NCBI RefSeq assembly: GCF_024642105.1
Contig: NZ_JAHEBT010000053.1
Coordinates: forward strand, 124,001 to 188,000
Direction of reading: 5' to 3'
Length of the DNA: 64,000 nt
DNA from: Flavobacterium sp.
GTDB lineage: Bacteria > Bacteroidota > Bacteroidia > Flavobacteriales > Flavobacteriaceae
Positions 1-64,000 of this stretch are shown in pieces. Made by a program: the position numbers and the translations under genes. A model generated the notes under the pieces. That model worked only from the letters and a program-made list of their open reading frames with translations. It did not search any database and was not told the DNA's origin. How positions within the stretch are numbered: the stretch's first letter is position 1; every line of letters begins with the position of its first letter.

Positions 1-1
1 A

Positions 2-685
2 ATCGATGATGATTTTGCTAAAATGACCGAAGCCATTGCCATGGGTAGAAAAATCTATATCAATTTAAAAAAAGCGATTCAGTACATTATTTCAATTCAT
101 ATTCCAATCATCTTGATTGTGTTTATTCCACTGTCTTTGGGCTGGATATATCCTAATATTTTCTCCCCTGTTCATGTCATCTTTTTAGAGCTTATTATGG
201 GGCCAACCTGCTCTATAATTTATGAAAATGAACCTATGGAACGCAATCTTATGGAATTAAAACCACGTCCGTTATCCAATACATTTTTTAACTTCAAGGA
301 AATTGCTATAAGTATTATACAAGGACTTGCCATTACTTTAGGATTGCTTTTGATATACCAATATAGCGTAAGAAACGGAAATTCAGAAAGCGTGACCAGA
401 ACTCTAGTTTTCATAAGTTTAATAAGTTCTAATATTTTTATGACACTTGTAAACCGCTCTTTTTATTATTCCATTTTTACTACTTTGAGATACAAAAATA
501 ACTTAGTACCACTTATTATAGGCACTACTATCCTAACCACTTCATTATTACTATTTATACCAACACTGGCAAAATTCTTTCAATTTGAAGCGGTAACTAT
601 GGTACAATTTGTTTACAGTGTCTTAGTCGCAGTTATTGCGGTGTTTTGGATTGAAGTGTACAAACTAATCCGCCGATTGCACTAA
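2..685 (+). CDS. Cation-translocating P-type ATPase, C-terminal part (gene starts upstream of window)
   Basis: Open frame from base 2 (IDDDFAKMTEAIAMGRKIYINLKKAIQYIISIHIPIILIVFIPL...) resembles the end of the P-domain and C-terminal TM helices of Ca2+-type P-type ATPases. Confidence 0.85.
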   Translation: MDDDFAKMTEAIAMGRKIYINLKKAIQYIISIHIPIILIVFIPLSLGWIYPNIFSPVHVIFLELIMGPTCSIIYENEPMERNLMELKPRPLSNTFFNFKEIAISIIQGLAITLGLLLIYQYSVRNGNSESVTRTLVFISLISSNIFMTLVNRSFYYSIFTTLRYKNNLVPLIIGTTILTTSLLLFIPTLAKFFQFEAVTMVQFVYSVLVAVIAVFWIEVYKLIRRLH

Positions 686-687
686 AA

Positions 688-2079
688 TTATTCTTTAAAA
701 ATCACATTCAACCCCAACTGAAACGAAAGACTATTGGCTTTAGAAACATCAGTATAAGACAATAGATTATCTGCTAGTACATAAAAGTTTACAGGCCCTA
801 CTTTTGTTGACATTCCTAAACCTAGATTGGTAAAGGAAAAAGAATCTGCAGTATAGGTAGCTTTCATTTGGAATGATCTTGAAAAGTTTCTTTTGTAAAA
901 TGCCGTTAATGCATACAATGGGGATTTTGGTGTGGTCATGGCAAATAATTGTGCACCAACGGTACTTTTGTAAAAAATACTCGGATCAGTTCCTTCACAA
1001 TTACAACTACCATCAACCACTCTTTCTTCTTCGAAAGAATATTGAGCAGAAGCATTGAATTTAGTAGGTCGCCAAGTAGTGTATTTTGTATGTAAAGTAT
1101 CTAATACAATAGCATTTTTAAAATCTTGATAATTAGCTTGTGCTGCATTTTCATTATTAAAATGAGGAACTAAACCTTTATAATTATAAAACCCTTTATA
1201 ACTATAACTTTCAACCTCTTTAGTATGACTAATATACCCTAAATCAATAACACTGGCTGTAAATTGGACATTGGACTGCGGATAATAAGTCAATCCTAAA
1301 TCCAGTCCCAATCCCAAATTTCCTCCAAGTAATATTCCTTTCTTAATATCCGCTCCCGCATTGCTAGTATTATTCGCATCATTATATTGAGCAAATCCAG
1401 AAGTATTCAATTGTAAATTAGAATACACTATTTGTTCATAATACGAATCTGTAGAAGTATTGGTATAAATATACCCCGCGTTATCAACTGAACTCGCATT
1501 GAAAATGCTAGAATATATTTTGGCTCTGGCACCAACTATTAAATTATCTTGAATTTTTTTATGAATTCCTATGTGAAATACTGACAACAAATCAGCTTTC
1601 GCACTTAAGTCAGCCAAATTAAAGCGTTTCCCCATATAATTTTTATTTCCATCTATGGCTAAAGTGGCTATATCCTGAGGAACATAACTTAAAAAATCAA
1701 ATTCTTGGTACAAACCAAAAGACAAATACGACCTATTATCCTCTGTTCCAATTCTAAAACCTCCACTAAACAATTCTAATTGTTGATTCAAACTCAACAC
1801 ATCATTATGAGTAGTTTTAGAAAGTACGCTTCTTAATTTCGTATTGAAATCGACACCATCATTGGCAAACAAATCATACGCTGAAAATCCTGTAGAACCC
1901 ACATTCATAGAAATTCCTGACAAAAACGGAACACCCACATACCATTTGTATTTTACATCTGCTCCTGGATTAGTCATCAAAGATTGAGGAATGTCAGTAA
2001 AATTATACAGCAACTGTTTGTTTTGAGCAGTCAAATTGGTCACGACAAAAAGACAAAAAAGGAATACTACTTTTCTCAT
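688..2079 (-). CDS. Predicted outer-membrane beta-barrel protein (DUF5723/PorP-SprF-like)
   Basis: 463 aa, signal peptide, N-term QNKQLLYNFTDIPQSLMTNPGAD, alternating beta pattern; overlaps the upstream lipoprotein gene. Confidence 0.6.
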   Translation of the reverse strand: MRKVVFLFCLFVVTNLTAQNKQLLYNFTDIPQSLMTNPGADVKYKWYVGVPFLSGISMNVGSTGFSAYDLFANDGVDFNTKLRSVLSKTTHNDVLSLNQQLELFSGGFRIGTEDNRSYLSFGLYQEFDFLSYVPQDIATLAIDGNKNYMGKRFNLADLSAKADLLSVFHIGIHKKIQDNLIVGARAKIYSSIFNASSVDNAGYIYTNTSTDSYYEQIVYSNLQLNTSGFAQYNDANNTSNAGADIKKGILLGGNLGLGLDLGLTYYPQSNVQFTASVIDLGYISHTKEVESYSYKGFYNYKGLVPHFNNENAAQANYQDFKNAIVLDTLHTKYTTWRPTKFNASAQYSFEEERVVDGSCNCEGTDPSIFYKSTVGAQLFAMTTPKSPLYALTAFYKRNFSRSFQMKATYTADSFSFTNLGLGMSTKVGPVNFYVLADNLLSYTDVSKANSLSFQLGLNVIFKE

Positions 2080-2627
2080 TGTATTACAAAATAAGCGGTT
2101 ACACCTGAACGCATTTTTATGGTTCCTGTACTCGATTCTGTCAAAGCTGTTCCTGAAGCCATTCGTAGCGCCATTTCTATTCTAGCAGTATTTTTTAATG
2201 TAGTCAATCGGGTGCCTTGAAACACCTCTTTTTGAGTAATAACATTCGCTGCACCATAGTAAGCAGGTACAGCAATCGAAATAATATCTATCTGAATTCC
2301 GCTAGCATTAAATAATTTTACATCCAAAGTATAGGCTCGAGCGATAGTGTTATTGATTTCAAAATCCAAATCTACTTTAACCAAATCATTAACAAAAAAC
2401 GTATTGTTAAAAATATCTACGGTAGAACGATCGATAAACTGAGGCGTTTCAACCCCATTAGTAACAAACTCATTAGCTGGAATATCAAAATACACCAAAT
2501 TAGCCACATAAGCAGGTTCTAATCGTAAATTTTTAGTTTGGTTGAAGTCCAAATCGCTGGAGCAAGAAAATAAGAATAGTACACTAAAAAGTAGTACTAT
2601 GAATTGGGATTTAAAAAAAAGTTTCAT
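2076..2627 (-). CDS. Hypothetical lipoprotein
   Basis: 183 aa, lipobox-like LFLFSCSSD near N-terminus; 4 nt overlap with next CDS. Confidence 0.65.
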   Translation of the reverse strand: MKLFFKSQFIVLLFSVLFLFSCSSDLDFNQTKNLRLEPAYVANLVYFDIPANEFVTNGVETPQFIDRSTVDIFNNTFFVNDLVKVDLDFEINNTIARAYTLDVKLFNASGIQIDIISIAVPAYYGAANVITQKEVFQGTRLTTLKNTARIEMALRMASGTALTESSTGTIKMRSGVTAYFVIQ

Positions 2628-2683
2628 TTTAATGAAATTGAATTTATGTAGAATAAAACGTTGCTATAATATATTTATTGTTT

Positions 2684-3547
2684 TTAATGGAATTGACCGA
2701 ATACTTTTGATGCTTCATTATACGCACTCTCAAAACTCATCGGACTCAAATTAGTATTGGCTTTTTGAGCGGTAAAATAAGAGAGTAATTTTTCTGTAGG
2801 CATATTTCCCGTCAAATGATTAGTGGCCATTGGGCATCCGCCAAAACCTTGAATAGCCCCGTCAAATCGGCGACAACCTGCTTGATAGGCAGCATCAATT
2901 TTTTCAAACCAAGTATCAGGAGTCGTGTGCAAATGCGCTCCAAATTCTATTGCAGGATACGTTGGAATTAAATTGGAAAACAAATACGAAATCATTTCTG
3001 GTGTCGAACTCCCAATAGTATCTGAAAGAGAAACAATTTTCACACCCATAGTAGCTAATTTCTCCGTCCACTCCCCTACAATTTCAGTATTCCAAGGATC
3101 TCCATACGGATTTCCAAACCCCATAGAAAGGTAAGCGACTACTTGTTTGTTTTTGGCATCAGCCAAATTCAAAATTTCTTGTAAACTCTCCAAAGATTGA
3201 GCAATCGTCTTGTGCGTATTTCGCATTTGAAAATTCTCCGAAATAGAAAATGGAAAACCTAAATATTGAATTTCAGGAAAATTACACGCCGATTCTGCAC
3301 CTTGAGTATTCGCAATAATAGCCAGTAACTTACTTTGAGTTTGCGATAAATCCAATTGGGCTAAAACTTCGGCAGTATCTTGCATTTGGGGAATTGTTTT
3401 TGGCGAAACAAAACTCCCAAAATCTATGGTATCAAAGCCCACACGCAACAATGACTGAATATAAGTCACTTTGTTTGCAGTAGGAATAAAAGTCTTTATT
3501 CCTTGCATGGCATCACGTGGACATTCAATGATTTTTACTGTTTCCAT
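2684..3547 (-). CDS. Hydroxymethylglutaryl-CoA lyase
   Basis: 287 aa; VKIIECPRDAMQGI...FIPTANKVTYIQSLL and GCRRFDGAIQGFGGCPMA motif of HMG-CoA lyase family. Confidence 0.85.
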   Translation of the reverse strand: METVKIIECPRDAMQGIKTFIPTANKVTYIQSLLRVGFDTIDFGSFVSPKTIPQMQDTAEVLAQLDLSQTQSKLLAIIANTQGAESACNFPEIQYLGFPFSISENFQMRNTHKTIAQSLESLQEILNLADAKNKQVVAYLSMGFGNPYGDPWNTEIVGEWTEKLATMGVKIVSLSDTIGSSTPEMISYLFSNLIPTYPAIEFGAHLHTTPDTWFEKIDAAYQAGCRRFDGAIQGFGGCPMATNHLTGNMPTEKLLSYFTAQKANTNLSPMSFESAYNEASKVFGQFH

Positions 3548-3595
3548 AGAGAACCAAAGGTAGTAAAAATCAATAGTTAGAATGTAAATAAAAAA

Positions 3596-4615
3596 TTATT
3601 TATTTCGCAAAATCGCTTTGTTAATCGCTTTGACCAAAGCTGGACCTTCATAAATAAATCCTGTATAAAGTTGAACCAAACTCGCTCCAGCTTCTAACTT
3701 TTCAATAGCATCTTCGGCAGAATGGATTCCACCCACACCAATAATCGGAAAGGATTTATTACTTTTTTCAGATAAAAATCGGATGACCTCAGTGGATCGT
3801 TTTGCCAAAGGTTTACCAGACAAACCACCTGTTTCTATTTTATTTTCAGACGCCAAACCTTCTCGAGACAGAGTGGTATTGGTCGCAATAACTCCAGCAA
3901 TTTTGGTTTCATTTACAATATCGATAATGTCTAGTAATTGTTCGTCCGTTAAATCGGGTGCAATTTTCAACAAAATTGGTTTCTGCTTTGGCTTAGCTAA
4001 ATTCTTATTTTGCAAGGTTTGCAACAACTCGGTTAGCGGTTCTTTATCTTGTAAAGCGCGTAAATTGGGCGTGTTTGGCGAACTCACATTCACCACAAAA
4101 TAATCGACATAATCAAACAACGTCTCAAAACAAATTTCATAATCTGAAGTCGCTTCTTCATTTGGAGTTACTTTATTTTTTCCAATATTTCCTCCAATAA
4201 GTACTCCGTCATTTTTCTTCAATCGCAAGACAGCTTCTTCCACTCCTCCATTATTAAAACCCATTCGGTTAATAATCGCGCTATCTTCTCTTAAACGAAA
4301 CAAGCGTTTTTTAGGATTCCCATCTTGTGCTTTTGGCGTAAGCGTACCAATTTCAATGAACCCGAAACCGAAATTAGACAACTCTTTATACAAAACAGCA
4401 TTTTTGTCAAAACCAGCAGCTAAACCTACTGGATTTTTAAATTTCAATCCAAAAACTTCTGTTTCTAAACGACTATCTTTAACTTCATATAAAGCACGAA
4501 AAAGACCTGAAAAACCAGGAATTTTTGATAGTAATTTAATAATTGAAAAGGTAAAATAATGTACTTTTTCAGGGTCAAAACAGAAAAGTATCGGACGAAT
4601 TAATTGCTTGTACAT
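3596..4615 (-). CDS. pyrD: Quinone-dependent dihydroorotate dehydrogenase
   Basis: 339 aa; [41 protein letters not shown] motifs. Confidence 0.95.
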
Positions 4616-4754
4616 AGTTGTGATTTTGTGTGTTGCAAAAGTAAAGAATAGTTTTTAGTAACGAAACTTCTCGAGCCAATTTTAAAACAAGCTCCTATTT
4701 TTAAAATTATTTGCCAAAAACCGAGAAAAACCACTCACAAACCTTGCTTATATT

Positions 4755-4785
4755 TTGTATGTGTTTTTTCAATACCCTATATTTG
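4755..4785 (+). promoter_or_regulatory. Putative flavobacterial promoter of thrS (TTG-N20-TATATTTG)
   Basis: TTG at 4755-4757 and TATATTTG at 4778-4785, 20 nt apart, 21 nt upstream of ATG; matches the Bacteroidetes -33/-7 consensus TTG/TAnnTTTG. Confidence 0.6.
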
Positions 4786-4806
4786 CAATCCTAAAAATAA
4801 TTTAAA

Positions 4807-6753
4807 ATGATTAAGATTACTTTACCCGATGGGTCTGTGAAAGAATTTGCGGCAGGGATTACCCCAATGGACGTTGCAAAAAGCATTAGCGAAGGATTGG
4901 CTAGAAATGTAATTTCTGCCTCATTCAATGGTACTACCGTTGAAACCGTTACGCCTTTGACCACAGATGGTAGTCTTGTTCTTTTTACTTGGAATGACGA
5001 AGGAGGAAAAAAAGCCTTTTGGCACTCTACTTCACACGTCATGGCACAAGTTTTAGAGGAAATGTACCCAGGTATCAAATTGACGCTTGGACCTGCAATC
5101 TCCAATGGATTTTATTACGATGTTGATTTTGAAGATCATAAAATTACCGATGCCGATTTCAAAAAAATTGAAGACCGCGTATTGGAAATTTCAAGAGACA
5201 AACACGAATTCAAATTGCGTCCTGTTTCTAAAGCAGAAGCGCTAGAAGTATACAAAGACAATGTCTACAAAACCGAATTAATTTCCAATTTAGAAGACGG
5301 AACCATTACGTTCTGTGACCACGCTACTTTCACTGATTTATGTCGTGGTGGTCATATTCCAAATACTGGAATTATCAAGGCCATGAAAGTAATGAGTGTT
5401 GCTGGTGCGTATTGGAGAGGAGACGAAAAAAACAAACAGTTAACTCGTGTGTACGGAATCTCATTCCCAAAACAAAAAGATTTAACCGAATACCTAGAAT
5501 TGTTAGAAGAGGCAAAACGTCGCGACCACAGAAAGCTAGGAAAAGAATTAGAATTATTTGCTTTTTCATCAAAAGTAGGTCAAGGTTTGCCTTTATGGTT
5601 GCCAAAAGGAGCTGCTTTGCGTGATCGTTTAGAGCAATTTTTGAAAAGAGCACAGAAAAAAGCAGGATACGAACAAGTAGTTACACCACACATTGGTCAA
5701 AAAGAATTGTACGTGACTTCTGGACATTATGCTAAATACGGTGCAGATAGTTTCCAACCCATCAATACACCAGCTGAAGGTGAAGAGTTCTTGTTAAAAC
5801 CAATGAACTGTCCTCACCACTGTGAGATTTATAATGTTCGTCCTTGGTCATACAAAGATTTACCAAAACGTTATGCTGAGTTTGGAACCGTATATCGTTA
5901 CGAACAAAGTGGTGAATTACACGGATTGACTCGTGTACGAGGATTTACTCAAGATGACGCCCACATTTTCTGTACACCAGAACAATTGGACGAAGAATTC
6001 AAAAAGGTAATTGATTTGGTATTGTATGTTTTTGGTTCGTTAGGATTTGAAAATTTTACAGCTCAAATTTCATTGCGTGACCAAGAAAACAGAGACAAAT
6101 ACATTGGTACCGATGAAAATTGGGAAAAAGCAGAAAGTGCCATTATCAATGCTGCTAGAGATAAAGGTTTAAATACCGTTGTGGAATATGGCGAAGCCGC
6201 TTTCTATGGTCCTAAACTGGATTTCATGGTAAAAGATGCTTTGGGAAGACAATGGCAATTAGGAACTATTCAAGTAGATTACAACTTGCCAGAACGTTTC
6301 GATTTGACTTACAAAGGGTCTGACGACCAATTGCATAGACCGGTTATGATTCACCGTGCGCCGTTTGGTTCAATGGAGCGTTTCATAGCCATTTTATTAG
6401 AACATACTGCGGGTAATTTCCCATTGTGGTTAATACCAGAACAAGCTATTATCTTGTCATTGAGCGAGAAATACGAAATATATGCCAAAAAAGTTTTAGA
6501 TTTGCTAGAAAATCACGAAATTCGCGCCCTAATTGACAACCGAAACGAGACAATCGGAAAGAAAATTAGAGATGCAGAAATGCAAAAGACCCCTTTCATG
6601 CTGATTGTAGGTGAAGAAGAAGAAAAAAACGGTACAATTTCTATTCGACGTCACGGTCAAGAAGGAAAAGGAAATATAACGGTTACTATAGAGGAATTTG
6701 CCGCTATTGTTACTGAAGAGATCAACAAAACATTAAAAGTATTTACAGTTTAA
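4807..6753 (+). CDS. thrS: Threonine--tRNA ligase
   Basis: 648 aa; TGS domain, [19 protein letters not shown], class II aaRS motifs. Confidence 0.97.
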
Positions 6754-6769
6754 CTTAAATTTTAAAGCC

Positions 6770-7324
6770 ATAGCAATAAGAAGCAACAGAGGTTACCAAC
6801 CTCGAGTAGAAAAGAAAGATGCACACCGAATTAATAATTTTATTCGTGTACCAGAAGTACGTCTTGTAGGTGAAAATATTGAGCCTGGAGTTTTTAAAAC
6901 TGCAGATGCTTTGAAATTAGCTGACGAATTTGAACTGGATTTAGTTGAAATTTCGCCAAATGCAGAACCACCCGTTTGTAAAATCATGGACTACAAAAAG
7001 TTTGTCTATGAACAAAAGAAACGTGAAAAGGTTTTAAAAGCTAAATCAACACAAGTGGTGATTAAAGAAATTCGTTTTGGTCCTCAAACTGATGAGCATG
7101 ATTACGAATTCAAAAGAAAGAATGCTGAAAAATTCTTGAAAGAAGGCTCTAAATTGAAAGCTTTTGTTTTCTTTAAAGGACGTTCAATCATTTATAAAGA
7201 TCAAGGTCAAATCTTATTATTACGTTTGGCTACTGACTTAGAAGAATTTGGTAAAGTAGAAGCGATGCCAGTTCTTGAAGGAAAGAGAATGATTATGTTC
7301 ATTGCTCCTAAGAAAAAGAAATAG
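6770..7324 (+). CDS. infC: Translation initiation factor IF-3 (non-canonical ATA start)
   Basis: Frame of ORF 6911..7324 extends upstream to ATA at 6770: (M)[84 protein letters not shown]; typical IF-3 N-terminus. Confidence 0.93.
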
Positions 7325-7432
7325 TAACTAGGCAATAGCCAATAGGCAAAAGTTCTACAACTAATGGCTAGTGGCTAGTGGCTAATCACTCAAAAATAAG
7401 TAAGTAAGATAAATTAAAAACACTAGGAAAAA

Positions 7433-7630
7433 ATGCCTAAAATGAAAACCAAATCTAGCGCCAAGAAACGTTTTAAAGTTACTGGTTCTGGAAAGATTAA
7501 AAGAAAGCATGCTTTTAAAAGTCACATCTTGACTAAAAAATCTAAAAAACGTAAATTAGCTTTGACTCACTCAGCGTTAGTTCACCCAACAGATGAAAAA
7601 AGCATCAAACAACAATTAAGAATTATCTAA
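7433..7630 (+). CDS. rpmI: 50S ribosomal protein L35
   Basis: [44 protein letters not shown]. Confidence 0.97.
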
Positions 7631-7724
7631 TTAAGCCAATAGTAAAAAGCAAATAGCCAATAGTTTTAAAACTTTTGCCTTTTGTCTAATCACTTTTGCC
7701 TAGATTTCTTTAGGTTACAAACAA

Positions 7725-7790
7725 TTTAATAACCTTGGAGTATGGCCTTAAGTTCTCTTGATTAAATTCGGGACGCCTGCTACAAAAAAA
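7725..7790 (+). ncRNA. Candidate structured leader upstream of rplT (possible L20 autoregulatory element)
   Basis: By eye: GUA-U-GGC (7740-7746) pairs with GCC-UGC-UAC (7775-7783), with inner GUUCU/GGGAC pairing, in the rpmI-rplT spacer. Confidence 0.35.
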
Positions 7791-7801
7791 ACAGTAAAAT
7801 T

Positions 7802-8146
7802 ATGCCAAGATCGGTAAATTCAGTTGCTAAAAGAGCAAGAAGAAAAAAAATAATGAAGCAAGCCAAAGGTTTCTTTGGTAGACGTAAAAACGTTTGGACA
7901 GTTGCTAAGAACGCGGTAGAGAAAGCAATGTGCTACGCTTACCGTGACAGAAAAGTGAATAAAAGAAATTTCCGTGCTTTATGGATTCAACGTATCAACG
8001 CTGGAGCTCGTTTAGAAGGAATGTCTTATTCTCAATTCATGGGAAAAGTTAAAGCTAACAATATCGAATTGAACCGTAAAGTTCTTGCTGATTTAGCTAT
8101 GAACCACCCAGAAGCTTTCAAAGCAATACTTAATAAAGTAAAATAA
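7802..8146 (+). CDS. rplT: 50S ribosomal protein L20
   Basis: [51 protein letters not shown]. Confidence 0.97.
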
Positions 8147-8186
8147 ACGTTTTATCAACTCAATTTAGATTACTTACTTATAGAGA

Positions 8187-8215
8187 AACCTCAATCGAAA
8201 GATTGGGGTTTTTTT
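8187..8215 (+). terminator. Rho-independent terminator after rplT
   Basis: aacctcaatc-gaaa-gattggggtt followed by T run. Confidence 0.85.
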
Positions 8216-8313
8216 GTTAAAAATCCATATAAAACAAATGACCGCAGATTCGTAGATTTATAAAAAATATTTAAAAATCCTTTTAATCTGTAGCAAAACA
8301 ACATTTAAATTTC

Positions 8314-8375
8314 ATCCCTACTGGACTACAAATTCTTAAACACCCTATCACCAATATTTAGCTCCTAAAGGAGCT
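8314..8375. repeat. Short palindromic intergenic repeats (tccctactggac degenerate; agctcc-taaa-ggagct)
   Basis: agctcctaaaggagct is a 6-bp stem with TAAA loop; same class as the 19252-19410 repeats. Confidence 0.5.
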
Positions 8376-8462
8376 TAGTTAGTTCCAAAATAAATTCACA
8401 TAGTAACACTTTTGTGTTTTACAGCAAAAAAACTATTTTTGAAGTAACCCAAATTCTATCGT

Positions 8463-9266
8463 ATGAAAAAACTATTTGTTCTACTATTCCTCATACTATA
8501 CTCATTTGGCTTTAGCCAAGTCAAACTACTTTCATGGAATGTAGAAAATTTTGGTAAATCCAAATCCAATGCCGAAATAGCTTACATAGCAACTCTTTTA
8601 AATAAATATGATTTGGTTGCTTTGCAAGAAGTCGTAGCCGGTTATGGAGGTGCTCAAGCTGTGGCCCGTCTCGCTGACGAACTCAACAGAAAAGGGAATA
8701 AATGGGAGTATACTATAAGTGACCCTACTACAAGTACTCCTAGCAAAACTGAACGTTATGCCTTTCTTTGGAAAACGGCACAATTGAAGAAAATAGGAAA
8801 AGCTTGGCTCGAAAAAAATTACGCTTCGGTTATAGAACGTGAACCTTATTTATGCACTTTTGAATACCACAAGAAACAATTTACCGCAGTTTCCTTTCAC
8901 GCCATTACTAAAAGCAAACAGCCTGAAAAAGAAATTAAATACTTTAAATTTTTCCCTTCAGCATATCCAAAATCAAATTTGATATTTATGGGCGATTTCA
9001 ATTGTCCTCAATCGCATTCCGTATTTGATCCTTTACGAAAAATAGGATTTGCTTCGGCATTGGTAAACCAAAAAACTTCATTGAAACGTAGTTGCAAAAA
9101 TGGTGAATGTCTTGCTTCTGAATTTGACAATATGTATTTTTCAAAATCAAAAATCAAAAAGTTGAACGCTGGAGTGGTTCTTTTTTATGAAAAATTTTCA
9201 ACGCTTAAAGAGGCTCATACTATATCAGACCACTGCCCTATTTGGATGGAGTTTAGTTTGAATTGA
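8463..9266 (+). CDS. Secreted endonuclease/exonuclease/phosphatase family protein
   Basis: Signal peptide; VKLLSWNVENFG, LVALQEV, IFMGDFNCP, ISDHCPIWMEF motifs. Confidence 0.85.
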   Translation: MKKLFVLLFLILYSFGFSQVKLLSWNVENFGKSKSNAEIAYIATLLNKYDLVALQEVVAGYGGAQAVARLADELNRKGNKWEYTISDPTTSTPSKTERYAFLWKTAQLKKIGKAWLEKNYASVIEREPYLCTFEYHKKQFTAVSFHAITKSKQPEKEIKYFKFFPSAYPKSNLIFMGDFNCPQSHSVFDPLRKIGFASALVNQKTSLKRSCKNGECLASEFDNMYFSKSKIKKLNAGVVLFYEKFSTLKEAHTISDHCPIWMEFSLN

Positions 9267-10529
9267 TTATGTCTTTTGCTTTTTCTTCTTGGCCGCAGGG
9301 AATAGCACATTGTTCAAAATCAATCGATAGCCTGGCGAATTGGGATGTAAATCTAAAACAGTTGGTGAATCTCCCACTTGATGTTGAAAATCCTCAGGGT
9401 CGTGACCTGAATAAAAACTGAACATACCTTTTCCTTTTTGCCCATGAAGGTAGCGTACTTCTCCGTTCAGCTCACAACTTCCTAAAACCAATATATTAGA
9501 CTTGATTAGATTCGCATCAAAAGCGGTCGTTTGTCCCATAAACCCTTTCACTAATTGGGTGTGGTTTTGACACAACATACTAGGAATTGGATCCCATTTG
9601 GCCGAAAATTCCATTAACGTAAAGTAATCCTTGTCTGGTGGAATTTGTCTCTTTAAAGTCATATCAATGTCCGAAAACTCATATTGTTCTGGTCTGCGTT
9701 CCAAAGTGAAATTTTTAAATGCAAACGATTTATCGTATTTTAATTTTGATTGATAACTGGCTTCACTAGGATCTCCATCAAACATGGCTTCGCAAATATC
9801 TACTCCGTCAGCTGCCAAAGCAATATCAAAACTATCCGTGGCGGAACACATCGCAAACATAAAGCCACCACCAATAACAAAATCACGAATTTTTTTAGCT
9901 ACTGCCCCTTTTTCTTGAGCTACTTTGGAAAAGCCTAATTGTTGTGCCAAGGCTTCCGCGGCTGTCTTTTGTTCTATGTACCAAGGCGCATTGCGATACG
10001 CTCCGTAAAATTTTCCGTATTGTCCTGTAAAATCTTCGTGGTGCAAATGCAACCAATCGTACAATAGCAATTGGTCTGACAGCACTTCTTGATCATAAAT
10101 CGGCGTAAACGGAATCTCGGCATACGTCAATACTAAAGTTACTGCGTCGTCCCAAGGTTGTTTGCCTTTGGGAGTATAAACGGCAATTTTAGGTGCTTTT
10201 TCTAATAATACCGATTCCATATTTTGTGATGGACTCGAAATTTCATTCAAAATCGATTCTTGTTCTCCATCTGAAAGGATTTCAAAACTAACACCACGAA
10301 TCTGACATTCTTTTCGAATTTCGTCAGCATCGGGCAATAAAAAAGAACCTCCTCGATAATTCAATAACCAATGCGCTTTGTAACTTTTATCCAAACACCA
10401 ATATGTAATACCATACGCCTTCAAATGATTTTGCTGACTAGTTTCGTCCATTGGCAACAAAATATAAGATGCCTTTCCTGAAAAAGAAATCAGGAACAAG
10501 AATAGCGCAACTATTTTTTTGAAGGACAT
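9267..10529 (-). CDS. Conserved exported protein (homologues often labelled 'asparagine synthetase B')
   Basis: 420 aa with N-terminal signal (LFLISFSGKASYILLPMDE...), no visible N-terminal Cys amidotransferase or AsnB synthetase motif. Confidence 0.6.
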   Translation of the reverse strand: MSFKKIVALFLFLISFSGKASYILLPMDETSQQNHLKAYGITYWCLDKSYKAHWLLNYRGGSFLLPDADEIRKECQIRGVSFEILSDGEQESILNEISSPSQNMESVLLEKAPKIAVYTPKGKQPWDDAVTLVLTYAEIPFTPIYDQEVLSDQLLLYDWLHLHHEDFTGQYGKFYGAYRNAPWYIEQKTAAEALAQQLGFSKVAQEKGAVAKKIRDFVIGGGFMFAMCSATDSFDIALAADGVDICEAMFDGDPSEASYQSKLKYDKSFAFKNFTLERRPEQYEFSDIDMTLKRQIPPDKDYFTLMEFSAKWDPIPSMLCQNHTQLVKGFMGQTTAFDANLIKSNILVLGSCELNGEVRYLHGQKGKGMFSFYSGHDPEDFQHQVGDSPTVLDLHPNSPGYRLILNNVLFPAAKKKKQKT

Positions 10530-10565
10530 GGTGTTTTTATTTCAAAGATAATTGGTTTCATAAAA

Positions 10566-10587
10566 AAATCCGCTTAGCAGCGGATTT
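10566..10587. terminator. Terminator hairpin between dnaB and the 9267-10529 gene
   Basis: aaatccgct-tagc-agcggattt, A/T-flanked. Confidence 0.75.
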
Positions 10588-10598
10588 TAATTTACTCT

Positions 10599-12143
10599 CT
10601 AAAACGGAACATCACTGTCCTCGTCGTCGTCATTTAGATTACTTCCAAAAGCTTCATTAGCCGATGGCAAGTTTTTAGTAATAAACGGATTATCATCACT
10701 ATTCATGCTGGATGGCAAATCGTCAAAACTACCCGAATAATCATCTAAATTGTCGAATTTACCCAAGTGACCAATGAATTTTAAACGAACATTTTCGATA
10801 CTACCATTACGGTGCTTGGCAATCATTATCTCTGCTTGACCCGCAGTTGGCGAGGCTTCATCATCGTCCCATTCGTCAATTTTATAATATTCTGGACGGT
10901 ATAAGAACGAAACAATATCAGCATCTTGCTCAATTGCTCCCGATTCACGTAAATCAGATAACAAAGGTCTCTTACTTGAACCACGAGTTTCCACCGCACG
11001 TGATAATTGCGAAAGTGCAATAACGGGAACATTCAATTCTTTGGCTAAAGCCTTTAAATTTCGAGAAATAGTCGAAATTTCTTGCTCTCTATTCCCGCCG
11101 CCTTTTCCGTTTCCACCAGCAGTCATCAACTGTAAATAATCTACAATGATGATTCTAATTCCGTGTTGAGAAACCAAACGTCTTGCTTTAGCTCTTAAAT
11201 CGAAAATAGAAAGCGATGGTGTATCGTCAATATATAAAGGTGCTTTTTCTAGGTTTTTCACTTTGGTACTCAATTGTTCCCATTCGTGCTTTTCTAATTT
11301 TCCGGTACGCAATTTTTCCGAAGACAAACCCGTTTCCGAAGAAATCAAACGCGTAATCAATTGTACAGACGCCATCTCCAAAGAGAATAACGCAACAGGC
11401 ATTCCAAAATCAATAGCCATATTACGCGCCATAGACAATACAAATGCTGTTTTCCCCATCGCGGGCCTAGCCGCAATAATAATCAAATCACTTGGTTGCC
11501 AGCCCGAAGTAATCTTATCTAATTTTTCAAAACCAGTCGCCACACCACTTAATCCTTCTTGACCGGCTATTTCTTCGATTCTTTTTTTGGCTTGTAACAC
11601 TAAACTTTGAGCTGTTTCAGAACTACGTTTAATATTTCCTTGAGTTACTTCATATAATTTAGATTCAGCTCTATCTAACAAATCGAAAACATCTGTAGTT
11701 TCGTCATACGAATCTTCGATAATTTCAGATGAAATGCGGATCAAACTACGTTGAATAAATTTTTGCAAAATAATTCTAGAGTGAAACTCAATGTGTGCCG
11801 AAGAGGAAATTTTTTGCGTAAGCTGAATCAAATAGAAATCACCTCCTGCTAAGTCTAATTTTCCATTTTTCTTTAATTGAGCAGAAACCGTTAATAAGTC
11901 AATAGGTTGTGTTTCAGTAAAAAGCTGAACAATCGCTTCAAAAATATATTTGTGTGCGTCTTTATAAAAGGCATCGGCTTGTAAGATATCAATAACCTCA
12001 TCTACTCCTTTTTTATCAATCATCATGGCTCCCAACACGGCTTCTTCTAAATCCAAAACCTGCGGAGGTAACTTTCCTTTTTCGAGATTAATGATAGTCG
12101 CTTTATCTACTTTAACTGGCGCTATATTTCTAAAATTTTCCAT
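10599..12143 (-). CDS. dnaB: Replicative DNA helicase
   Basis: Track ORF extends to 12233; MENFRNIAPVK start at 12143 more likely. Walker A AARPAMGKTAF, IIIVDYLQLM. Confidence 0.95.
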   Translation of the reverse strand: MENFRNIAPVKVDKATIINLEKGKLPPQVLDLEEAVLGAMMIDKKGVDEVIDILQADAFYKDAHKYIFEAIVQLFTETQPIDLLTVSAQLKKNGKLDLAGGDFYLIQLTQKISSSAHIEFHSRIILQKFIQRSLIRISSEIIEDSYDETTDVFDLLDRAESKLYEVTQGNIKRSSETAQSLVLQAKKRIEEIAGQEGLSGVATGFEKLDKITSGWQPSDLIIIAARPAMGKTAFVLSMARNMAIDFGMPVALFSLEMASVQLITRLISSETGLSSEKLRTGKLEKHEWEQLSTKVKNLEKAPLYIDDTPSLSIFDLRAKARRLVSQHGIRIIIVDYLQLMTAGGNGKGGGNREQEISTISRNLKALAKELNVPVIALSQLSRAVETRGSSKRPLLSDLRESGAIEQDADIVSFLYRPEYYKIDEWDDDEASPTAGQAEIMIAKHRNGSIENVRLKFIGHLGKFDNLDDYSGSFDDLPSSMNSDDNPFITKNLPSANEAFGSNLNDDDEDSDVPF

Positions 12144-12236
12144 GTAGCGAAAATAAGAAAAATTAAAAAAAAGTACGCAACGACTTATTACAAAAAAATG
12201 TTGATAACTAACTATTTTTTGTTTATAAGTCAAAAA

Positions 12237-12263
12237 AAATCCGAAACTACAAGGCTTCGGATT
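12237..12263 (-). terminator. Terminator after accA
   Basis: aatccgaa...ttcggatt stem; T-run on minus strand. Confidence 0.7.
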
Positions 12264-12284
12264 TAGTACTGATTTGTAAGATAA

Positions 12285-13238
12285 TTAGTCTTTAAAATGC
12301 CCCATAGCAAGGTATTTCTCGTATCGTTGGGCTAACAATTCTTCTGTTGATAAGTCTTTCAACTCATTGTATCCTTTCATAATGTATTGTTCCACCGTTT
12401 TAAAAGTACTTTCGCGATCGAAATGCGCACCTCCTAATGGTTCAGGAATAATATCATCAATTAATTTTTGCTTTTTCATGTCAGAAGAAGTCAGTTTCAA
12501 AGCTTCAGCAGCTTGTTCTTTGTATTCCCAACTTTTCCAAAGGATAGACGAACATGACTCTGGTGAGATAACAGAATACCAAGTATTCTCTAACATATAC
12601 ACTCTGTCTCCAACACCAATTCCTAAAGCGCCACCTGAAGCTCCTTCTCCTACAATAATAGTAATTACAGGAACTTTCAAACGAACCATTTCGAAGATAT
12701 TCCTAGCAATGGCTTCTCCTTGTCCGCGTTCTTCGGCTTCTAAACCTGGGTAAGCTCCAGGAGTATCCACTAAAGTTACCACAGGAATACCAAACTTCTC
12801 TGCCATTTTCATTAAGCGCAAAGCTTTTCTATACCCTTCTGGATTTGCCATACCGAAGTTTCGGTATTGACGGGTTTTAGTATTGTATCCTTTTTGTTGG
12901 CCAATAATCATAAACGATTGACCCGCAATTTTTCCTAAACCACCCACCATCGCTTTATCGTCTTTAAAACCACGATCTCCATGTAATTCTAAAAAAGTAT
13001 CACCACAAAGTGCGTTGATATGGTCTAACGTATACGGTCTATTAGGATGTCTTGACAATTGAACACGTTGCCAAGCCGTTAGGTTTTTGTATATATTGCG
13101 TTTAGTTTCTTCTAACTTTTTATTGATTTGTTTGCACGTATTGGTTACATCAACATCTGATTCTTTACCAATAACAACACATTTTTCTAACTGATCTTCT
13201 AATTCTTTGATAGGAAGTTCAAAATCTAAATATTCCAT
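12285..13238 (-). CDS. accA: Acetyl-CoA carboxylase carboxyltransferase subunit alpha
   Basis: 317 aa; [45 protein letters not shown]. Confidence 0.97.
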
Positions 13239-13346
13239 AGGAGTTAGTGTTATTTATTTTTCTGAATAGAACTGCAAATATAAAATTTAAAATCGTTTGA
13301 CAGTCTTTATTTTCTATTTAAGTGTAAAAAAACACCTTGTTTTTAG

Positions 13347-14231
13347 TTATTCTTTGCCTTTATAATAGTGTTTTATTACCCCATTCAAAATTACCGTAAT
13401 TACAATAATTAAAGCACCTATATAAAATTCAGTACTCATTTTTTCTTTTCCACCAATGATAAAATAAGCCAAAATAATTCCATAAACAGGCTCTAAATTA
13501 GTCGTTAACATGACTGTATAAGGGGTTAATTTTCGCATTACTCGAACCGAAGACGTAAAGGCATAAGCCGTACAAATGGATGCCAAAATAAATAATAGAA
13601 CCCAGTTATTAAGAGTAAGGACGAAAAAGTCTATGCTGAATTTACCTTGAAAGATAAAGTAAATAGAGATAAAGAAGAAACCCGAAAGGAATTCATAAAA
13701 CGTAATTACAGACGGATCGTGTTTTGCTATTAATTTTCCGTTCAACAAGGTAAATATAACTCCCAAAATTATAGAAGCTAACGCAAAAAATACTCCGTTG
13801 ATATACCCCCTTTCTACTTGTAGTATCAAAGACAAACCTGCAATAATAATCAACCCAAAAAACACTTCGTACCACAGTACTTTTCGTCCGTAAAAAATAG
13901 GTTCCAATAAAGAGGCAAAAAAAGCGCCTAATGAAAATACGGAAAGGGTAATGGAAACGTTGGAAATGTGAATGGCTTGAAAAAAGAAAATCCAGTGCAA
14001 GGCAATCAACAATCCAACAAATACCAATTGAAGCAATCCGCGCATTGGAATGTGGAATGATTTTTTCTTGGCCACTAAAAACAACCCTAAAAAACCACTT
14101 GCAAACAGCATTCGATACCAAACTAAATCATCCGCAGGTAATGTAATTAAAGCTCCTAAAATGGCTGTAAATCCCCAAATAAAAACAATTAAATGAAGAT
14201 TAAGGTAGCTTTTTAAATTATCGTTTTGCAT
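13347..14231 (-). CDS. EamA/DMT-family transporter
   Basis: 294 aa, ~10 TM segments, EamA-like repeats (GFTAILGALI...; LEPVYGIILAYFIIGGKE). Confidence 0.85.
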   Translation of the reverse strand: MQNDNLKSYLNLHLIVFIWGFTAILGALITLPADDLVWYRMLFASGFLGLFLVAKKKSFHIPMRGLLQLVFVGLLIALHWIFFFQAIHISNVSITLSVFSLGAFFASLLEPIFYGRKVLWYEVFFGLIIIAGLSLILQVERGYINGVFFALASIILGVIFTLLNGKLIAKHDPSVITFYEFLSGFFFISIYFIFQGKFSIDFFVLTLNNWVLLFILASICTAYAFTSSVRVMRKLTPYTVMLTTNLEPVYGIILAYFIIGGKEKMSTEFYIGALIIVITVILNGVIKHYYKGKE

Positions 14232-15312
14232 TTCGTAATAAGTAATAAGCTAAAATTCCGAAAAGTACGTTAGGTAACCAAACCGCAACTAAAGGAGACA
14301 TACTTGATTTTTCGGCTAAGACACCAAAAATTTTATCAAAAAATACAAATGAAAACGCCACTGCAATTCCGATAGCTAAATTCATTCCCATTCCGCCTCT
14401 ACGCTTCATTGCTGAGACAGAAACAGCTATAATGGTAAGAATAAAGGCCGAAATTGGAATACTAAACTTTTTATAGAAAACTACTAAATAGACATTGATA
14501 TTGGAAGACCCCCTTTTCTTCTCTTTGTTTATAAAATCATTCAACTTACCTAAAGAAAGTGTTTCGGCAATATAAACCACAGGAGCCAAATCTTCCAAAT
14601 CAAAAGCAAACTTCATTTTCTTCTCTGTTGCTTTTTCGATTTTATCACCTAAAGGTCCAACTGTTCTTTTAGTATAATCAAATAAAGTATAATTTTTCTC
14701 TTTTGGATTCCACTGAATTCTAGAAGCCGTAATTTTATAGTCTAACTTCTCATAGTTACATTTTTCCAGAGAAAAATTATAAGCCATTTTGGTTTCGGTA
14801 TTGAAACTGTTAACATAGATGAATTCAGTATCACTAATTTGTCGATACACATCTGTATTATCCCCTTGCATGAGTTGTTGTCCTCCTGTTCTCAGATAGG
14901 TATATCTAAAATTATTAAATCCTTCACTAGCTACTGGAACCAAGTAAAATCCCATCAATAGTACTACCACCGAAATAATGGAAGCACCAATCAAATAAGG
15001 CCTCATGAATCTAGTAAATGAAATTCCCGAACTCAGGATAGCAATAATTTCTGTGTTGTTAGCCAACTTTGAGGTAAACCAAATCACCGATAAAAACAAA
15101 AATATCGGAAACAGCATATTGGCAAAATAGATCGTAAAATGAAAATAATACAATAAGATCTTATCTAATGGAACCTGATTTTTAATCATCATATTCACTT
15201 TCTCCGATACGTCAACAATAATTCCAATAGGAACAAACAACAATAGCATCACCGAAAAAGTGGCTAAATATCGCTTTAAGATGTATTTATCTATTATTGT
15301 TAATTTGTTCAT
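14218..15312 (-). CDS. LptF/LptG family LPS export permease
   Basis: 364 aa; IDKYILKRYLATF, YjgP/YjgQ topology with N- and C-terminal TM bundles. Confidence 0.9.
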   Translation of the reverse strand: MNKLTIIDKYILKRYLATFSVMLLLFVPIGIIVDVSEKVNMMIKNQVPLDKILLYYFHFTIYFANMLFPIFLFLSVIWFTSKLANNTEIIAILSSGISFTRFMRPYLIGASIISVVVLLMGFYLVPVASEGFNNFRYTYLRTGGQQLMQGDNTDVYRQISDTEFIYVNSFNTETKMAYNFSLEKCNYEKLDYKITASRIQWNPKEKNYTLFDYTKRTVGPLGDKIEKATEKKMKFAFDLEDLAPVVYIAETLSLGKLNDFINKEKKRGSSNINVYLVVFYKKFSIPISAFILTIIAVSVSAMKRRGGMGMNLAIGIAVAFSFVFFDKIFGVLAEKSSMSPLVAVWLPNVLFGILAYYLLRNAKR

Positions 15313-15321
15313 GACAAAAGA

Positions 15322-16452
15322 TTATAATCGTTGGCTCATGTTTTTGACCATCATTTCTTTCCAAGGTCTGAAATCTCCTGCTAAGATATGTTTTCTGGCT
15401 TCACGAACCAACCACATATAAAAACCAAGATTATGAATGGTGGCAATTTGTTTTCCAAGGTATTCATTGGCAGCAAAAAGGTGACGTAAATACGATTTCG
15501 AATATTCAGTATCTACAAACGTAATTCCCATTTCGTCTATTGGAGAAAAGTCAGCTTCCCATTTTTTATTTTTGATATTGATGGTTCCATTGGCTGTAAA
15601 CAACATTCCGTTTCTTGCGTTACGGGTTGGCATTACACAATCAAACATATCAATTCCCAAAGCAATATTTTCTAAAATATTAATAGGCGTTCCCACTCCC
15701 ATCAAATAACGCGGTTTGTCTTCGGGCAAAATTTCGCAAACTACATCGGTCATTGCATACATTTCTTCGGCTGGTTCTCCAACAGAAAGTCCGCCAATGG
15801 CATTTCCTTGCTGACCCGAATTAGCAATATATTCGGCTGATTGTCTTCTTAAATCTTTATACGTACTTCCTTGAACTATTGGGAAAAAAGTTTGTTCATA
15901 GCCGTATTTGAAAGGCAATTTATCCAAATGATTGATACAACGATCTAACCAACGGTGCGTCATGTGCATCGAACGTTTAGCATAGTTATAATCACAAGGA
16001 TAAGGCGTACATTCGTCAAAAGCCATAATAATATCGGCACCAATGGTACGCTGAATCTCCATTACATTTTCAGGTGTAAAAAAGTGGTACGAACCGTCAA
16101 TATGCGATTTGAACTTTACTCCTTCTTCTTTAATTTTCCGGTTAGAAGAAAGAGAATACACCTGATAACCTCCAGAATCAGTTAAAATATTACGATCCCA
16201 ATTCATGAATTGGTGCAATCCTCCCGCTTTTTCTAAAATTTCGGTCTGCGGACGCAAATACAAATGATAGGTATTCCCCAAAATAATATCCGGATTGATA
16301 TCATCTTTCAATTCTCTTTGGTGTACTCCTTTTACAGAAGCCACTGTCCCAACAGGCATAAAAATAGGGGTTTCAATCACACCGTGATCAGTAGTAATAC
16401 TTCCAGCTCTCGCTTTCGATTGTGGATCTTTTTGTAATAAATCAAACTTCAT
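15322..16452 (-). CDS. tgt: tRNA guanosine(34) transglycosylase
   Basis: 376 aa; ILGNTYHLYLRPQ, LTDSGGYQVYSL, FDECTPYP, GGLSVGEP. Confidence 0.97.
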   Translation of the reverse strand: MKFDLLQKDPQSKARAGSITTDHGVIETPIFMPVGTVASVKGVHQRELKDDINPDIILGNTYHLYLRPQTEILEKAGGLHQFMNWDRNILTDSGGYQVYSLSSNRKIKEEGVKFKSHIDGSYHFFTPENVMEIQRTIGADIIMAFDECTPYPCDYNYAKRSMHMTHRWLDRCINHLDKLPFKYGYEQTFFPIVQGSTYKDLRRQSAEYIANSGQQGNAIGGLSVGEPAEEMYAMTDVVCEILPEDKPRYLMGVGTPINILENIALGIDMFDCVMPTRNARNGMLFTANGTINIKNKKWEADFSPIDEMGITFVDTEYSKSYLRHLFAANEYLGKQIATIHNLGFYMWLVREARKHILAGDFRPWKEMMVKNMSQRL

Positions 16453-16554
16453 ATAGGCATTTTTCAGTCGGCAAAGATAGGCTAATTTGAATCCTTTTTA
16501 AAAAATTTTCCCAAATTGAATTTATAAAACCATTCAAACACTTATTTTTGCGCT

Positions 16555-17967
16555 ATGGCAAGAAAAAATACAGACAAAGTTGTCTTTCATCAAATAAAAG
16601 TCCTTGATGCTGGTGCAAAAGGCGTATCGGTAGCAAAAGCGCCCGACGGAAAAGTAATTTTTATCCCTAATGTAGTTCCTGGAGACGTCGTGGATGTGCA
16701 AACATTCAAGAAACGCAAGGCGTTTTATGAAGGAAAAGCAGTCAAGTTTCACGAACTTTCGGAACATCGAATTGAACCTATTTGCGAACATTTTGGTGTT
16801 TGTGGCGGTTGTAAATGGCAAAATATGAAATACAGCCAACAATTGTTTTACAAACAAAATGAGGTAAAAAACCATTTGCAACGCATTGGAAAAATTGAAC
16901 TTCCTGAATTTGAACCGATTTTAGGTTCAGAAAAACAATTCTTTTACAGAAACAAAATGGAATTTTCGTTCTCCAATAGCCGTTGGTTAACCGAAAAAGA
17001 AATCGAAAGTACTGAAGATTTAGGCAATAGAAATGCATTAGGATTTCATATCCCGAAAATGTGGGACAAAATCTTGGACATTAATAAATGTCATTTGCAA
17101 GAAGATCCATCTAATGCTATTCGTAATGAAATTAGGGCTTTCGCCAATGAAAATGGATTGACTTTTTTCAATCCGAGAGCGCACGAAGGCTTGCTACGTA
17201 CGTTAATGTTGCGAACTGCTTCGACTGGAGAAATTATGGTATTGATTCAGTTTTTTGAAGATGACAAAGCCAATAGAGAATTGATTTTAGATCACATCTA
17301 CGAAAAATTCCCTCAAATTACTTCACTTCAATTTGTCGTAAATAACAAGGCAAACGATACTTTATACGATACCAACATTCAACTATACAAAGGCCGAGAT
17401 TACATTTTAGAAGAAATGGAAGGTTTGAAATTTAGCATTAATGCCAAATCTTTTTATCAAACTAATTCCGATCAAGCCTACGAATTATACAAAATAACCC
17501 GAGATTTTGCAGGACTTACAGGAAATGAAACGGTATATGATTTATATACTGGAACAGGAACTATAGCGCAATTTGTGTCTAAAAGAGCTAAAAAAGTAAT
17601 TGGTGTAGAAAGCGTTCCTGAAGCGATTAGCGATGCTAAAGCCAATGCCAAACGCAATGAAATTACCAATTGTGAATTCTTTGTGGGAGACATGAAAGTA
17701 GTCTTCAACGAAAGTTTTATCGCGCAACACGGTAAACCAGATGTAATTATCACTGACCCTCCAAGAGACGGAATGCACAAAGATGTAATTGAACAAATTC
17801 TGAAAATTGAGCCTCAAAAAGTGGTGTATGTAAGTTGTAACTCGGCTACACAAGCACGTGACTTGGCGCTAATGGATGAAAAATACAAAGTAACTCGTGT
17901 GCGACCTGTAGATATGTTTCCGCAAACGCATCATGTTGAAAATGTTGTACTTTTGGAGAAACGATAA
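16555..17967 (+). CDS. rlmD: 23S rRNA (uracil(1939)-C(5))-methyltransferase RlmD family
   Basis: 470 aa; N-term TRAM-like domain, CEHFGVCGGCKWQ cluster, DLYTGTGTIAQ, DPPRDGMH, YVSCNSATQARD. Confidence 0.93.
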   Translation: MARKNTDKVVFHQIKVLDAGAKGVSVAKAPDGKVIFIPNVVPGDVVDVQTFKKRKAFYEGKAVKFHELSEHRIEPICEHFGVCGGCKWQNMKYSQQLFYKQNEVKNHLQRIGKIELPEFEPILGSEKQFFYRNKMEFSFSNSRWLTEKEIESTEDLGNRNALGFHIPKMWDKILDINKCHLQEDPSNAIRNEIRAFANENGLTFFNPRAHEGLLRTLMLRTASTGEIMVLIQFFEDDKANRELILDHIYEKFPQITSLQFVVNNKANDTLYDTNIQLYKGRDYILEEMEGLKFSINAKSFYQTNSDQAYELYKITRDFAGLTGNETVYDLYTGTGTIAQFVSKRAKKVIGVESVPEAISDAKANAKRNEITNCEFFVGDMKVVFNESFIAQHGKPDVIITDPPRDGMHKDVIEQILKIEPQKVVYVSCNSATQARDLALMDEKYKVTRVRPVDMFPQTHHVENVVLLEKR

Positions 17968-17971
17968 TCAA

Positions 17972-18514
17972 ATGAAAAAAGGAATCCTTCTATTAGTTGT
18001 CTTCGTATCTGTCTTTTTCTCTAGTTGTGAAAAAGACGATATTTGCGATGCGAATACTGCCACTACTCCGCGACTAGTACTTACCTTTTATGACATCAAT
18101 AACCCTAGTGTTGTAAAGACGGTAACCAAGTTAAAAGTTATAGGAGAAGGAATGACAGAAGGAATTGTTTTTAGTCCTACAGCAACAGGCGATTTAAAAT
18201 ATGTAACTAGTGGAAGTACCATTTCTATCCCTTTAAAAGTGGATCAAGATGTAACTACTTACAATCTAGTTTTCAATTCGGGCAATACTAATCCTGCTTT
18301 GGTTTTTACCGATAAAATCCAAATTAATTATACTCGAACCAATGTGTTTGTTTCAAGAGCCTGCGGTTATAAAACTATTTTTAAATTACAAGCTACAAAT
18401 CCGATTGTGCACTCGGCAGTTCCAGCAACCACTGACAAATGGATGCAATACATTTCAGTAGAAAAATCAAACATAGAAAATGAAAATGAAACACATCTTA
18501 AAATATTTTTCTAG
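17972..18514 (+). CDS. DUF6452-like lipoprotein
   Basis: MKKGILLLVVFVSVFFSSCEKDDICDANTATTPRLVLTFYD; track start (17933) overlaps rlmD, 17972 preferred. Confidence 0.6.
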   Translation: MKKGILLLVVFVSVFFSSCEKDDICDANTATTPRLVLTFYDINNPSVVKTVTKLKVIGEGMTEGIVFSPTATGDLKYVTSGSTISIPLKVDQDVTTYNLVFNSGNTNPALVFTDKIQINYTRTNVFVSRACGYKTIFKLQATNPIVHSAVPATTDKWMQYISVEKSNIENENETHLKIFF

Positions 18515-19241
18515 TCTTTGTTTTTTGCTGATGCTAAGCTTGACACAAGCACAGGAAAAAGCCACTGTAAAATCAAATCTGGAGACAGTAGCTCAAGAAC
18601 AAGCTGAAGATAGTATTCCGGTAAAAAAAGACCGTTACGGACTTCGCGTAGGCGTAGATTTGTTCAAATTAACTCGTGGTTTTTATGATAAAAATTACCA
18701 AGGAATTGAACTTACGGGTGATTTTAGATGGAATAAAAAATACTTTTTAGCCGCCGAACTCGGAAACGAAAACAAAACCACCGAAGACGACCGATTAACC
18801 ACAAATAGTAAAGGTTCGTACTTGAAAGCTGGATTTGACTACAATATGTATGAAAATTGGCTGGACATGGAAAATATTATATCGGTAGGTTTGCGCTATG
18901 GTTTCAGCACCTTCAGTGAAGAATTGAATAGCTACAAAATCTACAATGCCCATCCGTATTGGGGAGAACTACCCGCCATTCCTGCTAGTGAAAAATTCAA
19001 CGGACTAAGCGCAAGTTGGCTAGAAGTTGTCACTGGAATGAAAGCCAAAATGTTCAACAATGTTTTTGTTGGATTTAGCGTGCAATTAAAAACTTTGATT
19101 ACCAACAAGAAACCTGACGGGTTTGATAATCTTTATATTCCTGGATTCAACAGAACGTACAATGGTAGTTTTGGAATTGGGTTTAACTACAGCGTTACTT
19201 ATTTTATTCCGTTGTATAAAAAGAAAGTGATTGTCAAATAA
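18480..19241 (+). CDS. DUF6048-like outer membrane protein
   Basis: 253 aa, signal peptide, beta-barrel pattern, directly after the DUF6452-like gene. Confidence 0.6.
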   Translation: MKMKHILKYFSSLCFLLMLSLTQAQEKATVKSNLETVAQEQAEDSIPVKKDRYGLRVGVDLFKLTRGFYDKNYQGIELTGDFRWNKKYFLAAELGNENKTTEDDRLTTNSKGSYLKAGFDYNMYENWLDMENIISVGLRYGFSTFSEELNSYKIYNAHPYWGELPAIPASEKFNGLSASWLEVVTGMKAKMFNNVFVGFSVQLKTLITNKKPDGFDNLYIPGFNRTYNGSFGIGFNYSVTYFIPLYKKKVIVK

Positions 19242-19251
19242 ACTAAATTAT

Positions 19252-19410
19252 ACTCCGTTAGGAGTTAAATCGCGGTAGTTCAAATACGAGATCAAAAAAA
19301 GTCCCGTAGGGACGAAATCAGTTTTTGATTTGATTTAATATAAATAACATCCCTAAAGGGATTTTTTTCATTTTGCTTTTAATTTTACCTAAATTAAATC
19401 CCTAACGGAC
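19252..19410. repeat. Cluster of short palindromes: actcc-gtta-ggagt, gtccc-gta-gggac, atccc-taaa-gggat, degenerate atccctaacggac
   Basis: Four small hairpins of one sequence style in one intergenic region. Confidence 0.65.
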
Positions 19411-19480
19411 AAATAAAAAACACAAAACACGGAGGAAATCCAAAAACAATCTGTAATAAACCTTTGGTGGAAACCAAAGA

Positions 19481-19714
19481 TTACAATTCTTTAATCCCTT
19501 TAATAAAAAGCCAAGACATGAATAATTTTTCACCTTCTCTGGTTTTCACTGCTTGGAATTTTGGCGAAAGAATGGTGCCTACTACAAAAGCTGTAAACGG
19601 AATAAACAAACCTGTCAAGTTTGTGTAAGTAAAAATCAAATAGCGAAAAGAAATAAACAAGATAGCAAAACTACCCAACTGATATAAAAAGGCTCTTAAT
19701 TGTAATTTAGTCAT
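19481..19714 (-). CDS. Small conserved membrane protein
   Basis: 77 aa, two TM segments. Confidence 0.55.
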   Translation of the reverse strand: MTKLQLRAFLYQLGSFAILFISFRYLIFTYTNLTGLFIPFTAFVVGTILSPKFQAVKTREGEKLFMSWLFIKGIKEL

Positions 19715-19718
19715 CGTT

Positions 19719-20888
19719 TTAATTTTTATCTGTTACTTGAAATTTAGTTCGTTTGCTTCCTTCGTACATTTCGTATTTTACTATTCGGGCTTCCAAACTC
19801 GCATTAAACAATTTAATTTTGCGAGAGGGTTTCAATCCTACAAACTTCAAGGCTTCTAAATTGGCAGTAATAAACCAAGCGTTGGTTCCAGGATAGCTCT
19901 TTTTCAACGTATCTCCAATATTTTTATAAAACTCTTCCATATGAATGTCCAATCGTTCATCATACGGCGGATTGAAAACTAGATGTAATTTTCCTTGCGA
20001 GTTCTTTTCAGTATCAAAAAAGTTCTCTTCGGCGATACTCACATAATCTTCCAAGTTGGCATTTCGAATATTGTCTTTGGCTTTACTCACCGCACTTGGC
20101 GCCTTATCGTATCCTTTTATGGTGTAATGAAATTCTTTTACTTTTTTCATTAAACTGTTCACAATTTGGTCAAACAAATCATTGTCCCAGTCGTTCCATT
20201 TTTCGAATGCAAATTCTTTACGGTTGATATTGGCTGGAATATTACACGCAATCATAGCGGCTTCTGCCAAAAAAGTTCCGGATCCACACATGGGGTCTAA
20301 GAAATCGCTTTGTCCTTCCCAACCCGAAAGCAATAAAATTCCTGCTGCCAAAACCTCGTTAATAGGTGCAATATTCGTTGCCGTTCTATAACCACGTTGG
20401 TGCAATGAATTCCCAGAAGTATCTAAAGCTACTGACACTTGGTCTTTGCCAATGTGAATGTTGATTCGCAAATCAGGGAAAACTTTATCGATACTTGGAC
20501 GTTGTCCCGTTCTTTCTCTGAATTGATCTACAATCGCATCCTTACATTTTTGAGAAACAAATTCAGAATGGTTAAAATGATCTGAATGTACCGTAGCATC
20601 AATCACAAAAGTCTGATTGGCATTCAAATACTTCGACCAATTAATTCCCGAAATTCCTTTGTACAGGGCATTTTCATTATTGGCTCTAAAAGTATAAATC
20701 GGTTTTAAAATTTTCAAAGCCGTTCGTAATGATAAATTGGCTTTGTACATAAACCCTTTATCGCCTTTAAAACTGACCATTCGAACTCCTTGCTCTACAT
20801 TTTGTGCTCCTAAAGCTTGTAATTCTTTGGCTAATATCTCTTCAAAACCAAAAAAGGTTTTGGCAATCATTTTAAAATTTTCTTCCAT
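19719..20888 (-). CDS. THUMP-domain class I SAM-dependent RNA methyltransferase (RlmL-N/Trm-like)
   Basis: MEENFKMIAKTFFGFEEILAKELQALGAQNVE; LDPMCGSGTFLAEAAMIACNIPAN; NPPYDERL. Confidence 0.9.
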   Translation of the reverse strand: MEENFKMIAKTFFGFEEILAKELQALGAQNVEQGVRMVSFKGDKGFMYKANLSLRTALKILKPIYTFRANNENALYKGISGINWSKYLNANQTFVIDATVHSDHFNHSEFVSQKCKDAIVDQFRERTGQRPSIDKVFPDLRINIHIGKDQVSVALDTSGNSLHQRGYRTATNIAPINEVLAAGILLLSGWEGQSDFLDPMCGSGTFLAEAAMIACNIPANINRKEFAFEKWNDWDNDLFDQIVNSLMKKVKEFHYTIKGYDKAPSAVSKAKDNIRNANLEDYVSIAEENFFDTEKNSQGKLHLVFNPPYDERLDIHMEEFYKNIGDTLKKSYPGTNAWFITANLEALKFVGLKPSRKIKLFNASLEARIVKYEMYEGSKRTKFQVTDKN

Positions 20889-21037
20889 TTTTTCTATTCT
20901 ATTCCACTGCTTTCGTTTTGTTTTTGTTGCAGCAGTACGTAAAAACACCATTTATTGAATTTTGAATCCAAATAATAGGGTTATTTTGTGCAAAAATACA
21001 CTAAATTTGTGGACTTGAATTAATTGAAAAAGAATAA

Positions 21038-21802
21038 ATGTCTGAAGATGCTAAACCAGCTGTAATAGCTACTCAAAAGCCCACTAAAAACTGGTTTGCT
21101 TCCTGGTTTGATACGCCGTATTACCATATTTTATACAAGGAACGCAATTACCGTGAAGCACAAATTTTCATGGACAATTTGACCCATTATCTTAATCTTC
21201 CCGAAAAAGCCAAAGTATTGGACTTAGCCTGTGGAAAAGGGCGTCATGCTATTTATTTAAACCAATTGGGTTTTGACGTTATTGGTGCTGATTTGTCAGA
21301 AAACAGTATTGCCGAAGCCAGTAAAAACAGTAATAGCAGTTTGCACTTTCAAGTGCATGATATGCGTGAAAAAATGGAAGATCAATTTGATGCCATTTTT
21401 AATTTATTCACCAGTTTTGGCTACTTTGAAAATGATGCCGACAACTTGAAAACGCTTATTGCAATCAAAGAAAGCTTGACCGAACATGGTTTTGCTGTTA
21501 TTGATTTCATGAACGTGAATCAAGTAATCGCTAATTTAGTTCCAGAAGAAACCAAAACTGTAGAAGGTATTGATTTCCATATCCAACGCTATGTGAAAGA
21601 CGGTCATATTTACAAAGAAATTGACTTTGAAGATCAAGGTGAATCTTTTCACTTTACCGAAAAAGTACAAGCGTTGACTTTGCAAGATTTTCAAGCTATG
21701 ATGGAAGAAGCAGGTATCTATTTATTGGATATCTTTGGGGATTATAAATTGAAGAAATTCCATAAAACCGAAAGCGAACGATTAATCATGATTTTTAAAT
21801 AA
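21038..21802 (+). CDS. Class I SAM-dependent methyltransferase
   Basis: VLDLACGKGRHAIYLNQLGFDVIGADLS. Confidence 0.88.
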   Translation: MSEDAKPAVIATQKPTKNWFASWFDTPYYHILYKERNYREAQIFMDNLTHYLNLPEKAKVLDLACGKGRHAIYLNQLGFDVIGADLSENSIAEASKNSNSSLHFQVHDMREKMEDQFDAIFNLFTSFGYFENDADNLKTLIAIKESLTEHGFAVIDFMNVNQVIANLVPEETKTVEGIDFHIQRYVKDGHIYKEIDFEDQGESFHFTEKVQALTLQDFQAMMEEAGIYLLDIFGDYKLKKFHKTESERLIMIFK

Positions 21803-22470
21803 TGAATTATCTTTTACCCTTACTTTCTGTATTGATAGGTTACATTTTTGCTTTGGTTTTCCAACCAAAAGACAAAGCGAAACTCAAATTGCTTTTGGCA
21901 TTCAGCGGTTCTTTTTTGTTATCGTTGACCGTGATTCATTTATTGCCAGAAATTTACGAAAGTAAGAACGGCCGTATCGGATTATTCATTATGGTGGGGA
22001 TTTTGTTCCAAATTATCTTAGAATATTTTTCGCAAGGCGCCGAACACGGTCACGTACACGGTCATTCAAAAATGAATCATATTCCATGGTTATTGTTTAT
22101 CAGTCTTTGTATTCACGCCCTAGCCGAAGGATTTCCTGTGGGACATCATCACGATTTGGCTTTGGGAATTGCCATTCACCACTTACCTATTGCGATCATT
22201 TTAACGACTTTCTTTATCAATGCTAATTTGGATAAAAAAGCCATTTTTCTATTCATGATTACCTTTGCAATCATGACGCCATTAGGAACTATTCTTTCCG
22301 ATTATTTGCCATTATTGAATGCCTACTATACCGAAATCACCGCCATCGTTATTGGGATTTTATTTCATATTTCATCCACGATCATTTTTGAAAGTAGCGA
22401 AGGCCACAAGTTCAATATCGCCAAAATATCGATGATTGTATTGGGATTTGCATTAGCCTATTTTATCTAA
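21802..22470 (+). CDS. ZIP family metal transporter
   Basis: 222 aa; HIPWLLFISLCIHALAEGFPVGHHHDLALGIAIHHLPIA. Confidence 0.88.
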   Translation: MNYLLPLLSVLIGYIFALVFQPKDKAKLKLLLAFSGSFLLSLTVIHLLPEIYESKNGRIGLFIMVGILFQIILEYFSQGAEHGHVHGHSKMNHIPWLLFISLCIHALAEGFPVGHHHDLALGIAIHHLPIAIILTTFFINANLDKKAIFLFMITFAIMTPLGTILSDYLPLLNAYYTEITAIVIGILFHISSTIIFESSEGHKFNIAKISMIVLGFALAYFI

Positions 22471-22514
22471 TTTTTATATTTTAAAGTAAATAGCCCCACA
22501 TAAAAACAAAAGAA

Positions 22515-23336
22515 ATGACTTTTACTAAAACTACAGAACAATCTTCAAAATACGAACATTTAGAAAAAATGTCGGTACAAGAATTATTGTTCAACATCAA
22601 TCAAGAAGACCAAACGGTACCATTGGCTGTAGCCAAAGCATTGCCTTCTATTGAAGCATTAGTAGCTCAAATTGTGGCTAAAATGAAATTAGGAGGCCGA
22701 TTGTTTTATATTGGTGCCGGTACTTCGGGACGTTTGGGAATTGTAGATGCCTCTGAATGTCCGCCTACGTTTGGCGTTCCTTTTGATTTAGTTAACGGAA
22801 TCATAGCCGGTGGCGATAAAGCCATTCGTCGTGCAGTTGAAAATGCCGAAGACAATGCCACACAAGCTTGGATTGATTTACAAGAATTCGACATCAACTC
22901 GAATGATGTAGTAGTCGGAATTGCAGCTTCGGGAACAACTCCTTATGTTATTGGCGGTTTACAAGCCTGCAACGAAAACAACATCATCACAGGAAGTATT
23001 TCTTGCAATGCTGGAAGTCCGCTGTCGCAAACGGCTCAATATCCAATTGAAGTAATTGTTGGGCCAGAATTTGTTACTGGAAGTTCCCGTATGAAAGCAG
23101 GAACAGCACAAAAATTAGTATTGAATATGATTTCTACAGCTACTATGATTCAGCTAGGGAAAGTCAAAGGAAATAAAATGGTCGACATGCAATTGAGCAA
23201 TGCTAAATTAGTGGATCGTGGTGTGAAGATGATTATGAGCGAAATTCCTGTTTCGTATGAAGAAGGAAGTCAACTATTGAATCAACTAGGTAGCGTGCGA
23301 AAAGCGGTTGATTTTTATAATTCGCAAAAACACTAA
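22515..23336 (+). CDS. murQ: N-acetylmuramic acid 6-phosphate etherase
   Basis: GGRLFYIGAGTSGRLGIVDASECPPTFGV; PEFVTGSSRMKAGTAQKLVLNM. Confidence 0.95.
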   Translation: MTFTKTTEQSSKYEHLEKMSVQELLFNINQEDQTVPLAVAKALPSIEALVAQIVAKMKLGGRLFYIGAGTSGRLGIVDASECPPTFGVPFDLVNGIIAGGDKAIRRAVENAEDNATQAWIDLQEFDINSNDVVVGIAASGTTPYVIGGLQACNENNIITGSISCNAGSPLSQTAQYPIEVIVGPEFVTGSSRMKAGTAQKLVLNMISTATMIQLGKVKGNKMVDMQLSNAKLVDRGVKMIMSEIPVSYEEGSQLLNQLGSVRKAVDFYNSQKH

Positions 23337-23339
23337 ATC

Positions 23340-23561
23340 ATGGCCACCAACAAAGACCTTTTGGCGAAAGCCCTTAAATATGTATCAGGTGCTTTGCCTT
23401 TGCTTTTTATAGGTCCTGCTGTCATTCATAATGCGTTTATGAATCAAAAAAATAATTGGCATTATTTGGTTTTAGCCATTGGAATTGGCTTATGTATTTT
23501 TGGGGTATATTGTCTATATGTCGGATTAAAAACGATTATGAAAAGTTTATTCAACGACTAA
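23340..23561 (+). CDS. DUF6095-like small membrane protein
   Basis: 73 aa, two TM segments, between murQ and pentapeptide gene. Confidence 0.6.
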   Translation: MATNKDLLAKALKYVSGALPLLFIGPAVIHNAFMNQKNNWHYLVLAIGIGLCIFGVYCLYVGLKTIMKSLFND

Positions 23562-24133
23562 TGGAAAACCTCATCAACATCCAAAAAACCTTTGAAAAAG
23601 TAGTTGTTCTCAACGGCCGAATCAATCATCGAGAATTTGAAGATTGTATTTTCAAAAACTGTGATTTTTCCAATTCCGATTTAAGTAACAATACCTTTAT
23701 GGATTGCGAATTCATTGACTGTAATCTATCAATGGTTCATTTTACAGGAACTAGTTTAAAAACGGTTCACTTCAAAAATTGCAAATTATTAGGCATCCAT
23801 TTTAATACCTGTACTGATTTTTTATTTCAAGTGAGTTTTCAAGATTGTGTTTTGGATTATGCTTCGTTTGCCAATAAAAAAATGCCTAAAACGAATTTCT
23901 CGACTTGTTCTATGAAAGAAACGACCTTTATAGGTACTCAGTTAAACAATGCCATTTTTGACAATTGTAATCTAGACAATGCTATTTTTAATGATAGTCA
24001 GTTAGCGGGTGCTGATTTCAGAACTGCTTATAATTACAAAATTGATCCCGAATTCAACCCGATGAAAAAAGCTAAATTTTCAGCTCAAGGCATTGTAGGA
24101 CTTTTGGATAAATACGATATAAAAATAGATTAA
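23561..24133 (+). CDS. Pentapeptide-repeat protein
   Basis: MENLINIQKTFEKVV...CDFSNSDLSNNTFMDCEFIDCNL; start overlaps previous stop (taATG). Confidence 0.85.
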   Translation: MENLINIQKTFEKVVVLNGRINHREFEDCIFKNCDFSNSDLSNNTFMDCEFIDCNLSMVHFTGTSLKTVHFKNCKLLGIHFNTCTDFLFQVSFQDCVLDYASFANKKMPKTNFSTCSMKETTFIGTQLNNAIFDNCNLDNAIFNDSQLAGADFRTAYNYKIDPEFNPMKKAKFSAQGIVGLLDKYDIKID

Positions 24134-24520
24134 ATGAAAAACACAATTGCTTTACTTTGTTTGCTATCTCTAGCCTCTTGCTACAATACCGAACACAATT
24201 GCAAAGATTTTAAAACGGGAAAATTCAAATTTGAACACGAAATAGAGGGTGTCAAAAAAACTACTTTTTTTGAACGCAATGATAGTATTGAAGTTGAAAC
24301 TTTTGAAGGTAAAACAGATACTGCAACCGTGCGTTGGATTAGCGACTGCGAATATGTATTGCGCAAAAAACATCCCAAAAACAATCAAGAAAAAAATGCT
24401 ATTAGCATGAAGATTTTGACCACCTCAAAAAATTCCTATACCTTTGAATTCGGAATGGTTGGAATTGAAACCAAACAACGTGGTACCGTTACTAAAATTG
24501 GAGAAATCAACACTAAATAA
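24134..24520 (+). CDS. Small lipoprotein of unknown function
   Basis: 128 aa; lipobox LLSLASCYNTEHNCKDFKTGKFKFEHEIEGVKKTTFFERNDSIE. Confidence 0.65.
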   Translation: MKNTIALLCLLSLASCYNTEHNCKDFKTGKFKFEHEIEGVKKTTFFERNDSIEVETFEGKTDTATVRWISDCEYVLRKKHPKNNQEKNAISMKILTTSKNSYTFEFGMVGIETKQRGTVTKIGEINTK

Positions 24521-24543
24521 ATATCAACACTTAACTCAATAAA

Positions 24544-25311
24544 ATGGAAGTATTTTTAAATCCAGACGCTTGGATTGCGCTTTTAACCTTAACGTTTTTA
24601 GAAATTGTATTAGGAATCGACAACATCATTTTTATTTCTATTGCAACAGGTAAATTACCTGCCGAAAAACGCAAAAGAGCTACTAAAATAGGAATGTTTT
24701 TAGCCATGTTCATGCGTATTGCCCTTTTGTTTGGAATCAATTTATTAATCCAAATGAAAGAACCATGGTTCCATATCGATTTCAGTTGGTTCTCTGCAGG
24801 AATAACGGGTCAAAGTGTTATTTTACTATTGGGTGGTTTATTTTTAATTTACAAAAGCACCAATGAAATCCGTGAAAAAGTAGATGAAAGAGGCGAAGAA
24901 GAAAAAGAAATTAAAGAGGCAGCTACTAAATCCTTTCAAAATGTGATTCTACAAATTATTATGATTGATTTGGTGTTCTCATTTGATAGTATATTAACTG
25001 CAGTGGGTATGACCAATGGTGTCGAAGGTGCTTTGTATATAATGATTACTGCCGTAGTCATATCTGTATTCATTATGATGCAATTTGCAGTACCTGTAGG
25101 GACTTTTGTAAACAAACATCCTTCTATTCAAATTTTAGGTTTAGCGTTCTTAATCCTAATTGGAATGATGCTTCTTACAGAAAGTGCGCACTTATCTGAC
25201 GCTTTAATCTTCGGGAATCATGTAACACCACTTCCTAAAGGCTATTTGTATTTCGCCATTACTTTTTCTTTGGTAGTAGAGATGATCAATATGAAAATCA
25301 AGAAAAAATAA
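24544..25311 (+). CDS. TerC family integral membrane protein
   Basis: LTFLEIVLGIDNIIFISIATGKLP; VFSFDSILTAVGM. Confidence 0.92.
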   Translation: MEVFLNPDAWIALLTLTFLEIVLGIDNIIFISIATGKLPAEKRKRATKIGMFLAMFMRIALLFGINLLIQMKEPWFHIDFSWFSAGITGQSVILLLGGLFLIYKSTNEIREKVDERGEEEKEIKEAATKSFQNVILQIIMIDLVFSFDSILTAVGMTNGVEGALYIMITAVVISVFIMMQFAVPVGTFVNKHPSIQILGLAFLILIGMMLLTESAHLSDALIFGNHVTPLPKGYLYFAITFSLVVEMINMKIKKK

Positions 25312-25324
25312 TTTTCCCATTAGC

Positions 25325-25390
25325 TGTCAAACTGAACTTGTTTCAGTTTCTCTTACGCAAGTAAGATTTTGAAACAAGTTCAAAATGACA
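25325..25390. repeat. 66-bp palindromic element with TGTCA...TGACA ends
   Basis: gaacttgtttca (25334-25345) / tgaaacaagttc (25370-25381) perfect 12-bp inverted repeat, inner tcttac-gcaa-gtaaga hairpin, outer tgtca/tgaca. Confidence 0.75.
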
Positions 25391-25400
25391 AGTTAGAAGT

Positions 25401-28106
25401 TTATTCTAAACTTAAAGTAATTTGTCCGTCATCATCGGTATCAGTCGGAATGTCCTCCAACTCCCCTTCTTCAGTAGCGGTTTCTTCAATTTCTTCTTCT
25501 GGTTCTTCGTAAGGCAATGACTCTAATAGATTCACTTGTTTCAGTTTATCAGTAGTCAATTGATTTCCAATTGCCTTAATTCCTTTTACCGCTATGAATT
25601 GTTCCAAATCAATCGTCTGATTCTCCTTTTGGACACCTTTCACTTTGGTAAAAACAATTTCTGCCATTGGACGCCAATCGGTTGAAACAATTTCTAATTG
25701 TGATTTCTCATGTTCTGTAATAAAAAGTTCTTCTTTATTCTCATTTTCCACCAAGAAACGTTTTACAAAATAGCGTTCTTTTTCTCCGTCATAATAAATG
25801 GTAGAAATAGGTTTCTTCGGATTCCATTTTTCTAATACAATCATGTCTTCGTCAAAATGGGTCGTCAATTCTGGAATTATCGTTTTCAGCTTACCAGTTT
25901 GATTGATAATCAACAAACGATCATTTGGTTTGAATTCGCCTAACAATTCGCCACGACCATCTACATTCAATCGTTGCACCGTATCGTCAAACCACACTTT
26001 TCTTGGACGCAAAGTGGAAATTCCTTTTTCTTTCAACTCAATTTTCTTGATTGGGTATTTAGAAACGGTATTTCCTCTCGAGGCTCTTCCTTTGATGGCA
26101 ATATCAGAAAAATCGACATCCCATTTCAACTTTTTAACACTACCTACTTGGCGTAATAAAATGGTCACTACTTCTGCTTCCCCATTTGGATTAGCTGAAA
26201 AATACAAGACCATGGAACCTGGTTTTTCTTGTGTTAAATCATAAAATTTATCACGAGTAACTCCCGAAACATTAAAACGCTTGATAAAAGTAGAGCCGTT
26301 TTTCCCATCTCGATACATCATATTGTAAATGGTACGTTTGTCGTTTTTGTCAAACACCGCAATATGAATAATATCTTTGCCAATGAATTTCTTTTCGTCG
26401 ACTTTAGTAATCATCATTTTTCCATCTCGAAGGAAAACAATTACATCATCAATATCCGAGCAATCGGCAACATATTCGTCTTTCTTAAGTCCAGTTCCTA
26501 AGAACCCTTCTTCTCTATTGACATATAATTTTGTGTTACGTAAAACCACTTTAGTCGCTTCAATCGTATCAAAACTACGCAACTCGGTTTGACGTTCACG
26601 TCCTTTACCGTATTTGTCTTTTAATTTTTGGAAAAAGTCAATCGTAAAATCGATAATGTTATCCAGATGGTGTTTTACTTCTTCCATTTCGGCTTCCAAC
26701 TTCGCAATAGCATCATCGGCTTTATCCGAGTCAAAACGCGTAATACGAATCATTGGAATTTGCGTTAATTTTTGCAAATCATCATCATTAATTTCGCGAA
26801 CCAATGATTTGGTAAACGGTTTGAATCTGTCGTACATATAAGTATACAATGATTCTTTATCCGAATACAACTTGAAATCAATGTACATTTCTTCTCGAAT
26901 GAAGATTTTTTCCAAAGTAGAAAAATGCCATTTGTTTTCCAATTCGTCCAATTGGATTTCCAATTCACGTTTCAACAAATCCACCGTGCGATGGGTGGAA
27001 ATTTTCAACATTTCGGAAACACCAATGAATAATGGTTTATTGTCTTCGATAACACAACCTAAAGGCGCTACCGAAGTTTCACAAGCAGTAAATGCGTATA
27101 ATGCATCTATCATTTTATCTGGCGAAACTCCTGGCGGTAGATGAATCAAAATTTCTACCTCAGCAGCTGTGTTGTCTTCAATTTTCTTGATTTTGATTTT
27201 CCCTTTTTCATTAGCTTTCAAAATACTATCAATCAAAGTTGATGTATTGGTTGAAAACGGAATTTGAGTAATCACTAACGTTTGTTTGTCCAATTGAGCA
27301 ATTTTGGCACGAACACGAACACGTCCGCCGCGTAAACCATCATTGTAATTAGAAACATCGGCAATTCCCGCCGTTGGAAAATCAGGATATAAGGTAAATG
27401 ATTTGCCCTTCAATACTTTGATAGAGCAATCGATTAATTCATTGAAATTATGAGGTAAAATTTTGGTCGAAAGACCCACCGCAATTCCCTCAGCACCTTG
27501 TGCTAACAATAAAGGAAACTTAACCGGAAGATTGATAGGCTCGGCTCTACGACCATCATACGACATTCCCCATTGCGTAATTTTAGGCGAATATAAAATA
27601 TCGTGTCCTAACTTACTGATTCGGGCTTCGATATAACGAGAAGCTGCGGCACTATCTCCCGTGAGAATGTTACCCCAGTTTCCTTGCATATCGATAATCA
27701 AATCTTTTTGACCAATTTGCACCATGGCATCTCCGATACTCGCATCTCCGTGTGGGTGATACTGCATCGTGTGTCCTACGATATTCGCTACTTTATTGTA
27801 ACGACCATCATCCAACTCTTTCATAGAGTGCATGATACGACGTTGCACGGGCTTAAAACCATCTTCAATAGCCGGTACAGCTCGCTCCAAAATTACATAC
27901 GAAGCATAGTCCAAAAACCAATCTTTGTACATTCCGGTTACTTTCGTAATCGTGTCTTCGGGGTTTTCATTATTTTCATAAAAATGATTCCCACCAAAAG
28001 CAACGATGTCGTCAAAGCCTTCTTCGTTTTCGTTTGCCGTTACATCCAAAGAATCGTTATTCTCGTCTTCGTTTGGAATGATGTTATCTTCTTCTTCGTC
28101 TTTCAT
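25401..28106 (-). CDS. parC: DNA topoisomerase IV subunit A
   Basis: 901 aa; YASYVILERAVPAIEDGFKPVQRRIMHSM, HPHGDASIGDAMVQIGQ, AAASRYIEARIS. Confidence 0.93.
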   Translation of the reverse strand: MKDEEEDNIIPNEDENNDSLDVTANENEEGFDDIVAFGGNHFYENNENPEDTITKVTGMYKDWFLDYASYVILERAVPAIEDGFKPVQRRIMHSMKELDDGRYNKVANIVGHTMQYHPHGDASIGDAMVQIGQKDLIIDMQGNWGNILTGDSAAASRYIEARISKLGHDILYSPKITQWGMSYDGRRAEPINLPVKFPLLLAQGAEGIAVGLSTKILPHNFNELIDCSIKVLKGKSFTLYPDFPTAGIADVSNYNDGLRGGRVRVRAKIAQLDKQTLVITQIPFSTNTSTLIDSILKANEKGKIKIKKIEDNTAAEVEILIHLPPGVSPDKMIDALYAFTACETSVAPLGCVIEDNKPLFIGVSEMLKISTHRTVDLLKRELEIQLDELENKWHFSTLEKIFIREEMYIDFKLYSDKESLYTYMYDRFKPFTKSLVREINDDDLQKLTQIPMIRITRFDSDKADDAIAKLEAEMEEVKHHLDNIIDFTIDFFQKLKDKYGKGRERQTELRSFDTIEATKVVLRNTKLYVNREEGFLGTGLKKDEYVADCSDIDDVIVFLRDGKMMITKVDEKKFIGKDIIHIAVFDKNDKRTIYNMMYRDGKNGSTFIKRFNVSGVTRDKFYDLTQEKPGSMVLYFSANPNGEAEVVTILLRQVGSVKKLKWDVDFSDIAIKGRASRGNTVSKYPIKKIELKEKGISTLRPRKVWFDDTVQRLNVDGRGELLGEFKPNDRLLIINQTGKLKTIIPELTTHFDEDMIVLEKWNPKKPISTIYYDGEKERYFVKRFLVENENKEELFITEHEKSQLEIVSTDWRPMAEIVFTKVKGVQKENQTIDLEQFIAVKGIKAIGNQLTTDKLKQVNLLESLPYEEPEEEIEETATEEGELEDIPTDTDDDGQITLSLE

Positions 28107-28116
28107 TTATGCTGAA

Positions 28117-28422
28117 TTATTTTTCAGTTTTCTCGTAAAATAGTTTTCCTACTCGATTAATATGCTCTTTTAAACTTTCAGATTGCAAGTCATTATATAT
28201 GGATATATCAAACAAATAAGGAATATAACTTTCTTCAAATTCGTTTTTTAATTGAATCAATTCATCGTATTGAATAGTTCCTAAAAGAGTAAAATCAATA
28301 TCCGAACCTTCCCGATAATTCCCTTTGGCTCTTGAACCATAGATAATTACCTTTTCAATACTTTCATGTTTTTGAAGTATTGAAATAATTTCTTTATATG
28401 AATTGGGATACAATCCGAACAT
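28117..28422 (-). CDS. MNT-type nucleotidyltransferase (putative antitoxin)
   Basis: IIYGSRAKGNYREGSDIDFTLLG: GSxxxGxxxxxSDID signature; 1 nt overlap with HEPN gene. Confidence 0.85.
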   Translation of the reverse strand: MFGLYPNSYKEIISILQKHESIEKVIIYGSRAKGNYREGSDIDFTLLGTIQYDELIQLKNEFEESYIPYLFDISIYNDLQSESLKEHINRVGKLFYEKTEK

Positions 28423-28832
28423 TATAAAAAGGTTTTCATTTTAGTTTCAAATTCTACAAAAATGGGTAAATATTGATTAAAAACGATTTCAAGTATTAGT
28501 AAAATTTCTTTTTCATCATATATGTGAGAAGTTTTATTTCTGCTTTCAATAGTTCTTAACCATTCTTCGCCATTTAAAATTAAACCCACATTAAGAGCTT
28601 CCCGCACAACCGTTTTACTTCCAAAAAGGTCTGTTTTTCCTTGAGACTCTAAAAAATCTTTCATTACTTTCCACGACAATTCTTGAGTAACCTCAAAAGC
28701 CTGAACAGCACCTTGAAGTTCTAGTTCAGTAAAACTTCTTTCTTTTCGTAACTCATTAGCATTTTTCAATTGCCTCAAAGCTCCTATAAAATGTTCAAAC
28801 CGTTGCTTCCAGCGAATATCTTGATCTTCCAT
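28422..28832 (-). CDS. HEPN / HI0074-family nucleotidyltransferase substrate-binding protein (putative toxin)
   Basis: 136 aa helical protein; ELSWKVMKDFLESQG, TIESRNKTSHIYDE containing R-X4-H. Confidence 0.82.
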   Translation of the reverse strand: MEDQDIRWKQRFEHFIGALRQLKNANELRKERSFTELELQGAVQAFEVTQELSWKVMKDFLESQGKTDLFGSKTVVREALNVGLILNGEEWLRTIESRNKTSHIYDEKEILLILEIVFNQYLPIFVEFETKMKTFL

Positions 28833-28842
28833 ATATCTGATT

Positions 28843-30696
28843 TTATTTCTCCACCACGTCTAATTCCACCTTCAAATTATTGATGATGAACGTTTGACGG
28901 TCGGGTGTGTTTTTACCCATATAAAACTCCAATAATGTTTCTATTGAGGTGGCTTTATCCAACATTACAGGATCCAAACGAATATCGGCACCAATAAAAT
29001 GCTTGAACTCGTCTGGCGAAATCTCCCCTAATCCTTTGAATCGGGTAATTTCTGGTTTTGGTTTTAATTTTTCAATAGCGTTTACACGCTCTTCTTCGCT
29101 GTAACAATAAATGGTTTCTTTCTTGTTTCGCACACGGAATAAAGGCGTTTGCAAAATATACAAATGACCGTCTTTGATTAACTCTGGGAAAAATTGCAAG
29201 AAAAACGTAATCAACAACAAGCGAATGTGCATTCCATCGACATCGGCATCAGTAGCGATTACAATGTTGTTGTAACGCAGGTCTTCCATGGATTCTTCAA
29301 TATCCAAAGCCGCTTGAAGCAAATTAAATTCTTCGTTTTCGTACACGATTTTCTTGGTCATTCCGTACGAATTCAAAGGCTTACCACGCAAACTAAAAAC
29401 TGCTTGCGTATTCACATCACGCGATTTGGTAATGGAACCCGAAGCCGAATCCCCCTCCGTAATAAACAAGGTACTTTCTAAATAACGTGGGTTTTTAATG
29501 TCGGGCAAATGCACACGACAATCACGTAGTTTTTTATTGTGTAAACTCGATTTTTTAGCACGGTCTTTGGCTAATTTTCGAATACCAGATAGCTCTTTAC
29601 GCTCTCTTTCGGCTTGTAGAATCTTACGCAACAACAAATCGGCAACTTCTGGATTTTTGTGTAAGAAGTTGTCTAATTTGGTCGTAATAAAATCGTGGAC
29701 AAAAGTTCGCACGGTTGGCCCATTCGGACCAATATCTGTAGACCCTAATTTAGTTTTCGTTTGACTTTCAAAAACAGGCTCTTCCACTTTGATGGACACT
29801 GCCGAAACAATAGATTTTCGGATATCAGAAGCCTCAAAACCTTTGTTGTAATATTCACGAATGGTTTTTACGACTGCTTCTCTAAAGGCATTCAAATGCG
29901 TACCTCCTTGAGTGGTATTTTGTCCGTTGACAAACGAGTGGTACTCTTCTGAATACTGCGATTTACTGTGCGTTAACGCAATGTCAATATCTTCTCCAAT
30001 CAAATGAATAATAGGATATACTGAATCTTCTTCGGTAATGGTTTCTTCTAACAAATCTTTCAATCCGTTATCCGAATAGTATTTTTCGCCGTTATAGTAA
30101 ATGGTCAATCCGGTGTTGAGGTAACAATAGTTCTTCAACATTTTTACCACATACTCGTTACGGTATTTGTAATTTTTAAAAATCTGCTCGTCGGCAATGA
30201 AGGCCACTTTCGTTCCTTTACGTTTGGTAGATTCTTGTACTTCTTCTTCCAAAACCAAATTACCTGCCGAGAATTCAGCCGCTTTTTGTTGGTTATCACG
30301 AACGGATTCGACACGGAAATAATTCGACAAGGCATTCACCGCTTTGGTACCTACCCCGTTCAAACCTACTGATTTCTTAAAGGCTTTGGAATCGTACTTT
30401 CCTCCTGTGTTCATTTTGGAAACTACATCTACCACTTTACCCAACGGGATTCCACGACCGTAATCGCGTACGGTTACCATTTTGTCTTTGATAGTTACCT
30501 CAATAGTTTTTCCAGCACCCATAACAAACTCATCGATGCAGTTGTCAAGTACTTCCTTGAGTAAGATGTAAATACCATCGTCTGGCGAAGAACCGTCACC
30601 CAGTTTTCCAATGTACATACCAGGACGCATACGAATGTGTTCCTTCCAGTCGAGCGAACGAATATTGTCTTCGTTGTATTGATTTTGTTCGGACAT
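28843..30696 (-). CDS. parE: DNA topoisomerase IV subunit B
   Basis: 617 aa; [46 protein letters not shown]. Confidence 0.95.
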
Positions 30697-30935
30697 TTTA
30701 AAAAGTATCGATTTGGTGCTAATGTAAGCTAATTTGGCACAATTTAAAACAAGCCCAAGTCAAAGTTATTAAGAATGATATTGACAATAAAAGTACGATT
30801 GACGAGCTGCGATTTACGAAGTGGAGCAATGGAAAAATTAAAAGTAATTCTATATATTTGAATCTACCTATTTTTACTATTATTAAATTTTATAATTCCG
30901 AAATAGAATAGATAAATAAAACTATTATCTAAGTA

Positions 30936-31680
30936 ATGAAAAAATTACAAATTACAATAGCCTTGATAAGCATTATCGGATTAATAAGTATTATTCCAAT
31001 AACAATTACAATTTTTACTTATGGGTACTAATCTAGTTTACCTATGGTTATATCCGATTTTTTTACTATCTACGCTTTTAATTTTAGGAAAAGTAAAAGC
31101 GGGATATTTATTAACATTTATAACATCTTTAACTTATTCTACTTTATTAACCAATGAAGTAGGAAAATATTTGATATTTAATTTTCGTGAAAATATTTTA
31201 TTTTGGATTTTACTTTTCCCATTCTTGACATTCTTGACCTTAACTCCTTTGACAATTATTTTTTTGACAATTAATTCAAAATACGGAAAGTTAATTAAAC
31301 TTATCTCAATTTTATTAGCTATTAGTTTTTTTATATTCCCAATTGCTGAAAGGTTTAACAAAGACTATTCAGATGATATTTTCATCAATGCCAAAATTGA
31401 TAAACTAGGAAAAATCATATTTTATTGTAATCCACATTTTGGAGATTCAAGAACATTTATTGTTACAACCCGTTCAAAAAAAATTGAAAAACAGATAAAG
31501 CAATATGGTGAATATTATCAAGGTAGTTACTTTTTACATAACACATCAATTATTAAAAACTTTCACTTTAGTGAATTGCAGAGCATTACATTAACAAAAA
31601 TAGGCGTTCACGAAATTTCACCACAACTAACTTGGACAACTAAGGAAATAGAAGGCAATATTAAATTTTTACAACCATAA
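30936..31680 (+). pseudogene. Orphan multi-TM hypothetical membrane protein, possibly split by a 1-nt frameshift near 31023
   Basis: smORF 30936-31031 (MKKLQITIALISIIGLISIIPITITIFTYGY*) runs into ORF 31021-31680 (MGTNLVYLWLYPIFLL...) one frame apart at a GGG run. Confidence 0.45.
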
Positions 31681-31736
31681 AAATGCTAAACTCAAATCAG
31701 ATCTATTTCTAAACAATTAGTTATAAAAATAAAAAA

Positions 31737-31760
31737 AACCGCTAAATTACTTTAGCGGTT
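31737..31760. terminator. Bidirectional terminator
   Basis: aaccgctaaa-ttac-tttagcggtt with A and T flanks. Confidence 0.85.
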
Positions 31761-31762
31761 TT

Positions 31763-31783
31763 GATTGCTTCGTTCCTCGCAAT
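31763..31783. repeat. Dispersed repeat gattgcttcgttcctcgcaat (copy 1)
   Basis: Shares attg...cgttcctcgcaat with 38383-38402. Confidence 0.6.
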
Positions 31784-31800
31784 AACTTTATTCGTAATAA

Positions 31801-32895
31801 CTACACGTTAAATCTAAAGTGCATTACGTCTCCATCTTTGACTACGTATTCTTTTCCTTCCACCTTGAATTTACCTGCTTCCTTACATTTTGCTTCAGAA
31901 CCATAGTGGATAAAATCTTCGTATGAAATTACTTCGGCGCGAATGAATCCTTTTTCAAAATCAGTATGGATAACTCCCGCTGCTTGTGGCGCAGTAGCTC
32001 CAATATTAATGGTCCAAGCACGAACTTCTTTCACACCTGCTGTAAAATACGTTTGTTGTTTTAATAATTTGTAAGCCGCACGAATCAAAACAGAAGCGCC
32101 TGGCTCAGTCAATCCCATATCTTCTAAGAATACTTGACGCTCTTCGTAACTTTCTAATTCATTAATATCAGCCTCGGCACCTACCGAAAGAATAATCACT
32201 TCGGCATCTTCGTCTTTTACCAATTCACGAACTTGATCTACATATTTATTTCCGTTTACCGCTGAATTTTCATCCACATTACAAACATACAATACGGGTT
32301 TATTGGTAATCAATTGGAAACTTTCCATCAATTCTTCCTCATCCTGATTGGCAGGCACGACAGTACGTGCTGATTTAGCTTGTAATAACGCTTCGCGAAT
32401 TCTGTTTAACAACGACTGCTCTGCTTGTGCTTCTTTATTTCCTGTTTTAGCGGCACGATTTACTTTTTCCAAACGTTTTTCAACTGTTTCTAAATCTTTC
32501 AACTGCAACTCGATATCAATCGTTTCTTTGTCACGAATAGGATTTACATTCCCATCTACATGAACAATATTATCATTATCAAAACAACGCAACACGTGAA
32601 TAATCGCATTACATTCTCTAATATTTCCTAAGAACTGATTTCCTAAACCTTCTCCTTTACTTGCTCCTTTTACCAATCCCGCAATATCTACGATATCAAC
32701 CGTTGCCATTTGCACACGTTCTGGTTTCACTAGCTCTTCTAGCTTTGCCATTCTTGAATCGGGTACATTTACTACCCCAATATTAGGCTCAATAGTACAA
32801 AACGGAAAGTTAGCACTTTGCGCTTTGGCATTAGACAAACAATTAAACAACGTTGATTTCCCTACATTTGGTAATCCTACAATTCCTGCTTTCAT
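31801..32895 (-). CDS. ychF: Redox-regulated ATPase YchF
   Basis: MKAGIVGLPNVGKSTLFNCLSNA; GLVKGASKGEGLGNQFLGNIRE; track start 33003 probably too long. Confidence 0.95.
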   Translation of the reverse strand: MKAGIVGLPNVGKSTLFNCLSNAKAQSANFPFCTIEPNIGVVNVPDSRMAKLEELVKPERVQMATVDIVDIAGLVKGASKGEGLGNQFLGNIRECNAIIHVLRCFDNDNIVHVDGNVNPIRDKETIDIELQLKDLETVEKRLEKVNRAAKTGNKEAQAEQSLLNRIREALLQAKSARTVVPANQDEEELMESFQLITNKPVLYVCNVDENSAVNGNKYVDQVRELVKDEDAEVIILSVGAEADINELESYEERQVFLEDMGLTEPGASVLIRAAYKLLKQQTYFTAGVKEVRAWTINIGATAPQAAGVIHTDFEKGFIRAEVISYEDFIHYGSEAKCKEAGKFKVEGKEYVVKDGDVMHFRFNV

Positions 32896-33117
32896 GATAA
32901 TTTTATTTTCGAATAGTGGCCAATAACCACAAAATTTTGCAATTACTTTAATAAAGTGTGCAAATATAGAATTAAAAAAAGGTTCGTTAAACAAAAACAT
33001 CAAATTCTTGCATTCTTTGTAAAATTCGCATCAAAAAAGGAATTTCACTTACTATTTTTCAAAAAATTAGTATCTTGCACCCGATTTAAACCAAATAAAA
33101 ACCAAACCAAATTAGTT

Positions 33118-35589
33118 ATGAAAAAGTACAGCTTACTTTTATTGTTATTCAATTTGACTTGTCTTTTTGCTCAAGAAAACACCAATTCTAAAGCACAAGA
33201 ATTAAAAGAAGTTCAAATTGTAGGTTCTAGAAATACGAAACGAACAGTAGTGAATTCTGCTGTACCCATTGACGTTATTAACGTTAAAGATGTAACCACA
33301 CAAAGTGGTAAATTAGAAATCAACGAATTATTACAATACGTTGCGCCTTCATTTAATGCCAATAAACAATCGGGATCTGATGGAGCCGATCACGTTGATC
33401 CAGCTTCTTTAAGAGGAATGGGGCCTGACCAAACTTTAGTTTTAATTAACGGTAAAAGAAGACACCAATCGTCTTTAATCAATTTATTTGGAACAAAAGG
33501 TCGTGGAAACACTGGAACCGATTTGAACTCTATTCCTGCATCTGCCATCAAAAGAATTGAAATTTTGAGAGATGGAGCAGCAGCACAATACGGTTCGGAT
33601 GCTATTGCAGGTGTTATTAATATTGTATTAAATGACAATATTAACCAAGTAACTGGAGCTGTAACTTACGGAGCTTACAATACAAACGCTCAAGGTGAGT
33701 TTGATCCAGGAACTGCAAACATTAAAAACAACTTTTTAGACGAAAAAAGCTTCGGAAACACATTAGGTCAAAAAAGAAATTTTGACGGTCAATCCATCAA
33801 AGTTGCTGCTAACTACGGAGTAGCAGTGGGTAAAAAAGGAGGAATTGCTAACTTCACTGCTGAATACTTAAACAAAGAGAAGACATTACGTCCAGGATTT
33901 GACTTCAGAAAAGGTTTTGGTGAAGCTGCTATTCAAGGACTTAATCTCTTTGGTAATTTAGTGGTACCTATTTCCGACAAAACAGAATTCTATGCATTTG
34001 GAGGAAGAAACTTCAGAGATACTGACGCTTATGCTTTTACAAGAAATGGAGGAGAAAGAGTCGTGGAGTCTATTTATCCAGGAGGATTTACTCCACGAAT
34101 TACTTCGGAGATTGTGGATAATTCTATCGCAGCTGGTATTAGAACTAAATATGCATCTGGATGGAAAATGGATTTAAGCAATACCTTTGGGAAAAACCTT
34201 TTTCATTATTACATTAAAGGAACTATTAACGCTTCTTTGGTTGGAAACTCGCCAACTGAATTTAATGCGGGTGGACATAGTTTAAGCCAAAACACCACCA
34301 ACTTGGATTTTTCTAAAAACTATGATTCAGTTTTAAACGGAATGAACTTAGCCTTTGGAGCTGAATTCAGAACCGAACAATTTAGCATTTTTGCTGGAGA
34401 AGAAGGATCTTATGCTACTTACGATACTACAGGAAGACCAATCACTAATCCTGCTACACAATCAGCACCTATAGATCCTATTTCAGGAGAGTTCCGTCCA
34501 GGAGGCTCTCAAGGATTCCCTGGATATAGCCCTGCCAACGAAGTAAAGAAAAATCGCAACAATGTATCATTCTATACTGATGCTGAGTTCGATGTAACTA
34601 AAAATTTATTAGTAAGCACTGCGGTTCGTTTTGAAAATTACAGCGACTTTGGCAGTACACTAAATGGTAAACTTGCCGCTCGTTTGAAAGCGACAGACAA
34701 TATCAATTTTAGAGGTTCATTAAGTACTGGATTTAGAGCACCTTCATTAGCTCAGGTATACTATAATTTACGTTTTACCAATTTTAGTTCAGGAGGAGCA
34801 ACTGAAGTTATTTTATCTTCAAACGATAGTCCTGTAACTCAAGCTTTTGGAATTAACAAATTAAACGAAGAAAAAGCTGTTAATGGATCTTTGGGAGTGA
34901 CTGCTAGTTTTGGCGCATTTACAGCAACTGTTGACGGCTATTTTATTAACGTAAAAGACCGTATCGTTTTAACAGGATACTTTGATGCTTCTGCATTGAA
35001 TCTTGGTGTTTCTGCCGCACAATTCTTTACAAATGGAGTGAATACAAAAACAGCTGGAGTAGATGTTGTATTGGCTTGGAAAAAGAAATTCGGAGACAAT
35101 AGTTTCGGAGCAACATTAGTAGGAAACATTAATCATATGACTATTGGAGATGTAAAAAACGGAACTTTAGATAAAGAAACATTCTTTGGAGAGAGAGAAA
35201 AAGCATTTTTATTAGCATCGGCACCTGCCAATAAATTCGGACTTAATATTAATTACGATAGAAAATGGTTTAATGCAGGTTTAGCTTTTACTCGTTTTAG
35301 CAAAGTGGAACTATTAGACTACCAAATGTATGAAGACGTAGCTGATTATGGAAGTTTTGCCAATCAAATTAAAGCTGCAACGGATACCTATAATGCGAAA
35401 ATTGTAACTGATTTAACTTTAGGTTTTAAATTGAACAAATCATCTAAATTAAGTATTGGAGCTAACAATTTATTCAATATTTATCCTGACCAACAAGATG
35501 ACTGGGTTGAAGCAGGTGGATACTGGGATGCTGTTCAAATGGGATTCAGCGGAGCGTATTACTATGCTAGATTAGGATTTACATTCTAA
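33118..35589 (+). CDS. TonB-dependent receptor
   Basis: Start MKKYSLLLLLFNLTCLFAQ at 33118; plug domain (VINGKRRHQSSLIN, IKRIEILRDGAAAQYGSDAIAGVINIVL), C-terminal aromatic strand YYYARLGFTF. Confidence 0.93.
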   Translation: MKKYSLLLLLFNLTCLFAQENTNSKAQELKEVQIVGSRNTKRTVVNSAVPIDVINVKDVTTQSGKLEINELLQYVAPSFNANKQSGSDGADHVDPASLRGMGPDQTLVLINGKRRHQSSLINLFGTKGRGNTGTDLNSIPASAIKRIEILRDGAAAQYGSDAIAGVINIVLNDNINQVTGAVTYGAYNTNAQGEFDPGTANIKNNFLDEKSFGNTLGQKRNFDGQSIKVAANYGVAVGKKGGIANFTAEYLNKEKTLRPGFDFRKGFGEAAIQGLNLFGNLVVPISDKTEFYAFGGRNFRDTDAYAFTRNGGERVVESIYPGGFTPRITSEIVDNSIAAGIRTKYASGWKMDLSNTFGKNLFHYYIKGTINASLVGNSPTEFNAGGHSLSQNTTNLDFSKNYDSVLNGMNLAFGAEFRTEQFSIFAGEEGSYATYDTTGRPITNPATQSAPIDPISGEFRPGGSQGFPGYSPANEVKKNRNNVSFYTDAEFDVTKNLLVSTAVRFENYSDFGSTLNGKLAARLKATDNINFRGSLSTGFRAPSLAQVYYNLRFTNFSSGGATEVILSSNDSPVTQAFGINKLNEEKAVNGSLGVTASFGAFTATVDGYFINVKDRIVLTGYFDASALNLGVSAAQFFTNGVNTKTAGVDVVLAWKKKFGDNSFGATLVGNINHMTIGDVKNGTLDKETFFGEREKAFLLASAPANKFGLNINYDRKWFNAGLAFTRFSKVELLDYQMYEDVADYGSFANQIKAATDTYNAKIVTDLTLGFKLNKSSKLSIGANNLFNIYPDQQDDWVEAGGYWDAVQMGFSGAYYYARLGFTF

Positions 35590-35610
35590 ATTTAACTCCT
35601 TAGAAACAAA

Positions 35611-35638
35611 AAAATCCTGAGCAATTGCTCAGGATTTT
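35611..35638. terminator. Terminator after TonB receptor gene (bidirectional)
   Basis: aaaatcctgagc-aatt-gctcaggatttt. Confidence 0.9.
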
Positions 35639-35662
35639 TTTTATAATAAAGTTTTAAAAAAA

Positions 35663-36013
35663 TTATTCGTTGTGTAAGAACGCTTGTCTGTTCAACAAGG
35701 TTTCTTCAGACTCTACGTGATTCTCATCAGGAATACAACAATCTACAGGACAAACAGCCGCACATTGTGGTTCATCATGAAAACCTTTACATTCCGTACA
35801 TTTCCCAGGAACAATGTAATATACATCATCCGAAATTGGCGTTTGAGCCGCATCTGAATCTACCTCGGTACCATCAGGCAAAATTACCTTACCTGTTAGT
35901 TTTGTCCCGTCTTTATATCTCCAGTCATCAGCTCCTTCGTAAATTGCAGTATTTGGACATTCTGGTTCACAAGCCCCACAATTGATACATTCATCTGTAA
36001 TTATAATTGCCAT
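35663..36013 (-). CDS. 4Fe-4S dicluster ferredoxin
   Basis: [16 protein letters not shown] ... [22 protein letters not shown]. Confidence 0.92.
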
Positions 36014-36129
36014 AATTTCTAGTCTTAAAGTTTGAAAGTCTAAAGTCTTGAGTTACCTTTTTGACTTTCGGCTTATTTATGCTTATTTTTGTGCAAAATT
36101 ACAATCAAAACCATTCATAAACAAACATT

Positions 36130-37191
36130 ATGGACTTAGAAACAAAAAAAAATGTTTTTGTTACATTAGGACGCTTTTTAAATCAGTTCGCAGAAGACAA
36201 TTCTACTAAAGATTCTAGCGTTCCTCAAAATGATTTGTTTTTTGATAATTTTAAACAATTAATTCAATTATCTCAATCCCATAACGGCTGGTACACTCCA
36301 GAGCAAGTCTATTTCTCGATACAATCTTGGGCAAAAGCCTTAACGTCAGCAAATTTAAATCAATGGACATCGTCTTATGATTTCACAACAACCGAGCCTA
36401 AAACCATTGCGTTAATTTTGGCCGGAAATATTCCGCTAGTTGGATTTCATGATTTTATTTCTGTTTTAATGGCTGGACATAATGTAGTAGTAAAGACATC
36501 ATCAAACGACCAACACTTATTGCCTTTTTTGGCAAAATACCTTATCGCTATTGAACCTGATTTGGCCAACAAAATCACTTTTGTTGAGGGGAAATTAGAA
36601 ACCTTTGATGCCGTTATTGCCACAGGAAGCAACAACACAGCGCGTTATTTCGAATATTATTTTAAAGATAAGCCTTCTATCATTCGAAAAAACAGAAATT
36701 CAGTTGCCGTTTTAAATGGAGAAGAAACCAAAGAACAACTCATCGCTTTAGGCGAGGATATTTTCCGTTATTTTGGACTAGGTTGTCGTAATGTTTCCAA
36801 ACTTTTTGTTCCAAAAGGCTATTCATTTGACGCGTTTTTTGAAGCTATTTTTGAATACCAAGATGTGATTCATTATGAAAAATATGCTAATAATTACGAC
36901 TATAATAAAGCGGTTTTTTTAATGAGCAATTACAAGTTATTAGACAACGGATTTTTAACTTTAAAAGAAGATTCAAGCCACGCCTCTCCTATTTCTAGCG
37001 TGTTTTATGAATACTACGACACCCTTGCGGAGGTAGAGAAAAGATTCGAAACAGAAGCCGATACCATTCAGTGTATTGTGAGTGACAATTTAGTCAAAAA
37101 CAGCATCCCTTTCGGACAGACACAACGCCCTCAATTATGGGATTACGCAGATAATGTCGATACTATTTCGTTTTCGTTAACAATAAAGTAA
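36130..37191 (+). CDS. Acyl-CoA reductase (LuxC-like)
   Basis: 353 aa; ALILAGNIPLVGFHDFISVLMAGHNVVVKTSSND; YFGLGCRNVSKLFVPKGY. Confidence 0.85.
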   Translation: MDLETKKNVFVTLGRFLNQFAEDNSTKDSSVPQNDLFFDNFKQLIQLSQSHNGWYTPEQVYFSIQSWAKALTSANLNQWTSSYDFTTTEPKTIALILAGNIPLVGFHDFISVLMAGHNVVVKTSSNDQHLLPFLAKYLIAIEPDLANKITFVEGKLETFDAVIATGSNNTARYFEYYFKDKPSIIRKNRNSVAVLNGEETKEQLIALGEDIFRYFGLGCRNVSKLFVPKGYSFDAFFEAIFEYQDVIHYEKYANNYDYNKAVFLMSNYKLLDNGFLTLKEDSSHASPISSVFYEYYDTLAEVEKRFETEADTIQCIVSDNLVKNSIPFGQTQRPQLWDYADNVDTISFSLTIK

Positions 37192-37282
37192 AAAATTGTT
37201 TAAATATTTCTGATTATTTAACGGTTTTTAAAGTATGATTACCGAAATTTGCATTTTTAAATTTTGGAACAAACTACTACTA

Positions 37283-38353
37283 ATGAAAAAACACAACTAC
37301 AGCGCAGGACCTTGTATCTTACCACAAGAAGTTTTTGAAAAATCAGCACAAGCCATTTTGGATTTCAATAATTCAGGTTTATCTATTTTGGAAATATCGC
37401 ACAGAAGCAAAGATTTCGTTGCGGTAATGGATGAAGCTAGAGCATTAGTTCTTGAATTATTAGGTTTAGAAGGTAAAGGATACCAAGCACTTTTCCTTGC
37501 CGGAGGAGCTAGTTTAGAGTTCTTAATGGTTCCGTATAACTTGATGAAAGAAAACGGAAAAGCAGCGTATTTGGATTCTGGAACTTGGGCATCTGCCGCA
37601 ATTAAAGAAGCAAAATATTTTGGAGAAACTGTTGTTGTAGCTTCATCAAAAGAACAAAATTACAATAATGTACCTAAAGGATATACCATTCCTGCTGACG
37701 CAGATTATTTCCACTGTACAAGTAACAATACTATTTTTGGAACTCAAATGAAAGAAATTCCAACTACTAACATTCCTGTAGTTTGCGATATGAGTTCTGA
37801 TATTTTTTCACGTCAATTGGACTTTTCTAAATTTGACATTATCTACGCTGGAGCTCAAAAAAATATGGGACCTGCCGGAACAACTTTAGTAGTTATCAAA
37901 GAAGAAATCTTAGGTAAAAACGGAAGAGAAATTCCAAGTATGTTAGATTATGCAAAACACATTAAAGCAGAAAGTATGTACAATACACCACCTGTTTTCC
38001 CAGTGTATGCTTCTTTACTAACCTTACAATGGTTGAAAAAACTAGGCGGAATTGCTGCAATAGAAAAAATCAACAATGCTAAAGCGGAATTGCTTTACAA
38101 CGAAATTGATAGAAACCCATTATTCAAAGGAGCAGCAGTGGTAGAAGATCGTTCTAACATGAATGCTACTTTCTTATTGAACAACCCAGAACACGCACCA
38201 ATTTTTGATGCTATGTGGAAAGAAGCTGGAATCTCTGGATTGCCAGGTCACCGTTCAGTAGGAGGTTACAGAGCGTCTATGTACAATGCTATGCCAATTG
38301 AAAGCGTACAAGTATTGGTTGACGTAATGCAAGCTTTGGAAAAAGCAGTTTAA
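37283..38353 (+). CDS. serC: 3-phosphoserine/phosphohydroxythreonine transaminase
   Basis: MKKHNYSAGPCILPQEVFEKSAQ; YAGAQKNMGPAGTTLVV. Confidence 0.96.
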   Translation: MKKHNYSAGPCILPQEVFEKSAQAILDFNNSGLSILEISHRSKDFVAVMDEARALVLELLGLEGKGYQALFLAGGASLEFLMVPYNLMKENGKAAYLDSGTWASAAIKEAKYFGETVVVASSKEQNYNNVPKGYTIPADADYFHCTSNNTIFGTQMKEIPTTNIPVVCDMSSDIFSRQLDFSKFDIIYAGAQKNMGPAGTTLVVIKEEILGKNGREIPSMLDYAKHIKAESMYNTPPVFPVYASLLTLQWLKKLGGIAAIEKINNAKAELLYNEIDRNPLFKGAAVVEDRSNMNATFLLNNPEHAPIFDAMWKEAGISGLPGHRSVGGYRASMYNAMPIESVQVLVDVMQALEKAV

Positions 38354-38380
38354 AAATTAAATAAATTAATATGAGGATGA

Positions 38381-38405
38381 GATTGTTCCGTTCCTCGCAA
38401 TGACA
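38381..38405. repeat. Dispersed repeat agattgttccgttcctcgcaatgac (copy 2)
   Basis: Near-identical core to 31763-31783. Confidence 0.6.
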
Positions 38406-38413
38406 TAAAAAAA

Positions 38414-39364
38414 ATGAAAGTATTAGCAAATGACGGAATTTCTAAAAGTGGAATTCAAGCATTAGAAAAAGGTGGATTTGAAGTGATTACTACTAAAGTA
38501 GCACAAGAACAAGTAGCTAACTTTATTAACGAAAATAATGTAAGCGTTATTTTAGTTCGTAGTGCAACTAAAGTTCGTAAAGACATTATCGATGCTTGTC
38601 CTGGTATCAAAATCATCGGTCGTGGTGGTGTTGGAATGGATAACATTGATGTTGAATATGCTAAAAGCAAAGGAATCAATGTAATCAATACACCTGCTTC
38701 TTCTTCAGAATCAGTTGCTGAGTTGGTTTTTGGTCACTTATTTAATGGGGTTCGTTTTTTACACGACTCCAACAGAAATATGCCTTTAGAAGGTGATGCT
38801 AACTTTGAAGGATTGAAAAAAGCATACGCTAACGGAACTGAATTAAGAGGTAAAACTTTAGGAATTGTAGGAATTGGACGTATTGGTCAAGCTACTGCAA
38901 AAATGGCGCTTGGTTTAGGGATGAAAGTAATTGCTGCGGATAGTTTTATTGATAAAGTAGATGTAAAAGTAGAATTCTTTGACGGACAATCAGTAACTAC
39001 AACTATTGTATCACAATCATTAGAATCGTTATTCAAAGAAGCTGACTTCATTTCGTTACACGTTCCTGCTCAAAACGGATACATCATCTCAAAAGCGGAA
39101 TTGGCTATTATGAAAGATGGTGTAGGTATTGTAAACTGTGCTCGTGGTGGGGTAATTGACGAAATTGCTTTAATCGAAGCATTAGACAGCGGAAAAGTTG
39201 GTTTTGCTGGATTAGACGTTTTTGAAAGCGAACCAAAACCAGAAATCAAAATCCTTATGCACCCAAAAATCTCTTTGACTCCTCACATTGGAGCTGCTAC
39301 AGGAGAAGCACAAGATAGAATTGGAACAGAATTAGCGCAACAAATCATCAGTATTTTAGGTTAA
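38414..39364 (+). CDS. serA: D-3-phosphoglycerate dehydrogenase / 2-hydroxyacid dehydrogenase
   Basis: GRGGVGMDNIDVEYAKSKGI, GIVGIGRIGQATAKMA, NCARGGVIDE; follows serC. Confidence 0.92.
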   Translation: MKVLANDGISKSGIQALEKGGFEVITTKVAQEQVANFINENNVSVILVRSATKVRKDIIDACPGIKIIGRGGVGMDNIDVEYAKSKGINVINTPASSSESVAELVFGHLFNGVRFLHDSNRNMPLEGDANFEGLKKAYANGTELRGKTLGIVGIGRIGQATAKMALGLGMKVIAADSFIDKVDVKVEFFDGQSVTTTIVSQSLESLFKEADFISLHVPAQNGYIISKAELAIMKDGVGIVNCARGGVIDEIALIEALDSGKVGFAGLDVFESEPKPEIKILMHPKISLTPHIGAATGEAQDRIGTELAQQIISILG

Positions 39365-39382
39365 TTTTTTCAAATAATACAC

Positions 39383-39415
39383 AAAAAGGATGTCTCAAAA
39401 AGACATCCTTTTTTT
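39383..39415 (+). terminator. Terminator after serA
   Basis: aggatgtct-caaaa-agacatcct with T run. Confidence 0.85.
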
Positions 39416-39467
39416 ATACTTTACTTTATGCAAAAATCATAACTTTGTAACGCTTTAGATAATCCTA

Positions 39468-39773
39468 ATGGAAAAATTAAAACAGCGTTGGGGTATTCAA
39501 TCCAATTTCCAACTGACTATTATTTTTATCGTTTTTGCAATCACGGGTTCAGCCTCAGCAATGGCTTCGAAACCTGTATGTGTGTGGCTAGGAATTACTA
39601 AAGATGATTTCGGATTTTTCTTCACTCCTATTCGACTACTTTTGATATTCCCATTGTACCAAGTACTTTTAGTTAGCATTGGCTTTCTTTTTGGTCAATT
39701 TACCTTTTTCTGGCAATTTGAAAAGAAACTCTTGCGCCAAATTGGTTTGGGATTCTTGTTCAAAGAAAAATAA
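39468..39773 (+). CDS. DUF6787-like small membrane protein
   Basis: 101 aa; MEKLKQRWGIQSNFQLTIIFIVFAITGSASAMASKP. Confidence 0.6.
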   Translation: MEKLKQRWGIQSNFQLTIIFIVFAITGSASAMASKPVCVWLGITKDDFGFFFTPIRLLLIFPLYQVLLVSIGFLFGQFTFFWQFEKKLLRQIGLGFLFKEK

Positions 39774-39851
39774 ATCGAACCTAAATTCTTTACCCAAATT
39801 TTTCATTTGGATAACCAAAAATCTTTGTTTCTTTGTAAAAACAAGTTCCAA

Positions 39852-40517
39852 ATGATACAAGCGAAAAACCTACATAAATTTTACGACCAATTAGAAGTGC
39901 TAAAAGGAGTGGATTTGCACATTCAAAAAGGAGAAATCGTTGCTGTTGTAGGAGCTTCTGGAGCAGGAAAAACAACTTTGTTACAACTACTCGGCACATT
40001 AGACAAACCTTCAATACAAGAGGGAACAGAATTATTCATCAATGGCGAAAATGTGTTGACAATGAATGATAAAACCTTATCCCAATTCAGAAACTTAAAT
40101 CTGGGGTTTATCTTTCAATTTCACCAATTACTTCCTGAATTTACGGCTTTAGAAAATGTATGCATTCCGGCTTTTATTGCCAATAAAAACAAACAAGAAA
40201 CTGAAAAAGAAGCGAAACGCCTCTTAGAGTATTTAGGTCTTTCAGAACGAATGGATCACAAACCCAATGCCCTTTCGGGAGGTGAACAACAACGTGTAGC
40301 AGTAGCTCGTGCTTTAATCAATAAACCAGACGTTATTTTTGCCGATGAGCCTTCTGGAAACCTCGATACCCATTCAGCAGAGAATTTACACCAATTGTTT
40401 TTTCAATTGCGTGACGAATTCGGGCAAACTTTTGTGATTGTAACGCACAACGAAGAACTAGCTAATATGGCGGACAGAAAATTAATCATGGTAGACGGAC
40501 AAATTAGCAATCCCTAA
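39852..40517 (+). CDS. ABC transporter ATP-binding protein (LolD-like)
   Basis: Start [24 protein letters not shown]; Walker [26 protein letters not shown]. Confidence 0.92.
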
Positions 40518-40547
40518 TTGCGAAACACAATTTAATGTCTTTCCACT

Positions 40548-41339
40548 ATGACTCATTCTGAACTACAATCTTTTCTAGACGAAAAAGTTATCCAATACAA
40601 TACCCGAGATTTTATCGATAGCGACCCTGTTCAAATTCCGCATTTATTTTCTCAAAAAGAAGATATTGAAATAGCTGGATTTTTAGCAGCAACCATTGCT
40701 TGGGGCAATCGAAAGATGATTATCAAAAATGCACATCGGATGATGGAATTGATGGGTAACGCCCCTTATGACTTTGTTCTTTCACATCAAGAAAAAGATT
40801 TAAAAGACTTAGCATCGTTTGTACACCGCACGTTCAATGGGCAGGATTTTATTGTTTTTGTCAAAGGTTTACAACACATTTATAAAAACCACAACGGACT
40901 CGAAGCTGTTTTTGCTCAAAACCAAGAACCGTTGTCTATGCAAAAAAGCATTCATGAATTCAAGAAACTCTTTTTTGACACGAGCGACAGCGAACTGGCG
41001 AAGCAAATTCCACATGCAACACGAGCACAAAAACACATTTCAGATCCATTGAATAATTCGGCAGCCAAACGAATCAATATGTATTTACGCTGGATGGTGC
41101 GCCAAGACAACAAAGGAGTCGATTTAGGTATTTGGAAAAGCATCTCAGCTGCAGCACTCTCTTGTCCACTCGATGTACATTCGGGTAATGTGGCACGAAA
41201 ATTAGGCTTACTTCACCGCAAACAAAACGATGCTAAAGCATTAGCCGAACTCGATACTCAATTGCGAATTCTAGACCCGAATGACCCTGTCAAATATGAT
41301 TTTGCACTATTTGGTTTGGGTGTGTTTGAAGGGTTTTGA
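40548..41339 (+). CDS. TIGR02757 family protein
   Basis: 263 aa; AAALSCPLDVHSGNVARKLGLLHRKQNDAKA, FALFGLGVFEGF. Confidence 0.85.
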   Translation: MTHSELQSFLDEKVIQYNTRDFIDSDPVQIPHLFSQKEDIEIAGFLAATIAWGNRKMIIKNAHRMMELMGNAPYDFVLSHQEKDLKDLASFVHRTFNGQDFIVFVKGLQHIYKNHNGLEAVFAQNQEPLSMQKSIHEFKKLFFDTSDSELAKQIPHATRAQKHISDPLNNSAAKRINMYLRWMVRQDNKGVDLGIWKSISAAALSCPLDVHSGNVARKLGLLHRKQNDAKALAELDTQLRILDPNDPVKYDFALFGLGVFEGF

Positions 41340-41428
41340 ATACAAATAATAAAACAAATGAATTGTTAACAATATTTTTAATGACTATCTAAATTTAGTA
41401 AGTTTGAGAAATTAAATCATATCCTTAT

Positions 41429-42334
41429 ATGCAAGCCAAACCTTTCTTAAAATGGGCGGGTGGTAAAACCCAGTTGATTACAGACATACAAAAAGCATTA
41501 CCTAAAGAGTTTATTTCTCAAAAATTTACTTATGTAGAACCGTTTGTAGGAAGTGGTGCGGTTTTATTTTGGATATTGAATAATTTTCCAAATGTAGAAA
41601 AAGCCGTAATAAATGACATTAATTCCGACTTAACAAATACTTACAAAGTAATTGCCTCAAAAACCAAAAACTTGATTTCTGTATTAGAACAATTTCAAAG
41701 GGAATTTCATTCACTAGATTTATTAGAAGAAAAAAAGAAAGAATATTTTTACGCCAAACGTGAGTTGTTTAACACCCGAAGTACAGATAAAGTAACACAA
41801 GCGGCTTTATTCATATTCTTAAATCGTACCTGTTTCAATGGTTTATTTCGTGTGAATAAAAATAATGGTTTTAATGTGCCAATGGGAAGTTATAAAAAAC
41901 CGACTATTTGTGATAAAGAAAATCTTTTAGCCGTTAGTGAGGCATTGCAACGAGTTGAAATACTGACTGGCGATTACCAAGAAACTCTAAAACATGCAGA
42001 AAGACCTGCTTTGTTTTATTTTGATCCTCCTTATAAACCTTTAAGCAATACCTCTAGTTTTAACTCCTATGCTAAAGATGAGTTTAACGATGAAGAGCAA
42101 ATACGTTTGCGTGATTTTTGCAAAACATTAGATACTTTAGACCATAAATGGATACTGAGTAATTCTGATGTAAAAGGAAAAGACACAAACGATAATTTCT
42201 TTGACGATTTGTATAATGAATTTAATAAAGGCGTTACCCTATCAGGTCGGGCTTTACGTTTCAATCTTTTGTTTTTTAAAGAAAAAAACAAAAGGATTTA
42301 CACTGCAATCCCTAACGCTAAATTAGCTGCATAG
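41429..42334 (+). pseudogene. dpnM-like: DpnM/Dam-like (D12 class) adenine methylase with C-terminus replaced by repeat-encoded residues
   Basis: PFLKWAGGKTQLITDI, YVEPFVGSGAVLFW, FYFDPPYKPLSNTSSFNSY, similarity to D12 enzymes up to DDLYNEFN then GVTLSGRALRFNLLFFKEKNKRIYTAIPNAKLAA encoded by a palindromic repeat; no RG..E..I.NY-type end. Confidence 0.75.
42230..42318. mobile_element. Palindromic dispersed repeat inserted in the 3' end of the dpnM-like gene
   Basis: ggcgtta...taacgc ends, central aatcttttgtttttt-aaag-aaaaaaacaaaaggatt hairpin; resembles recurrent Bacteroidetes repeat (gggctttacgtttcaatctttt...ggatttacactgcaatccctaacgc). Confidence 0.6.
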
Positions 42335-42335
42335 T

Positions 42336-43115
42336 ATGAATTTAAATTTCAATATAGACCTTGCCGAAGGCTATAAAAGTAATTCTCAAATTGCAAGAAT
42401 ACTAACAGAAAATTGGGTTAAGGAGAATTCATATTGCCCTTGTTGTGGTGAAAATCCTTTAAATGAATTTGAGAACAATAGGCCTGTTGCTGACTTTTAT
42501 TGCAAAAAGTGTAATGAAGAATTTGAATTAAAAAGTAAAAGCGGCAAATTTTCAAATACAATTAATGACGGAGCCTATTCAACAATGATAGAAAGAATAA
42601 ATTCTAACCAAAACCCTAACTTTTTCTTTTTAACATATTCTAAGAAAATGTCAGTTGAGAACTTCTTAATTATACCTAAGCAGTTTTTTACAACTGAAAT
42701 AATAATTAAAAGAAAACCTCTTTCAGATACTGCTAAAAGAGCTGGATGGATAGGATGTAATATTGACTTGTCTAATGTTGCTGAAGCAGGAAAAGTTTTT
42801 TTGATTAAAGATTCAAAATTAATTGATAAAGAAATTGTAGAAAACTCATTCAAAAAGACTTTATTTTTAAGACAAAAGAGCAATGAGAGTAAGGGATGGA
42901 TATTAGATATAATGAATTGCATAGATTCAATTAATAATGAAAAGTTCACATTAGATGATGTTTATAAATTTGAAGAAAAACTAAAGTTAAAATATCCCAA
43001 TAATAATTTCATTAAGGATAAAATAAGACAGCAATTACAGTTTTTAAGAGATAAAGGAATTATTGAATTTTCAGGTCGAGGTAATTATAAAAAAATATCT
43101 TATGGGAACATTTAA
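42336..43115 (+). CDS. dpnI-like: DpnI-family type IIM endonuclease (cleaves methylated GATC)
   Basis: 259 aa aligning with recalled DpnI throughout: EGYKSNSQIARILTENWV, YCPCCGENPLNEFENNRPVADFYCKKCNEEFELKSKSGKFS, INDGAYSTMIERI, NPNFFFLTYSKK, RAGWIGCNIDLS, C-terminal wHTH DKIRQQLQFLRDKGIIEFSGRGNYKKI. Confidence 0.93.
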   Translation: MNLNFNIDLAEGYKSNSQIARILTENWVKENSYCPCCGENPLNEFENNRPVADFYCKKCNEEFELKSKSGKFSNTINDGAYSTMIERINSNQNPNFFFLTYSKKMSVENFLIIPKQFFTTEIIIKRKPLSDTAKRAGWIGCNIDLSNVAEAGKVFLIKDSKLIDKEIVENSFKKTLFLRQKSNESKGWILDIMNCIDSINNEKFTLDDVYKFEEKLKLKYPNNNFIKDKIRQQLQFLRDKGIIEFSGRGNYKKISYGNI

Positions 43116-43416
43116 AATAGAAGTTCAAGAATTCTTGGCAAGAGTTATTGAAATTGATGCAAAAAACGTTCAAGATGCTTTTGCAAAAGTTCAAAAGCAA
43201 TATAAAAATGAGAAAATCGTATTAGATTATAATGATTTTGTTGATGTTAATTTTATTGATATCAATGGTCAAAGTAAAGAAGACGAAAAAAATATGTTAA
43301 TAAAAGATATTATTGAATATATATATGTTGATGAGCAAAAACATTTTGAAGAATCAAATAATCCTGAAAATCATATTTTTAATAAACTTAAAAAACTAAA
43401 ATTGCTAATTGATTAA
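43102..43416 (+). CDS. dpnD-like: DpnD-like small protein (DpnD/PcfM domain)
   Basis: MGTFKIEVQEFLARVIEIDAKNVQDAFAKVQKQYKNEKIVLDYNDFVDVNF; overlaps end of dpnI-like gene. Confidence 0.75.
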   Translation: MGTFKIEVQEFLARVIEIDAKNVQDAFAKVQKQYKNEKIVLDYNDFVDVNFIDINGQSKEDEKNMLIKDIIEYIYVDEQKHFEESNNPENHIFNKLKKLKLLID

Positions 43417-44136
43417 ATTGTTTCTGTTAATAAAGGTACATGGGACAAATCAGAAGGATTTGATTTTATCAATGACTTTAATCGTACTTGGCTAAAATTA
43501 GTTAGGGATAAATTAAAAGATAATGGTACTATCTGGATAAGTGGTACCTATCATAACATTTTCTCAATCGGTCAATTATTACAAGAATTGGATTTTAAAA
43601 TCTTGAATGTCATCACTTGGGAAAAGAACAATCCACCACCTAATTTTTCTTGTCGCTTCTTTACGCATTCTGCCGAGTTAATTATTTGGGCAAGAAAAAA
43701 AGAAAAGGTGCCGCATTATTACAACTATGAGTTAATGAAACAACTCAACAGTAACAAACAAATGAAAGACGTTTGGAAATTACCTGCTATTGCTAAATGG
43801 GAAAAGTCGTGTGGCAAACACCCCACGCAAAAACCTTTGTCTATTTTGACACGTATTATTTTAGCATCAACAAAACCAGGAGCATGGATATTAGACCCAT
43901 TTGCAGGAAGTTCTACAACTAGTATTGCAGCTAATTTAACTAACAGAAGATTTTTGGGTATTGATATGGAAACCGAGTTTTTAGAAATCAGTAAAAAAAG
44001 AAAACTAGAAATTGAAAATGAAGCTACATCTAATCGCTACAAGCAAAAGATAAATGGTTTCAATGCTACAAATGAGCTAAAACTATTTTTAGAATCTGAA
44101 TTTTTTGAATCGTATAGCAATGAACTCCCATTTTAA
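43417..44136 (+). pseudogene. dpnA-like: 5'-truncated DpnA-like DNA methyltransferase lacking the N-terminal DPPY motif
   Basis: Open frame from 43417: IVSVNKGTWDKSEGFDFINDFNRTWLKLVRDKLKDNGTIWISGTYHNIFSIGQLLQELDFKILNVITWEKNNPPPNFSCRFFTHSAELIIWARK...GKHPTQKPLSILTRIILAST...DPFAGSSTTSIAAN; N-terminal ~50-60 residues of DpnA-type enzymes missing. Confidence 0.85.
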
Positions 44137-44205
44137 AACACTCTATAATAGTTAACTTCGTAAATCATCCTAAAACATAAAATATTAAAATCCCCCTTTT
44201 TAATG

Positions 44206-44213
44206 TACCTTTG
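44206..44213 (+). promoter_or_regulatory. Putative -7 box TACCTTTG for DEAD-box helicase gene
   Basis: TAnnTTTG 16 nt before ATG. Confidence 0.45.
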
Positions 44214-44229
44214 CACAAAATAGCAATTT

Positions 44230-45576
44230 ATGAGCACTTTTGAGCAATTCAATCTCCCTAAATCCGTACAAAAAGCCATTGACGAATTAGGCTTTACTAC
44301 GCCTACTCCAATTCAGGAAAAATCGTTTTCTGTGATTATGTCAGGTCGTGATATGATGGGAATTGCACAAACGGGAACAGGTAAAACCTTTGCTTATCTA
44401 TTGCCGTTGTTAAAACTATACAAGTTTACCAATACCAACACACCAAAAATTGTGATTTTGGTACCTACCCGAGAATTAGTCGTTCAAGTGGTGGAAGAAG
44501 TCGAGAAATTGACCAAATACATGTCGGTTAATACCCTCGGAATTTACGGAGGTGTCAACATCAATACTCAGAAAAAAGCCGTTTACGAAGGTGTTGATAT
44601 TTTAGTAGGAACGCCTGGTAGAACTATGGATTTAGCATTGGATGCCGTAGTTCGTTTTGACGAAACTCAAAAATTAGTCATTGACGAATTTGACGAAATG
44701 CTCAATCTTGGTTTCAGACCTCAATTAACTGCCTTGCTAGCGATGATGAAAACCAAACGTCAAAACATCTTATTTTCAGCCACGATGACTGAGGAAGTAG
44801 ATGCCGTTTTGAATGACTTTTTTGATTACCCAGAAGAAGTGACATTATCTGCCTCAGGAACACCTTTAGAAAAAATTACACAAATCACTTACCAAGTTCC
44901 AAATTTCAATACCAAAGTCAATTTGCTGAAACATTTATTGACTACAGATGAAACGATGAACCGTGTTTTGGTTTTTGTAAACAATAAAAAAATATCGGAT
45001 CTACTTTTTGAAAGTATTGAAGAAGCGTTTGAAGGACAGTTTGGAGTAATTCACTCCAACAAGTCACAAAACTACCGTTTGAATACGATGGCAGAGTTTC
45101 AAGAAGGCAATTTACGCGGATTAATTACGACTGATATTATGGCGAGAGGTTTGGATATTTCCAATATTACGCACGTCATCAACTTCGAAATGCCAGAACT
45201 ACCTGAATTGTACATGCACCGTATTGGACGTACCGGTCGCGCGGATTCCGAAGGAACTTCTATTAGTTTTGTAGCACCTCGCGAAGAGGAATCATTCATA
45301 GAAGTTGAAGTATTAATGAATACTGAACTGGAAATCACTCCTTTCCCGGAAGAAGTTGAAGTTTCAACCAAATTAATTGGCCCTGAAAAAGACCGCCAAC
45401 CGGTGAAATTTTTAATGAAAAAAGTCAAATTAGAAGGAGAAGGTGCTTTTCATGAAAAAGCCAAAAAGAATACCAAAATCAACCTAGGTGGACCTTCTAA
45501 AACCAAGAAGAAAACACACGGTTCTGTCAATAGAAACATGCTCAAAACCAGAGCACAGAAAAAGAAGAAAAAATAA
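44230..45576 (+). CDS. DEAD/DEAH-box RNA helicase
   Basis: AQTGTGKTFAYLLPLL, PTRELVVQV, DEFDEML (variant DEAD box), SATM, HRIGRTGRAD. Confidence 0.94.
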   Translation: MSTFEQFNLPKSVQKAIDELGFTTPTPIQEKSFSVIMSGRDMMGIAQTGTGKTFAYLLPLLKLYKFTNTNTPKIVILVPTRELVVQVVEEVEKLTKYMSVNTLGIYGGVNINTQKKAVYEGVDILVGTPGRTMDLALDAVVRFDETQKLVIDEFDEMLNLGFRPQLTALLAMMKTKRQNILFSATMTEEVDAVLNDFFDYPEEVTLSASGTPLEKITQITYQVPNFNTKVNLLKHLLTTDETMNRVLVFVNNKKISDLLFESIEEAFEGQFGVIHSNKSQNYRLNTMAEFQEGNLRGLITTDIMARGLDISNITHVINFEMPELPELYMHRIGRTGRADSEGTSISFVAPREEESFIEVEVLMNTELEITPFPEEVEVSTKLIGPEKDRQPVKFLMKKVKLEGEGAFHEKAKKNTKINLGGPSKTKKKTHGSVNRNMLKTRAQKKKKK

Positions 45577-45615
45577 TAGTATCTTATTTACTCTTTTCGT
45601 AAATCGTATCTACTA

Positions 45616-46719
45616 TTATTTTCCAAATACCAAGCAGACTGGCGAGCATAATTCAAGTCTTTTTCCTGTATCGGTAATAGCTCCTGAAACGGCATCTCTT
45701 TTAAAAACAACAATATCATTTGAGTATTGATGGGCTACTAAAAGAAACTTCCCTGTTGGGTCAATAGCAAAATTACGAGGTCCTTTCCCTAAAGAAGAAA
45801 CCACTGATTGTGGAACTAACTGACCGTTTTTTAAGATTTTGAAAACAGAAATGGTATTGGCTTCTCCTCTATTCGAAGCGTACAAAAATTTTCCATCAGG
45901 TGAAATATGAATATCGGCTCCTGTAAAATTACCTTTAAAGTCTTTCGCTAAAATAGTGGTCTCTTGGATTATATTCAATTTCCCATTGGCAAAATTAAAA
46001 ACCGACAAAGCGCCATTTAATTCTTGCAGCACATACACCCTTTTTCCGTCTTTGCTAAAAGTCAAATGACGTGGCCCACTTCCTGCTTGTAATGAAATGG
46101 CACTTTTCAATTTCAAGACTTCAGTAGCTGCATAAGGATGGTATTCGTACAAATAAACCGTATCCGTTCCTAAATCAGTACTTAGCACGTATTTTTTATC
46201 TGGCGAAAAATACACTATGTGTACGTGTGCGCTTTCTTGGCGAGGGTGAATTCCTTTTCCTTTGTGCTGTACCACTTGTTTAATGGCAGACAAACTACCA
46301 TTCGATTTTTTGCCAAAAACAGCAATATTTCCTCCCGAATAATTGGCTACAATCACATTCGTATCATCATTGATAATATAACATGGGTCAGCACCTTGTG
46401 CCTTTTGCTGATTCAAATTAGTTAATTTCCCACTAGCCGCATCAAATTGAAACGAGCTTATCGTACTTTCAACTCCATTTTCATTAACCGAATAAACTCT
46501 TTTTTGGTCTTTAGAAAGTGACAAATAGCTTGGATTAATCACTTTTTCAGTCGCATTTTTGAATACAAAATCACCCGTATTGGTATCAAAATCGTACACA
46601 TAAATTCCTTTACTGTCACAACTTTTAGTATAAGTACCTATTAATAAAGGTAGTTTTTTGGTTTGGGCTTGTGCCAGAGAAATAAGAACTACTAAAAGAA
46701 GTGTGATACTGTTTTTCAT
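45616..46719 (-). CDS. Secreted lactonase-family beta-propeller protein
   Basis: MKNSITLLLVVLISLAQAQTKKLPLLIGTYTKSCDSKGIYVYDFD; GSGPRHLTFSKDGKRVYVLQEL. Confidence 0.88.
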   Translation of the reverse strand: MKNSITLLLVVLISLAQAQTKKLPLLIGTYTKSCDSKGIYVYDFDTNTGDFVFKNATEKVINPSYLSLSKDQKRVYSVNENGVESTISSFQFDAASGKLTNLNQQKAQGADPCYIINDDTNVIVANYSGGNIAVFGKKSNGSLSAIKQVVQHKGKGIHPRQESAHVHIVYFSPDKKYVLSTDLGTDTVYLYEYHPYAATEVLKLKSAISLQAGSGPRHLTFSKDGKRVYVLQELNGALSVFNFANGKLNIIQETTILAKDFKGNFTGADIHISPDGKFLYASNRGEANTISVFKILKNGQLVPQSVVSSLGKGPRNFAIDPTGKFLLVAHQYSNDIVVFKRDAVSGAITDTGKRLELCSPVCLVFGK

Positions 46720-46848
46720 TTTAAATACAATTGAAAAGCTAAAGTACACAATAATTGAAACTAATATAGATTAAATAGTAGTATTTCAAACGGCTAACTA
46801 ATTTCAAATTTGTAATTTTGAATCCTACGCTATTTAAATCAAAAGCCG

Positions 46849-48777
46849 ATGCAATTCAAACATCCCGAGATTCTGTACTTTCTTTTTCTTTTGGCAGTAC
46901 CTATTTTGGTTCATTTGTTTCAATTGCGCCGTTTTAAAACAGCCTATTTTACCAATGTTCGCTTTCTAAAAGCACTCACCATTCAAAGCAGAAAAAGTTC
47001 ACAAATCAAAAAATGGTTATTGCTAGCCACCCGATTATTGCTTCTAACCGCTTTGGTTTTGGCTTTTGCCCAACCTTTTTTAGCTACCAAAGAAAAGTCG
47101 AACTCGCAAAAGGAGTTGTATATCATCCTTGACAATTCGTACAGCATGCAGGCCAAAGGCAAGAAAGGCGAATTACTACAACGCGCTATTCAAGAACTAT
47201 TAGAAACGACGCCCGAGACCATTCATTTTTCTTTGTTGACCAATACCGAAGCTTTTTGGAACACCGATATAAAGTCCATCCAAAAAGAACTTCAAAATCT
47301 ACAATACAGCGCAACACCTTTCGAATTAGATCCAATTTTAAATCAAATACAAGCTCATCCGTCATTGTATCAAAAAGAAATTGTAGTCATCTCTGATGCT
47401 ATCGGTTTAGAATCAAAACAGCTTACAACAATAGCTAAAACGGATGCTATTTCATTTATTATTCCAAAAGCAGAACAGCAAAACAATGTATCCATCGATA
47501 GCGTCTTCATTCGTCAGACATTAGACAATTTTTACGAAATTGGCATCCAAGTCAGCAATTATGGAGAAAATAACCAACCCATTTCAATGGGACTATACAA
47601 CCAAAACAAGTTGGTTGCCAAGACAATGGTTTCCTTAAAAAAGCAAAAACAAGTCATTCCATTTACTATTCCTAAAAAAGCATTTCATGGCTCTGTTTCT
47701 CTTGTTGATAACGGATTGACTTTTGACAATACCTATTATTTTAGCATTGGCGAAAGCCAAAAAACCAAAGTAATAAGCATTGGAGAAGTTGCAAAAAGTT
47801 CGTTTTTATCCCGAATTTACACCAACGATGAATTTGAATACCAAAACAGCACGTTGGCGCAATTGGATTATAACCTTATAGAAAACCAAGACGCCATCGT
47901 TTTGAACGAAGTTGAAGAGATTCCACAAGCGCTACAAACCACTTTACACTCATTTGTTGAAAAAGGAGGCAATCTCATTCTGATTCCTTCGGCAAAGTCA
48001 TCGATTTCTAACCTCAATTCTCTGGTTCAAAAGACAGGAAATACAGTATTTAAATCGGCCAATACTACCGAAAAATTGATTACCAAAATCCATTTCAATC
48101 ATCCTATTTTCAGGAACGTTTTTGAAAATCAAATTTCGAATTTTCAGTACCCAAAAACCAAAACATCCTTTACTATTACAAGCACTAGTCCTGCTGTTTT
48201 ATCGTATCAAGATGAAAGTCCATTTTTAGTTTCTTCCAATACAGGAGCGGGTAATGTGTCTATTTTTTCTGCTGCATTGAATATGGAAAATTCCAATTTC
48301 CAACAATCGCCTCTGATTGTACCAGTATTGTACCAATTGTCACAAAGCCAAGAAAAAAATGGTGTTACTGCACGAACAATTGGCAATACCGATTCGTATT
48401 TTGTCACAACCAATTTAGACAAAGAAGGGGTCTTAACCGTTAAAAACGAAACGGAACAATTCATTCCAATGCAACAAATTTTGAATGCCAAAGTCAAAAT
48501 GGAGTTTGGAGAACATCCAAAACAAGCTGGAAATTTTGCAGTTTTCAATACCAAAAAATGGATTCAAAATATCAGTTTTAATTATAACCGAAGCGAAAGT
48601 GACTTATTTCAAAACAACGAAAAACTACTTTCTAACACGAATCAGATAGACTCTATGGCAACTGTCTTCGAACGCATTCAAAGCGAAAACAACGATAGCC
48701 AAATATGGAAATGGTTTCTTATATTTGCACTGTTATTACTGGTAACAGAAATGGCTATTATTCGATTCATGAAGTAA
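46849..48777 (+). CDS. BatA-domain membrane protein with vWA-like region
   Basis: MQFKHPEILYFLFLLAVPILVHLFQLRRFKTAYFTNVRFLKAL; DNSYSMQAKGKKGE. Confidence 0.87.
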   Translation: MQFKHPEILYFLFLLAVPILVHLFQLRRFKTAYFTNVRFLKALTIQSRKSSQIKKWLLLATRLLLLTALVLAFAQPFLATKEKSNSQKELYIILDNSYSMQAKGKKGELLQRAIQELLETTPETIHFSLLTNTEAFWNTDIKSIQKELQNLQYSATPFELDPILNQIQAHPSLYQKEIVVISDAIGLESKQLTTIAKTDAISFIIPKAEQQNNVSIDSVFIRQTLDNFYEIGIQVSNYGENNQPISMGLYNQNKLVAKTMVSLKKQKQVIPFTIPKKAFHGSVSLVDNGLTFDNTYYFSIGESQKTKVISIGEVAKSSFLSRIYTNDEFEYQNSTLAQLDYNLIENQDAIVLNEVEEIPQALQTTLHSFVEKGGNLILIPSAKSSISNLNSLVQKTGNTVFKSANTTEKLITKIHFNHPIFRNVFENQISNFQYPKTKTSFTITSTSPAVLSYQDESPFLVSSNTGAGNVSIFSAALNMENSNFQQSPLIVPVLYQLSQSQEKNGVTARTIGNTDSYFVTTNLDKEGVLTVKNETEQFIPMQQILNAKVKMEFGEHPKQAGNFAVFNTKKWIQNISFNYNRSESDLFQNNEKLLSNTNQIDSMATVFERIQSENNDSQIWKWFLIFALLLLVTEMAIIRFMK

Positions 48778-48919
48778 AATAGAATACAAATTATAATTTT
48801 TCAATCAAATAAAAATTAAAAATTTATACTAAATAATTACTTTCAATAAAATTCAGTAAAACACTGGTTTAGAATTTAATAAATACACGATTTTACACAT
48901 TACAAAATCAAGAAAAAAC

Positions 48920-50176
48920 ATGAAAACAATCATCCGAAGCGCAAAAATTATCGACTCTAAAAGTCCTTTTCACAACAAGACCGTAGATATATTAATTGCT
49001 GATGGTTGGATCACCAAAATAGGAAATGCATTAGCTAATCCGGAAAATTACCAAGAAATACAATACGATAATTTACACGTTTCACCAGGTTGGTTCGACA
49101 GTAGTGTCTCGTTTGGTGAACCCGGTTTTGAAGATCGAGAAACTATCGAGAACGGATTACAAGTAGCTGCAAAAAGTGGGTTCACTGGAATTGCCTTACA
49201 ACCCAACTCGTTCCCAATTATCGATAATCAATCCCAAGTGCATTTTGTAAAAAGTAAAGCCCAAGGTGCAGCAACCGAATTATTCCCTATTGGTGCCTTA
49301 ACCAAAGGAAGCGAAGGAAAAGATATGGCCGAATTATTCGATATGAAAAATGCAGGAGCTATTGCTTTTGGAGATTACAATCGAAGTTTGGACAATGCCA
49401 ATTTGTTAAAAATCGCATTACAATACACACAAGATTTTGACGGCTTAGTGATAGCCTTCTCGCAAGATGAAAAAATCAAAGGAAATGGAGTCGCTAACGA
49501 AGGAATCGTTTCAACACGATTAGGACTTAAAGGAATTCCTAATTTAGCCGAAGAATTACAAGTCGCTAGAAACTTATTTTTACTCGAATATACGGGAGGA
49601 AAATTACACATTCCAACTATCTCAACTGCAAAATCAGTTGCTTTAATCCAAGAAGCCAAAGCCAAAGGTTTACAAGTAAGTTGTAGCGTCGCGGTACATC
49701 ATTTGGTTTTAACCGACAAAAAACTAGAAGAGTTTGACACTCGTTCCAAATTAAGTCCGCCATTGCGTACAGAAACCGATCGATTGGCTTTGATAGAAGG
49801 TGTTAAAAACGGTACTATTGATATCATTACTTCGGACCACAACCCTATTGATATTGAACATAAAAAAATGGATTTTGACACAGCTAAAGGCGGCACCATT
49901 GGTTTGGAAAGTGCTTTTGGAGCGTTAATGACTGTACTGCCTGTCGAAATTATAGTTGAAAAACTAACTTTTGGTAGAATTATTTTTGGGTTAGTAACTC
50001 CTTCCATAACTGAAGGTGCTAAAGCCAACTTAAGCTTATTCAACCCTGAAGGAAAAAGTACTTTTACTACCGAAGCCATCCGTTCAAAATCGAAAAACTC
50101 GGCCTTTATTGGTACCGAAATCAAAGGAAAAGTATATGGAATTGCGAATCAAGACCAACTGATTCTAAACCACTAA
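48920..50176 (+). CDS. Dihydroorotase (class I, multifunctional-complex type)
   Basis: 418 aa; HVSPGWFDSSVSFGEPGFEDRETIENG, TSDHNPIDIEHK. Confidence 0.88.
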   Translation: MKTIIRSAKIIDSKSPFHNKTVDILIADGWITKIGNALANPENYQEIQYDNLHVSPGWFDSSVSFGEPGFEDRETIENGLQVAAKSGFTGIALQPNSFPIIDNQSQVHFVKSKAQGAATELFPIGALTKGSEGKDMAELFDMKNAGAIAFGDYNRSLDNANLLKIALQYTQDFDGLVIAFSQDEKIKGNGVANEGIVSTRLGLKGIPNLAEELQVARNLFLLEYTGGKLHIPTISTAKSVALIQEAKAKGLQVSCSVAVHHLVLTDKKLEEFDTRSKLSPPLRTETDRLALIEGVKNGTIDIITSDHNPIDIEHKKMDFDTAKGGTIGLESAFGALMTVLPVEIIVEKLTFGRIIFGLVTPSITEGAKANLSLFNPEGKSTFTTEAIRSKSKNSAFIGTEIKGKVYGIANQDQLILNH

Positions 50177-50179
50177 ATC

Positions 50180-50509
50180 ATGAACAAAGAAACGATTGAA
50201 GCCGGAAAAGCAACCGCCATCACCAGTTATATTTTAGGAATTGGCGTATTCATTGCAATGTCTATGAATGCTGAAAGTAAAAATCCGTTTGCCACTTTTC
50301 ATATCCGTCAAGGATTAGGATTGACTTTGACTTTCATTTCTTTAGGCTTAATCATTAGCAATTTTGACAGTTTATTGATTTCATTTCCTATGTGGATTTT
50401 TATTTCCGTTTTATGGGGGTATGGTATTTTTACTGCCATTAAAGGCGAAATCAAACCCATGCCACTATTAGGAACCTATTTCCAGAAATGGTTATCCAAT
50501 ATTTCTTAA
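50180..50509 (+). CDS. DUF4870-like membrane protein
   Basis: 109 aa, TM segments, NPFATFHIRQGLGLT. Confidence 0.65.
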   Translation: MNKETIEAGKATAITSYILGIGVFIAMSMNAESKNPFATFHIRQGLGLTLTFISLGLIISNFDSLLISFPMWIFISVLWGYGIFTAIKGEIKPMPLLGTYFQKWLSNIS

Positions 50510-50513
50510 CACC

Positions 50514-51164
50514 ATGAATTTATCTTTAGAATACCTCATCAGAGAACCCAAAATAAAAATGGATTCGAATCCGCTGTTGCTTTTATTGCACGGATACGGT
50601 AGCAATGAAGCTGATTTATTTTCTTTTGCTTCTGAACTTCCTGAAAACTACTATGTTATTTCAGCACGTGCGCCTTACGATTTACAGTACGGAAGCTATG
50701 CATGGTATGCTATCAATTTTGATGCCGACGAAAATAAATTCTCTGACCACGAACAAGCTAAAGTTTCCAGAAATTTGATTAGTACATTTATCGATGAACT
50801 ACTTGAGAATTATCCTATTGATGCTACAAACATTACGCTAATTGGTTTTAGCCAAGGAGCCATTTTAAGTTATGCAGTAGCGCTTTCTGACCCTCAAAAA
50901 ATTAAAAATGTAATTGGGTTAAGCGGTTATGTAAGTGAGCCTATTCTAAAAGCAGGTTTCGAAAATAACGACTTTTCTACCTTGGGCATTTTTGCTTCCC
51001 ACGGAACTGTAGACCAAGTTATTCCTGTGGAATGGGCAAGAAAATCAGATGCATTTTTAACTCAATTAGGCATTGCTCACACCTATAAAGAATACCCAAT
51101 CGGGCATGGAATTTCGCCTCAAGTGTTTTTTGATTTTAAGAATTGGCTTCAAGCCCACTCGTAA
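50514..51164 (+). CDS. Alpha/beta hydrolase (phospholipase/carboxylesterase type)
   Basis: LLLLHGYGSNEADL, GFSQGAILSYA, HGTVDQVIP, IGHGIS. Confidence 0.9.
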   Translation: MNLSLEYLIREPKIKMDSNPLLLLLHGYGSNEADLFSFASELPENYYVISARAPYDLQYGSYAWYAINFDADENKFSDHEQAKVSRNLISTFIDELLENYPIDATNITLIGFSQGAILSYAVALSDPQKIKNVIGLSGYVSEPILKAGFENNDFSTLGIFASHGTVDQVIPVEWARKSDAFLTQLGIAHTYKEYPIGHGISPQVFFDFKNWLQAHS

Positions 51165-51175
51165 AAAAACTCCTT

Positions 51176-51676
51176 TTATTTTTGGTATAAAAGCGACTGA
51201 TTCACTTCAAAAGAGATGGTTTCATCCTCATTTACGAAGTATTTCAATAGTACTTCACCCCAAATTTCGCCATCACTAAAATCGGCGATAATCCATCGGT
51301 GATTCAGTATTTTTACTTTATTAATAATGAATTTATTTGCGCCTATTTGGTCTTGACCTGTATACGGATTCCCTTTTGGATTGGAATTATAATCCAATAA
51401 TTTTTCAGTCACTACCGGAATCAATTTCTCATACTGAATCGTCTTTTGCGTACTTTGGTTATCAAAATAGTTCTGTGCATTTTCATTTTTGGCCAAAGAA
51501 AAATAATTGGCATCAGCCAATTGATTCGAAACCAAAGTCAAACTATCCCTCAATTTGGATATTTTCTTTTCGGAACGCTGTTGCTCAAATTTCACTTCAC
51601 TGCTCAAAAACACATAGGTAAACAAGGTAGTCAAGGCAAAAAGTATCGTTAAATAAAGTAGTAAGGAACGTTTCAT
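51176..51676 (-). CDS. Conserved membrane-anchored hypothetical protein
   Basis: 166 aa, N-terminal TM and coiled segment. Confidence 0.6.
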   Translation of the reverse strand: MKRSLLLYLTILFALTTLFTYVFLSSEVKFEQQRSEKKISKLRDSLTLVSNQLADANYFSLAKNENAQNYFDNQSTQKTIQYEKLIPVVTEKLLDYNSNPKGNPYTGQDQIGANKFIINKVKILNHRWIIADFSDGEIWGEVLLKYFVNEDETISFEVNQSLLYQK

Positions 51677-51684
51677 AAGGAAAA

Positions 51685-52449
51685 TTAAATAGTGATTTCT
51701 AAATTATCATACGCAAGAAAAACATTTTCAGGAAGCTTTTTTTGTACTTCTTCATGAAAACCCAAATGGTGACTAATGTGCGTCAAATACGCTTTTTCAG
51801 GCTGTACCAAAGTTATAAAATCTAAAGCTTCTTGCAAATTGAAGTGGGTTTGGTGCGGTTCTTCGCGTAAAGCGTTTACCACCAAAACTTTAAGGCCTTT
51901 TAGTTTTTCAATTTCTGACTCTTCAACCGTTTTCACATCAGTTAAATACGCAAAATCATCGATGCGATAACCAAAAACTTGCAAATCGCCGTGCATCACA
52001 TTAATAGGAATTGCCATTTTATTTCCAACTGCAAAAGGATTATTATTTTGCACTTCAAAAGTAACTACTGAAGGCGCTCCAGGATATTTATTTTCGGTTT
52101 CGAATACATATTCAAAACGTCGCTTCAAATTATCAATTACGCGTTGGTGCGCATAAATTGGCATTGCCCCTTGACGAAAGTTAAATGGCCGAATATCATC
52201 TATTCCCGCTGTATGATCCGCGTGTTCGTGAGTAAATAAAATTCCGTCTACTTTTTGACAATTGGAAACCAACATCTGTTGCCTGAAATCAGGACCACAA
52301 TCGAACACAAATGAATGATTTTCCCATGACACCCAAGCCGAAACACGCAAACGCTTGTCTTTTGCATCAGCACTTTTACAAACAGGATGATCACTCCCAA
52401 TAATAGGGATGCCTTGCGATGTACCAGTACCTAAAAAATATATTTTCAA
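51685..52449 (-). CDS. MBL-fold metallohydrolase (PhnP-like)
   Basis: FLGTGTSQGIPIIGSDHPVCKS, FTHEHADHTAGIDDIRPF. Confidence 0.9.
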   Translation of the reverse strand: MKIYFLGTGTSQGIPIIGSDHPVCKSADAKDKRLRVSAWVSWENHSFVFDCGPDFRQQMLVSNCQKVDGILFTHEHADHTAGIDDIRPFNFRQGAMPIYAHQRVIDNLKRRFEYVFETENKYPGAPSVVTFEVQNNNPFAVGNKMAIPINVMHGDLQVFGYRIDDFAYLTDVKTVEESEIEKLKGLKVLVVNALREEPHQTHFNLQEALDFITLVQPEKAYLTHISHHLGFHEEVQKKLPENVFLAYDNLEITI

Positions 52450-52642
52450 AAGCGATGTATTTGTGATTGATCTTGAGAATAAAAACTCATTTTAACGCTA
52501 TCAATAACGAAAAAATCGTGATTCAAAAATAGTAATTCTACATTTGAATGCGCTAAAAATACGATTCAAATAATAATCGCATCAAGATGTCATTTTTTTA
52601 CAAAAATAAGGTTAAATATCTTTCAACAAACTCCTAATTTGT

Positions 52643-52650
52643 TAACTTTG
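52643..52650 (+). promoter_or_regulatory. Putative -7 box TAACTTTG
   Basis: TAnnTTTG upstream of the 52.7 kb CDS. Confidence 0.4.
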
Positions 52651-52717
52651 TAACATAAAAGCACTTTTGATATAAATAATGCATACCAAAAAGATAAAAC
52701 TCAAAGGAGATAAAGTA

Positions 52718-54139
52718 ATGGAGCAAATTCCTTCTATCAAGGATAAGGCGCTCCGTATCAACCTTAACGAAAATATTTACGGAACTTTTGCCGAAATTGG
52801 TGCCGGACAAGAAACGGTTAGACACTTTTTTAGAGCGGGAGGGTCATCTGGAACTATTGCAAAAGCAATGTCTGCCTACGACAAGGACTTTAGTGACGCC
52901 GTTTACGGTATCGAAGAAGACGGTCGTTACGTAACCGAAAGCCGATTGAAAAAGATGCTTTCTCACGAAGTGAGCTTGATTGAAAAGCGTTTGAGTAGAG
53001 ACAAGCACCCCAACAAAATGTTCTTTAGTTATGCCAATACCGTGGCAACTATCGATTTTGCAAAGCAATTCAAAGGGCATGGTTGGGTTGGAATTAGTTT
53101 TCAAATTGAACCTGACGAAGCCTACAACGAAATCATTCTACACATTCGTTTCAAAGAAACCGATTCAAGATTGCAACAAGAAACCTTAGGAATTCTTGGA
53201 GTAAACTTAATTTACGGTGCTTATTACAAATACAATGATCCTAAAAAATTGCTGCGTTATTTGTATGACCATTTGGACAAAGACCAACTAGAAATTGACA
53301 CTATCAACTTCTCAGGGCCTCGTTTTGCGGATGTAGACAACCGTTTAATGAGTTTACAATTGGTAAAAAATGGAATGACAGATGCAGTAATGTTCAATCC
53401 TGAAGGAAAAAACATCTTACCAGCGGCGATTTTGTACAAGAAAAACTTATTGGCCTTTAGAGGAAGTTTCCGTCCTGTAACCAAGGTGAATATGGACATG
53501 TACGAGAAATCTTTGAAGATGTTCTTGAATGAAAATAAGGTAGAAAAAGAAAATACACTCGTAGTATTTGAAATTACATTGTCTAATTTACGTTCTGACG
53601 GAGAAATTGACGAAAGAGATTTCATGGATCGTGCTGAATTACTTTGTTCGTTAGGTCAAACGGTAATGATTTCGAATTTCCAAGAATACTATAAAGTAGT
53701 AGAGTATTTCGCTAATTATACCAAAGCCCGTATGGGATTAGCAATGGGGGTTAACAACCTAGTTGACATCTTTGACGAGAAATACTACCGCCACTTAAGT
53801 GGAGGAATCTTAGAAGCATTCGGTAAATTATTCTACCGAGACATGAAAGTATTTTTGTACCCAATGATAGGTGAAAATGGAGAAATCATTACTTCAGAAA
53901 ACTTAAAAGTACATCCACGAATGAAAGAATTGTACAAGTTCTTTAAATTCAATGGAAAAGTGATTGATATCGAAGATTATAATCCTGAAATATTAGAAGT
54001 ATTCTCTCGCGAAGTACTTAAAATGATTAGTCAAGGAAAAGAAGGATGGGAAGAAATGCTTCCATCTGGAGTAGCCGAAATTATAAAAGAACACCACTTA
54101 TTTGGATACGAACCCAGTAAGTTCTTAAAAGAAGTTTAG
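52718..54139 (+). CDS. Conserved protein of unknown function (~475-486 aa)
   Basis: MEQIPSIKDKALRINLNENIYGTFAEIGAGQETVRHFFRAGGSSGTIAKAMSAYDKDFSDAVYG; long, clearly coding, no recognised catalytic motif. Confidence 0.8.
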   Translation: MEQIPSIKDKALRINLNENIYGTFAEIGAGQETVRHFFRAGGSSGTIAKAMSAYDKDFSDAVYGIEEDGRYVTESRLKKMLSHEVSLIEKRLSRDKHPNKMFFSYANTVATIDFAKQFKGHGWVGISFQIEPDEAYNEIILHIRFKETDSRLQQETLGILGVNLIYGAYYKYNDPKKLLRYLYDHLDKDQLEIDTINFSGPRFADVDNRLMSLQLVKNGMTDAVMFNPEGKNILPAAILYKKNLLAFRGSFRPVTKVNMDMYEKSLKMFLNENKVEKENTLVVFEITLSNLRSDGEIDERDFMDRAELLCSLGQTVMISNFQEYYKVVEYFANYTKARMGLAMGVNNLVDIFDEKYYRHLSGGILEAFGKLFYRDMKVFLYPMIGENGEIITSENLKVHPRMKELYKFFKFNGKVIDIEDYNPEILEVFSREVLKMISQGKEGWEEMLPSGVAEIIKEHHLFGYEPSKFLKEV

Positions 54140-54155
54140 TAAAATTGAAGCATAA

Positions 54156-54186
54156 AAAATCCCCAATTGAATCAGTTGGGGATTTT
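54156..54186. terminator. Terminator between convergent genes
   Basis: aaaatccccaa...ttggggatttt. Confidence 0.85.
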
Positions 54187-54200
54187 TTCATGAAATACTA

Positions 54201-54653
54201 TTACTTTAAAATCTGAGCAGCATGCGCTTTGGTTTTTACATCAGAAATCACATCTGCTATAATTCCGTTTTCATCAATGACGAAAGTCGTTCTATGAATA
54301 CCATCGTATTCTTTACCCATAAATTTCTTTGGTCCCCAAACTCCAAAAGCTTGAATCACTGATTTGTCCTCATCTGCTAAAAGCGGAAATGGAAAATCGT
54401 ATTTTTCTTTGAATTTAGCCTGTGCTTTTTGCGCATCTGCACTTACTCCTAATAACGCATAATTATTCGCTTGAAAACGCTCAAAATTATCTCTTAAGTC
54501 GCAGGCTTCTGCTGTACAACCTGGCGTATTTGCTTTTGGATAAAAAAACACTACTAATTTTTTCCCTTTATAATCGGCTAATTGATGTGATTCCCCGTCT
54601 TGATCCACACCTGAAAATTGAGGTGCTTGATCTCCTATTTTTAATGTTGTCAT
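54201..54653 (-). CDS. bcp: Thioredoxin-dependent thiol peroxidase
   Basis: FFYPKANTPGCTAEACDLRDNF; GVSADAQKAQAKFKEKYDFPFPLLAD. Confidence 0.95.
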   Translation of the reverse strand: MTTLKIGDQAPQFSGVDQDGESHQLADYKGKKLVVFFYPKANTPGCTAEACDLRDNFERFQANNYALLGVSADAQKAQAKFKEKYDFPFPLLADEDKSVIQAFGVWGPKKFMGKEYDGIHRTTFVIDENGIIADVISDVKTKAHAAQILK

Positions 54654-54711
54654 AAATCTTAGTATTGGATTGTTGGAATTGTTTTATTTTTACAGGAATA
54701 AAAATACAAAA

Positions 54712-55362
54712 ATGAACAAACAGGAACGGGTAACATTTGTTATAAATACGTTAAAAGAATTGTATCCCACAATTCCTATCCCTTTAGACCATAAAGATCC
54801 GTATACCTTACTAATAGCTGTATTACTATCGGCACAATGTACAGATGTTCGGGTGAATCAAATTACCCCTCTATTATTTGCGAAAGCAGATAATCCCTAC
54901 GATATGATTAAATTATCCGTAGAAGAAATTAAAGAAATCATCCGTCCATGTGGATTATCACCTATGAAATCAAAAGGAATTTATGGCTTATCACAAATTC
55001 TAATTGAAAAGCACAACGGAAAAGTCCCTCAAAGTTTTGAAGCTCTAGAAGAACTACCAGCAGTGGGACATAAAACCGCTAGTGTAGTAATGTCTCAAGC
55101 TTTTGGTATTCCTGCTTTTCCGGTAGATACACACATCCATCGTTTAATGTACCGCTGGAACTTAACTAATGGAAAAAATGTGGTACAAACTGAAAAAGAT
55201 GCCAAACGCATTTTCCCAGAGGAATTATGGAATGAATTGCACTTGCAAATCATTTGGTATGGACGCGAATATTCGCCTGCACGAGGATGGAATTTAGAGA
55301 AAGATATCATCACTAAAACGATAGGACGAAAATCCGTTTTAGACGATTACTTCAAAAAATAA
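54712..55362 (+). CDS. nth: Endonuclease III
   Basis: LIAVLLSAQCTDVRVNQITPLLFAKA, LPAVGHKTASVVMSQAFGIPAFPVDTHIHRL; lacks the usual C-terminal 4-Cys cluster (ends IWYGREYSPARGWNLEKDIITKTIGRKSVLDDYFKK). Confidence 0.9.
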   Translation: MNKQERVTFVINTLKELYPTIPIPLDHKDPYTLLIAVLLSAQCTDVRVNQITPLLFAKADNPYDMIKLSVEEIKEIIRPCGLSPMKSKGIYGLSQILIEKHNGKVPQSFEALEELPAVGHKTASVVMSQAFGIPAFPVDTHIHRLMYRWNLTNGKNVVQTEKDAKRIFPEELWNELHLQIIWYGREYSPARGWNLEKDIITKTIGRKSVLDDYFKK

Positions 55363-55378
55363 ATAGTTAGATCATAAA

Positions 55379-55414
55379 AAACCACCTTCATTAATACATT
55401 AACAAAGGTGGTTT
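55379..55414. terminator. Bidirectional terminator
   Basis: aaaccacctt...aaggtggttt. Confidence 0.75.
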
Positions 55415-55433
55415 AGCAACTAACAATGAATTT

Positions 55434-55577
55434 TTAATTAGCGATAAGTTCAAAAGTAGCTTGCTCAGTTTTGACTACTTTCAACGCTTTTGAATAGTTC
55501 AACAAGAAAGAAACAACTTCTTTCTTTGGTTTCATTTTTGGAGCAACAAATGATTTTTTAGAGTAGATTTTTGCCAT
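55434..55577 (-). CDS. Small basic protein, 47 aa (not in ORF track)
   Basis: MAKIYSKKSFVAPKMKPKKEVVSFLLNYSKALKVVKTEQATFELIAN*; between sigma factor gene and terminator. Confidence 0.6.
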   Translation of the reverse strand: MAKIYSKKSFVAPKMKPKKEVVSFLLNYSKALKVVKTEQATFELIAN

Positions 55578-55627
55578 AGTTTGCATTTACAATTTACACT
55601 ACAACGACAAAAATCACAAAATATTGC

Positions 55628-56212
55628 TTAGTTAGTCAAAATAATTTGGTGTTTATCAATCACTTTTCTCAAATTAAGTAAAGCGTAACGCATTCGTCCT
55701 AAAGCAGTATTGATACTTACTCCCGTCGCTTCTGAAATTTCCTTAAAGCTCATATCTTGGTACAGGCGCATCATCAATACCTCTTTTTGATCTGCTGGGA
55801 GTTCTTCTACTAATTGACGTAAATCTTTGGCCACCTGATCTGAAATTAATTTATTTTCTATTGTCAACGCATCATCTGTCATAATGGAAAATATGGAGAA
55901 CTCTTCGGTCTCTCTGTACAAAGGCATTTTTTTATTTCTGCGAAAATGGTCCACAATCAGATTATGAGCAATTCGCATTACCCAGGGAAGAAATTTTCCT
56001 TCTTCATTATAGGCATTGGATTTTAAAGTGCGAATTACTTTGATAAACGTATCTTGAAAAATATCGTCAGAAAGATCTCTATCGCCTACTTTGGAATAGA
56101 TAAAACCAAAAATTTTGGATTGGTGTCTTTTGATAAGAGTTGCTAAAGCAGCTTCATTGCCCGCAATATAATCATTTACTAATGTAGCATCATCAATAGG
56201 AGGAATAGCCAT
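55628..56212 (-). CDS. RNA polymerase sigma factor, sigma-70/ECF family
   Basis: 194 aa; DDIFQDTFIKVIRTL, PWVMRIAHNLIVDHFRR, MSFKEISEATGVSINTALGRMRYAL. Confidence 0.93.
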   Translation of the reverse strand: MAIPPIDDATLVNDYIAGNEAALATLIKRHQSKIFGFIYSKVGDRDLSDDIFQDTFIKVIRTLKSNAYNEEGKFLPWVMRIAHNLIVDHFRRNKKMPLYRETEEFSIFSIMTDDALTIENKLISDQVAKDLRQLVEELPADQKEVLMMRLYQDMSFKEISEATGVSINTALGRMRYALLNLRKVIDKHQIILTN

Positions 56213-56446
56213 AATATACCTTTTAGAGGGTTTGTAATTCTAAATAATGTTCTAAAAAGTAAAAATGTTAAATAGGCTTTTGTTTTTATTTGATGATTAT
56301 ACGTACAAATTTAACTTAATTTTATTGGATTATGCAAACAAAAAAGAAAGAATCTCAAAGTATCAGACTATTTTAGAGGTAAAAAGGAATGGATTGAAGT
56401 AGTAATTTGGATATCTTAGAGTAGTAATTCTGAGTCGAAAATTGAT

Positions 56447-56454
56447 TACTTTTG
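56447..56454 (+). promoter_or_regulatory. Putative -7 box TACTTTTG of uvrA
   Basis: TAnnTTTG lies inside the track ORF but 17 nt upstream of the likely real ATG at 56472. Confidence 0.5.
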
Positions 56455-56471
56455 CTCAAAATACACTTTTT

Positions 56472-59255
56472 ATGTCAATTGACCTTTCTACATTAGACCC
56501 AAAGAAAAACATCATCATTAAAGGCGCTCAAGTACATAATTTAAAAAATGTAGACGTAGCCATTCCAAGGAACAAACTGGTAGTAATTACTGGTCTTTCA
56601 GGTTCTGGAAAATCGAGTTTGGCTTTTGACACTTTATATGCTGAAGGTCAACGTCGCTATGTAGAAAGCTTATCGTCTTATGCGCGCCAATTCTTAGGTC
56701 GTTTGGACAAACCCAAAGTAGAATACATCAAAGGAATTGCACCCGCTATTGCTATTGAACAGAAAGTCAATACGACCAATGCACGTTCGACCGTTGGAAC
56801 CTCAACAGAAATTTACGATTATATCAAATTATTATATGCCCGTGTAGGACGTACTTTCTCACCTATTTCAGGCCAAGAAGTTAAAAAAAATACCGTAACC
56901 GATGTTGTGTCGGAGGTGAAAAAATTAGAGCTGGATAGCAAATGGCTCCTCCTCGCTCCTATTCATTTGGAAAAAGGGCGAAAACTAGAAGACAAACTGA
57001 ACGTCTTGTTGCAACAAGGTTTTGCTCGAATTTTAGTGGATGGCGAAATGGTTCGATTAGACGATTTACCCAAAGGTTTGAGCAAAAAAGAAATCTTTCT
57101 GATTGTTGATCGAATTGTAGTCAAAGCCGAAGAAGAATTCTATAATCGCTTGGCCGATGCTGTTCAAACTGCATTTTTTGAAGGAAAAGGGATTTGCTAT
57201 TTGCAAGAATTAAACTCAGAGAAACGTTTTTCGTATTCCAATAATTTTGAGCTAGACGGGATTTCTTTTTTGGAACCCAATGTGCATTTGTTCAGCTTCA
57301 ACAATCCTTATGGGGCTTGTCCTGTTTGCGAAGGCTACGGCAATATCATTGGAATTGATGCTGAATTGGTGGTACCAAATACAAGCTTATCCATTTTTGA
57401 GAATGCTATTTTTCCTTGGCGAGGTGAAAGCATGAGTTGGTTCAGAGATGAATTGGTGAAAAATGCTTACAAATTTGACTTTCCAATTCACAAACCTTTT
57501 TTCGAATTGACCGAAGAACAAAAAGAAATAGTTTGGACAGGAAATGAATATTTTCAAGGGTTAAATGATTTTTTCAAAGAATTAGAAGAGAAAAATTATA
57601 AGATTCAAAACCGCGTGATGTTGTCTCGTTATCGAGGCAAAACTAAATGCAACTCCTGTAAAGGAAAACGTTTACGAATTGAAGCTTCTTATGTAAAAAT
57701 AAACGGCAAAACCGTTTCCGATTTGGTAGATTTACCTATCCTTCACCTAGTTGAATTCTTCAAAAACATTGAACTCAACGAGTACGAAAAACAAATTGCC
57801 AAACGACTGCTCATTGAAATCAACAACCGTTTGTCCTTTTTAACCGAAGTAGGGTTGGATTACCTTACCCTAAATAGAAATTCGGCTACACTTTCCGGAG
57901 GCGAATCGCAACGTATCAACTTGGCGACATCTTTAGGAAGTAGCTTGGTGGGGTCTATGTATATTTTGGATGAACCAAGCATTGGTTTGCATCCTAAAGA
58001 CACTGAACGCTTAATTAAAGTTTTGTTGTCTCTACGAGATTTGGGCAATACCGTAATTGTAGTAGAACATGACGAAGATATAATGAAAGCTGCCGATATG
58101 ATTATCGATATTGGTCCTGAGGCCGGAACCCATGGAGGAAATTTAGTAGCGCAAGGAACGTATAATGAAATTCTACAATCGGATTCATTAACTTCTCAAT
58201 ATTTGAATGGTAATTTGGAAATTTCGGTTCCAAAAAAACGTAGACCTTTCAAAAATCAAATCGAAATCAAAGGCGCAAGAGAAAACAATTTGCAGAACAT
58301 TGACGTTAGCTTTCCGCTTGACGTTCTAACTGTTATTACAGGAGTTTCTGGAAGTGGAAAAAGTACTTTGGTGAAAAAGATTTTATTTCCTGCTATGCAA
58401 AAAAAATTAGATAACGCAGGAGAAAAAGCAGGTCAGTTTACCGAAATGATCGGGTCATTTTCGCACATCAAACACATTGAATATGTAGACCAAAATCCTA
58501 TTGGAAGAAGTTCGCGTTCTAATCCCGTTACCTATATCAAGGCGTATGATGATATTCGGGATTTGTATGCCAAAGAAAAGCTATCTAAAGTTAGAGGATA
58601 TCAAGCCAAACATTTCTCTTTTAACGTCGATGGTGGACGTTGCGAAAGCTGTAAGGGAGAAGGAACTATCAATGTAGAAATGGTTTTTATGGCCGATGTA
58701 CAACTGCATTGCGAAACCTGTAATGGAAAACGTTTCAAAAAGGAAGTTTTAGAAGTTAGTTTTGAAGGTAAAAACATCAATGACATATTAACGATGACTA
58801 TTGATGATGCTATTGCTTTTTTTGCTGAACATAAACAAACTAAAATAACTCAAAAATTACAACCCCTTCAGGATGTGGGATTGGGTTATGTACAATTAGG
58901 ACAATCATCTTCTACTCTTTCTGGTGGAGAGGCACAACGCATCAAGTTAGCTTCATTTTTAGTTAAGGGAGCTACCAAAGACAAGGCGCTTTTTGTTTTT
59001 GACGAACCTACAACCGGATTGCATTTTCACGACATCAAGAAGTTACTAGCTTCCTTCGATGCGTTAATTGAAAAAGGCCATTCCATCATTGTCATAGAAC
59101 ACAATTTGGACCTTATCAAATGTGCCGATTGGATTATTGATCTAGGACCAGAAGGAGGCGAAAATGGAGGAAAGTTATTAGGCGCAGGAACTCCCGAAGA
59201 TGTAGTGAAAATGAAAAAATCTATTACCGCTAGCTATTTAAAAGAAAAACTATAA
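56472..59255 (+). CDS. uvrA: Excinuclease ABC subunit A
   Basis: [76 protein letters not shown]; Zn fingers; second ABC domain. Confidence 0.97.
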
Positions 59256-59264
59256 ATCGGATTA

Positions 59265-59558
59265 TTAGTAGCATGGTTCCTCAAAGGTTTTACCGTCTTC
59301 ATCAATTGCAATGAGAATTCTTTTTTCTTTACCATACACAAAAGTCATATACAGCCACCCTATAGACCATAATCCAAGCGTCAAACAAAATAGGGCGAAA
59401 TTGAGTGTATGATTAATAGATCTTGGTTCTCTAGATAAAATAGCGAAAGGTAATTTATCATTTTTTTCTTTCACGATAAAACCTGCATGGATTCTAGCGC
59501 TAACTCTTTTGTAAAAATCTTGAAGACTTTTTTCAGAACTGATGGGATTGTTTTTCAT
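59265..59558 (-). CDS. Hypothetical membrane protein
   Basis: MKNNPISSEKSLQDFYKRVSARIHAGFIVKEKND...; track start 59606 may be too long. Confidence 0.5.
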   Translation of the reverse strand: MKNNPISSEKSLQDFYKRVSARIHAGFIVKEKNDKLPFAILSREPRSINHTLNFALFCLTLGLWSIGWLYMTFVYGKEKRILIAIDEDGKTFEEPCY

Positions 59559-59674
59559 TTGAATTGGGATTATGTTTTTTACAACTATTAGCAAAAATAA
59601 TTCCATTACATAGTATGCACAATACCAACTTTTAGTGATATTAATAAAGTGTAGATTTCAAAGGATATTCTAAA

Positions 59675-61144
59675 TTACGATTTTAATTTCAGTTTCTTAA
59701 AAATATCGTCCAAAAATCGATTTATTTCGACAGAAATAACAAATTTATAGTTCAAATACACATAAAGCACCGTTACTAAAATTGACTTTAAACCAATTCC
59801 TATGATAGGATGGAACGGAAATTGCCAAAAATAAAACAATACAAAAAGTACAACGGTAATACTGATTGAATACAATGTCTGTGTTGTAAAAGGATACAAA
59901 TGCATCCGTTTTACCACAAACATTAGTTTAGCTACACTGTATAGTGTAATTGATAACAAAGTGGCAAATGCAGACCCTATGATACCATATAGTGGAATGA
60001 AAATTATATTTAAAACAAACGTAACTAATACCAACATCAATCCTAAAAATAATACCATACGATAGTATTTAGAATTAAAAATGATGGCATTATTATTACC
60101 GAGAATTAAATCAAAATATTTAGATAGACCAATCATAAATACAATCCATATTCCACCTGCATAATCTTTTGGTAGCATTTCATACAACTGGTCTATATTC
60201 ACAAAAATACATAGCATCACAAATCCACCCACTAATTGCAAATTAATAGACGTCTTTTTATACAAATCGTTGAGTTCGTCGTGTTTGTTTTCGTGCATTA
60301 ATTTGGCCGTAATAGGATACACAATCTGGTGCATCGCACGGCTTGGAACCGAAATCACTAAAGCGATATAAGTCGCCACAGAATAATACGCTATATTTCC
60401 AATATCCATGTATTGATTCAACATAATTTTATCGCCATCCAAAAGTAAGTTGGCCACACTACCCGACAGAATAATATAAAACGTGTATTCTAAAATAGCT
60501 TTAACATTGTGAGGAATCGAAAATTGGAAAACAGGTTTTTTGACTTTAAAAGCATACAACATCGTCACTAAAAAGGCTACGAAATAAATTACTGCCGTTA
60601 AATAAATAAAATCAATAGCCGTAATCCATTTAAAATAAATCCCTAAAAGTCCTACTACCGAAAACAAGCGTAGACCCACTTCTTTAATAAAGTTTCCAAA
60701 TACAGAATGCATATGTACTCTAGCCCAAGCATAAAAAATCTCAAAGTAAGCCATACATAAACCCATAAATGGAATTAAGTAAATATACTCTTTTACAATT
60801 GGATTCTTTTTAGTCAAAAAAGAAACAATATCATCGTAAAAAAACAATCCAATAAAGATCAACGGAATACATAATACAAGAGGAAATAAAACAGTGAATG
60901 ATAGGAATTGGTTTTCTTCCTTTTCCGTTTTGCATTGAGAATAAAACTTAACTAAGGTATTTTGCATTCCAATAGCAAACAAAGGCATGATCACATTGGC
61001 ACAAGACAAAATATAATTAGACAAACCGTAATACGTTTTTCCTAAAATGGGAGGAAATAAAAACAACGTACTAACTCCTCCAACGGCAAAACCAATGTAG
61101 GTTATGATAGTGTTTTTTAAAGATTGATTTAAAACGATTCCCAT
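59675..61144 (-). CDS. Polysaccharide/oligosaccharide flippase (Wzx/MATE-like)
   Basis: 489 aa, 12-14 TM; SLKNTIITYIGFAVGGVSTLFLFPPILGKTYYGLSNYILSCANV. Confidence 0.88.
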   Translation of the reverse strand: MGIVLNQSLKNTIITYIGFAVGGVSTLFLFPPILGKTYYGLSNYILSCANVIMPLFAIGMQNTLVKFYSQCKTEKEENQFLSFTVLFPLVLCIPLIFIGLFFYDDIVSFLTKKNPIVKEYIYLIPFMGLCMAYFEIFYAWARVHMHSVFGNFIKEVGLRLFSVVGLLGIYFKWITAIDFIYLTAVIYFVAFLVTMLYAFKVKKPVFQFSIPHNVKAILEYTFYIILSGSVANLLLDGDKIMLNQYMDIGNIAYYSVATYIALVISVPSRAMHQIVYPITAKLMHENKHDELNDLYKKTSINLQLVGGFVMLCIFVNIDQLYEMLPKDYAGGIWIVFMIGLSKYFDLILGNNNAIIFNSKYYRMVLFLGLMLVLVTFVLNIIFIPLYGIIGSAFATLLSITLYSVAKLMFVVKRMHLYPFTTQTLYSISITVVLFVLFYFWQFPFHPIIGIGLKSILVTVLYVYLNYKFVISVEINRFLDDIFKKLKLKS

Positions 61145-61165
61145 AAGTTGGATGGTTATTTTGGA

Positions 61166-62458
61166 TTATTGATGGAGTAATTCCACCAATTGTTTGGTTA
61201 GATTTTTTCGAGAATACTGTTGGAGTCCTACTCCATTCGATTGTAATTTACCTTCTAAAAATTGAGTATAATAATCTCGAATGGTTTGTTTTAGTTTCAC
61301 TTTTTCAGAATACTCAAAAAACACTCCCGTATTGGTATTGGTAATAATTTCTGCAAAATCAGAGTCTTTGGGACCAATGGCTATAATAGGTCGTTCCGAA
61401 ACCATATACTCAAACAATTTACCTGGCAGTATACTTTTAGTCTCTTCTGAATTGATTTCAATCAACAATAAAACTTGTGATTTACGTTGGTGAGCCACTG
61501 CATCTGCATGCGAAACATAACCTAAGTTATTCAAATACGGATTCAAGCCCAATTGCCCAATTGTTTCCAAAACTTCTTGACTTACTGCACCTATTAATTT
61601 GATTTCTAAATGGGATTTAAAACCTGGGATTTCCGCACAAAGCTCAATCAAACTTTCCCATAAAATCTTCGGATTTCTTTCCGATAGAAAAGAACCAATA
61701 TGTGCCAAACTAAATTTAGTGTCCAAAGTTTGTTTTTCAACTTTTTCAACATCAAAACCATTCGTGATAACTTCGATTGGTTTAGTTGTTAAAACTTGAA
61801 ACTCGGTTTTGGTTGTTTTACTTGTTACAATAATCGTATCTGCTGAATTCAGTACTTGACTTTCTAGTTGTTTGTGCTTCTTAGCTGCATATTGAGATAA
61901 CCGCAACGATTTATGGTAACCAATAGTGGTCCAAGGGTCACGGAAATCAGCCAACCACTTTAGATTTAATTTTTGTTTTAATTCCAAACCGATTAAATGC
62001 AAACTATGGGGCGGACCAGAAGTAACTATCGTATCGATTTCGTTCTCCCGAATGTATTTCTCCAAATATGCAACAGAAGGTTTTACCCAAAAAACACGCG
62101 CATCTGGAATAAACAAATTGCCACGTACCCAAAGCATAACCTTCTCTAAAAAAGATTGTTTTTTCTGATTGGGAATAATTCCCGAACTGATTTTTTTGGT
62201 CTTATTTTTAGATAAAAAAGAAGCTAATTGATAGGGCTCAAAAATTGGATTTTTTAAAATAATCGCTTTATCCGAAACTTCACTTTCCAAATGGGAATCG
62301 ACAATTGGATAGGTAGGATTCTCAGGTACATACACAATAGGTTGTACATCAAAATCCGGTAAATATTTAACAAACTTCAACCAACGTTGCACTCCTGGCC
62401 CTCCTGCTGGTGGCCAATAATACGTGATGATTAAAAGTTTTTTTTGATTTGGTTCCAA
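61166..62458 (-). CDS. Glycosyltransferase (GT4-like)
   Basis: LLIITYYWPPAGGPGVQRWLKFVKYLPDF; LPGKLFEYMVSERPIIAIGPKDSDFAEII. Confidence 0.9.
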   Translation of the reverse strand: MEPNQKKLLIITYYWPPAGGPGVQRWLKFVKYLPDFDVQPIVYVPENPTYPIVDSHLESEVSDKAIILKNPIFEPYQLASFLSKNKTKKISSGIIPNQKKQSFLEKVMLWVRGNLFIPDARVFWVKPSVAYLEKYIRENEIDTIVTSGPPHSLHLIGLELKQKLNLKWLADFRDPWTTIGYHKSLRLSQYAAKKHKQLESQVLNSADTIIVTSKTTKTEFQVLTTKPIEVITNGFDVEKVEKQTLDTKFSLAHIGSFLSERNPKILWESLIELCAEIPGFKSHLEIKLIGAVSQEVLETIGQLGLNPYLNNLGYVSHADAVAHQRKSQVLLLIEINSEETKSILPGKLFEYMVSERPIIAIGPKDSDFAEIITNTNTGVFFEYSEKVKLKQTIRDYYTQFLEGKLQSNGVGLQQYSRKNLTKQLVELLHQ

Positions 62459-62460
62459 AT

Positions 62461-62928
62461 TTATTGATTAGATTTATTATTGATTTTTTCTAATTCTTCA
62501 ATATCTAAAATATCTTTTGGGCGATTTGAAGCTTTCTTAGCTTTGATTAAATTATTATAATCTAAAAAGTAAACTGGAGTTTCGCTAATCTCAACAATAT
62601 AGGCTTGTTTTAAAAGTTGTTCAAAAGAACTATTTTCTAAACCTTTTACAGAGGTCATTATATCTAATCTTAAATTAAAATTCAAAGTAATATCTGTCCA
62701 ACCTGGAATAAACTGCATCGTATTAATATTTTCAAAATCACCTATTCCAAGTTGTTTTAATGCTTCCCTTAAGTTTTTTCTATTTTCAATTGAGTCCTCA
62801 ATAAATATATCAATATCACCTGTATTTCTCCCATAGCCATATATACTTACGGCAAGTCCTCCAATAGTCAAATATTTAACTTTATTCAAAGAGAAGTACT
62901 TCCAAATTTCAATTATCTGACTATCCAT
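62461..62928 (-). CDS. AbiEii/DUF6036-like nucleotidyltransferase
   Basis: YLTIGGLAVSIYGYGRNTGDIDIFIEDSIENRKNLREAL: GG-A...GR.T.DID NTase motif. Confidence 0.75.
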   Translation of the reverse strand: MDSQIIEIWKYFSLNKVKYLTIGGLAVSIYGYGRNTGDIDIFIEDSIENRKNLREALKQLGIGDFENINTMQFIPGWTDITLNFNLRLDIMTSVKGLENSSFEQLLKQAYIVEISETPVYFLDYNNLIKAKKASNRPKDILDIEELEKINNKSNQ

Positions 62929-62932
62929 CGAA

Positions 62933-63091
62933 TTACTTAACTATTTTTTTAGCTTTTTTCAACATATAGGAAAGCTCAATTATCGCCATAAACTTTTCAA
63001 AACGTTGTTGCGGCGTCATTTTTCTAACCTCATCAATATAACGGGCTTCCATTTTTGAGGGATGAGCATGATTTAATTTGGCTGCCTTCAT
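62933..63091 (-). CDS. Small basic protein, 52 aa, directly upstream of the nucleotidyltransferase (not in ORF track)
   Basis: MKAAKLNHAHPSKMEARYIDEVRKMTPQQRFEKFMAIIELSYMLKKAKKIVK*; stop lies 4 nt before the NTase start codon. Confidence 0.65.
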   Translation of the reverse strand: MKAAKLNHAHPSKMEARYIDEVRKMTPQQRFEKFMAIIELSYMLKKAKKIVK

Positions 63092-63133
63092 TTTTATCGA
63101 AATTAATGATCAAATTTACAAATTAAACATCAA

Positions 63134-64000
63134 CTATTCACTTCTCTTTTTTCTTTCAAAATAAATTCCACCCATCAAAAGCAATAGTATTCCAATAGAA
63201 CTTACCAAAGTAATTGTACTTCCTGTTTGCACTACTTGAGGCTCAAACTTGAATTCAACACTATGTTTCCCCGCTGGAATTGGCAAAGCTCTCAAAACAT
63301 AATCAGCTTGAAGATATTCCACTTTCTTGCCGTCAATATAAGCGTTCCAACCGTTTTTATAATACATTTCAGAAAAAACTGCCAAACCTTCATTAGGATT
63401 AATCGAAGTATATTTCAAATCATTGGGTTGATACGAATCCAATGTGATAGTAGCCGAACTGTCTTTGGCGAAAGCCGTCTTTTTGACTTCAAATTCTTTG
63501 GCACTAATTACCGCTATATTTTTAGAATCGAATTGATCTAAAACTTTCATCTCTTCGTCAGCAGAATGAACTAATTTCACCTGACTCACAAACCACGCAT
63601 TTCCATTCGCCTCTGGATTGGCAATCGGAAATTCTTTTCCGTCTTTATCGGTTTGAATCAAATATTTTACATTCAAAAAGTTTAAGGTTTCCAAATTATT
63701 TTTAGCAATTTGGTAGTCAAACAATTGTTGCATTCTTCTCGGCTTGGCCGCATGGTAACCACCAATCGATTTATGGAAAAACGAAGCTCTTGCACTCGAT
63801 AAATTACCATTAATTTCAAAAACTCGGTAATTGCTACTGTCTTTTAAAATTTGCAAATCCACTGGAGTCGCTTGAAAAGGTACTTCTACTTCTCTTTTGC
63901 TCACAAAATCTTTATCTGAAACGTATTTTTTATCGACCAAGAACAAGTCAAAAATCATCACTAAACCAATAACAATAATGGTTGTTTGTTGTGCCAATTT
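63134..64000 (-). CDS. YfhO-family membrane protein, C-terminal part (gene continues beyond window)
   Basis: SEMYYKNGWNAYIDGKKVEYLQADYVLRALPIPAGKHSVEFKFEP, C-terminal TM helix; frame open to window edge. Confidence 0.8.
   Translation of the reverse strand, partial: KLAQQTTIIVIGLVMIFDLFLVDKKYVSDKDFVSKREVEVPFQATPVDLQILKDSSNYRVFEINGNLSSARASFFHKSIGGYHAAKPRRMQQLFDYQIAKNNLETLNFLNVKYLIQTDKDGKEFPIANPEANGNAWFVSQVKLVHSADEEMKVLDQFDSKNIAVISAKEFEVKKTAFAKDSSATITLDSYQPNDLKYTSINPNEGLAVFSEMYYKNGWNAYIDGKKVEYLQADYVLRALPIPAGKHSVEFKFEPQVVQTGSTITLVSSIGILLLLMGGIYFERKKRSE

Follow-up and report, generated by a model that had tools for sequence, protein, structure and literature searches.

Clipped methylase genes around an intact dpnI-dpnD cassette in Flavobacterium suggest repeated conversion of DpnII-type loci

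Analysis of a 64,000-nucleotide stretch of a Flavobacterium sp. genome (hereafter the window) showed a complete dpnI-like gene and its dpnD-like companion enclosed by two clipped methylase genes, in the plus-strand order dpnM' (3'-clipped), dpnI, dpnD, and 'dpnA (5'-clipped) at positions 41429–44136. We consider it likely (probability about 0.82) that the locus is a former DpnII-type dpnM-R-dpnA module, the middle of which was replaced by dpnI-dpnD via recombination in the methylase arms. The gene order and coordinates given in the initial annotation both held on re-checking. The locus is flanked on the left by a TIGR02757/DUF2400 gene (40548–41339, plus strand) and on the right by a DEAD-box helicase gene (44230–45576, plus strand). 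A DpnII endonuclease gene (PF04556) had no match in the window but was found in intact relatives. Since the same gene order and the same kind of lesions were seen again in many genomes, the layout is not attributable to chance.

The first gene (41429–42334, plus strand) encodes a dpnM-like D12 adenine methylase (Pfam D12, E=3e-67) with a clipped 3' end. Its Pfam, NCBIfam, and PADLOC matches stop at residue ~267, and phmmer aligned it to the solved DpnM structure (2dpm) only as far as residue 248 of 301. With an intact relative (L085), the alignment extended through the last residues of 2dpm and covered the block RG...E(L/I)(L/I)(I/V)TN. In the alignment, this C-terminal block (RG..xELLITN) was present in close intact relatives and absent from the window dpnM'; judging from the intact relatives and 2dpm, it does not vary between Flavobacterium and pneumococcal DpnM. 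The window gene is native up to about residue 266 (nt 42226), followed by 35 residues encoded by an interspersed repeat, and its stop lies 1 nt ahead of the dpnI ATG. AlphaFold assigned low confidence to the C-terminus of DpnM' and equally to that of an intact control (7-row alignment), while a fold search with the DpnM' model returned a predicted Dam/DpnM fold. Loss of the C-terminal block suggests that DpnM' has lost methylase activity.

The repeat encoding the new dpnM' C-terminus (42230–42319) sits directly before dpnI and has three more copies in the same genome. A search with the dpnM' tail showed that it is genus-wide, with many copies in relatives, and the same repeat was found at the dpnM'/dpnI junction in other genomes, being frequent across several Bacteroidota. 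In the window, at loci L060–L069, and at others it is palindromic and REP-like (GGCGTTACCC...GGTCGGGCT...CCCTAACGC).

The last gene, 'dpnA (43417–44136, plus strand), opens directly after the dpnD stop and in the same frame as dpnD; a start-codon scan located no ATG in this frame before 43735. It matches residues 54–290 of 292 of an intact DpnA-like protein at 88% identity. Comparison with this protein and with CcrM/DpnA structures indicated that the first 53 residues are gone, including the start, GD(C/T), and DPPYFLSNN, while the C-terminal KP/DPF.GS.TT half is retained. The earlier statement that both methylases are damaged was thus borne out, dpnM lacking its C-terminal block and dpnA its start, GD, and DPPY. 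The further description of these pieces as fossil methylase halves was correct in that both are clipped, but the dpnM core shows no decay. Its catalytic motifs are kept, its 266 native codons form an open frame, and it has 1 deviation in 111 invariant columns, so that "fossil" overstates the age of the clipped gene. In addition, dN/dS was about 0.05 in dpnM for clipped-locus pairs with similar dS in dpnM and dpnI. A purely fossil dpnM' was rejected on these values together with the invariant-column counts. Given the tree conflict described below, the undecayed core would be best explained by recent conversion of functional alleles.

The DpnI-like protein (42336–43115, plus strand) is collinear with the solved DpnI (4esj) over 254 residues (E=4e-109). 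The initial annotation had proposed that it keeps the PD-(D/E)XK core, the four zinc-ligand cysteines, and the C-terminal winged helix; in agreement with this, D53, E64, K66, and C34/C37/C56/C59 are present, and PF06044 and PF17726 are both complete. The methyl-cleft residues L129, R135, and W138 and the winged-helix residues K229/R231, whose roles in DpnI have been described (PMC4117772), are likewise present and invariant. The 104-aa dpnD-like gene (43102–43416, plus strand; PF14207, E=4e-12) starts at an ATG at 43102, ends with a stop at 43414–43416, and has full-length homologues at other DpnI loci. Its 14-nt overlap with dpnI and its PF14207 match indicate that dpnI and dpnD form one unit, as in the pneumococcal-type DpnI cassette. 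The DpnI of F. cyanobacteriorum (L072/L143) is 77% identical to that of the window and lies in the same dpnM'-repeat-dpnI-dpnD-'dpnA layout. We take it to be FcyTI, equating the two by species and by the single DpnI match in that genome. FcyTI is a PD-(D/E)XK-winged-helix enzyme that was purified as a Gm6ATC-dependent nuclease and is >1000-fold toxic to Dam+ E. coli (PMC11037411). These published properties of FcyTI support a nuclease function for the window protein, which is probably active in its host.

No further D12 or PF05869 (phage-type Dam) methylase was found in the window genome, which is 96% complete. A second PF01555 match in this genome (C50) was rejected as a DpnA, being a 598-aa ORF that by eye starts with a ParB-like segment and represents another kind of protein. 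The GATC sites of the host would be expected to be unmethylated. The observed/expected ratio of GATC in the window was 0.46, which is compatible with past GATC restriction; it was rejected as evidence for it because the ratio for CCGG is lower still.

DpnI loci were collected from 400 genus genomes (23 full-length) and from named genomes (80 loci), and a survey of upstream regions covered the 86 distinct full-length loci for which 250 bp or more of preceding sequence was available. An N-terminal dpnM remnant was present upstream in 44 of the 86, a few of these matches being marginal, and 37 remnants had an identifiable ATG; about half of the loci lacked any dpnM trace upstream. None of the 86 kept a complete dpnM C-terminus. 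The case named beforehand as contradicting the proposal, many intact dpnM-dpnI-dpnD loci, did not arise, as an undamaged dpnM occurred at none of the 86 loci. The remnants end between about codon 15 and codon 296 of ~309 in dpnM, and start between codon 4 and codon 242 of 292 in dpnA. Across the 400 genus genomes, the end of the C-terminal block was reached by 0 of 8 dpnM homologues in DpnI-positive genomes vs. 29 of 31 in DpnI-negative genomes (hypergeometric p about 7e-7, relatedness ignored). In 25 of the 37 loci, the end of the dpnM' ORF fell between −14 and +12 nt relative to the dpnI start, compared to 14.7 loci expected with a random frame. The associated p=7e-5 assumes that the loci are independent, which does not hold, and this frame coupling is consequently a lead only.

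Intact counterparts occur in the same genus. Genes for dpnM, DpnII endonuclease, and dpnA were found in this order in G087, G064, G334, G232, G325, G342, G299, and others, the PF04556 match having been tested in G087 and G064. Other intact genus loci carry an unrelated 172-aa ORF in the R slot between dpnM and dpnA. At L083 (G051), two near-identical 400-aa transposases, IS256-like by eye, were observed (1596–2798 and 10411–11613), one between dpnM and the R candidate and the other outside the locus.

Comparison of trees and of locus pairs indicated that the clipped state arose more than once. In the dpnM-core tree, clipped genes were scattered among intact ones, with 11 label changes of which at least 7 were forced by well-supported branches, and a single clade of clipped dpnM was rejected (AU p=3.6e-6). 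The clipped dpnM of G163 is 95% identical in DNA to the intact dpnM of G232. The dpnI and dpnM trees of the same 15 loci rejected each other (AU 1e-78 and 3e-4). The dpnI-dpnD cassettes of F. cyanobacteriorum and a Taibaiella MAG are 99% identical, while their dpnM genes are about 82% identical, and between the window and its 97% sister (G427) identity peaks across dpnI and declines into both arms. One species pair, G233 (DpnI) and G265 (DpnII-type), represents a swap at one chromosomal site: the outer flanks, dpnM, and dpnA are homologous (85–87%), and the difference is confined to the middle. Homology in dpnM stops at the codons NPEK/NPDK, and that in dpnA begins at (F)YLLHGDT. Together with the intact M-DpnII-A loci of the genus and the lack of an undamaged dpnM at the 86 DpnI loci, this same-site swap supports the earlier proposal that a DpnII-type locus received a DpnI/DpnD cassette by recombination and that damage to both methylases removed the conflict; all comparative tests agreed with it. 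In G022, dpnI lies between a different D12 methylase and a DUF6997/DUF7226 protein. This locus was rejected as an intact methylase beside dpnI: relative to L257 the methylase lacks its last five residues (IRNYE), so that it is also clipped, if mildly, and the adjacent R is missing ~55 residues from its start. These genomic comparisons support the view that DpnII-type loci were probably converted repeatedly to DpnI in related bacteria.

The scattered clipped dpnM genes, the conflicting trees, and the one-site swap point to dpnM and dpnA acting as homology arms. Incoming DNA would already carry clipped dpnM and dpnA ends around dpnI, and these ends would pair with the intact dpnM and dpnA of the recipient in homologous recombination. 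Crossovers within the arms would delete the restriction gene along with the dpnM C-terminus and the dpnA N-terminus, and because they clip both methylases, the loss of methylation and the arrival of DpnI would be a single event. What results would be a methyl-directed system, with DpnI cutting incoming Dam-methylated DNA. Exchange through dpnM and dpnA accounts for clipped ends that always face dpnI, for arm divergence exceeding cassette divergence, and for conserved dpnM cores, which would have been functional until conversion. As the dpnM' ORF ends 1 nt before dpnI, it may now serve only as an expression leader for dpnI; the proximity of the ORF end to the dpnI start in the 25 loci mentioned above likewise suggests a role as promoter and translational leader. 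More tentatively, and with somewhat less than even odds, dpnM/dpnA of Bacteroidota could provide a permanent site at which GATC nucleases are exchanged, with the dpnM 5' remnant as leader. The contents of this site, namely DpnII, the 172-aa R candidate, DpnI-DpnD, and possibly a 247-aa ORF or PLD-winged-helix candidates (see below), would be swapped, and each exchange would flip the cell between self-marking and methyl-directed defence.

Conversion by recombination was weighed against three other explanations. A single ancient dpnM'-dpnI-dpnD-'dpnA fusion could have spread ready-made and decayed at different rates, requiring no repeated conversion; the repeat-dpnI junction common to many loci would fit this, as would the window site being empty in relatives, where the whole module was inserted. 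Such an origin is nevertheless improbable, since clipped dpnM genes do not form one clade, the dpnM and dpnI topologies conflict, G233 and G265 differ by a same-site swap, and the dpnI of G022 lies within a different restriction system (D12 with DUF6997/DUF7226). It is also unlikely, at roughly one chance in ten, that the clipped DpnM still works or is regulatory, either with the tail replacing the lost strand or by binding DNA without methylating it; if it works, DpnI would be silent or under tight control, or else directed against another context. The open native codons with intact catalytic motifs, the near-complete set of invariant columns, the low dN/dS, and a clipped ORF that stays open to the dpnI start in many lineages all speak for a working protein. 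Against it, the lost block is invariant as far as pneumococcal DpnM, in other lineages that share this dpnI, dpnM is cut at codon 22–130 or frameshifted, and the low dN/dS is accounted for, given the tree conflict, by selection that preceded conversion. Finally, several of the related loci are on metagenome contigs, which could suggest fragments misjoined around dpnI by assembly or chance. This was rejected as extremely improbable because the window contig is 400 kb long and the layout recurs in the 97% sister and in isolates and long contigs, including F. cyanobacteriorum, the F. ammonificans chromosome, and the 2.95-Mb contig of G233.

In seven relatives the TIGR02757 gene is followed directly by the DEAD helicase gene and the module is absent, indicating that the whole module was inserted at the window site, and the sister G427 carries it in other surroundings. 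As the site is empty in relatives, the switch to dpnI may predate the arrival of the module there. The comparison between TIGR02757 and the helicase gene, suggested earlier as a source of intact ancestors, hence yielded an empty site in those seven relatives; intact M-R-A loci are nonetheless present in the genus.

Several related arrangements were observed. A second DpnI variant (L074–L077, L116–L128) has an antisense PF05869 Dam-like ORF downstream in place of dpnD; its conservation beside dpnI is a puzzle if it methylates GATC. At L245 (G214), the place of dpnI is taken by a 247-aa ORF (5359–6102, minus strand) that has no Pfam match and by eye resembles a winged-helix protein. It is flanked by a dpnM clipped at its C-terminus on one side and by a PF05869 ORF with a 'dpnA remnant on the other, and is a candidate new methyl-dependent nuclease. 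At L259 (G388), a gene (3463–4257, minus strand) encodes a fusion of a PLD nuclease with a DpnI_C winged helix; next to it are a PF05869 ORF and a short stretch resembling dpnA. Comparable matches to DpnI_C alone occur in G069, G089, and G314. In Streptococcus anginosus J4206 (L201), dpnI has a remnant of the dpnM start before it and a sequence matching the C-terminus of DpnII after it, traces that look similar to those of conversion at the Flavobacterium loci.

GATC methylation is incompatible with a DpnI-type nuclease in the same cell, and this locus family illustrates a way in which the change could be made at a single stroke, as the recombination event introducing the nuclease also clips both methylases. 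It also offers a testable reason for the persistence of broken methylase pieces beside intact methyl-directed nucleases, and several before/after pairs make rates, breakpoints, and selection measurable. The literature searched contained no description of a recurrent clipped-arm locus in Bacteroidota. A close known case is the FcyTI locus, which shares the layout of the window and whose enzyme is biochemically characterised; the available part of that report describes, for two genomes, neighbouring methylases that frameshifts have inactivated, and mentions no recurrent clipped-arm locus (PMC11037411). In Streptococcus pneumoniae, DpnI (dpnC-dpnD) and DpnII (dpnM-dpnA-dpnB) are mutually exclusive alternative cassettes (PMC3573125), reported to be exchanged by homologous recombination through their flanks (Lacks 1986, cited in PMC8547433). 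The window locus resembles them in its alternative GATC systems and in the dpnI-dpnD order, but the pneumococcal exchange concerns an entire cassette lying between shared neighbouring genes, whereas in the window family the methylase genes would themselves be the arms and are left clipped. In Neisseria, the DpnI-family Gm6ATC nuclease drg (NmeBII) truncates dam, and dam+ and drg+ are mutually exclusive (PMC516771, PMC4269198). As with the window dpnI, a Gm6ATC nuclease is placed in, and truncates, a GATC methylase gene; however, drg lies in a solitary dam beside leuS, while the window locus is flanked by TIGR02757 and the DEAD helicase gene and represents an R-M module that would have lost R and both methylases. 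The locus family would thus generalise pneumococcal cassette exchange and the Neisseria dam/drg alternative to a large environmental phylum.
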